From: an uncultured Clostridia bacterium
Lineage (GTDB): Bacteria; Bacillota; Clostridia; TANB77; CAG-508
DNA: 33,607 nucleotides
Reading direction: 5' to 3'
Assembly (NCBI GenBank): GCA_944387425.1
Contig: CALXEV010000019.1
Location: 1-33,607 of the forward strand
Shown here: piece after piece, positions 1 through 33,607 of the stretch
Numbering within the stretch: the first letter of the stretch is position 1
Layout of the letters: the number at the start of each line of letters is the position of its first letter
Made by a program: the position numbers and the translations under genes
Notes under the pieces: generated by a model
Seen by the model: only the letters and a program-made list of their open reading frames with translations
What the model was told of the DNA's origin: nothing
The model's database searches: none

Positions 1-58
1 CTTCATTTATTTGCACCATCCTTTCATTTGGATGATTTTTATATTGTTTATAGACAAC

Positions 59-94
59 AAAAAAATCAACCAGATTTATTTTCTGATTGATTTT
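59..94 (-). terminator. Rho-independent terminator of the rluA-tRNA-Gly transcript
   Basis: Read on the minus strand, two 12-base arms (82-93 and 63-74) pair completely with one G-U wobble around a 7-base loop. A run of seven T follows (59-65). It lies 40 bases beyond the 3' end of the tRNA on the same strand, so it most likely ends that transcript. Confidence 0.75.
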
Positions 95-132
95 GTATCA
101 ATTCTGTTCTATTAGTTCGAACAGAAACGTCG

Positions 133-207
<75 letters not shown>

Positions 208-218
208 AACTCTAATAA

Positions 219-1082
219 TTATACAACATTATTAGGTAAAATAAAAGACTTTCCATTCAAATAATTCAAAATACCACTATCAGACTTAAAATCAAACATC
301 AATTTAAAACTAGTTAGCTGTTGATATTTGAAACCAAAATTCTTATTAACAGAATTTATACCATATTTTCCATCACCAATAATAGGAAAGCCTATATGAG
401 CCAAATGAGCTCTAATTTGGTGAGTTCTACCAGTCTCAATTTCAACCTCTAACAAAGAAGAATTATTATTAAAAACTTTTAAAACAGAATATGAAGTAAT
501 AATTTTTGAATATCCTGTTTTAAAAGTATTAGAAATATACACACAAGATTTTTTATTATCCTTAAACAAATAAGCTTCAAGTCTAGCATTCTTTTCTTTT
601 GGAACACCATATACTAAAGCATGGTAGAACTTTCTTATTTCATGATTTTTGAACTTATCAAGCAAAATATTTAGAGCTTCTTCATTTTTTGCAAATAAAA
701 CTAATCCTGTAGTATTTCTATCTATTCTATGACAAGGCATAGGCTTAAAAGCACTTTCATATTTTTCATGAACAATGCTAGTTAAACTGTTTGAACCTGT
801 AACTTCTAAATTAGCAGGTTTATTAATAACTAAAATATTATCATCTTCAAAAATTATATCTAAGTTAATATTAGGAAACAATAAAGAATCAACAATATAA
901 ATAGAGATTTCATCATTTACATTAATGATACAATCTTTATTTGTTCTAACATTATTAATTTTTATATCCTTTTGTCGTAAAGCCTTGCAAAATGTATTAT
1001 AAGATAAATTTGGAAAACTATCTAATACAAATTTTGAAAGCTTTTTTCCATCATATTTAATTGGAACTTGTATTTTTCTCAT
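219..1082 (-). CDS. RluA-family RNA pseudouridine synthase
   Basis: A 287-residue enzyme expected to isomerise uridine to pseudouridine in rRNA or tRNA in the cytoplasm. The catalytic-loop motif HRIDRNTTGLVLFAK is at residues 118-132, with catalytic Asp121. The later family signature GRTHQIRAHLAHIGFPIIGD is intact. Residues 1-65 look like an N-terminal S4-type RNA-binding domain, as in RluC/RluD-type enzymes, and the length fits. The ATG is preceded by a weak AAAGTGG-type ribosome site, and a 17-bp-spaced promoter lies just upstream (1114-1142). It heads a transcript that continues into tRNA-Gly. The exact target uridine cannot be deduced. The window has a second, S4-less paralogue at 14536. 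Confidence 0.9.
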   Translation of the reverse strand: MRKIQVPIKYDGKKLSKFVLDSFPNLSYNTFCKALRQKDIKINNVRTNKDCIINVNDEISIYIVDSLLFPNINLDIIFEDDNILVINKPANLEVTGSNSLTSIVHEKYESAFKPMPCHRIDRNTTGLVLFAKNEEALNILLDKFKNHEIRKFYHALVYGVPKEKNARLEAYLFKDNKKSCVYISNTFKTGYSKIITSYSVLKVFNNNSSLLEVEIETGRTHQIRAHLAHIGFPIIGDGKYGINSVNKNFGFKYQQLTSFKLMFDFKSDSGILNYLNGKSFILPNNVV

Positions 1083-1113
1083 AAAAAAACCACTTTCTTA
1101 TATAATATATATT

Positions 1114-1142
1114 AGGATACCATATTTTTGGCATTTATTCAA
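1114..1142 (-). promoter_or_regulatory. SigA-type promoter of the rluA-family gene
   Basis: On the minus strand, TTGAAT (1137-1142) and TATCCT (1114-1119) are separated by exactly 17 bases, about 30 bases upstream of the start codon. Confidence 0.5.
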
Positions 1143-1324
1143 TACTTAGCAAATATCTAAAATTAAGGCAATAGTTCAAAATTATTTGAAGTGTCAAGTG
1201 TAGAAAAATAGCGAAAAAATGAATAAAAATGAGGAAAAGTGAGCAATATATTAAAGAACAAATGAATTTTAAAAGGAAAAAAAGGTCAAAAACACCTCAA
1301 AAAGGGAAATGAGGGAATAAAAAT

Positions 1325-1353
1325 TTGCAAACAGCGCCAAATTATGGTATAAT
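1325..1353 (+). promoter_or_regulatory. SigA-type promoter of the M23 peptidase gene
   Basis: TTGCAA (1325-1330) and a perfect TATAAT (1348-1353) are separated by 17 bases. The predicted start is about 60 bases upstream of the coding region. Confidence 0.7.
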
Positions 1354-1419
1354 TAAGCTTGGTCGCTAAAATTAAACAGCCTTTTTAGACAAACTAAAAA
1401 GTAGCTTAAAGTTAGGAGT

Positions 1420-2406
1420 GTGTATATTATTTTAAAGAATAGACTTAAATACTATACTAAAGAAAGCTGTAAATTTTTTAGCATAATGGCAATAGGATTA
1501 GGTTTTATAATAGCGATTATTTTATTGAAATACAAACCAACATATGAAGTAACTCTATCAGGAGAAAAGATAGGTTATGTAAATAATGAAACAGAATTTG
1601 AAGATAAAATCCAAAGTGAAATAATAGAAATGGAAGGAAAAAATATTTATTTTGTTTCATTAGATAATATGCCAAGTTATGAATTTAAATTAGTAGACAG
1701 AACACAAGAAACAAATGAAGATGAAATATTATTAGCATTAAAAGATGATGCAAAAATAATGTATAAATATTATGCTGTAATATTAAATAACGAAACTCAA
1801 ACATTTGTAGATAGTTTAGAAGAGGCAGAACAAACAGTAAATCAAATAAAAGAAGAACATAAAGATGAGGAAATAACATTAGATTTGAAAATAAGTGAAA
1901 ACTACACAGAAAACTTAAATGAAGTTTCAATAGAAACAATTCAAGTTGCTCAAGCTCAAGTTGAAGAAAAAGTTACTGCATTAATTGAAGAAGAAGAAAA
2001 AAGCAAACTTCCTTCAATAAATGGAATAACATTAGCAGTAGTACCTGTCAGTGGAAGAGTAACTTCAAGATATGGAGTGGTAAGCAGAATAAGATCAGGT
2101 GCACATACAGGAACTGATATAGCTTGTACAACTGGAACAGATATAAAGGTAGTTGCAGATGGAACTGTTACTTTTGCACAAAGAAATGGTTCGTATGGAA
2201 ATCTAATAAAAGTAGACCATGGTAATGGAGTAGAAACATGGTATGCACATTGTAGTAAGTTGTATGCTACAGTTGGGCAACAAGTAAAAGCTGGAGATGT
2301 TATTGCAGCAGTTGGTTCAACAGGAAATTCAACAGGTCCACATCTACATTTAGAAATTAGAGTAGATGGAGTTGCAATTAATCCACAAAAATATTTATAT
2401 AATTAA
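1420..2406 (+). CDS. Membrane-anchored M23 (LytM-type) peptidoglycan peptidase
   Basis: A 328-residue predicted cell-wall endopeptidase. A signal-anchor helix is at residues 20-37, followed by an extracellular acidic, mostly helical region (40-200). The C-terminal zinc-peptidase domain (205-325) has the metal ligands His229 and Asp233 (HTGTD) and His310 of the HLH motif (308-310), with His277 also conserved, so it should be active. The start is uncertain. The GTG at 1420 lies only one base after AGGAG (1414-1418), which is too close. Better-spaced candidates are ATT codons at 1426/1429, and the first ATG (1486) would begin inside the membrane segment. It is transcribed alone between a promoter (1325-1353) and a strong terminator. 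A role in wall remodelling, or a SpoIIQ-like sporulation role, is possible but not shown. Confidence 0.88.
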   Translation: MYIILKNRLKYYTKESCKFFSIMAIGLGFIIAIILLKYKPTYEVTLSGEKIGYVNNETEFEDKIQSEIIEMEGKNIYFVSLDNMPSYEFKLVDRTQETNEDEILLALKDDAKIMYKYYAVILNNETQTFVDSLEEAEQTVNQIKEEHKDEEITLDLKISENYTENLNEVSIETIQVAQAQVEEKVTALIEEEEKSKLPSINGITLAVVPVSGRVTSRYGVVSRIRSGAHTGTDIACTTGTDIKVVADGTVTFAQRNGSYGNLIKVDHGNGVETWYAHCSKLYATVGQQVKAGDVIAAVGSTGNSTGPHLHLEIRVDGVAINPQKYLYN

Positions 2407-2410
2407 AAAG

Positions 2411-2445
2411 CACTATAGCAAAATTGATTGCTATAGTGTTTTTTT
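2411..2445 (+). terminator. Rho-independent terminator after the M23 peptidase gene
   Basis: A perfect 11-bp stem (2411-2421 with 2428-2438, CACTATAGCAA and its complement) with a 6-base loop is followed by seven T. It isolates the M23 gene from the operon that starts at 2606. Confidence 0.88.
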
Positions 2446-2496
2446 GCGTTAACCACCATTAAATTGAAATTGCTCAGTTATACTCTTCATAAAAAA

Positions 2497-2521
2497 ACTT
2501 ATTATATTTTTTATAAAAAGT
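2497..2521. promoter_or_regulatory. 25-bp palindrome, upstream operator candidate
   Basis: Arms at 2497-2507 and 2511-2521 follow the half-site ACTTATTATAT and its near complement, ending one base before the -35 box at 2523. A second palindrome of the same length and half-site lies downstream of the -10 box (2564-2588). The two copies agree at 20 of 25 positions and start 67 bp apart, so a regulator bound at both could bracket or loop the promoter. The NrtR-like protein encoded at the end of the operon is the obvious candidate. Confidence 0.6.
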
Positions 2522-2522
2522 A

Positions 2523-2551
2523 TTGACAAAAAATATAAAGCATATTATAAT
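2523..2551 (+). promoter_or_regulatory. Perfect-consensus promoter of the nucleoside-type operon
   Basis: TTGACA (2523-2528) and TATAAT (2546-2551) are separated by 17 bases, an exact SigA consensus. It is the strongest promoter in the window and drives the 2606-8392 operon. Flanking palindromes suggest that this strong promoter is normally repressed. Confidence 0.85.
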
Positions 2552-2563
2552 CCAATTGTAGCT

Positions 2564-2588
2564 ACTTAATATAAAAATTATAATAAGT
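2564..2588. promoter_or_regulatory. 25-bp palindrome, downstream operator candidate
   Basis: The half-site ACTTAATATAA (2564-2574) and its near-perfect complement (2578-2588) flank a 3-base centre, with one A-A mismatch per pair of arms. It overlaps the likely transcript start region and 5' leader, 6 bases before the AGGAGG ribosome site, so protein bound here would block transcription. It matches the palindrome at 2497-2521. Confidence 0.6.
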
Positions 2589-2605
2589 AAAAAGGAGGAA
2601 TATTA

Positions 2606-3298
2606 ATGAACAATAAAACAGCATTAATAACAGGATGTAATAGAGGGCTAGGAGAAGGAATTAGAAATATTCTATTAAAACAAGGATATACAGTGATAGG
2701 ATTAAATAGAACATTAAGTAATCAAAAATTAAAAAATTATATTGAAGTAAAATGTGATATTTCAAATAGTGAAAATATTGAAAAAGCTAAAGAAAAGATT
2801 AATAAGAAAATAGATTTATTGATAATAAATGCAGGAATAAGAAGATTTGAAAAAATAGAAAACATGAAGAAACAAGATTGGGAAGATTCAGTAAACATCA
2901 ATTTAAATGGAGCATTTTACACATTAAAATCATTTATAGAAAATGTAAAAAATGCAAAAGGAGATATTATCATAATAGGTTCACATTCAGAAAAATATAC
3001 ATTTGAAGAAGGTGGAGCATATTGCTCAACTAAATTAGCATTAAGGGGATTGGCAGAGTGTTTAAGAGAAGAATTAAGATATGAGGATGTAAGAGTATCA
3101 TATTTATCACTAGGAAGTATAAAAAATCGAGACCATAACATATATGAAGAATGGAAACTGATGCCAGAAGAAGTAGGAATGACAATTTTGAATATAATAA
3201 ATTTACCTAAGAAAATTTTAATACCTTATTTAGATATAAGACCATTACAACCACTAAAAGATGAGAAGAAAGGAATTGAAAAATTACAATATGTTTAA
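2606..3298 (+). CDS. Short-chain dehydrogenase/reductase (PenB-like candidate)
   Basis: A 230-residue classical SDR with the NAD(P)-binding motif TGCNRGLG (residues 9-16), NAG at 75-77, catalytic Ser126 and the YxxxK pair Tyr139/Lys143. All active-site residues are present and the length is typical, so it should be a working oxidoreductase. An Arg after the first glycine-rich turn (NRGLG) and another at 35 fit NADPH preference, which is an inference. It is the first gene of the operon, with a textbook AAAGGAGG site six bases from ATG. In the actinomycete pentostatin/coformycin clusters an SDR (PenB) reduces the 8-keto group to the final alcohol. Here an SDR sits with HisG-like and PurC-like genes, so the same last step is the leading hypothesis. 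Confidence 0.9.
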   Translation: MNNKTALITGCNRGLGEGIRNILLKQGYTVIGLNRTLSNQKLKNYIEVKCDISNSENIEKAKEKINKKIDLLIINAGIRRFEKIENMKKQDWEDSVNINLNGAFYTLKSFIENVKNAKGDIIIIGSHSEKYTFEEGGAYCSTKLALRGLAECLREELRYEDVRVSYLSLGSIKNRDHNIYEEWKLMPEEVGMTILNIINLPKKILIPYLDIRPLQPLKDEKKGIEKLQYV

Positions 3299-4298
3299 TA
3301 TAGAATGCAATTATCAAACAAAAATAAATAAAGAAAATGAATTTATAGCAAGAGTTAAAACAAACCAAAAAATTTGTATAAATACTATAAATGCTTATGG
3401 AGATAAATTTAAAGACTTAAATGAGTTAATGACATTAATAAACTGCAAAGATGGAAAAACACATCATCATCCATTAACAGGGCCAATCTATATAAAAGAA
3501 GCAATGCCTGGAGATGTATTAAAAGTACATATATATAAAATAGAAGTAAAAGAAATGGCTCAAAGCCTTTCTAAAACTGCAGGGATAGAACCATTAGAAA
3601 ATCCTGAAATTGCTGAAAGAATTCCAGTTATTTCGGAGAAATGTTCTGAAAAAGAAATTAGTTATACTAATGGAATAAAATTACCATATAAACCTATGAT
3701 AGGAATGATTGCAGTTTCACCAACTATAGAAAATATAAAAACTGGTCATGCACAAAAAAGAAATGGAGGAAATCTTGATATTCCATTTGTCACGGAAGAA
3801 ACAGATATATATCTTCCAGTAGATGTAGAAGGTGCTGGTTTATATTTGGGAGATGTACATGGATTGCAGGGATATGGTGAATTAAGTGGAATAGCTATGG
3901 AAGCATCTAGTAAAGTAATTATAGATGTCGAAGTATTAAAACCAAGAAAAAAATTAGACAATATTATTATTATAGGAAAAGAACCATTTTCTAAAAAAGA
4001 ATGTATAGGAATAGTTGGAATAGGAAACAAAATGAATTTAGAAGAAGCTGTTTTAGATGCATTTCAAGGAAGTTATAATGTGTTACAACAATGTATCCCT
4101 ACGATGTCCCAAAACATGGTAAAATCACTTATAACATTAATAGGAAATTCGTTTAATGGTCAGGCATTTTCAAAAACATCAGAATCTACAAATGTTATTG
4201 TAATTTCAAAAGAAGATTTACAAAAAGTAACTAAAAATAAATATGAGAAATTATCAAAAGAAATAGAAAAAATTTTATTTGAAGAGAAAGGAAAATAA
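3291..4298 (+). CDS. Formamidase/acetamidase (FmdA/AmdA) family amidase
   Basis: A 335-residue member of the FmdA/AmdA family, which hydrolyses small amides to a carboxylate and ammonia. Family landmarks are HHHPLTGPIYI (58-68), MPGDVLKV (72-79), GGNLD (159-163), and LPVDVEGAGLYLGDVHGLQG (175-194) with the GDxH metal/active-site segment. The ATG at 3291 overlaps the end of the SDR gene by 8 bases and aligns with the usual family start. The frame also opens at ATG 3261, and the nearest AAGGA (3269-3273) is rather far from 3291, so the start is not certain. The family is not part of histidine or purine synthesis. An inferred role is hydrolysis of a carboxamide of the ProFAR/PRFAR type to the carboxylate that a PurC-like enzyme would activate. 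Free formamide as substrate is the alternative. Confidence 0.85.
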   Translation: MFNIECNYQTKINKENEFIARVKTNQKICINTINAYGDKFKDLNELMTLINCKDGKTHHHPLTGPIYIKEAMPGDVLKVHIYKIEVKEMAQSLSKTAGIEPLENPEIAERIPVISEKCSEKEISYTNGIKLPYKPMIGMIAVSPTIENIKTGHAQKRNGGNLDIPFVTEETDIYLPVDVEGAGLYLGDVHGLQGYGELSGIAMEASSKVIIDVEVLKPRKKLDNIIIIGKEPFSKKECIGIVGIGNKMNLEEAVLDAFQGSYNVLQQCIPTMSQNMVKSLITLIGNSFNGQAFSKTSESTNVIVISKEDLQKVTKNKYEKLSKEIEKILFEEKGK

Positions 4299-4301
4299 AA
4301 A

Positions 4302-5471
4302 ATGAGAGAAAAACCAGTAATAAAATTAGGAGCAGGAAAAGGAAAACTTTTACCAGTTTTACAACAATATTTAAAACAATTAGAAATACCAAAAATAGAA
4401 AATTCAAGAAAATTAGTGCATAGATTTGAAAAAGATAATTACATCTTGGAAGTTACATTATTAAGATGGGAAGATATAAAAAGATATGCACATGAATTTG
4501 ACATGATTATATATGGAAGTGACCAATGGCTAGAAAGTGGCCATAAATCAATGATTTCATTACAATATTTTGAACAAAAAAATTGCAGAATAAGTTTAAT
4601 GGTTAGAAAAGAACAAAAAAATATGCCAATTCAGTATTTTAGAGAAAGAAAAGTTGCAACAAGTTATACTAATCTAGCAAAAGAATATTTAGGAATAAAA
4701 CAAGAAAACATAGTAAAAATTTCAGGAAGTGTAGAAGCGGCAGTAACACTAGGATGGGCTGATAGTATATTTGATGTTATAGAAACAGGAAAAAGTGCTG
4801 AAGACAATGGATTAGTAGAATATAAACCTTTTGTAAAATTTGGAGCAATATTAGCAACCAAAAAAGCAGAAAAAATACCATTGTTTGAAGATTTGGGACT
4901 AATTAAAAAACAGAAAAAAGGAAAAATAATAGCATTTGACGGATTAGATGGTTCTGGAAAATCAACACTTGCAAAATATTTAGTGCAAAATCCGATACTA
5001 AATTCAAATTCAACAGTATTAATTACTCCATATTCAGGTTCAATAGGAAGTCAAGCAAAATCATTATGGAATGCAGGTAAATATTTTGAATGGGCAACAA
5101 TTATAGGAAAAAATCATTGGAAAGCACCAGAAAATGTAAATAGTATATATGATAGGTCAATTTTAACATTTTTGACAGATTTAATTAATGAAAAATTGCC
5201 AGAAGAAAAAATATTAGAAGCAATAAAAACATGGGAACCATTACCAGATATATTGTTTTTCTGTGATATTCCACCACAAATATCATTAGAAAGAAGAACT
5301 CAAGATAAAGACCAATTTGATGAACTAAAATCATTAGAAAAATATTATGTTTTATATAAGAATGCTATTGATTTTGTAGAAAAACACAATTTAGTAAAAA
5401 TTATAAAATTAAATACAAATATGCCAATAGAAGATTGTATAAAACAAGTAGAAAAAAGTATAAAAAAATAG
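4302..5471 (+). CDS. Fusion: HisG-type ATP phosphoribosyltransferase + thymidylate-kinase-like domain (PenA-like candidate)
   Basis: A 389-residue two-domain protein. Residues 1-190 resemble the catalytic part of short-form HisG: SRKLVHRFE (35-43), SGSVEAAVTLGWADSIFDVI (141-160) and the PRPP loop ETGKSAEDNGL (161-171). This domain would join ATP and PRPP to phosphoribosyl-ATP. The C-terminal ACT-like feedback domain of long HisG is absent and no hisZ is visible, so histidine inhibition is probably lost. Residues 208-389 form a P-loop kinase of the thymidylate-kinase type, with Walker A GLDGSGKST (214-222), YDRS (283-286) and a lid region with RRT followed by DQFDELKSLEKYY. Its substrate is unknown; a nucleoside or nucleotide intermediate or product is plausible. 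ATG lies 9 bases after AAAGGA and 3 bases after the amidase stop. HisG-type PenA starts pentostatin synthesis. I know of no standard HisG-kinase fusion. Confidence 0.82.
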   Translation: MREKPVIKLGAGKGKLLPVLQQYLKQLEIPKIENSRKLVHRFEKDNYILEVTLLRWEDIKRYAHEFDMIIYGSDQWLESGHKSMISLQYFEQKNCRISLMVRKEQKNMPIQYFRERKVATSYTNLAKEYLGIKQENIVKISGSVEAAVTLGWADSIFDVIETGKSAEDNGLVEYKPFVKFGAILATKKAEKIPLFEDLGLIKKQKKGKIIAFDGLDGSGKSTLAKYLVQNPILNSNSTVLITPYSGSIGSQAKSLWNAGKYFEWATIIGKNHWKAPENVNSIYDRSILTFLTDLINEKLPEEKILEAIKTWEPLPDILFFCDIPPQISLERRTQDKDQFDELKSLEKYYVLYKNAIDFVEKHNLVKIIKLNTNMPIEDCIKQVEKSIKK

Positions 5472-5503
5472 AAAAAAGTAGAAAAGGAGAAAAAAGTGGA
5501 AAA

Positions 5504-6658
5504 ATGGATAAAAAAATAGTAGTTGAAGGAAAATCAAAGAAAATATATGAAATAGATGAAAATACATATTTTATGTGTTTCAAACCTCATCTAAGATCAA
5601 TAACTTCAAAAAGAGAAGAAAATATAAAAGGTACTGATAAAGAAAGATTAATAAGTAATATGTATTTTATGAATTTATTAGAAAGAAATGGAATAAAAAC
5701 ACAAATAAAAAGTAATAAAATTGAAGAGATTGATGGAGAACAAGGCATATTGGTTGAAAAGGTAAGAACAATACCAATTGAATTTATATGCAGATATTAT
5801 GCTGCAGGAAGTATTGTAAGATTATATCCAAGTTTAGTAAAAGAAGGTCAAAAATTTAAAACGCCATTATACAAATTTGATTTAAAACAAGATATAAAAG
5901 TTGCAGGAGTTGATGATCCAACATTAAATGAAAATTATATTATAGGTTTAGAACTTTTAACAAAGGAACAATTTGAAAAAGCTAAAACAATATTAGCAAA
6001 AGTAGGTGAAATAATAAGAAAAGATTTGGAAAGAAAAAGCATAAAATTAATAGATATGAAAATGGAAATGGGATTTGCTCAAAATGGAGATATAATAGTA
6101 ATAGATGAAATTTCACAAGATTGCATTAGAGCAAATGATATGCAAACAGGAAAATCACTTACAAAAGATGCATTTAGACAATTAAAAAGTGATGAAGAAG
6201 TACTTGAGTGTTATAAAGAATTTAATAGACGATTAAGAAATTTAGAAGATATATATGAATATATACGAGATAATAATTCAATTACAAAAGAAATGTCAAA
6301 TACAAAAAGAATAATACAAGAATTAATAAAAAAAGAACAAAGTGCAATAGATTTTTGCAATAAAAAAATTGAAGAAGAAAAACAAGAAATCGAAGAAGCA
6401 AAAGTAGGAAAACATTTTCATGATGACATGACTAAAAGAAAAATTTTAGTAAATGAAATTTCACAATATATTTATTGGAAAACAATAGTTGCTGTTTCGA
6501 ATTATAAATATTTTAATATAGAAAAAGAAATTGTTAAAATTTTAAAAGATATAGATATTACAAAAATAGGAGAAAAAGAACCAATAACAGTAGAAGAAAT
6601 AATTCAACATGAAATAGAAAAAATGAAAGAAAAAGAATACTTAAAAGAGGTGATATAG
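5504..6658 (+). CDS. Fusion: SAICAR synthetase (PurC) + HisE-like phosphoribosyl-ATP pyrophosphohydrolase (PenC-like candidate)
   Basis: A 384-residue protein. Residues 1-240 are PurC-like: GKSKKIY (9-15), LVEKVRTIPIEFICRYYAAG (83-102), LIDMKMEMGF (182-191) and DEISQDCIRAND (201-212), matching the ATP- and substrate-binding motifs of SAICAR synthetase. Residues 245-384 resemble HisE, a MazG-like helical fold, with the EExxE metal segment near 290-298 and EISQYIYW (318-325) where HisE normally has ExxDLLYH. The Asp of ExxD is Gln321 here and about 12 residues are inserted between the two motifs, so activity of this half is less certain. No other purine genes are nearby, unlike a housekeeping purC. 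PenC of the pentostatin cluster is a PurC homologue thought to act on a histidine-pathway-derived intermediate. The start at 5504 follows AAGGAG by 14 bases. Confidence 0.8.
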   Translation: MDKKIVVEGKSKKIYEIDENTYFMCFKPHLRSITSKREENIKGTDKERLISNMYFMNLLERNGIKTQIKSNKIEEIDGEQGILVEKVRTIPIEFICRYYAAGSIVRLYPSLVKEGQKFKTPLYKFDLKQDIKVAGVDDPTLNENYIIGLELLTKEQFEKAKTILAKVGEIIRKDLERKSIKLIDMKMEMGFAQNGDIIVIDEISQDCIRANDMQTGKSLTKDAFRQLKSDEEVLECYKEFNRRLRNLEDIYEYIRDNNSITKEMSNTKRIIQELIKKEQSAIDFCNKKIEEEKQEIEEAKVGKHFHDDMTKRKILVNEISQYIYWKTIVAVSNYKYFNIEKEIVKILKDIDITKIGEKEPITVEEIIQHEIEKMKEKEYLKEVI

Positions 6659-6660
6659 TA

Positions 6661-7620
6661 ATGATAATACCATCAATTGATATAATGGGAGGAAAAGCCG
6701 TTCAATTAAAACAAGGAAAAGAAAAGGTTTATGAGAATGAGAATATAGATGATTTGATAGAACAATATAGATTATTTCCTGAGATAAATGTGATAGACCT
6801 TGATTCTGCAATGGGAAAAGGAGATAATAAAGAATTAATAAAAAGAATATGTCAAAAAGTAGATTGTAACATAGGAGGAGGAATTCGAAATATTGAATTA
6901 GCTAAAGAATATATTGAAGCAGGTGCTAAGAGAATAATGATAGGAACAAAAGCAACTAAAGAATTTCTTGAACAACTTCCAAAAGAAAAAGTCATAGTAG
7001 CACTTGATACAAAGAAAGGAAAATTAGCAACACATGGATGGCAAAAATTAGAAGACCAAGATATATACAAAAAAATGCAAGAACTTGAAAATTACTGTGA
7101 AAAATATTTAATTACTAATGTAAATGTTGAAGGTTTAAATTCAGGGACAGATTTGCAATTTTTTCAAACTTTAGTTGGAAAAACTAAAAATGACATTATG
7201 GTTGCAGGTGGAATAACAACATTAGAAGAAATAAAGGCAATACATGAACTAGGATTTGACCAAGTTCTTGGAATGGCAATAACATCAGGAAAATTAAACT
7301 TAGTAGATTGTTATATAAAAATTATGAATTTTCAAAAACAAGATGGATTAATTCCAACAATTGTACAAGATATTGAAACAAAAGAAGTATTAATGCTTGC
7401 TTATTCTAATGAAGATAGTATAAAAAAGACATTTGAATTAAAATTAGCAACATATTATAGTAGAAGCAGAAAACAATTATGGACAAAAGGTGAAAAAAGT
7501 GGTAATATACAAAAAATAGAAAAAATTTATTTAGACTGTGACTCAGATACATTATTATTTTTAGTAAAACAAAAAGGAGTAGCATGTCATAGAAATAAAA
7601 GAACCTGTTTTGAAGTGTAG
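6661..7620 (+). CDS. Fusion: HisA isomerase + HisI cyclohydrolase
   Basis: A 319-residue bifunctional protein. Residues 1-225 are a HisA (beta/alpha)8 barrel: catalytic Asp7 in PSIDIMGGKAVQL, Asp116 in ALDTKKGK, and phosphate loops GGGIRN (72-77) and VAGGITTLEE (181-190). It should convert ProFAR to PRFAR. Residues 228-319 are HisI (phosphoribosyl-AMP cyclohydrolase) with LAYSNEDSIKKTFE, YYSRSRKQLWTKGEKSG (265-281) and the metal residues DCDSD (292-296), Cys309-His310 and Cys316. The usual fusion partner of HisI is HisE, not HisA. Here HisE is fused to PurC instead, so the cluster was assembled separately from a standard his operon. SD GAGGTGAT lies just before the upstream stop, and ATG starts 2 bases after it. 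No hisF, hisH, hisB, hisC or hisD is near. Confidence 0.88.
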   Translation: MIIPSIDIMGGKAVQLKQGKEKVYENENIDDLIEQYRLFPEINVIDLDSAMGKGDNKELIKRICQKVDCNIGGGIRNIELAKEYIEAGAKRIMIGTKATKEFLEQLPKEKVIVALDTKKGKLATHGWQKLEDQDIYKKMQELENYCEKYLITNVNVEGLNSGTDLQFFQTLVGKTKNDIMVAGGITTLEEIKAIHELGFDQVLGMAITSGKLNLVDCYIKIMNFQKQDGLIPTIVQDIETKEVLMLAYSNEDSIKKTFELKLATYYSRSRKQLWTKGEKSGNIQKIEKIYLDCDSDTLLFLVKQKGVACHRNKRTCFEV

Positions 7621-7636
7621 AAAGGAAAGAATAAAA

Positions 7637-8392
7637 ATGAATGCCAAAATTAATGTGGTTATATTTACCACAGATAATAAAGAAAGAAAAGATGTAAGAA
7701 AATTAAGAGAAAAAAAATTACAAATAGTTTTAGATGAAAACAATAATTTACCAACATTTGATATCAATAATAAAGAAGATGCTAAACTTACAGCATGTAA
7801 TAAAATAATAGAAATGTTTGGGATTTCAAAATTTTATATAGAACAATTATATACTTGGGCAGATCCTAAATATTATGATGAAACTCATGAAATATTAATT
7901 ACATATCTAGTAATAATAAACAAAAATAATATTCAAAAAAATGTAGAAAACTTAAGTTTTTATGATATAACAATCGAAGATGAAGATGCAAATTTTCAAA
8001 AAGTTATTCTAGAAAGTGAAAAGAAAAAAATAGAATATAAAATAGAAACTTATACAATAAGAGAGAGGGATAGTATAGAATATATGAATAGATTATCCGG
8101 AGATTCAGAAATCAGTGAATTAAATGCAATAATAATTCATACAGGATTAAAAAGATTAAGGAATAGAATTGATAACACAAATATTGCTTTTAGTTTTTTA
8201 GAAGACGAATTTACTATTTCAGAATTACAACAAGTCTATGAAATAATTTTGGATAAAAAATTAGTATCAGCAAATTTTAGAAAGAAAATTGAACCTATGA
8301 TTAAAAAGACAGACCAAATAGTTAAAGAATCAGCATATAGACCATCTGCTAGATATAAATTTAATGAAGACTATTTGAAAAATTGGGTATAA
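7637..8392 (+). CDS. NrtR-like protein: degenerate Nudix domain + winged helix, probable operon regulator
   Basis: A 251-residue protein with the NrtR layout. The Nudix fold at about 5-150 includes FYIEQLYTWADP (67-78), the conserved post-Nudix segment. A winged-helix segment (185-243) contains FTISELQQVYEIIL and ends in YRPSARYKF. The Nudix box is lost: where GxxxxxExxxxxxxREUxEExG is expected, residues 39-63 read LPTFDINNKED followed by NKIIEMFGI, without the catalytic REx2EE. The domain therefore probably senses a nucleotide rather than hydrolysing it. NrtR proteins bind palindromic operators and respond to ADP-ribose-like ligands. Two matching palindromes flank the operon promoter, making autoregulation likely. 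ATG 7637 is chosen because AAAGGAAAG sits 8 bases upstream. It is the last gene before the terminator. Confidence 0.78.
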   Translation: MNAKINVVIFTTDNKERKDVRKLREKKLQIVLDENNNLPTFDINNKEDAKLTACNKIIEMFGISKFYIEQLYTWADPKYYDETHEILITYLVIINKNNIQKNVENLSFYDITIEDEDANFQKVILESEKKKIEYKIETYTIRERDSIEYMNRLSGDSEISELNAIIIHTGLKRLRNRIDNTNIAFSFLEDEFTISELQQVYEIILDKKLVSANFRKKIEPMIKKTDQIVKESAYRPSARYKFNEDYLKNWV

Positions 8393-8393
8393 A

Positions 8394-8437
8394 ATAAAAA
8401 GAGAGTTCCCATTTTAGGAAACTCTCTTATTTTTTTA
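8394..8437. terminator. Bidirectional terminator between the operon and glmS
   Basis: Arms GAGAGTTCCC (8401-8410) and GGAAACTCTC (8417-8426) pair except at one position around ATTTTA. An A-rich run precedes and a T-rich run follows, so it can terminate both the plus-strand operon and the minus-strand glmS gene, whose stop codon it adjoins. Confidence 0.82.
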
Positions 8438-10276
8438 TTCAACTGTAACTGATTTTGCAAGATTTCTTGGTTTATCAACATCTAATCCTTTTTCTTTAGA
8501 AATGTAGTATGAAAGTAATTGTAAAGGAATGATTGATAATACAGGTGATAATAAAACATTTACATCTGGAACAGTAATAATAGTATCAAAATTATTAGCA
8601 GGTAATTCTTGATTTGTAATAACTAATGTTTTTGCACCACGAGTTATAACTTCTTGAATATTACTAATTGTTTTTTCAACTAATTTGGGGTCAGTAATAA
8701 TACTTATAACAGTAATTCCATTTTCGATTAAAGCAATTGGTCCATGTTTTAATTCACCTGCAGCATATGCTTCTGAATGGATATAAGAAATTTCTTTTAA
8801 TTTTAAAGAAGCCTCTAATGCTGTATTATAATCAACACCTCTTCCTAAGAAGAATACATCTTTTTCTTGATATATATTTTTTGCAAATTCTTGAATTCTC
8901 TTTGAGCTTTTTAAAGCATTTTCTATTTTGTTTGGAAGCTCTAATAATTCTTTTTTCAAATCTTTTAATTCAAAAACAGAAGTTGTTTCTAATATTTCTG
9001 CAAAATATATAGCTAATAAACTTAATAAAACTATTTGAGAAGTATATGCTTTTGTTGAAGCAACAGCTATTTCTGGACCTGCATGTGTATAAATAGAATA
9101 GTCTGCTTCTCTTGTAATAGAACTACCAATTACATTAGAAACTGCAAGTGTTGTAGCACCTTTTGATTTTGATAATTTTAATGCTGCAATTGTATCTGCT
9201 GTTTCTCCAGATTGTGAAATGAAAATACACAAAGTATTTTTATCTATAATAGGATCTCTATATCTAAATTCTGAAGCAATATCAACTGTTACAGGAATTT
9301 TGCAAAGTTTTTCAATAGCTATTTTTCCAGATAGTCCTGCATGCATTGCAGTTCCGCAAGCTACAATATATATTTTGTTTATACTTGTAAGAAATTCTTT
9401 TGTAAAGTTTAAGTCATCGAAATTACAAGGCTCATTTTCTGGTAAGCGAGAACCGATTGTTTCTCTTATAGCAGTTGGTTGCTCATGTATTTCTTTTAAC
9501 ATATAATCTTCAAAACCATTTTTATCTGCAGAACTTGCAGACCACTCAATATTTTTAACATTTTTATTGATTTTGTTTAAATCAATATCATAAAATTCTA
9601 CTTTATCTCTTGATAGAACAGCAAATTCATTATCATTTAAAAGATAAAAATCTCTAGTAAATGATAAAATTGCAGGTATATCAGAAGATATATAACATTC
9701 TCCATCACCTTTTCCGATTACAAGAGGGCTGTCTTTTCTAACAACAATCATATTGTCTGGCATATATTTTGAAATTACTTGAATTGCATAACTTCCTTTT
9801 AAATCTTTGCATGTATGTTGAACAGCTCGTAAAATTCTATCTTTATCATTGTTTTTATCTTTTGTGTAATAATAATGTATTAAATTTGGGATAACTTCAG
9901 TATCTGTTTGAGAATAAAAAGTATATCCGTTTTTCTCCAAAAATCCTTTTAAATCACTATAATTTTCTATGATACCATTATGAACAACAGCAAAGTTTTT
10001 ACTATTGTCTAAATGAGGGTGAGAGTTTTCTTTAGATGGTTTTCCATGAGTAGCCCATCTAGTATGAGCAATACCAATTGTTCCTTCTAAATCATCTATC
10101 CCTTCTAGATTATATAAATTTTTAACTCTTCCTTTATCTTTCATAACAGATAAACCATTTTTTTCAACTGTAGCAATTCCAGCTGAATCATATCCACGAT
10201 ATTCTAGTCTTAATAGACCTGAAATTAATATAGGGCTAGCTTTTTTTGAGCCTATATATCCAATAATTCCACACAT
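8435..10276 (-). CDS. glmS: Glutamine-fructose-6-phosphate aminotransferase (isomerizing)
   Basis: A 613-residue GlmS, close to the usual length. It makes glucosamine-6-phosphate from fructose-6-phosphate and glutamine, the entry step to UDP-GlcNAc and peptidoglycan. The N-terminal glutaminase begins MCGIIGYIG with nucleophile Cys2, and contains RWATHGKP and the HPH motif. Two SIS sugar-isomerase domains follow (SQSGETADTIAALK and GRGVDYNTALEASLKLKEI), and the C-terminal KPRNLAKSVTVE tail is intact. SD AAGGAGG lies 6 bases before the ATG. Its leader is a glmS ribozyme, so the mRNA should be destroyed when glucosamine-6-phosphate is abundant. Confidence 0.98.
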   Translation of the reverse strand: MCGIIGYIGSKKASPILISGLLRLEYRGYDSAGIATVEKNGLSVMKDKGRVKNLYNLEGIDDLEGTIGIAHTRWATHGKPSKENSHPHLDNSKNFAVVHNGIIENYSDLKGFLEKNGYTFYSQTDTEVIPNLIHYYYTKDKNNDKDRILRAVQHTCKDLKGSYAIQVISKYMPDNMIVVRKDSPLVIGKGDGECYISSDIPAILSFTRDFYLLNDNEFAVLSRDKVEFYDIDLNKINKNVKNIEWSASSADKNGFEDYMLKEIHEQPTAIRETIGSRLPENEPCNFDDLNFTKEFLTSINKIYIVACGTAMHAGLSGKIAIEKLCKIPVTVDIASEFRYRDPIIDKNTLCIFISQSGETADTIAALKLSKSKGATTLAVSNVIGSSITREADYSIYTHAGPEIAVASTKAYTSQIVLLSLLAIYFAEILETTSVFELKDLKKELLELPNKIENALKSSKRIQEFAKNIYQEKDVFFLGRGVDYNTALEASLKLKEISYIHSEAYAAGELKHGPIALIENGITVISIITDPKLVEKTISNIQEVITRGAKTLVITNQELPANNFDTIITVPDVNVLLSPVLSIIPLQLLSYYISKEKGLDVDKPRNLAKSVTVE

Positions 10277-10319
10277 AGTGAACCTCCTTAAATTAAATGT
10301 AATAGTGGAATTGAAATAT

Positions 10320-10462
10320 ATCTAAAGCTTATATGTTAAACTCTGTTACAATATTACTATTGATTTTTAATTAACACTATGACTTAAGCTAAAGCCACTA
10401 GAGCATCCGCCGAAAATTCGATAACTCTAGACCTCGTCAACACTATAAAGTGTTCTGGCGCT
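10320..10462 (-). ncRNA. glmS ribozyme/riboswitch
   Basis: On the minus strand the leader starts AGCGCCAGAACA, with the self-cleavage site between A (10462) and G (10461). The conserved core follows: GTTGACGAGG, TTATCGAATTTTCGGCGGATGC, and the CTAGAG/CTCTAG pairing that closes the core helix. Further stems include CAATA/TATTG. This class binds glucosamine-6-phosphate as a cofactor for self-cleavage upstream of glmS. The 3' boundary is approximate. Confidence 0.95.
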
Positions 10463-10512
10463 AAATGTAAAACTCCTTTCTAAAAAATTTATATATTTCA
10501 ATTTACCATATT

Positions 10513-10541
10513 ATATTACAACAAAATTGAAAATGTGGCAA
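10513..10541 (-). promoter_or_regulatory. SigA-type promoter of the glmS ribozyme-glmS transcript
   Basis: On the minus strand, TTGCCA (10536-10541) and TAATAT (10513-10518) are 17 bases apart, about 50 bases upstream of the ribozyme cleavage site. Confidence 0.7.
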
Positions 10542-10561
10542 GAGTTTTTTAAAATGTAGTC

Positions 10562-10590
10562 TTGCAAATTGCATCAAAATATTGTATCAT
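10562..10590 (+). promoter_or_regulatory. SigA-type promoter of uvrC
   Basis: TTGCAA (10562-10567) and TATCAT (10585-10590) are 17 bases apart and lie about 35 bases upstream of the uvrC start. The promoter diverges from that of glmS. I see no clear LexA box. Confidence 0.6.
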
Positions 10591-10625
10591 AATATTTACA
10601 GAGTATTAGGTTAGGAGGTGTTCAA

Positions 10626-12410
10626 ATGTTTAATATAGAAGAACAATTAAAAATGTTACCAGATAAACCTGGAGTATATATCATGCATGATGTTGATGAC
10701 AGGATTATTTATGTTGGTAAAGCAGTTAACCTAAAAAACAGAGTAAGGTCATATTTTAGAAAAACAGACAAAACAGAAAGAATAAAAAGAATGGTTTCTT
10801 TAATAGACCATTTTGAATATATAGTAGTAGATAATGAAGCTGAAGCATTGATTTTAGAATGTAATCTAATCAAAAAGAATAGACCTAAATTCAATGTTTT
10901 ATTAAAAGATGATAAAACATATCCATATATAAAAATAGATGTGAAATCTGATTATCCAAATGTAGTAATTACAAGAAGAATTGTTAATGATGGTTCTAAA
11001 TATTTTGGACCATATGCAAATCCAGGAGCAGCAAAGGAAATGCTAGATTTTATCAAACAAAAATACAAAATACGTCAATGTAAAAATTTTAGGTCAGAAA
11101 CAAGAGCATGTTTAAATTATCATATTAATAGATGTTTAGGTCCTTGTATGGGATATATTTCAAAAGAAGATTATAGAAAGCAAATAGATGAAATTATTGA
11201 TATTCTAGATGGAAAAATAGATAAAGTTTTAAAAGAATTAGAACAACAAATGCTAGAAGCATCTAAAAATTTGGATTTTGAAAAAGCATCTTATATAAGA
11301 GATAGAATGCTTGCGATACAAAGAGTTAATGAAAAACAAAAAGTTTCTAATATATCAGAAAACAATATTGATGTAATAGGAATTGCAAAATCAGATATGG
11401 AAGTATGTGTAGAAATCTTTTTTGTTCGTGGAAGTAAAATGGTTGGAAGAGAACATTACTTTTTCCCTGACTTAAAAGAAATGGAAGATCAAGAAATAAT
11501 ATCTGGATTTATTAAACAATATTATATAGATAGTCAAAACTTACCAAATAAAATCATGGTTAGAGAAGAGTTGGAAGATAAAAGTGCAATCGAAGAATGG
11601 CTAACAAATAAAGCAGGAAGAAAAGTAGAAATTAGGACACCTAAAAAAGGCGAAAAGCTACGTTTTGTAGAAATGGCAGATAATAATGCAAAAATCACAT
11701 TAGAAAACAAAGAAAGAGATAGAAGCGAGATATTAGTAGAACTAAAAGAAGTTCTTGATTTAGAAAAATTGCCAAGAAAAATAGAAACATATGATATATC
11801 AAACATATCAGGAGAATACATTGTTGCAGGAATGTGTGTAATGGTAGATGGAGTAATAAAAAGAAATATGTCTAGAAGATTTAAAATAAAAACAGTATAT
11901 GGACAAGATGACCCTAGATGTATGGAAGAAGTTATTACTAGAAGATTAAAGCATTCTATTGGAACAGCATCAAGTGGTTTTGGAAGATTACCAGATGTAA
12001 TATTTGCAGATGGTGGTATAACTCAAATAAGAGCAACTAAAACAGCAATTGCAAAATATGAACTAAATATTCCGGTATTTGGAATGGTAAAAAATGATAA
12101 ACATCAAACTAGAGCATTAATGGATGAAAATAGAAATGAACTTAATATATCTGAAAATTTAAAAAATCTAATTACCAAATTTCAAGATGAAGTCCATGAT
12201 ACAGCGATTTCATATCATAGAAAGTTAAGAGATGAAGATATTACTAAGTCAGAGTTAGATGATATAAAAGGAATTGGAGAAGCAAAAAAATTAGCACTTT
12301 TAAAACATTTTGGAAGTGTAGAAAAAATACGTAATTCTAATATAGAAGAATTAACAAAAGTTAGTGGAATAACAGAAAAACTAGCTCAAAAAATATTAGA
12401 AGAATTATAA
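10626..12410 (+). CDS. uvrC: Excinuclease ABC subunit C
   Basis: A 594-residue UvrC, the dual-incision nuclease of nucleotide excision repair that acts on the UvrB-DNA complex. The N-terminal GIY-YIG domain starts PDKPGVYIM and has IIYVGKA (residues 12-33). A cysteine-containing segment RACLNYHINRCLGPC and a UVR helix pair (LEASKNLDFEKASYIRDRM, about residue 215) follow. The RNase H-like nuclease domain has ETYDISNISG and FADGG, and tandem helix-hairpin-helix motifs (DIKGIGEAKKLALL and KVSGITEKLAQKIL) end the protein. Length is typical. TTAGGAGGTG precedes the ATG, and the gene has its own promoter and terminator. Confidence 0.98.
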   Translation: MFNIEEQLKMLPDKPGVYIMHDVDDRIIYVGKAVNLKNRVRSYFRKTDKTERIKRMVSLIDHFEYIVVDNEAEALILECNLIKKNRPKFNVLLKDDKTYPYIKIDVKSDYPNVVITRRIVNDGSKYFGPYANPGAAKEMLDFIKQKYKIRQCKNFRSETRACLNYHINRCLGPCMGYISKEDYRKQIDEIIDILDGKIDKVLKELEQQMLEASKNLDFEKASYIRDRMLAIQRVNEKQKVSNISENNIDVIGIAKSDMEVCVEIFFVRGSKMVGREHYFFPDLKEMEDQEIISGFIKQYYIDSQNLPNKIMVREELEDKSAIEEWLTNKAGRKVEIRTPKKGEKLRFVEMADNNAKITLENKERDRSEILVELKEVLDLEKLPRKIETYDISNISGEYIVAGMCVMVDGVIKRNMSRRFKIKTVYGQDDPRCMEEVITRRLKHSIGTASSGFGRLPDVIFADGGITQIRATKTAIAKYELNIPVFGMVKNDKHQTRALMDENRNELNISENLKNLITKFQDEVHDTAISYHRKLRDEDITKSELDDIKGIGEAKKLALLKHFGSVEKIRNSNIEELTKVSGITEKLAQKILEEL

Positions 12411-12438
12411 TACCTCTTTGCAAAAAAGAGGTATTTTT
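12411..12438 (+). terminator. Rho-independent terminator after uvrC
   Basis: Arms TACCTCTTT (12411-12419) and AAAGAGGTA (12425-12433) flank a 5-base loop and are followed by five T. The stem begins directly after the uvrC stop codon. Confidence 0.88.
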
Positions 12439-12540
12439 GTGTTTTATTGCGATGGAAAATTAAATTTATAAAGAATATTTCATAAATTCTCACATATATA
12501 TTAATATAGACAAGCATATAAAATTTTTAAGGGGGTATTT

Positions 12541-12663
12541 ATGAAATTTTTGAAAAAACATAAAGGTATTTTTTTAGCATTAATTTCTTTTTTTATATTA
12601 GCAGGTGCTAATTTTTTTATGATTTATGAATTATTTAGGATTGGAGCAAAAATATTAGTTTAA
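12541..12663 (+). CDS. 40-residue hydrophobic single-span membrane peptide
   Basis: ATG follows a strong AAGGGGGT ribosome site by 4 bases. The product has a basic N-terminus (MKFLKKHKG), one hydrophobic span at about residues 10-29 (IFLALISFFILAGANFFMIY) and a short tail, ELFRIGAKILV. I do not recognise the family. It lies alone after the uvrC terminator and 48 bases before the patatin-like gene, so the two may be cotranscribed. The features fit a small membrane-regulatory peptide or a type I toxin-like peptide, but no antitoxin RNA is evident. The good ribosome site is the main support that it is a real gene. Confidence 0.6.
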   Translation: MKFLKKHKGIFLALISFFILAGANFFMIYELFRIGAKILV

Positions 12664-12711
12664 TAAGAACCAAAAACGCAAAAAAACATAAACTATATTA
12701 GAGGTAATTTT

Positions 12712-13569
12712 ATGAAGGGTTTATGTTTGTCAGGCGGAGGAATAAAAGCCGCAGCTCATATAGGAGCATTAAAAGCATTTGAAGAAGAAAACTTAAAATT
12801 TGATTGTGTATCAGGTGCTTCATCTGGAAGTATAGTAGCTACAATGTATGCTCTTGGATTTAATAGTGATGAAATGTGGAAAATGTTTAAAGAGTTTGCT
12901 CCTAAAATCAAATATTTTCAATGGAAGAATATTATAAAATTGGTTTTAGGAATAATTTTTAAACGTGAAATTATTATTGATGGATTAAATAGTGGAAAAG
13001 TAATTGAAAAAATAATAAATGAAATATGTTATAAGAAAAATATTTATAATATTTCTCAAATAGATATGCCACTATTAATATCAATGGTAGATTTACAAAA
13101 AGGTACAGTATATATTGCATCATCTAAAGAAAAAAGAGGAACTCTTTTGGATAATACTAAATACATAACAGATATTCCTATAGGAACAGCAGTTAGAGCA
13201 AGTTGCAGTTTTCCTGTAGTATTTTCACCATGTGAGTATAAGGATATACAATTAATTGATGGAGGAACACGAGAAAATATTCCTTGGAAAGGATTGAAAA
13301 AAATAGGTGCTGATGAAATTTATGCAGTTTCATTTAATACCATTTTTAAAACTAAAGATTGTTGCAATAACATTATTGATGTTGCATCAAGAGCTATGGA
13401 ATTACAAGGAAGAGAATTAGCAATGTATGAAAAAGAAGGGATAGACCATCTAATTACAATTAATATGAAAAAAGTTTCTCTTTTAGATTCTAGTAAATCT
13501 GATGAGTTATATGAGATGGGATATAGGCAAACCAAAAAGTATTTACAAGAAAATGATATTATGCTATAA
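12712..13569 (+). CDS. Patatin-like phospholipase (RssA-type)
   Basis: A 285-residue patatin-family serine acyl hydrolase. The oxyanion loop is SGGGIKAAAHIG (7-18), the nucleophile elbow is GASSG with Ser37 (35-39), and the catalytic Asp183 lies in DGG (183-185). The catalytic dyad is therefore complete. There is no signal peptide or membrane span, which is typical of bacterial cytoplasmic or membrane-peripheral members. ATG follows GAGGT by 6 bases. A 12-bp hairpin ends the unit. Substrate (phospholipid or other ester) cannot be told from the sequence. Confidence 0.92.
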   Translation: MKGLCLSGGGIKAAAHIGALKAFEEENLKFDCVSGASSGSIVATMYALGFNSDEMWKMFKEFAPKIKYFQWKNIIKLVLGIIFKREIIIDGLNSGKVIEKIINEICYKKNIYNISQIDMPLLISMVDLQKGTVYIASSKEKRGTLLDNTKYITDIPIGTAVRASCSFPVVFSPCEYKDIQLIDGGTRENIPWKGLKKIGADEIYAVSFNTIFKTKDCCNNIIDVASRAMELQGRELAMYEKEGIDHLITINMKKVSLLDSSKSDELYEMGYRQTKKYLQENDIML

Positions 13570-13584
13570 TGCAAGCATAGAAAC

Positions 13585-13623
13585 AAAAGACTTTGGCAAA
13601 CAAATGTAAGTCCAAAGTCTTTT
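13585..13623 (+). terminator. Terminator after the patatin-like gene
   Basis: Arms AAAAGACTTTGG (13585-13596) and CCAAAGTCTTTT (13612-13623) pair perfectly over 12 bp with a 15-base loop. The terminal T run is short (four T), so it may be a weaker or bidirectional terminator. Confidence 0.7.
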
Positions 13624-13670
13624 GTAAATATATATGAAAGGAGAATACTATATTTAGTATATAAGAAGAA

Positions 13671-14534
13671 ATGAATGTAGCAAATAATTGGAAAGATTAT
13701 AAGATATTAGATATGGCAAATGGACAAAAACTTGAAAAATGGGGAAATATCATTTTATCAAGACCAGACCCACAAATAATTTGGAAAGAAAAAACTTTCC
13801 CAGAAAAATGGAAAAATGTAAATGCAACATATCATAGAAGTAAAACTGGAGGAGGTTCATGGGAATATAATAAAAAAGTTCCTGAGCAATGGCAAATAAA
13901 ATATAAAGAACTTACATTTAATATAAAACCTATGGGCTTCAAACATACAGGACTATTTCCAGAACAAGCTGTTAATTGGGATTGGATGATTCAAAAAATA
14001 AAAAATTCAAAAAGAGAAATAAAAGTTTTAAATTTATTTGCATATACAGGAGGAGCAACTGTTGCTTGTAGTTATGCCGGAGCATCAGTTTGCCATGTTG
14101 ACAGTTCAAAAGGAATGGTAAGCTGGGCAAAAGAAAATGTTACATCATCAGGTTTAAGTGAAAGACCAGTAAGATATATTGTAGATGATGTTGTAAAATT
14201 TGTTAACAGAGAAATTCGTAGAGGGAATAAATATGATGCAATCATTATGGACCCACCATCATATGGAAGAGGAGCAAATGGAGAAGTTTGGCAATTCGAA
14301 AATAACATATATGATTTAGTAGAATTATGCACAAAAGTTCTTTCTGAACAACCATTATTTTTCTTAATAAATTCATATACAACAGGGATTTCAAGCAAAG
14401 TTCTAGAAAACATTTTATATCTAACTGTAAGTAAAAAATATAAAGGAAATGTTTCATCAGGAGAAGTTGGACTACCTATGGAAAATTCAAAATTAGTATT
14501 GCCTTGTGGAATTTATGGAAGATGGGAGAGTTAA
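13671..14534 (+). CDS. Class I SAM-dependent methyltransferase, RlmI/RlmK-like
   Basis: A 287-residue methyltransferase of the RlmI/RlmK (23S rRNA cytosine/guanine) type. Motif I VLNLFAYTGGAT is at 119-130, the acidic ribose contact VDSS at 143-146, and the catalytic motif MDPPSYGRG at 193-201. The central PEQAVNWDWM and the overall order fit this family, but the N-terminal PUA domain of full RlmI is missing, so the target may differ. Upstream, a good AAAGGAG (13638-13644) is 27 bases from the ATG, and a small hairpin (ATACTA/TAGTAT) lies between. The nearer AAGAAG is weak. The stop is one base before the next start, so this gene and the pseudouridine synthase form an RNA-modification operon. 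Confidence 0.85.
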   Translation: MNVANNWKDYKILDMANGQKLEKWGNIILSRPDPQIIWKEKTFPEKWKNVNATYHRSKTGGGSWEYNKKVPEQWQIKYKELTFNIKPMGFKHTGLFPEQAVNWDWMIQKIKNSKREIKVLNLFAYTGGATVACSYAGASVCHVDSSKGMVSWAKENVTSSGLSERPVRYIVDDVVKFVNREIRRGNKYDAIIMDPPSYGRGANGEVWQFENNIYDLVELCTKVLSEQPLFFLINSYTTGISSKVLENILYLTVSKKYKGNVSSGEVGLPMENSKLVLPCGIYGRWES

Positions 14535-14535
14535 A

Positions 14536-15228
14536 ATGCAAAATTTAGAAGTTATATATGAAGATAATCATATTATTGTAGTAAAAAAAGAACCTAATAT
14601 TCCGTCACAAGCAGATAAAACAGAAGACATAGATATGCTTACAATTATAAAACAATATCTAAAAGAAAAATACAATAAACCAGGAAATGTTTATTTGGGA
14701 TTAGTTCATAGACTAGATAGACCAGTTGGAGGAGTAATGATTTTTGCCAAAACTTCTAAATCAGCTTCAAGATTAAGTGATCAAGTAAGAGAAAAAATTT
14801 TTAAGAAAAAATATTTAGCTGTTGTGGATGGAAAGTTTGAACAAACAACAGGAATATTAGAAGATTATTTATATAAAGATGAGAGAAATAATATTAGTAA
14901 AGTAGTTTCAAAAGACAAAAAAGGTGCCAAATTAGCTAAACTGGATTATGAGGTTCTTACATATAATCAAGTAAAAAATTTGTCATTAGTAAAAGTAAAT
15001 CTTCATACAGGAAGACATCATCAAATAAGAGTTCAACTTTCACATGCAAACCATAGTATTTTTGGAGACCAAAAATATGGAACAAGAGGTAAAGGCAAGC
15101 AAATAGCTCTATGGGCATATGAGCTGACAATCCAACATCCTATAACAAAAGAAGAAATGACTTTTAAATGTTTACCAGAAAGTAATGGCACATGGTGTAT
15201 TTTGAAAGATGTAAAAAATATTATATGA
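14536..15228 (+). CDS. RluA-family RNA pseudouridine synthase (short form)
   Basis: A 230-residue pseudouridine synthase with catalytic Asp61 in HRLDRPVGGVMIFAK (59-73) and the signature GRHHQIRVQLSHANHSIFGD. There is no N-terminal S4 domain, in contrast to the paralogue at 219-1082, so it resembles the RluA/TruC subgroup. The frame is open back to 14506. The ATG at 14536 is chosen because GGGAGAG lies 6 bases upstream and the family's N-terminus (LEVIYEDNHIIVVKKEP) begins there. It starts one base after the methyltransferase stop and is translationally coupled to it. Confidence 0.92.
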   Translation: MQNLEVIYEDNHIIVVKKEPNIPSQADKTEDIDMLTIIKQYLKEKYNKPGNVYLGLVHRLDRPVGGVMIFAKTSKSASRLSDQVREKIFKKKYLAVVDGKFEQTTGILEDYLYKDERNNISKVVSKDKKGAKLAKLDYEVLTYNQVKNLSLVKVNLHTGRHHQIRVQLSHANHSIFGDQKYGTRGKGKQIALWAYELTIQHPITKEEMTFKCLPESNGTWCILKDVKNII

Positions 15229-15253
15229 AAATGCTAAAATCATATATGAAAAT
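15222..15253. repeat. Two 11-bp direct repeats 21 bp apart (possible LytTR-regulator site)
   Basis: TATATGAAAAT occurs at 15222-15232, overlapping the stop of the preceding gene, and at 15243-15253. The 21-bp period, two helical turns, is the spacing used by LytTR-domain regulators such as AgrA. They lie about 100 bases upstream of agrB. The sequence is A+T-rich and the match may be chance. Confidence 0.3.
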
Positions 15254-15356
15254 TTAAAAATAAGATTTTATAAGCAAAAACCCACTTTTTATATAAAAAA
15301 ACGAAAATTTGTATTAATTTATGATAAATTATACATAGTTAAAGCGAGGTGGGAAA

Positions 15357-15968
15357 GTGATAGATAAAATCTGTACGTTTCTAACCAATAAAATTAGAAA
15401 AGAAATGCCTGAAATAGATGACGAGAGAGCAGAAGTAATAATGTATGGGCTACAAAATATAATAGGTGAATTACCTAAAGGCTTAATAATATTACTAATT
15501 GCATATTTTTTAGGGATTTTTGAATTAACATTGCTTTCTATTTTAATTATCGCACCATATAGAAGTGTTTCCGGTGGAGTACATATGAAAACACATATTG
15601 GATGTATAATATATACATTAATTTTATATTGTGTTCCAGCCTTTTTGGGTAAAAATGTAGTATTATTTGAACCAACAAAATATATATTAGCATTTTCTGC
15701 TTGGATATTTTGTATGGCAATGCTTAAACTATATGCACCAGCAGATACTGAAAATGTTCCTATCTTGAGAAAAAAAGAAAGAAAACAAAAGCAAATTTTC
15801 TCATATATAATATTAACGATAGAATTTATAATTGCTATAACTATAAAAAACAATGTTATAACAACTATAATAATATTTGGAGATTTTATACAAACTTTAA
15901 CCATAACAAGGGTTGCATACCAAATCACGAATAATAAATATGGACATGAAGTATATGCAAACAATTAA
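15357..15968 (+). CDS. agrB: AgrB-like accessory gene regulator protein (peptide-processing membrane protease)
   Basis: A 203-residue AgrB homologue with several hydrophobic spans. AgrB cleaves the C-terminal part of the AgrD precursor and forms the thiolactone of the signal peptide. The catalytic region reads PYRSVSGGVHMKTHIGC: Arg69, His76 and Cys83 match the spacing of the His/Cys catalytic pair of the family. The start is GTG, 4 bases after GAGGTGGG. It is followed 61 bases downstream by agrD on the same strand. The receptor genes are not in this transcript but on the opposite strand. Confidence 0.93.
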   Translation: MIDKICTFLTNKIRKEMPEIDDERAEVIMYGLQNIIGELPKGLIILLIAYFLGIFELTLLSILIIAPYRSVSGGVHMKTHIGCIIYTLILYCVPAFLGKNVVLFEPTKYILAFSAWIFCMAMLKLYAPADTENVPILRKKERKQKQIFSYIILTIEFIIAITIKNNVITTIIIFGDFIQTLTITRVAYQITNNKYGHEVYANN

Positions 15969-16029
15969 TTTTGAAAATATAAGAGAAATCTTATATTGAT
16001 ATATTTTACTTAAGAAGGGGGAATTAGAG

Positions 16030-16149
16030 ATGATGAAATTCTTAGCAAAAATAGCTGAAAAATATGCTAAAGCTACAAACACAACATGTCTAATAGCTTG
16101 GTGGGGACATCAACCAAAGATGCCAAAATCTTTAATAAAAAAAGACTAA
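16030..16149 (+). CDS. agrD: AgrD-like autoinducing peptide precursor
   Basis: A 39-residue peptide with the three AgrD parts: an amphipathic N-terminal helix (MMKFLAKIAEKYAKATN), a core with the only cysteine (Cys20 in TTCLIAWWG), and a conserved recognition tail HQPKMPKSLIKKD (27-39). The tail fits the xxPKxPxxL pattern that AgrB needs. AAGGGGG lies 8 bases before the first of two adjacent ATG codons. There are six residues between Cys20 and HQPK. Clostridial precursors that I recall have four, so the mature ring is either a five-residue ring ending at Trp24 or a larger one. The mature peptide cannot be fixed from the sequence. Confidence 0.92.
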   Translation: MMKFLAKIAEKYAKATNTTCLIAWWGHQPKMPKSLIKKD

Positions 16150-16193
16150 TTCGAAAAGTAAAAATACTTAAATATTATAATTCAATTCAATTA

Positions 16194-16221
16194 AAAATGA
16201 GACTTGAAAAAGTCTCATTTT
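16194..16221. terminator. Bidirectional terminator between agrD and agrC
   Basis: A perfect 12-bp stem (AAAATGAGACTT at 16194-16205 and its complement at 16210-16221) with a GAAA loop is flanked by A and T tracts. It serves both agrBD (plus) and agrAC (minus), and overlaps the agrC stop codon. Confidence 0.88.
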
Positions 16222-17587
16222 ATATTTTTAAATCATAAATAAATAGTTCTTGCTTAAAATATTGTTCATTTTTAGTTGTATATAAATCTAAGTTTGTACT
16301 TCTTTTTACATAATTTGAAACTTCCCAAAGTCCGATGCCTGAATGATTTTCTTTACTAGAAACACCTTTTTTGAAAATTTCACTAATATCAACATTTTTA
16401 TTAGAATATGTATTTTCAACTGTTATGACAGCTCTATGATTTCTATTTTCTCTTCTTAAAGATATTCTTACAATCTTTTCCTCACATTTTTGTGCTTCTT
16501 CTATAGCATTATCAGCTAAAATCCCAAGAATTCTTGATAATTTATATGTATTAATAGGCACTTCATCAAGTTTTATGAAGAAATCAATATCAAGTCTAAC
16601 ACCAAGATTAGTTGCTTTTTGAAATTTACTATTTAACAAACTATATATTCCAGGATTATTTATGGTTCTTGGATTTATTAAAGATAAATTATTGGCAATT
16701 TGACAATCTTTTTTCATTTCTGTAAAGTAGGATTTTAATCCAACTATATCATTGGTTTCTATATATCCATCAAGTGATGCAACTATATTATCAAAATCAT
16801 GTTTAAAACCTTTAACTTTATCATATAAAAATTCTAAAGATTTATTATATTCTTCAGCATTTTGTAATTCCATTTTTGTACTTGCTAATTTAATCATACG
16901 AGAAAAGCTATAGATGCTAATTCCTAAAAATGAAATTAATAATATAAAATTAAATATACTCATAATTGTTGGTACTATTTCAATATAGTAAGAAGTTATT
17001 ACTAGTTGCATACATAATGTTGAAAGACCAATAATTAAGTTAATGCAAAGTATAAAAATAGTTTTCTTATCTAATATATCTATTAAATCAAGATTGAACT
17101 TGATTTTTTTAAACTTTTTGAAAAATATATAAATAATAAAAATTATAAAATATAAAAATATTAAATAAGGTACTCTATATATTGGTATACTCATAAATTC
17201 ATCTGCTGAAATATTTAGAACTGTTAAATATGGATTTTGTATTAATATATTTAACATTCCAAATGTAAATATAGATATCAGTAAAGACAAGAAACTTTTT
17301 AAAAGACTTAGTTTAAAAATGAATTTTATTAGTAAAAACATACAAGTATAGTTAAACAAAACATTAAATGGAGATGATAAAACAACTGCACTTATAATAC
17401 TAATAATGGTATTTGAAACGACAAATGCAATTTTTTGTTTTAAGGTTGCATTTATATTTAAAATCACCAAAAACAATGACATAAGAAGAATTGACTCTAC
17501 TGGGTATAAAGGCAAAACTAGTATATTTACTAAAAATACATTTTCACTACATAGTAAATTCCCAATATTATTGAGTAATTGAAGCAT
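16220..17587 (-). CDS. agrC: AgrC-like sensor histidine kinase
   Basis: A 455-residue sensor kinase. About six membrane spans fill residues 15-230 and would bind the AgrD-derived peptide outside the cell. The dimerisation and phosphoacceptor segment VKGFKHDFDNIVASL has His263. The ATPase domain has the N box LADNAIEEAQKC and a G box with SGIGLWEV, the reduced form typical of the AgrC/HPK10 group. ATG follows GGAGGT by 8 bases and lies inside the last 20 bases of agrA, so the pair is translationally coupled with agrA first, the reverse of the staphylococcal order. Confidence 0.93.
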   Translation of the reverse strand: MLQLLNNIGNLLCSENVFLVNILVLPLYPVESILLMSLFLVILNINATLKQKIAFVVSNTIISIISAVVLSSPFNVLFNYTCMFLLIKFIFKLSLLKSFLSLLISIFTFGMLNILIQNPYLTVLNISADEFMSIPIYRVPYLIFLYFIIFIIYIFFKKFKKIKFNLDLIDILDKKTIFILCINLIIGLSTLCMQLVITSYYIEIVPTIMSIFNFILLISFLGISIYSFSRMIKLASTKMELQNAEEYNKSLEFLYDKVKGFKHDFDNIVASLDGYIETNDIVGLKSYFTEMKKDCQIANNLSLINPRTINNPGIYSLLNSKFQKATNLGVRLDIDFFIKLDEVPINTYKLSRILGILADNAIEEAQKCEEKIVRISLRRENRNHRAVITVENTYSNKNVDISEIFKKGVSSKENHSGIGLWEVSNYVKRSTNLDLYTTKNEQYFKQELFIYDLKI

Positions 17588-18287
17588 ATTTAATAACCTC
17601 CATGAAAGTTTCTTTATATTTTGGTCCTATATAACAAAAAGTTCCATTTTTAAAGAAAATCGTATTATCGACAGAATTAACGTAATCTATATTTTTTACA
17701 TTAACAATAAAAGATTTATGACAACGCACATAATTTTCAGGTAATATATCTAATATTTTATTAAATGTGCTATATGCTTCATAATCTCTCATAAAAGAAT
17801 GATATATAATTTTCATTCCTGATTTTTCTATAAATTGAATGGTATCTAAATCAATATAAGTACCTTTAGTATCGATTTGTAAAAATTTAGTATTGTTTGT
17901 AGTTGCATCTTCAAATAATCTAGTTAACGTTGAAGTAATTGTTTCTAGATTAACAGATCCTTTTATAAGATAATCAAAAGTTGTATATTTATATGCTTCT
18001 AAAACATATTCAAAATGACTAGTTATAAATATAAGGTAACATTCTTTGCTTATTTTTCGAATTTGATTTGCAATATCTAGACCAGTTAATTTTGAGGATT
18101 TAAACTCTATATCTAAAACCACAACGTCCACACTATTAGAAGACACAAATGAAATAAGCTCATTGTAGTCTGTTGTTTTTAATATTATTTCTGCATTAAA
18201 ATTATTTTTTATGAAAGACTTCTCAAATAGTGCTGAAAGTCTGTTAACCATATAAATTTCATCATCACAAATTACGAATTTTAGCAT
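17568..18287 (-). CDS. agrA: AgrA-like response regulator with LytTR DNA-binding domain
   Basis: A 239-residue regulator. The receiver domain (1-120) has the acidic pocket CDDE (7-10), phosphoacceptor Asp59 in VVVLDIEF, Thr89 in FITSH and a conserved Lys near 114 (YLIKGS). The LytTR domain (about 135-235) includes YVRCHKSFIVNVKNI, the recognition segment of the family. SD GGAGGT precedes the ATG. It would be phosphorylated by AgrC and bind direct repeats upstream of its targets. Such a repeat pair is suggested at 15222-15253. Confidence 0.93.
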   Translation of the reverse strand: MLKFVICDDEIYMVNRLSALFEKSFIKNNFNAEIILKTTDYNELISFVSSNSVDVVVLDIEFKSSKLTGLDIANQIRKISKECYLIFITSHFEYVLEAYKYTTFDYLIKGSVNLETITSTLTRLFEDATTNNTKFLQIDTKGTYIDLDTIQFIEKSGMKIIYHSFMRDYEAYSTFNKILDILPENYVRCHKSFIVNVKNIDYVNSVDNTIFFKNGTFCYIGPKYKETFMEVIKYASITQ

Positions 18288-18342
18288 ACTTAACCTCCAA
18301 AAGTACTCAAAAATCTACAAAATCAACAAAAATTCATAAATT

Positions 18343-18371
18343 AATATAAAACAAATTATAAAAAAAGTCAA
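18343..18371 (-). promoter_or_regulatory. SigA-type promoter of agrA-agrC
   Basis: On the minus strand, TTGACT (18366-18371) and TATATT (18343-18348) are 17 bases apart, about 55 bases upstream of the agrA start. Confidence 0.7.
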
Positions 18372-18379
18372 TACGCTAT

Positions 18380-18407
18380 CTGAATACATGAGTCTTGCTA
18401 TACTCAG
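18380..18407. promoter_or_regulatory. Imperfect dyad upstream of the agrA promoter
   Basis: CTGAATA (18380-18386) and TACTCAG (18401-18407) are inverted with one mismatch, just upstream of the agrA -35 box. The segment up to about 18440, including GGAATGGGTGCGGCATATTGG, is clearly richer in G+C than the surrounding intergenic DNA, suggesting a conserved site or RNA. I do not recognise it. Confidence 0.3.
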
Positions 18408-18466
18408 TGATTGGAATGGGTGCGGCATATTGGAACAGAATTTAAAAACCAAAAAATGTAATTTAA

Positions 18467-18495
18467 GTGATATTTTATTTTCTCTTTCATAAAAT
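18467..18495 (+). promoter_or_regulatory. Possible sporulation-sigma promoter of pdaA
   Basis: GTGATATT (18467-18474) and CATAAAAT (18488-18495) with a 13-base spacer resemble a SigE-type mother-cell promoter. They lie upstream of pdaA-yqfC-yqfD, where no convincing SigA promoter is seen. The match is loose. Confidence 0.25.
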
Positions 18496-18523
18496 TAAAA
18501 AAAGAAAAATATGAGGAGGAGTA

Positions 18524-19327
18524 ATGAATAAAAAATATATATATTTATTGTTAATTATCATTTTAATTATTATTTGCGTATTTGTTATACAGAAATATAA
18601 TGAAAATACTATTTATACTAGTTCAAATGTTACTGGTTATGATAATAAAAAAATAGAATGGGGAATAAAAAGAAACAGTAATCATGAACAACCTGATTTA
18701 GGGAGCAAAAATAAAGAACTGATGGAGAAATACAATGGACTTTGTATAGGAAATAATAGTAAAAAAAATATTTATTTAACATTTGATGCTGGCTATGAAG
18801 CTGGATATACTATTAAAATTCTTGATGTTTTAAAAGAAAAAGGAGTTAGTGCAACATTTTTTATAACATCACATTATCTAAATACTGCAGATGAACAAGT
18901 AAAAAGAATGATTGAAGAAGGACATACAATTGGAAATCATACAGTAAATCATAAATGCATGCCAGAGATAACAGATGAAGAAATAGAACAAGAAGTAATG
19001 AAACTTCATCAAGCTGTATATGAAAAGTATAATTATGAAATGAGATACATAAGACCACCAAAAGGTGAATTTAGTGAAAGAACATTAAAAAAGTGTGAAG
19101 ATTTAGGATATAAAACTGTAATGTGGAGTTTTGCATATTGTGATTGGGACGAAAATAAACAACCAACCATAGAAGAAGGAAAAAAGAAAATAGTTGATAA
19201 TTTCCATCCAGGAGAAATAATATTACTACACTCAAATTCTAAAACAAATTCAGAAATATTAGCAGATATTATAGATGAAGCAAGAAATCAGGGATATGAA
19301 TTTAAAAGTTTAGACGAATTTGAATAA
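18524..19327 (+). CDS. pdaA: PdaA-like polysaccharide deacetylase (spore cortex muramic-lactam enzyme)
   Basis: A 267-residue NodB-fold deacetylase with an N-terminal signal anchor (residues 4-23). The catalytic motif is LTFDAGYEAGYT with Asp88; the zinc motif NHTVNH (138-143) gives His139 and His143; later motifs include RPPKGEFS and ILLHSNS. The FDxGYExGYT form and the flanking residues fit PdaA, which removes the N-acetyl group from stem-less muramic acid so that cortex muramic delta-lactam can form. GAGGAGG lies close before the ATG. Two more sporulation genes follow closely, which supports the sporulation assignment over general chitin or xylan deacetylases. Confidence 0.85.
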   Translation: MNKKYIYLLLIIILIIICVFVIQKYNENTIYTSSNVTGYDNKKIEWGIKRNSNHEQPDLGSKNKELMEKYNGLCIGNNSKKNIYLTFDAGYEAGYTIKILDVLKEKGVSATFFITSHYLNTADEQVKRMIEEGHTIGNHTVNHKCMPEITDEEIEQEVMKLHQAVYEKYNYEMRYIRPPKGEFSERTLKKCEDLGYKTVMWSFAYCDWDENKQPTIEEGKKKIVDNFHPGEIILLHSNSKTNSEILADIIDEARNQGYEFKSLDEFE

Positions 19328-19338
19328 GGAGGAAAACT

Positions 19339-19617
19339 ATGAAAAAGAAGAAAACAAACAAGATAGAAAAAATGCTTGAACTACCAGAAGAAATATATTC
19401 TGATAACCCTAAAATAACAATAACAGGCTTTAATGAAATAATATTAGAAAATTATAAAGGAATATTGGAATATGAAGAATGTTTTGCAAGTATAAGTACA
19501 TATATTGGTGTTATCAATATAAACGGAAACAATATTAATTTAGAAAAAATGACAAATGATGATATAAAAATTACTGGAAAAATTGAAAGTATAGAATTAG
19601 ATAGGATTGAAGACTAA
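19339..19617 (+). CDS. yqfC: Sporulation protein YqfC
   Basis: A 92-residue protein of the YabP/YqfC family, near the usual length. It contains the family pattern PKITITGFNEIILENYKGILEY split over residues 24-45 and an ending ITGKIESIEL. It has no membrane span. YqfC is a conserved mother-cell protein of endospore formers with no known reaction. AAGGAGG lies directly before the start, 11 bases after pdaA, and yqfD follows 33 bases downstream, the usual order. Confidence 0.82.
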   Translation: MKKKKTNKIEKMLELPEEIYSDNPKITITGFNEIILENYKGILEYEECFASISTYIGVININGNNINLEKMTNDDIKITGKIESIELDRIED

Positions 19618-19650
19618 GAAGATATAAGAACTTAAGGGAGAGGAGAATAT

Positions 19651-20775
19651 ATGTTAATAAAAATACTACTGAAGTACATATTAGGTTATGTAAGAATAGC
19701 AGTAGAAGGATATTATATTGAAAGATTTATAAACATATGTACAACAAATAAAATATTAATATGGAATTTAAAAAGAGAAAAAGGAGTTAAGCTGTATTTA
19801 AATATAGGAATTAAAGATTTTTATAGAGCAGTAAAGGTTGCTAAAAAACTAAAATGTAGAATTAAAATTCTAAAAAGAAAAGGTGTACCATTTATTACAA
19901 ATAGATATAGGAAAAGAAAAATATTTATATTATCATTAATAATGATTATATTTGCAATCTCCTTTAGTTCAAACTATATTTGGAATATAGAAATTCAAGT
20001 TGAAGATAATTTACAAATAAATAGTTTAAAAGAAGATATAAAAGAAGCGGGATTATCCACAGGAATGAATAAAAAACGAATTGACACTGAAGAAATTTCA
20101 AACAAAATCAGATTAAATAGAAGTGATATATCATGGATTGGAATTGAATTAAAAGGAACAAATGCAATAGTAAAGGTTGTAAAAGCAAAAGAAGCTCCAG
20201 AAATAATAGATGAAACAGAATATTGTAATATAGTATCTACAAAAGATGCTGTTATAACGAAAATTATTGCACAAAATGGTACATCTAATGTAAATGTTGG
20301 TGATGAAGTCAAAACTGGTCAAATATTAATAAGTGGAACAATGGAAGGGAAGTATACAGGAATAAGATATGTACATAGTTTAGGAGAAGTAGAAGGCATA
20401 GTTAAATACACTAAAAGTGTTCAAATTCCATATGAAGAAAAGAAAATGGTCAAAACAGGAAATAAAGAAACGAAATATGGAATAAAAATAAATAATTTTC
20501 AAATAAATTTTTATAAAACTCTTTCAAAATTTGAAATTTGTGATACAATAGAAGAAAATAAAAAGTTAAAAATATTTTCAAACTTATATTTGCCTATTTC
20601 CGTAATAAAAACAACAAATGAAGAATTAGAAGAAATTACAATTGAACATACTAAAGAAGAAGCAATAGAAATTGGAACAAAACAATTAGAAGAGGAATTA
20701 GTGCAAGAAATTGGTAGTAATAAAAACATACTTCGGAAAAGACACAAATGTACAAGAAGAACAAAATTATATTGA
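19651..20775 (+). CDS. yqfD: Sporulation protein YqfD, 3' end frameshifted
   Basis: The open frame gives 374 residues. The N-terminal cytoplasmic part (1-88) includes KREKGVKLYLNIGIKDF and is followed by one membrane span (about 92-112, IFILSLIMIIFAISFSS). An extracytoplasmic, FtsQ-like region follows with WIGIELKGTNAIVKV, and the order fits YqfD. The last residues (LRKRHKCTRRTKLY) do not look like the family. The plausible end, with YIEVTVTYEVIENIG, lies in the +1 frame and runs to a stop at 20861-20863. Dropping one A from the run at 20722-20726 joins the frames and gives about 403 residues, near the family norm. Either the assembly has an extra A or the tail is truly altered. Confidence 0.85.
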   Translation: MLIKILLKYILGYVRIAVEGYYIERFINICTTNKILIWNLKREKGVKLYLNIGIKDFYRAVKVAKKLKCRIKILKRKGVPFITNRYRKRKIFILSLIMIIFAISFSSNYIWNIEIQVEDNLQINSLKEDIKEAGLSTGMNKKRIDTEEISNKIRLNRSDISWIGIELKGTNAIVKVVKAKEAPEIIDETEYCNIVSTKDAVITKIIAQNGTSNVNVGDEVKTGQILISGTMEGKYTGIRYVHSLGEVEGIVKYTKSVQIPYEEKKMVKTGNKETKYGIKINNFQINFYKTLSKFEICDTIEENKKLKIFSNLYLPISVIKTTNEELEEITIEHTKEEAIEIGTKQLEEELVQEIGSNKNILRKRHKCTRRTKLY

Positions 20776-20863
20776 AGTAACTGTAACATATGAAGTCATT
20801 GAAAATATAGGAACGCAGGAAAAAATAGAGGAAATACCGCAAACAGAAGAAATACAAGAATAA
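20727..20863 (+). pseudogene. yqfD: Out-of-frame 3' tail of yqfD
   Basis: In the frame one base after that of the main yqfD reading frame, this stretch codes a tail with GKDTNVQEEQNYIEVTVTYE followed by VIENIG and a Glu-rich end before TAA at 20861-20863. It overlaps the shorter in-frame end at 20775 and has no start of its own. Confidence 0.65.
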
Positions 20864-20901
20864 TATTACCTGCCTACCCAAAACTTAGAAAGGATGTAGT
20901 T

Positions 20902-22116
20902 ATGGAAGAAAGAAGTCTAAGAGTTGTAGGAACAGATAAAACATTTTTTAATAAGTTAACAAATACATTAAGTAAATTATTAATACCAACACAAATAGGT
21001 ATTAATGGAATGAGAATTAGCATAAAAAGAAATGCTTTATTAAAAGCGTTTGAAGCAACGATTGATGGTGCAAAATCTGATGAACAAGATGAAATTGAAA
21101 AAAAATATGAAGATGCATATACAGCATATTTAGAAACACTAGACAAATATGTACTAGATACAATATATAAAAAAGTAAAAAATAATACAGCAAGTCAAGT
21201 TGAAAGTTTAGCTTTATCTCAATATTATAAAATTGTTCAATTAAAAGAAGCAGAATATTCTGAATATAAATACAAAAAACAACAATATCTAATAGAGTTA
21301 GATAAAGAAAATGTCCAAAATTCAGGAAAAGAAAAACTAATAGATAGATATCAAAAATTCTATGCATCAAAACAAGATACATTATATAAAGGATTGCTAA
21401 AAAGCTTTTCTATAAAATTAGCAGACAACACTAATGTATATGCTCCTTCAAATGACAATGTATATGAAAAAATCTTTGAAACATTAGAAGATTATATAAA
21501 AAATATATTACCATTAAAAATAAAAGAACCAGAACTAGAAAAAGTAGTTAAAGATTATGAAAAATATGAAAAGTTTGCAGTAGGAAAATTGGATGCAAAA
21601 GACAATATAGAAAAAAATATGCTTTTGTTAGGAATAAGTAGAAATCTATTTACTCATAGTTTACCTTTAGTTGTTGCAGAACAATGCTATAAAAAACTTT
21701 TAAAAGATGCAAGATGTCTAGTACAAGACACTAAAATTGCATCTAAAAGAGAAAAAACATATACTTTATTATTAAATTTAATAGAAGATTATAATGTACG
21801 TTTATTATCAACCAAAGTATATTGGGACAATACAAAAGAACGAGAAGATTTTAAAGAACTTTATACTCAATATAAAAATATTGAAAAATTAAAAACAACC
21901 AATTTTATAGAATATATTAAACAAAAAGAAATTTTATTTATTAAAGATGACTTGAAAAAAATTAAAGAAGAAAAAATTGATTATTCAAAACTAGAAAAAT
22001 ATTATAAGAGAAGACTTGTTGACTATGGTGCAATGAAAGAAATAAGATTAGGAAAAAGTCAAAATAAACATTATACAAAAAACAAAGAAGAAGTTGGAAT
22101 TAGAAAACTTGCTTAA
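20902..22116 (+). CDS. Unrecognised 404-residue helical protein in the usual phoH position
   Basis: I do not recognise this family. The protein is soluble, with no signal or membrane span, and is rich in Lys, Glu, Tyr and Leu with long predicted helices. Possible coiled coils lie around 65-180 and 300-365. A short motif-like start, TQIGINGMRISIKRNALLKAFEATIDG (about 30-56), is the least repetitive part. AAGGAT lies 8 bases before the ATG. The neighbourhood pdaA-yqfC-yqfD-X-ybeY matches the common Firmicute order yqfC-yqfD-phoH-ybeY, with this gene in place of the phoH ATPase; no Walker motif is present. A role in sporulation or ribosome maturation is suggested only by position. Confidence 0.75.
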   Translation: MEERSLRVVGTDKTFFNKLTNTLSKLLIPTQIGINGMRISIKRNALLKAFEATIDGAKSDEQDEIEKKYEDAYTAYLETLDKYVLDTIYKKVKNNTASQVESLALSQYYKIVQLKEAEYSEYKYKKQQYLIELDKENVQNSGKEKLIDRYQKFYASKQDTLYKGLLKSFSIKLADNTNVYAPSNDNVYEKIFETLEDYIKNILPLKIKEPELEKVVKDYEKYEKFAVGKLDAKDNIEKNMLLLGISRNLFTHSLPLVVAEQCYKKLLKDARCLVQDTKIASKREKTYTLLLNLIEDYNVRLLSTKVYWDNTKEREDFKELYTQYKNIEKLKTTNFIEYIKQKEILFIKDDLKKIKEEKIDYSKLEKYYKRRLVDYGAMKEIRLGKSQNKHYTKNKEEVGIRKLA

Positions 22117-22136
22117 GTGTAGTAGAAGGGAATAAT

Positions 22137-22613
22137 ATGTATCAATTAGAGTATTTAGATTTGGAAGAAAATTCAGAATATGAAAAAACAATAAAAAAAG
22201 TAATAGAAACATGTTTTAAAGAAGAAAAATTAGAAAATTCAAAATTATATATTAGTATTACATTAACAACACCAAGTAAAATACGAAAAATTAATAAAGA
22301 ATATCGTAATGTTGATAAAGAAACTGATGTATTATCTTTTCCAATGTTTGAAAAAAACGAATTAGAAGAAATGATTAAAAATAATCATTTTGAACATGAA
22401 GATGTGCTTGGAGATATTGTAATATCAATAGAAAGAGTAAAAGGACAAGCAATTGAATATGGTCATAGCTTTGAAAGAGAATTTGCATATATGCTTGTAC
22501 ATGGATTTTATCATTTAATGGGATATGATCATATTGAAGAAAATGATAAAATAATCATGAGAGGAAAAGAAGAAAATGTACTAAATAAACTTGGAATTAG
22601 GAGGAATGGGTAA
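22137..22613 (+). CDS. ybeY: Endoribonuclease YbeY
   Basis: A 158-residue YbeY of usual length. The zinc motif HGFYHLMGYDH (about 123-133) has its three histidines, and NKEYRNVDKETDVLSFPMFE is the conserved substrate-side segment. YbeY takes part in 16S rRNA 3'-end maturation and ribosome quality control. AGAAGGG lies 7 bases before the ATG. The stop is directly followed by the ATG of the next gene, so the two are coupled. Confidence 0.96.
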   Translation: MYQLEYLDLEENSEYEKTIKKVIETCFKEEKLENSKLYISITLTTPSKIRKINKEYRNVDKETDVLSFPMFEKNELEEMIKNNHFEHEDVLGDIVISIERVKGQAIEYGHSFEREFAYMLVHGFYHLMGYDHIEENDKIIMRGKEENVLNKLGIRRNG

Positions 22614-23738
22614 ATGAAGAATAAAGGAGTATTGATTCTACTTGCGATTTTATCTGTTCTAATAATTATTGCTGGAGGTATACTAATATACAAAATTACA
22701 CAAAATAAAGGTGAACAATCTAATACTGCTTCAGAATCAGATATTGAAACTGGACAAGGTGATGAAGAATTAGTTGTAAAACAAAAAGAACCTGAGATTT
22801 TTAAAGGGACAGATAGACCAATTGCGGTAATGATTGATAATCATACTGGAGCATGGCCACAAGCAAATTTAGAAAAAGCTTATTTGGTTTACGAAATTAT
22901 AGTTGAAGGTGGAGAAACTAGATTAATGGCAGTCTTCAAGGGACAAGACTTAGACAAAATAGGACCAGTAAGAAGTTCAAGACATTATTTTCTTGATTAT
23001 GCTTTGGAAAATGATGCTATCTATGTTCATCATGGATGGAGTCCTCAAGCACAAAGTGATATATCAAAACTAGGAGTAGATAATATTAATGGAATTCAAG
23101 AGAGCTCTTCAAACTTTTGGAGAGTAAAAGATAAATCTGCACCACATAATTTATTTACAAGTACAGAAAGTATTTTAAAAATTGCTGAAAGAAAAAGATA
23201 TTTAACAACTTCAAATAAAGAAAGTATTTTAAATTATGTTGGAACTGAATTTGACTTATCTGAAAAATATAAAACAACGACAACAACTACTACTGAAGAA
23301 AATGTGACTTCTGAGCAAACTCAGAAATTAACAATTCCAGTTAATGCAACAACTGTAACTATACCACATTCTAGTCTTCAAAAAGTAAAATATGAATACA
23401 ATACAGAAACAAAAAGATATACAAGATATGCTAGAGGAAAACTTCAAACAGATTATGAAACAGGTGAACCTGTGACAACAAAAAATATAATTATAACAAA
23501 GTGTGATAATTATACACTAACTGATAGTGAGAATAAAGGAAGACAAGGGCTTACAAACATAGGAACATTTGATGGATATTATATTACAAATGGTAAGGCA
23601 ATACCAATAAAATGCACTAAATCATCTAGAACTGCACAAACTATTTATAATGATTTAGATGGAAATGAAATTGATGTAAATGATGGTAATACATTTATAA
23701 ATATATGCCCAACTGATGCAAAAGTAGAAATAGAATAG
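22614..23738 (+). CDS. DUF3048 (YerB-type) membrane-anchored protein
   Basis: A 374-residue protein with a signal-anchor helix (residues 5-27) and two DUF3048 lobes. The first has PIAVMIDNHTGAWPQANLEKA (split here for length), YEIIVEGGETRLMAVF, IGPVRSSRHYFLDYALENDA and HHGWSPQA. The C-terminal lobe has KYEYNTETKRYTRYARGK and the paired segment ending in VEIE. A Thr-rich linker (about 222-232) divides them. The extracytoplasmic function is unknown. It starts directly at the ybeY stop, with AGGAGG inside the ybeY end. Confidence 0.88.
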   Translation: MKNKGVLILLAILSVLIIIAGGILIYKITQNKGEQSNTASESDIETGQGDEELVVKQKEPEIFKGTDRPIAVMIDNHTGAWPQANLEKAYLVYEIIVEGGETRLMAVFKGQDLDKIGPVRSSRHYFLDYALENDAIYVHHGWSPQAQSDISKLGVDNINGIQESSSNFWRVKDKSAPHNLFTSTESILKIAERKRYLTTSNKESILNYVGTEFDLSEKYKTTTTTTTEENVTSEQTQKLTIPVNATTVTIPHSSLQKVKYEYNTETKRYTRYARGKLQTDYETGEPVTTKNIIITKCDNYTLTDSENKGRQGLTNIGTFDGYYITNGKAIPIKCTKSSRTAQTIYNDLDGNEIDVNDGNTFINICPTDAKVEIE

Positions 23739-23753
23739 AAGGGATACAAAAGT

Positions 23754-24350
23754 ATGAAAAGAATTATAAAAAATGAAAAAGGTATAACATTAATAGCATT
23801 AGTAGTAACAATAGTTGTAATGCTAATTTTAGCGACAGTTTCAATAGCAATGTTACTAGGACGAGATTCTCTAGTAGAAAATGCTGGAATAGCTAAAGAA
23901 AATACAGAAAAAGCCGAATTAAAAGAACAAATTCAGATAGCAATCGTTAATGCAATGGCAAAAGATGCACAGGGGGAATTAACTACTTCAAATTTAAAAA
24001 CAGAACTTGAAAATCAAGGATTTACAGTTACTTCAATAAATGAAACGAATTATCTAGAACAAGAGGGTATTTTTGTGGATTTTTCAGATGGAAAACAATT
24101 TGCAATATCAAATGAAGGGGCAAAAGTAACAGAAATTAAAGCTTCTGGAGATGGTCAAGAAAGTAATGTTGAATTTGATGTTAATTTTGATGGAGTATTA
24201 GATGAAATTGATTTATTAATGGTAAGAAGATATTTGTTAAAGGTGATGGAATTTACACCAGAACAAATAGAGATTGCAGATTGTAATGATAACGGAGATG
24301 TTGATACCAGTGATTTAATAGAGCTTAGAAGGGTATTAGGATTAATATAG
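23754..24350 (+). CDS. Pilin-like N-terminus fused to a type I dockerin domain
   Basis: A 198-residue exported protein. The N-terminus MKRIIKNEKG|ITLIALVVTIVVMLIL has a prepilin-type leader with likely cleavage after Gly10, and a hydrophobic helix to about residue 35. The usual Glu at mature position 5 is Ala here. A small variable domain (50-130) follows. Residues 140-198 form a dockerin: two calcium loops, DVNFDGVLDEID (142-153) and DCNDNGDVDTSD (176-187), each followed by a helix with RR (VRRYLLKV and LRRVLGLI). Dockerins bind cohesins in cellulosome-type assemblies. No cohesin gene or pilus machinery is in the window. AAGGGA precedes the ATG. Confidence 0.87.
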   Translation: MKRIIKNEKGITLIALVVTIVVMLILATVSIAMLLGRDSLVENAGIAKENTEKAELKEQIQIAIVNAMAKDAQGELTTSNLKTELENQGFTVTSINETNYLEQEGIFVDFSDGKQFAISNEGAKVTEIKASGDGQESNVEFDVNFDGVLDEIDLLMVRRYLLKVMEFTPEQIEIADCNDNGDVDTSDLIELRRVLGLI

Positions 24351-24369
24351 AGAAAGGAAGAATTGGTTT

Positions 24370-25326
24370 ATGAACACGAAAAGAAAAGTTGTACTAGTGG
24401 GAGCTGGATTTGTAGGAATGAGCTTTGCATACTCATTATTAAATCAAGGTGGAGTAGATGAACTAGTATTAATAGATGTTAACAAAGATAAAACAATAGG
24501 TGAGGAAATGGATTTATCACATGGACTTCCATATGCACCACACAAAATGGATATAAAAGCTGGAGATTATGACGAATGCAAAGATGCAAATATTGTAGTA
24601 ATTACAGCAGGATTAAGTCAAAAGCCAGGTCAATCAAGATTAGAGTTAGCAGTTGCTAATGCAAAAATAATGAAAGAAATAACTCAAAATGTTATGAACA
24701 ACGGTTTTAAAGGTATTTTTATAGTAGCAAGTAACCCTGTAGATTTAATGACATATGTTGTTGCAGAAGTGTCTGGAATGCCAAAATCAAGAGTAATTGG
24801 ATCTGGAACAGTTTTAGATACAGCACGTCTAAGATATCTAATCGCAGAATATTTACAAGTATCAAGTAAAAATGTACATGCATATATTTTAGGAGAACAT
24901 GGCGATTCTTCATTAGTTCCATGGGAACATTGTTATGTTGGATGCAAAAAAATGATTGAAATTATGAAAGACAACAACCATCCAATGGAAGATTTAAAGA
25001 AAATTCATGATGAAGTATGGAAAGCAGCATATGAAATAATAGAAAAGAAAAAAGCAACATATTATGGTATAGGTATGGCACTAAACAGATTGGTTAAAGC
25101 CATATTAAATGATGAAAATGCAATACTTACAGTCTCAACTTATCAAAATAATGAATATGGACAAGAAGGAATGTATATTGGTGTGCCAGCTATACTTAAT
25201 AAAGATGGTGTAAAAGAAATTCTAGAATTAAAACTAAATGATGAAGAACAACAAAAATTTAACCATAGCTGTGAAATAATGAAAGAAAATATTGAGAAAG
25301 AAATAAAACCTATTTTAGCTGAATAA
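24370..25326 (+). CDS. ldh: L-lactate dehydrogenase
   Basis: A 318-residue NAD-dependent L-lactate dehydrogenase that reduces pyruvate to lactate and regenerates NAD in fermentation. The Rossmann motif VGAGFVGMS is at residues 10-18 and the NAD-selective Asp at 37 (VLIDVN). The substrate loop QKPGQSRLEL has Gln and Arg, which separates lactate from malate dehydrogenases. ASNPVD and the catalytic GEHGDSS follow. Length and all active-site residues are typical. AAAGGAAG lies about 10 bases before the ATG. A very long hairpin terminator follows. Confidence 0.96.
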   Translation: MNTKRKVVLVGAGFVGMSFAYSLLNQGGVDELVLIDVNKDKTIGEEMDLSHGLPYAPHKMDIKAGDYDECKDANIVVITAGLSQKPGQSRLELAVANAKIMKEITQNVMNNGFKGIFIVASNPVDLMTYVVAEVSGMPKSRVIGSGTVLDTARLRYLIAEYLQVSSKNVHAYILGEHGDSSLVPWEHCYVGCKKMIEIMKDNNHPMEDLKKIHDEVWKAAYEIIEKKKATYYGIGMALNRLVKAILNDENAILTVSTYQNNEYGQEGMYIGVPAILNKDGVKEILELKLNDEEQQKFNHSCEIMKENIEKEIKPILAE

Positions 25327-25356
25327 AAAGTTTTACTTTTAATTTATCGTACAAAA

Positions 25357-25451
25357 ATCGGAATATAATAATTATTTTAAAGGCAAGACCCGGATTGTTA
25401 CACCCTAGATATGTTTTGCCAAAAAATAATTATTATATTCCGATATTTTTT
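25357..25451 (+). terminator. Very long hairpin terminator after ldh (22-bp perfect arms)
   Basis: Arms at 25357-25378 and 25423-25444 are perfect 22-bp complements. An inner stem GGCAAGAC/GTTTTGCC (25382-25389 with 25413-25420) closes a 23-base loop. Six T follow (25446-25451). The inner stem has a G-U pair that would be A-C on the other strand, so the structure favours plus-strand RNA. Such length is unusual for a simple terminator. It could be a small inverted-repeat element or a stable 3' end. Confidence 0.75.
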
Positions 25452-25495
25452 ACATTTAAATAAATAAATATTTTTCACAAAACACATTGAATTAC

Positions 25496-25524
25496 TTGTT
25501 TTTTCAGCAAAAACGATATATAAT
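25496..25524 (+). promoter_or_regulatory. SigA-type promoter of gatC-gatA-GH3-gatB
   Basis: TTGTTT (25496-25501) and TATAAT (25519-25524) are 17 bases apart, about 30 bases upstream of gatC. Confidence 0.6.
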
Positions 25525-25557
25525 AGGAACATAATTAAAATCGTGGGAGGAAGAGAT

Positions 25558-25845
25558 ATGCAAGTTAGTAAAGAAGAGATATTACATATAGCAAATCTAG
25601 CACAATTAGAATTAAAAGATGAAGAAATAGAAAAATATATGGAAAATTTACAAGAAATATTAGATTTTGCAAATATTGTAAACAATGCTCCAGTAGATGG
25701 ATTAGATGTAACAATAGGAGCAAATGAAGCTAAAAATGTATTTAGAAAAGATGAAGTAAAATTATTTAAAGATATAGATAGCTTATTACAAAATGCGCCA
25801 GAGCAAACAAATCATATGTTTAAAATACCTAAGGTATTAGATTAA
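25558..25845 (+). CDS. gatC: Aspartyl/glutamyl-tRNA amidotransferase subunit C
   Basis: A 95-residue GatC, which wraps around GatA and GatB and stabilises the transamidosome that makes Gln-tRNA(Gln) or Asn-tRNA(Asn). Conserved segments are [18 protein letters not shown] and the end [16 protein letters not shown]. The frame also opens at GTG 25543, but the ATG at 25558 is used because GGGAGGAAG lies just before it and the family's N-terminus starts here. It is the first gene of the gat operon, with gatA 16 bases downstream. Confidence 0.95.
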
Positions 25846-25861
25846 TTTTAGGAGGTTCAAT

Positions 25862-27331
25862 ATGGACATTACAGAACTAACAGTACATGAATTACAAGAA
25901 AAAATCAAAAATAAAGAATTAAATATAAAGCAAATAAATGAAGCATATATTAAGAGAATAAAAGAAAAAGAGCCAGAAGTACAAGCATTTATAACAGAAT
26001 TAACAGAAGAAGGCGAAAAACAAGCAGAAGAAATTCAAACAAGAATTGATAACGGAGAAAAGTTAGGAGAATTAGCTGGAATTCCAATAGGAATAAAAGA
26101 TATAATATGTACAAAAGGTGTAAAAACTACTTGTGCATCAAAAATGCTTGAAAACTTTGTAGCTCCTTATGATGCAACAGTTATGAAAAAAATTAATGCA
26201 GAAAACATGATTGATTTAGGAAAACTAAATATGGATGAATTTGCAATGGGAGGCTCAACAGAATATTCTTATTTTAAAAAGACAAAAAATCCATGGGATT
26301 TATCAAGAGTTCCAGGAGGTTCATCAGGTGGTTCTGCTGCAGCAGTAGCAGCTAATATGGTGCCATGGGCATTAGGAACAGATACAGGAGGAAGTATTCG
26401 TCAACCTGCTAGTTTCTGTGGAGTAGTAGGACTAAAACCAACTTATGGATTAGTTTCAAGATATGGTGTTGTAGCATTTGCATCATCACTTGATCAAGTC
26501 GGAGTATTCACAAAAGATGTTCAAGACTGTGCTATGCTTTTAAATGTAATCGCTGGACATGATGAAATGGACTCAACATCAGTTGATGTTGGAAACAAAG
26601 ACTATACACAAGCATTACAAAAAGATATAAAAGGTTTAAAAATTGGTGTTCCAAAAGAATTTTATGGAGAAGGAATAAACCAAGAAGTAAAAGCAAGTTT
26701 AGAAACAGCAATAAGCAAATATAAAGAAATGGGAGCAGAAGTAGAAGAATTCTCATTAGATATTGCTAAACATGCTTTAGCAACATATTACATTATTGCT
26801 TGTGCAGAAGCAAGTTCAAATTTAGGGAGATATGATGGAATAAGATATACATATAGATCAGCAGAAGCAAAAACACTTAAAGAAATTTATAAAAAATCAA
26901 GAAGTGAAGCTTTTGGAGCAGAAGTAAAGAGAAGAATAATATTAGGTACATATGTTTTATCATCAGGATATTATGATGCTTATTACAAAAAAGCTCAACA
27001 AGTTCGTACATTAGTAATGAATAAATTTAACAAGGCTTTTGAAAAATATGATGTAATAGTTACACCAACATCTCCTACAGTAGCATTTAAATTAGGTTCA
27101 AAATCAAATAATCCAATGGAAATGTATTTATCAGATATTTGTACAGTATCAGTAAATATAGCAGGATTACCAGGTATTTCAATTCCATGTGGAGTTGATA
27201 GTGAAGGTATGCCAATAGGTATGCAAATAATAGGAAACAAATTCTGTGAGGAAACAATTATAAAAACAGCATATGCATACGAACAAGAAACAAAATTTAG
27301 AGAAAAATACAAACCTATTTTTAAAAAATAA
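25862..27331 (+). CDS. gatA: Aspartyl/glutamyl-tRNA amidotransferase subunit A
   Basis: A 489-residue amidase-signature enzyme that frees ammonia from glutamine for transamidation. The Ser-cisSer-Lys triad is at Lys79 (GIKD), Ser154 ([10 protein letters not shown]) and Ser178 ([12 protein letters not shown]), the same numbering as in other Firmicute GatA proteins. Length is typical. TAGGAGG lies before the ATG. Downstream, a glycoside hydrolase gene separates it from gatB, which is unusual. Confidence 0.98.
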
Positions 27332-27359
27332 TTAAACAACTTGAACAAGGAGAGGAAAA

Positions 27360-28604
27360 ATGAAAAATATGACTAATAAGATATTAATAATTTTATTATT
27401 AATATTATGTGTAATTGCAATCATTGTCATTGTGAAAAACACAAAAGATGAAAATACTAAAATAGCAAATAGCAATTCAAATACAGTTTCTACACTTGAA
27501 AGTGAAACAAATACAACTAATACAGAAATAGATAATACAGAAAAAAATGAAGATGTTTCAAATGAATTATTTGCACAATATTATGAAACCGCAGAAAAGA
27601 TAATGCAAGATATGTCTATTGAAGAAAAAGTTGGTCAGATGTTTTTAGTAAGATACCCAGATTCTGGAGTAATAGAACAAATTAAAAACGAAACACCAGG
27701 TGGATATATATTATTTGGAAAAGATTTTGATAATGAAACAAAAGAAAGCATATTAGAAGAATTAACAGAAGAGCAAGAAGCAAGCAAAATTGAACTTATT
27801 TTCGGAGTAGACGAAGAAGGTGGAACAGTTGTAAGAGTAAGTTCACACAAAGCATTTAGAAATTCAAAATTTAAATCACCACAAGAAATATGGAAACAAG
27901 GACAATTACCAGCAATATTAGAAGATTCAAAAGAAAAATCTGAATTACTAAAAAGTATAGGACTAAATATGAATTTAGCGCCTGTTGTGGATGTACCTAC
28001 AAAATCTAGTTCATTTATTTATGACAGGTCATACGGAAGAGGTGCAGAAAAAACTGCAACATATACTTCTGAATTAATAAAAACAATGAATGAAGATAAT
28101 ATGATTTCTGTAATGAAGCATTTCCCTGGATATGGTGATAATGAAGATACACATACAGGAATTGCAGTAGATGAAAGACCATATTCAACATTCGAAACAA
28201 CTGATTTTTTACCATTTAAAAGTGGAATAGAGGCTGGTGGACCATGTATATTGGTAAGCCATAATATTGTAAAATCAATGGACGAAAATAAACCAGCATC
28301 ATTATCAGAAAATGTACACAAGATTTTAAGAGAAGATTTAAATTTCTCTGGAATAGCTATGACAGACGATTTAGCAATGGATGCAGTAAAATCATATGTT
28401 GAAAATGGAGAAGCAGCAGTACAAGCTGTACTTGCTGGAAATGATATGATTATTTCATCAGATTTTGTACCACAAAAACAAGAAATTTTAAAAGCTATAC
28501 AAGAAAAAAAGATAAACGAAGATATGATTAATAAAGCAGTTAGAAGAATAATTTCAATGAAAATTGCTTATGGAATAATAAATACAGATGATATAGAAGT
28601 GTAA
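27360..28604 (+). CDS. Glycoside hydrolase family 3, NagZ-like beta-N-acetylhexosaminidase
   Basis: A 414-residue exported or membrane-anchored GH3 enzyme with an N-terminal anchor helix (7-26), a Ser/Thr/Asn-rich linker (27-65) and a NagZ-type barrel. GVDEEGGTVVRV (149-160) is the substrate region. KHFPGYGDNEDTHTG (253-267) holds the His-Asp dyad used as acid/base in NagZ, and the nucleophile Asp336 lies in AMTDDLAM. It should remove GlcNAc from muropeptides or similar sugars, outside the cell because of the anchor. AAGGAGAGG precedes the ATG. It lies between gatA and gatB with short gaps on both sides, so it is cotranscribed with tRNA-charging genes. Confidence 0.92.
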   Translation: MKNMTNKILIILLLILCVIAIIVIVKNTKDENTKIANSNSNTVSTLESETNTTNTEIDNTEKNEDVSNELFAQYYETAEKIMQDMSIEEKVGQMFLVRYPDSGVIEQIKNETPGGYILFGKDFDNETKESILEELTEEQEASKIELIFGVDEEGGTVVRVSSHKAFRNSKFKSPQEIWKQGQLPAILEDSKEKSELLKSIGLNMNLAPVVDVPTKSSSFIYDRSYGRGAEKTATYTSELIKTMNEDNMISVMKHFPGYGDNEDTHTGIAVDERPYSTFETTDFLPFKSGIEAGGPCILVSHNIVKSMDENKPASLSENVHKILREDLNFSGIAMTDDLAMDAVKSYVENGEAAVQAVLAGNDMIISSDFVPQKQEILKAIQEKKINEDMINKAVRRIISMKIAYGIINTDDIEV

Positions 28605-28631
28605 AAGTCAGAATAAGGAGGTTCATTAAAA

Positions 28632-30071
28632 ATGGCAAGAGAAGACTATGAGGTAGTAATGGGGTTAGAAGTTCATGCAGAACTTTCTACAAAGACAAAG
28701 ATTTTTTGTAGTTGCCCAACAAAATTTGGAGCAGAGCCAAACACACAAGTTTGTCCAATTTGTATGGCAATGCCAGGAACACTACCAAAACTAAATGAAA
28801 AAGTTGTAGAATATGCAGTAAGAGCTGGACTTGCAACAAATTGTGAAATATCAAGAGACAGTAAAAATGATAGAAAAAATTATTTTTATCCAGATACACC
28901 AAGAGCATATCAAATATCTCAATATGATAAACCACTTTGTGAGCATGGATATATTGAAATAGAAACAAGTCAAGGAAAAAAGAAAATCGGAATAACTAGA
29001 ATTCATATAGAAGATGATGCCGGAAAGTTAAACCATGATGAATTAAGTGGAGGAGCCCTTATTGACTTTAACAGGGCAGGAGTTCCATTAATAGAAATTG
29101 TATCAGAACCAGACTTTAGGTCAATTGAAGAAGTTGACGCATATTTAAAAAAATTAAAATCAATTCTAGAATACATAGAAGTATCTGATTGTAAAATGCA
29201 AGAAGGTTCTTATAGAGCTGATGTTAACACATCATTACGCCCAAAAGGTTCTACGAAATTTGGAACACGTACAGAAATGAAAAACATGAACTCTTTTAGA
29301 AGTATTACAAGAGCTCTTGATTATGAAATTGGTAGACAAGCTGAAATACTTGATAATGGTGGAATTGTTGAACAAGACACATTAAGATGGGATGAAGTAT
29401 CTGGAAAGACATTTCCAATGAGAAATAAAGAAGATGCTCAAGACTATAGATATTTTCCAGAACCTGATTTAGTTGCGATAAAATTATTTGATGAATATAT
29501 AGAAAATATCAAAAATACTTTACCAGAAATGCCAGAAAGTAGAAAACAAAGATATTTGAATGAATATAAATTATCTGAAAAAGATGCAGGAATAATAACA
29601 TCTTCAAAATATTTATCAGACTTATTTGAAAAAGCTGGAGAAATAAGTGGAAACTATAAAGCTGTTAACAACTGGATTATTTCAGATATATCTAGAATAT
29701 TAAATGAAATGGAAATTGACCCAATTGAAATTCCTTTTGATGCAAAGCAATTAGCAAAATTAGTAGTGCTAATAGATAAAGGAACAATTAGTTCAAGTAT
29801 TGGAAAAAAAGTTTTAGCAGAATTATTTGAAAATCCTAGAGATCCAGAAGATATTATTAAAGAAAAAGGTTGGATACAAATATCAGATGAAGGAGCAATT
29901 AAAGAAATTGTAGCTAAAATTATCGAAGCTAATCCTCAGTCAGTAGGAGACTATAAGGCAGGAAAGGATAGAGCTGTTGGATTCTTGGTTGGACAAGCTA
30001 TGAAAGAAACTAAAGGAAAAGCAAATCCACAAATGCTTAATAAGTTGTTTATTGAAGAATTAAAAAAATAA
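28632..30071 (+). CDS. gatB: Aspartyl/glutamyl-tRNA amidotransferase subunit B
   Basis: A 479-residue GatB, which phosphorylates and amidates the misacylated Glu or Asp on tRNA. Conserved segments are GLEVHAELSTKTKIFC (11-26), the zinc-site cysteines in CSCPTKFG and CPICMAMPG, KNYFYPDTPRAYQISQ, and the C-terminal YqeY-like domain ending ANPQMLNKLFIEEL. Length is typical. AAGGAGG lies about 9 bases before the ATG. It ends the operon at the terminator at 30085. Confidence 0.98.
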   Translation: MAREDYEVVMGLEVHAELSTKTKIFCSCPTKFGAEPNTQVCPICMAMPGTLPKLNEKVVEYAVRAGLATNCEISRDSKNDRKNYFYPDTPRAYQISQYDKPLCEHGYIEIETSQGKKKIGITRIHIEDDAGKLNHDELSGGALIDFNRAGVPLIEIVSEPDFRSIEEVDAYLKKLKSILEYIEVSDCKMQEGSYRADVNTSLRPKGSTKFGTRTEMKNMNSFRSITRALDYEIGRQAEILDNGGIVEQDTLRWDEVSGKTFPMRNKEDAQDYRYFPEPDLVAIKLFDEYIENIKNTLPEMPESRKQRYLNEYKLSEKDAGIITSSKYLSDLFEKAGEISGNYKAVNNWIISDISRILNEMEIDPIEIPFDAKQLAKLVVLIDKGTISSSIGKKVLAELFENPRDPEDIIKEKGWIQISDEGAIKEIVAKIIEANPQSVGDYKAGKDRAVGFLVGQAMKETKGKANPQMLNKLFIEELKK

Positions 30072-30084
30072 ATAATTATTGTAT

Positions 30085-30117
30085 AGAGAGTTTTGAAATA
30101 TAAAAGCTCTCTTTTTT
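30085..30117 (+). terminator. Rho-independent terminator after gatB
   Basis: AGAGAGTTTT (30085-30094) pairs with the following AAAAGCTCTCT segment with one G-U wobble, around an A+T-rich loop, and six T follow. Confidence 0.8.
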
Positions 30118-30187
30118 CAGTTCTATATATTTTATTAAGTATTGATATATTAGTATTCAAATCTTTTTAAAATTATTGTAAATAGTA

Positions 30188-30216
30188 TTGACAAATAGAG
30201 TATGAGATGTTAGTAT
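30188..30216 (+). promoter_or_regulatory. Promoter candidate for the DUF4160-DUF2442 pair
   Basis: TTGACA (30188-30193) and TAGTAT (30211-30216) are 17 bases apart. The leader to the first start codon is about 115 bases long and very A+T-rich. I see no further structure in it. Confidence 0.5.
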
Positions 30217-30337
30217 ATAAATACATCTATAGTTTTATGGATTAAGTTTTAATCAAATAAATTTTAAATTCAAAAAATTAATTCTAAAAAATCAACTTGA
30301 TAATTAATAATTAAATTGTTATAATGAAGGAGGTTTA

Positions 30338-30493
30338 ATGCCGTTAATATCTCATTTTTATGGTATTCTTATTTATCTATATAAAGAAATAGGAGGACAC
30401 CACAATGAACCACATATACATATAAAATATAATGAATATGAAATGTCTATGACATTAGATGGAGAAATAGTAAAAATTAAAGGATTGGAGTGA
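30338..30493 (+). CDS. DUF4160 family small protein
   Basis: A 51-residue protein with the DUF4160 pattern: MPLISHFYGILIYLY at the start, then the HIH motif within EPHIHIKYNEYEMSM, and an ending GEIVKIKGLE. AAGGAGGT lies 3 bases before the ATG. The gene is followed 3 bases later by a DUF2442 gene. This pairing is common in bacteria and is often listed as a possible toxin-antitoxin-like module, without a firmly known activity. It is shorter than most members, as expected for the compact form. Confidence 0.85.
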   Translation: MPLISHFYGILIYLYKEIGGHHNEPHIHIKYNEYEMSMTLDGEIVKIKGLE

Positions 30494-30496
30494 TTA

Positions 30497-30733
30497 GTGT
30501 TGAGACCTAAAGCTATAGATGTAAAACCATTAAATAATTATTTATTAGAAATAACTTTTAATAATGGAGAGAAAAAAATTTTTGATGTAAAACCATATTT
30601 GGAATTTAAGCAATTTAAAGAATTAAAAGATGAAAAAGTTTTTAAAAAAGTGAAAATAGCAGGATTATCAATCGAATGGGAAAATGGAGCAGATATTTGT
30701 CCTGATGAATTATATAATAATAGCAAAAAATAA
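30497..30733 (+). CDS. DUF2442 family small protein
   Basis: A 78-residue protein with the DUF2442 layout: RPKAIDVKPLNNYLLEITFN, then NGEKKIFDVKPYLE and the end LSIEWENGADICPDELY, a typical C-terminal motif. The start is GTG (30497) followed directly by TTG. GGAG lies 6 bases before the GTG, inside the end of the upstream gene. It forms a two-gene unit with the DUF4160 gene and ends in a terminator that overlaps its stop codon. Confidence 0.88.
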   Translation: MLRPKAIDVKPLNNYLLEITFNNGEKKIFDVKPYLEFKQFKELKDEKVFKKVKIAGLSIEWENGADICPDELYNNSKK

Positions 30734-30760
30734 CTACCTTTATAATTGGTAGTTATTTTT
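30731..30760. terminator. Bidirectional terminator after the DUF2442 gene
   Basis: TAACTACC (30731-30738) and GGTAGTTA (30748-30755) form a perfect 8-bp stem with five T following and A-rich sequence before it. It also borders the stop codon of the minus-strand membrane gene. Confidence 0.8.
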
Positions 30761-31004
30761 ATATACCTTGTTTTCTAATAAAATCAACAACAATACCACA
30801 AATAAAAAATTCTACTGCAATAGATAAGCTAGATTGAAACAAAATAAAGCCAATATGAAAAAGAATATTAGTACCTATAAAAATATATGTAAGTAAAATA
30901 ATTGATGCAATAACTGCTAAAAGACCAGAAAACCAAAAACCATATTTCATTATTTTAAATATATTTTTATCTAAATCTTTAATACTTGAAAAAAGTTTTT
31001 GCAT
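30759..31004 (-). CDS. Small two-span membrane protein of unknown function
   Basis: An 81-residue protein with two hydrophobic spans, at about residues 24-46 and 50-74, a basic N-terminus and a short RKQGI tail. I do not recognise a specific family; similar small membrane proteins are common in Clostridia. The frame opens at TTG 31010, but the ATG at 31004 is used because GAGGTG lies a suitable distance upstream. It has its own promoter (31026-31054), divergent from radA. Confidence 0.7.
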   Translation of the reverse strand: MQKLFSSIKDLDKNIFKIMKYGFWFSGLLAVIASIILLTYIFIGTNILFHIGFILFQSSLSIAVEFFICGIVVDFIRKQGI

Positions 31005-31025
31005 AAACAATCACCTCATATATTT

Positions 31026-31054
31026 ATGATAACATCTAAAAAAGGTAAAATCAA
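31026..31054 (-). promoter_or_regulatory. SigA-type promoter of the small membrane protein gene
   Basis: On the minus strand, TTGATT (31049-31054) and TATCAT (31026-31031) are 17 bases apart. Confidence 0.6.
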
Positions 31055-31071
31055 AGGAAATAAAAACCATA

Positions 31072-31101
31072 TTGTAGACAAAGAATAAAAATAGTGATAA
31101 T
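31072..31101 (+). promoter_or_regulatory. Promoter candidate for radA-disA
   Basis: TTGTAG (31072-31077) and GATAAT (31096-31101) are 18 bases apart, about 30 bases upstream of radA. The -35 match is modest. Confidence 0.45.
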
Positions 31102-31132
31102 ATATAAACTATGAAAAAACGAGGAGGAAAAA

Positions 31133-32494
31133 ATGGCAAAGGCAAAAACAGTATTTGTATGTAGTGAATGTGGAAATGAATCACCCAAATGGTTAGGAAA
31201 ATGCCCAGCATGTAACAGCTGGAATACATTTTATGAACAGAAAATAGATAAATATACTGAAACAAATAAAGCAGAAAAGAAAATCAATAATACACCAAAA
31301 CCATTAAATACTTATGTAGGACAGGAATCAGATAGAACTTCAACAGGTTATATGGAATTAGATAGAGTTCTTGGAGGAGGGCTTGTTAAAGGATCACTAA
31401 TATTATTAGGTGGAGAGCCAGGGATAGGAAAATCAACACTTATTTTACAACTATGTGAAAAAGTACAAGGCGAAGGAAAAGTTTTATATGTATCAGGAGA
31501 AGAATCAGCAGAACAAATAAAATTAAGAGCAGATAGATTAAGTGTAAAAAATGATGATTTATTATTTCTTGGAGAAACAGATATAGATATTGTAAAAGAA
31601 GCAATAACAGAAATAAAACCAAAACTAGTAATAATAGATTCAATTCAAACAATGTACTCAGACGAAATATCAGCAGCTGCAGGAAGTGTTAGTCAAGTAA
31701 GAGAAATAACATCTCAAATTATGAGAACATGTAAAGCTGAGCAAATTACAACAGTAATTATAGGTCATGTAACTAAAGAAGGAAATATAGCTGGACCAAG
31801 AGTATTAGAACACATGGTAGATACAGTATTATATCTTGAAGGAGAAAGATATAATACATATAGAATTTTAAGAGCAGTAAAAAACAGATTTGGTTCAACA
31901 AATGAAATCGGAATGTTTGAGATGAAACAAGAAGGAATGTGTGAAGTAACAAATCCTTCAGACATTTTAATAACTGAAAGAGAAGATAATCCTTCTGGTT
32001 CATGTATTGTAGCAAGTATAGAAGGAACAAGACCAATATTAGTTGAAATACAAGCATTGACATCACAAACAGTATTTGGATTGCCAAAAAGAACTGCAAA
32101 TGGTTTTGACTACAATAGGTTAGCTGTATTAATTGCAGTATTAGAAAAAAGAGCAGGTCTATCACTTGGAAGCCAAGATGTATATTTAAACATTGCAGGT
32201 GGACTAAAACTTTCAGAACCAGCAGTTGATTTAGGAATAATATCAACAGTTGCATCAGCATATAAGAACATTTCAATTCCACAAAATGTAGTTGTAATGG
32301 GCGAAGTTGGGCTTACAGGAGAAGTAAGAAGAATAAATTTAATAGAAAAAAGATTGAAAGAAGCCGAAAAATTGGGATTTAAGAAGTGTATTATACCAGA
32401 AAATAACAAAAAAAGCTTGAAAGATAACTATAAATTGGATATAATAGGTGTGAAAAACATAGGGGAAGCATTAAGAAACTTAGGAATAAAATAG
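31133..32494 (+). CDS. radA: DNA repair protein RadA (Sms)
   Basis: A 453-residue RadA, the RecA-related branch-migration helicase of recombination and repair. A zinc finger with Cys10, Cys13, Cys24 and Cys27, Walker A GEPGIGKST (94-102), the RadA-specific KNRFG (250-254) and a C-terminal Lon-like domain (KRTANGFDYNRLAVLIAVLE and GGLKLSEPAVDLG) are all present. Length is typical. GAGGAGG precedes the ATG. disA follows 33 bases downstream, the common Firmicute pair, though the usual upstream ctsR-mcsAB-clpC group is not here. Confidence 0.98.
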   Translation: MAKAKTVFVCSECGNESPKWLGKCPACNSWNTFYEQKIDKYTETNKAEKKINNTPKPLNTYVGQESDRTSTGYMELDRVLGGGLVKGSLILLGGEPGIGKSTLILQLCEKVQGEGKVLYVSGEESAEQIKLRADRLSVKNDDLLFLGETDIDIVKEAITEIKPKLVIIDSIQTMYSDEISAAAGSVSQVREITSQIMRTCKAEQITTVIIGHVTKEGNIAGPRVLEHMVDTVLYLEGERYNTYRILRAVKNRFGSTNEIGMFEMKQEGMCEVTNPSDILITEREDNPSGSCIVASIEGTRPILVEIQALTSQTVFGLPKRTANGFDYNRLAVLIAVLEKRAGLSLGSQDVYLNIAGGLKLSEPAVDLGIISTVASAYKNISIPQNVVVMGEVGLTGEVRRINLIEKRLKEAEKLGFKKCIIPENNKKSLKDNYKLDIIGVKNIGEALRNLGIK

Positions 32495-32527
32495 AATAGC
32501 AGTAATCGAGGAGGGAAAACATATAAG

Positions 32528-33601
32528 ATGAAAACCATTAAGGAAGACCCAATTGCGGAAATTCTAAAGAAAATTGCCCCAGGAACACCAATAAGAGAAG
32601 GACTAGATAACATATTAAAAGCGAGAACAGGAGCTTTATTATTAATAACAGATAAACAAGAAGTTATAGATACATTAGTAGATGGTGGGTTTGCAATAAA
32701 TGAAGATTATTCTTCATCAAAATTATATGAATTAGCAAAAATGGATGGAGCAATAGTATTAAGCGGAGATATGAAAAGAATATTATTTGCTAATGCACAA
32801 TTAATACCATCTTACCAAATTCCAACAGTAGAAACAGGAACAAGGCATAGAACAGCTGAAAGAACTGCAAAACAGACAGGTGAATTAGTAATAAGTATAT
32901 CTCAAAGGAGAAATATTATAACAGTATTTAAAGAAAACTATAGATATATTCTAGAAGATACAGATATAGTTTTGAACCAAGCAAATCAAGCAGTTCGAAC
33001 ATTGGAAAAGTATAAAAAAGTGTATGATAGTAAATTAAGTATTTTAAATGAATATGAATTTAATGATATTGTAACACTAGATAATGTTTTAACAGTTATA
33101 CAAAGAGCTGAAATGGTAATGAGAATAGTAGATGAAATTAGAAAAAAGATATATGAACTTGGAGATGACGGAAGACTTGTAAGCATGCAACTTGAGGAAT
33201 TAATAGGAGGTCTAGAGAAAGAAGAACTTCAGTTAATAAAAGATTATTTAGTAAAAGAAATTCCTCCAGAAGAAGTGCTAGAACAATTAGAGGTATTAGA
33301 CCATGAAGAGTTAATGAAGCCTCAGACAATCGCAAAAATTTTAGGCTATGATAGTTTTGAAAATTTCGAAGAACTTGCAGTTTATCCACGAGGATATAGG
33401 ATTTTAAACAAAGTTCCAAGAATGCCAAGCAGTATCGTAGATAATCTAGTAAAATCATTTAAATCATTCCAACATATATTAGTGGCTGAAATAACAGATT
33501 TAGATAAAGTTGAGGGAATTGGAGAAGTTAGAGCAGGAGCAATAAAACAATATTTAAGAAAAATGCAGGAACAATTTGCATTTGACAATATTTTAATGTA
33601 A
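32528..33601 (+). CDS. disA: DNA integrity scanning diadenylate cyclase DisA
   Basis: A 357-residue DisA, which makes cyclic di-AMP from two ATP and slows on meeting branched DNA. The DAC domain has DGA (73-75) and the RHRTAERTAKQ motif (106-116). A helical linker and a C-terminal HhH DNA-binding region with DKVEGIGEVRAGAIKQYL follow. AGGAGGG lies 12 bases before the ATG, somewhat far. The gene is complete and ends 6 bases before the end of the window. Its partner radA binds and inhibits DisA in B. subtilis. Confidence 0.97.
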   Translation: MKTIKEDPIAEILKKIAPGTPIREGLDNILKARTGALLLITDKQEVIDTLVDGGFAINEDYSSSKLYELAKMDGAIVLSGDMKRILFANAQLIPSYQIPTVETGTRHRTAERTAKQTGELVISISQRRNIITVFKENYRYILEDTDIVLNQANQAVRTLEKYKKVYDSKLSILNEYEFNDIVTLDNVLTVIQRAEMVMRIVDEIRKKIYELGDDGRLVSMQLEELIGGLEKEELQLIKDYLVKEIPPEEVLEQLEVLDHEELMKPQTIAKILGYDSFENFEELAVYPRGYRILNKVPRMPSSIVDNLVKSFKSFQHILVAEITDLDKVEGIGEVRAGAIKQYLRKMQEQFAFDNILM

Positions 33602-33607
33602 GAAAAG

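Follow-up and report, generated by a model that had tools for sequence, protein, structure and literature searches.

What does a bacterium of the class Clostridia make with an operon that joins HisG-, HisE-, HisI- and HisA-type domains to a SAICAR-synthetase-like protein and an SDR reductase? The window analysed here, a stretch of 33,607 nucleotides, contains such an operon, for which an earlier note had proposed a coformycin-like product. Gene content and order, conserved motifs, the phylogenetic separation of the PurC-like enzyme, the missing HisD, HisB and PurH matches and conserved palindromes were established directly. Our main reading, to which we assign a probability of about 0.6, is that the operon forms a 1,3-diazepine nucleotide of the coformycin type, which we see as its likeliest product, from ATP and PRPP and without the host histidine pathway.

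According to profile searches, positions 2606-8392 form a single tight operon of six genes, all on the forward strand, whose neighbours in the window are housekeeping-type genes. Terminator-like hairpins are found on both sides, one (2411-2438, strand (-); a pattern match with 11 pairs) separating the operon from the M23 peptidase gene that precedes it, the other (8399-8428, strand (-)) separating it from glmS. The first gene encodes the SDR reductase (2606-3298, PF00106), for which we propose a CofA/PenB-type step, and is followed by an FmdA/AmdA-type protein with an altered site (3291-4298, PF03069). Three fusion proteins come next: a HisG-type phosphoribosyltransferase domain (residues 1-203, 4302-4910; PF01634/TIGR00070, PRPP-loop region) with a thymidylate-kinase-like P-loop domain (4911-5471, PF02223); a PurC-like (SAICAR-synthetase-like) domain, the proposed cyclase (5504-6232; PF01259, tree and alignment), with a diverged HisE-like domain (6233-6658); and a HisA-type isomerase domain (residues 1-218, 6661-7314; PF00977 and key residues) with a HisI-type cyclohydrolase domain (7315-7620; PF01502, NF000768). 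The last gene encodes an NrtR-type winged-helix regulator (7637-8392, PF21906), the proposed repressor. No phosphatase or exporter was recognised within the operon. The domain profile searches thereby confirm the operon as the earlier note had described it, with matches for SDR, amidase, HisG, kinase, PurC, HisA and HisI; HisE was matched only weakly.

Whether the neighbourhood is conserved elsewhere had been left to a wider survey, and ten related loci, one of them binned as an archaeon, all share the core order SDR-amidase-HisG-kinase-PurC, with 41-98% identity between core domains. The operon occurs in 5/145 genomes of the family and 2/391 genomes of the class, its own genome being included in both counts. 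HisI and HisA are matched in all seven genomes with a complete operon. In the five core-only genomes (G107, G140, G530, G531 and G532), HisI gave no match and PF00977 (HisA) partial weak matches or none; the PurC-like enzymes of these genomes share 53-57% identity with the one in the window, and the conserved PurC-like and SDR motifs are common to complete and core-only loci. To look for an empty site, seven regions at M23 homologues were compared in same-genus genomes; since other genes adjoin M23 there and glmS is missing, synteny at these regions is uninformative. A CYTH domain, suspected by eye in the upstream gene of loci L003, L004 and L007, was discarded for want of Pfam support and because of a poor model (pLDDT 58).

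With a histidine biosynthesis operon the window shares the first four enzyme types, whose active-site motifs are mostly kept. The HisI metal motif DCD-DT...ACH...TCF is present in 7/7 complete operons, as are the HisA equivalents of Asp11, Arg85, Asp130, Trp145 and Thr170 (residue numbering as excerpted from PMC13055916); the equivalents of Asp175 and Arg19 are Glu and Gln, respectively, in all seven. The HisE-like domain, a separate gene in L003-L007, retains EExxE and shows a weak sequence match along with a weak fold match. All ten SDR sequences examined carry the Ser/Tyr/Lys motif; in L006 and L007 the reading frame of the SDR gene is broken. The altered site of the amidase-family protein (HHHPLTGPI, GD-H--xYGEL) is invariant. 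Amidase, HisG and kinase are united in one protein in 36/40 cases among the homologues listed, and HisG, PurC and kinase in P0042, P0102 and P0118; such fusions link the components of the operon to one another.

The PurC-like enzyme had been expected to be unlike housekeeping PurC, and the tree bears this out: the operon type forms a separate clade (100/100), one side of a branch found in 100% of 200 bootstrap trees, and stands apart also from the housekeeping PurC of the operon-bearing genomes G527 and G530. It belongs to the same fold family as PurC (SAICAR synthetase) and retains, in the alignment, the ribotide- and ATP-site blocks common to E. coli PurC, but differs by its separate clade and by changed blocks, in which PHLRSITS stands in place of NDTSAGDG and SQDCIRAND in place of SPDGSRLWD. 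A viral or plasmid origin was considered and dismissed: plasmid- and phage-borne PurC show about 28-33% identity to the operon type, a housekeeping level, among the matches listed (20 records out of 44, 20 out of 202 and 50 out of 50), and viral contigs yielded one 25% match.

The coformycin route, as Ren et al. are said to have described it in 2020, runs through HisG, HisE, HisI and HisA to PRFAR, followed by a SAICAR-synthetase-like cyclase and an SDR. In the operon studied here, the HisG domain would attach PRPP at the N1 position of ATP, or of a different adenine nucleotide, after which HisE would remove pyrophosphate, HisI would open the purine ring to give ProFAR, and HisA would isomerise ProFAR to PRFAR. 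The PurC-like enzyme would subsequently close the seven-membered ring to 8-keto-coformycin 5'-phosphate, with ammonia and erythronate 4-phosphate as further products as in the CofB reaction, and the SDR would reduce the ketone of this intermediate. By analogy with fungal Cns3, the kinase fused to HisG would act on a nucleotide or nucleoside of the route. Because the enzyme combination of the operon is what the coformycin pathway needs, we favour the coformycin-type reading. HisG, HisE, HisI and HisA together with the SAICAR-synthetase-like and SDR enzymes also match the parts list of published 1,3-diazepine clusters, as far as the excerpted sources give it. The interpretation in the earlier note is borne out in part. 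Points against our reading are the Glu and Gln at two HisA positions, a HisE assignment by weak matches, the SDR frames broken in two loci, the operon's lack of a recognised phosphatase and exporter, and an amidase-family protein and a kinase to which the route assigns no step.

In these excerpts, pentostatin synthesis is ascribed to HisG (PenA), SDR (PenB) and SAICAR synthase (PenC), HisA and HisG homologues are described as recruited into the adechlorin and pentostatin clusters, and Cns3 (kinase and HisG) is held responsible for pentostatin in fungi. Judged by description, the actinomycete pen, cof and ade clusters (pentostatin, coformycin, adechlorin) contain HisG-like, SAICAR-synthetase-like and SDR enzymes as the window does, and ade also a HisA homologue. 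Unlike these clusters, the window operon holds HisE, HisI and HisA all together, and HisB and HisD are unmatched in its genome. Further differences are that HisG forms one protein with a kinase, that all ten loci include an amidase-family gene, and that no adenosine-analogue set is recognised in the operon of the window. Cns3 of the Cordyceps cns cluster likewise unites a nucleotide-kinase-type and a HisG domain in a single polypeptide, a likeness of domain content, but in the opposite order; the excerpt describes cns as a cluster of four genes, none of them PurC-like, in contrast to the window. Two further candidates were set aside, an isolated hisG carried by a plasmid of Nocardia, beside which no PurC or SDR is annotated, and a literature 'pen' cluster that is different from the pentostatin pen.

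Could the operon instead consist of ordinary or decaying histidine and purine genes clustered by chance? HisG, PurC, HisI and HisA each occur once in the genome, every copy inside the operon, and HisG (TIGR00070) and HisI (NF000768) reach the score thresholds that NCBIfam sets for the ordinary enzymes, as such an explanation would have it. In contrast to a histidine operon, however, the set stops at PRFAR. The earlier note had seen no later histidine or other purine genes in the operon; of those tested genome-wide here, HisD had no match in the own genome (0/1) and HisB none in 12 genomes including the own (0/12), the B. subtilis control being likewise without match for both, and PurH, covered along with PurC for the purine pathway, had none in the own genome, where the sole PurC is the operon type. 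Sole copies within the operon together with the missing HisD, PurH and HisB matches argue that its HisG, PurC, HisI and HisA serve neither histidine nor purine synthesis. As, moreover, motifs are intact, core order and domain identity are conserved over the ten loci and the PurC clade is a distinct one, we reject a chance cluster as scarcely credible. The patchy occurrence would suit a phage-defence or other nucleotide-poisoning system, which is nevertheless very unlikely, given that PADLOC returned no relevant family but weak P-loop matches only, and that the operon lies among housekeeping-type genes.

The main problem for a route via PRFAR is the five core-only genomes without HisI and a convincing HisA, which may either use unrecognised enzymes for these two steps or possess a PurC-like enzyme with a substrate other than PRFAR. 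Along with the frequent amidase-HisG-kinase fusion and the invariant site of the amidase-type protein, they suggest that the core (amidase, HisG, kinase, PurC-like, SDR) could make another nucleotide bypassing PRFAR, with HisE, HisI and HisA as a later addition extending or feeding it. We consider this unlikely in view of the PurC-like and SDR motifs common to both operon kinds and of the complete operons' gene set, which fits the coformycin route. More doubtful still is that the five-domain core, found in Clostridia and one archaeal bin, represents on its own a short, histidine-independent coformycin-type route in which the HHH/YGE site of the amidase family replaces HisI in ring opening, some Clostridia having later gained HisE, HisI and HisA. 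If a diazepine nucleotide is made, as we prefer to think, it might, instead of leaving the cell as an adenosine deaminase inhibitor, be kept inside in phosphorylated form and act there as a regulator or altered nucleotide, with phosphates added by the fused kinase. The kinase fusion, an operon in which neither a phosphatase nor an exporter is recognised and, in relatives, an extra P-loop kinase-like or adenylosuccinate-synthetase-like gene in the same promoter region point in this direction; phosphatases and exporters may, however, sit elsewhere in the genome, and we regard retention as a possibility with odds well below even.

Product, target and possible effects on a host are matters of inference. 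Should the coformycin-type reading be right, this chemistry would extend from actinomycetes and fungi to small-genome Clostridia and perhaps archaea, a compact operon needing ATP, PRPP and reductant only could be transferred whole to a laboratory host, and release of adenosine or AMP deaminase inhibitors by such bacteria would become testable. Coformycin-like compounds, if the operon makes one, would block adenosine-breaking enzymes. The core-only loci pose the biochemical question of ring opening without HisI. Among the literature matches listed, from a collection with few subscription papers, no title or abstract start dealt with coformycin-type genes in Clostridia. A link between operon and adenosine deaminase was rejected, as deaminase-type matches occur in 9/18 genomes (6/12 with and 3/6 without the operon). 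In the own genome, a domain of the deaminase type sits in a protein of 833 aa.

Upstream of the first gene, a pattern search located a promoter-like TTGACA-17-TATAAT (2523-2551, forward strand) that is aligned in seven loci; this 12/12 match is unique, and looser sites numbered 49 against 45.2 expected by shuffling. It is framed by two palindromic putative operators, ACTTATTAT-N7-ATAAAAAGT (2497-2521) and ACTTAATAT-N7-ATAATAAGT (2564-2588), the former present in 7/7 complete operons. The NrtR-type protein is likely the repressor of the operon, acting at the two palindromes around the promoter. It shares the winged-helix domain (PF21906) with NrtR-family repressors but reaches 54.5 bits against NF050029, far below the equivalog cut-off of 400 bits, and its N-terminal half has no family match, with a resemblance to a Nudix-type sensor by eye only. 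Were our reading correct, three components would become available from nature: a fusion of kinase, HisG and amidase, a family of PurC-like cyclases, and a switch of the NrtR type whose two operators are defined. The paired palindromes recur 67 bp apart on either side of the promoter in all seven complete operons, in which the first gene after the pair is of three different kinds; this two-palindrome operator arrangement is new here.

The operon at window positions 2606-8392 is real, conserved and dedicated. Its six genes lie on the same strand with intergenic gaps of -8 to 32 bases, in the order SDR, FmdA/AmdA-type protein (here amidase), HisG plus thymidylate-kinase-like, PurC-like plus HisE-like, HisA plus HisI and NrtR-type winged helix, most of them with a ribosome-site-like stretch, judged by eye, ahead of the start codon. 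A promoter-like TTGACA-17-TATAAT (2523-2551) is the sole 12-of-12 match to that pattern, while looser promoter-like sites are not commoner in the window than in shuffles (49 vs 45.2). Terminator-like hairpins, which are pattern matches only, occur at 2411-2438, at 8399-8428 and within the NrtR-type gene (three observed, 0.8 expected). Since both the GC content of the operon (25.4% vs 27.3% in the rest of the window) and its GC3 resemble those of its neighbours, base composition shows no sign of recent arrival. The window also holds a tRNA gene (137-207, minus strand) and a glmS ribozyme (10323-10473, minus strand) upstream of the glmS gene.

Scanning genome contigs yielded ten related loci, all of which keep the order SDR-amidase-HisG-kinase-PurC at 41-98% identity per domain; the earlier note had named a lack of such conservation as grounds for refutation. 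Complete operons, with HisE-like, HisA-HisI and NrtR-type genes besides this core, are found in the window and at L002, L003, L004, L005, L006 and L007; for L005, HisA-HisI and NrtR sit on a separate contig (L104) of the same genome. L009, L010 and L011, as well as genomes G107 and G140, are core-only, and L008 is a short contig ending after PurC. The nearest relative, G087, belongs to the same genus as the window's genome and contains L002. L011 stems from a groundwater bin titled archaeon, its own membership depending on binning, and the remaining loci stem from records labelled Clostridia, Clostridium or uncultured bacteria. Prevalence is low, with 5 of 145 family genomes and 2 of 391 class genomes carrying the operon (own genome counted in both).

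In family searches of the own assembly, which spans 1.42 Mb and is 97% complete, HisD, PurH and HisB had no match, and HisG, HisI, HisA and PurC each had a single copy, inside the operon. Of 14 named control genomes, 13 or 14 matched the histidine and PurC families and 12 matched PurH; the B. subtilis control missed HisD, HisG, HisB and HisI, so that one negative alone is not proof, but the negatives are concordant. Among the 12 operon-bearing genomes searched, HisB was found in none and HisI in seven, precisely those with a complete operon, and HisG is single-copy in 11, the archaeal bin having an additional weak match. The HisA family (PF00977) gave partial matches of 18.5-27.1 bits in three of the five core-only genomes, two of them exceeding the curated cut-off, and none in the other two. 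Complete operons encode the enzyme types as far as PRFAR and then stop; core-only operons do not, and this difference is the main result left without explanation. As a separate observation, contig 2 of the own genome encodes an 833-aa protein with an adenosine-deaminase-type domain (L110:976-3477), a family type matched in 9 of 18 genomes examined, both operon-bearing and operon-free.

Phylogenies against housekeeping PurC were among the checks proposed in the earlier note. In a 30-row tree without a fixed root, for which the tool warned of long branches, a branch supported at 100/100 separates the operon-type PurC sequences from all other rows. The rows comprise 21 operon-type sequences selected among the relatives identified, 7 housekeeping enzymes and 2 paralogues; near copies and two partial sequences, L058 and L072, were omitted. 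G527 and G530 each have a separate housekeeping PurC gene beside the operon copy, and G059 has an incomplete one. A second PurC match, a short one, occurs in G140, and G526 and G529 have a 341-344 aa paralogue. By eye, the genes adjoining the paralogue loci L059 and L060 (also L100, L101) are uvrA-like and uvrB-like. Aligned with E. coli PurC, the operon type retains the GKxK, R--AAGS, D-K-E-G and DE-S-D--R blocks, whereas NDTSAGDG is replaced by PHLRSITS and SPDGSRLWD by SQDCIRAND. Of 155 proteins examined, 146 contain DEISQDC and 9 lack it, and 126 contain P[HY]LRSxT; among the 29 without the latter, five environmental proteins viewed read KPHARSIT or KPHARSVT.

The SDR pattern GS...YC--K is present in 10/10 sequences examined, L006 and L007 being excluded as interrupted. 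In these two the frame is broken at the identical place (L006:6040-6552, L007:5731-6294) as assembled, by a real break or an assembly error. The HisG PRPP-loop pattern occurs in all 11 aligned sequences, most altered in L008, and HisI has DCD-DT, ACH and TCF in 7/7. With residue numbering from an excerpt of PMC13055916 and positions matched by our own alignment, all seven HisA domains retain the equivalents of Asp11, Arg85, Asp130, Trp145 and Thr170 and carry Glu for Asp175 and Gln for Arg19. The HisE-like domain, also assessed by structure model and fold comparison, retains EExxE and a later E in the alignment, while its profile comparison is weak. In the amidase, HHHPLTGPI and YGEL are invariant (11/11 aligned), yet two solved relatives read NPATGP and GDGE there; the protein is therefore probably active with changed specificity. 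Among the listed homologues of the L009 protein, 36 of 40 unite amidase, HisG and kinase in a single chain; scoring was limited to the 7998 candidates with the most words in common, and the length filter favours fused forms. HisG, PurC and kinase are fused in three proteins, and HisG and PurC in the protein P0194. Through these fusions the amidase, HisG, kinase and PurC-like functions are linked to one another.

Ahead of their first gene, 7/7 complete operons carry two 25-bp palindromes, ACTTATTAT-N7-ATAA[AT]AAGT with 1-2 mismatches, spaced 67 bp start to start in every case and surrounding the promoter. First-order window shuffles give 0.07 expected sites at <=2 mismatches, the pattern being derived from these same sites. 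No such pair precedes the first gene in the four core-type loci for which upstream sequence exists (L009, L010, L011, L102), some of which have scattered single sites away from it. As the NrtR-type gene is likewise confined to complete operons within the stretches covered, its product is likely a repressor, predicted to act at the palindromes. The first gene behind them is the SDR (2), a P-loop kinase-like gene (3; L003:5151-6056, L004:5102-6082, L007:4758-5651; kinase-like in its C-terminal half, with an unassigned N-terminal half) or an adenylosuccinate-synthetase-like gene (2); because the same pair precedes all three types, the additional genes are probably part of the same pathway. The adenylosuccinate-synthetase-like gene (L005:2816-4114, L006:4695-5999, L102:59-1351) adjoins both complete and core-only operons, and its L006 and L102 (L016) copies score far under the purA equivalog cut-off. 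Four loci have a small gene that separates HisA-HisI from the NrtR-type gene (L003:11198-11704, L004:11242-11751, L006:11191-11727, L007:11201-11692). It is a possible phosphatase; in L003 it bears a weak resemblance to zinc-dependent phospholipase C (E 0.0016, under the cut-off) that its L004 counterpart does not share.

The single reading that ranks highest for the operon is a coformycin-type product, unproven and with a probability of about 0.6. The post-PRFAR chemistry of the proposed route is that reported by Ren et al. 2020 (PNAS). According to excerpts of the literature, pentostatin involves HisG-like PenA, the SDR PenB and SAICAR-synthase-like PenC of unclear function (review PMC12648386), and the early steps of coformycin resemble histidine synthesis (PMC11592144). 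An excerpt of PMC13055916 states that the adechlorin and pentostatin clusters recruited HisA and HisG homologues and that two HisG homologues failed to rescue an E. coli hisG mutant; excerpts of two reviews name Cns3, with kinase and HisG domains, as responsible for pentostatin (PMC8869658, PMC8719641). Formycin, found with coformycin, is described in a further review as made via PurA-, PurB-, PurC- and PurH-like enzymes (PMC8724604), so the PurA-like gene present at L005, L006 and L102 may hint at an adenosine-analogue partner. Elsewhere, a plasmid of Nocardia farcinica carries a solitary hisG (L106:11695-12555), with a dGTP triphosphohydrolase gene one gene away.
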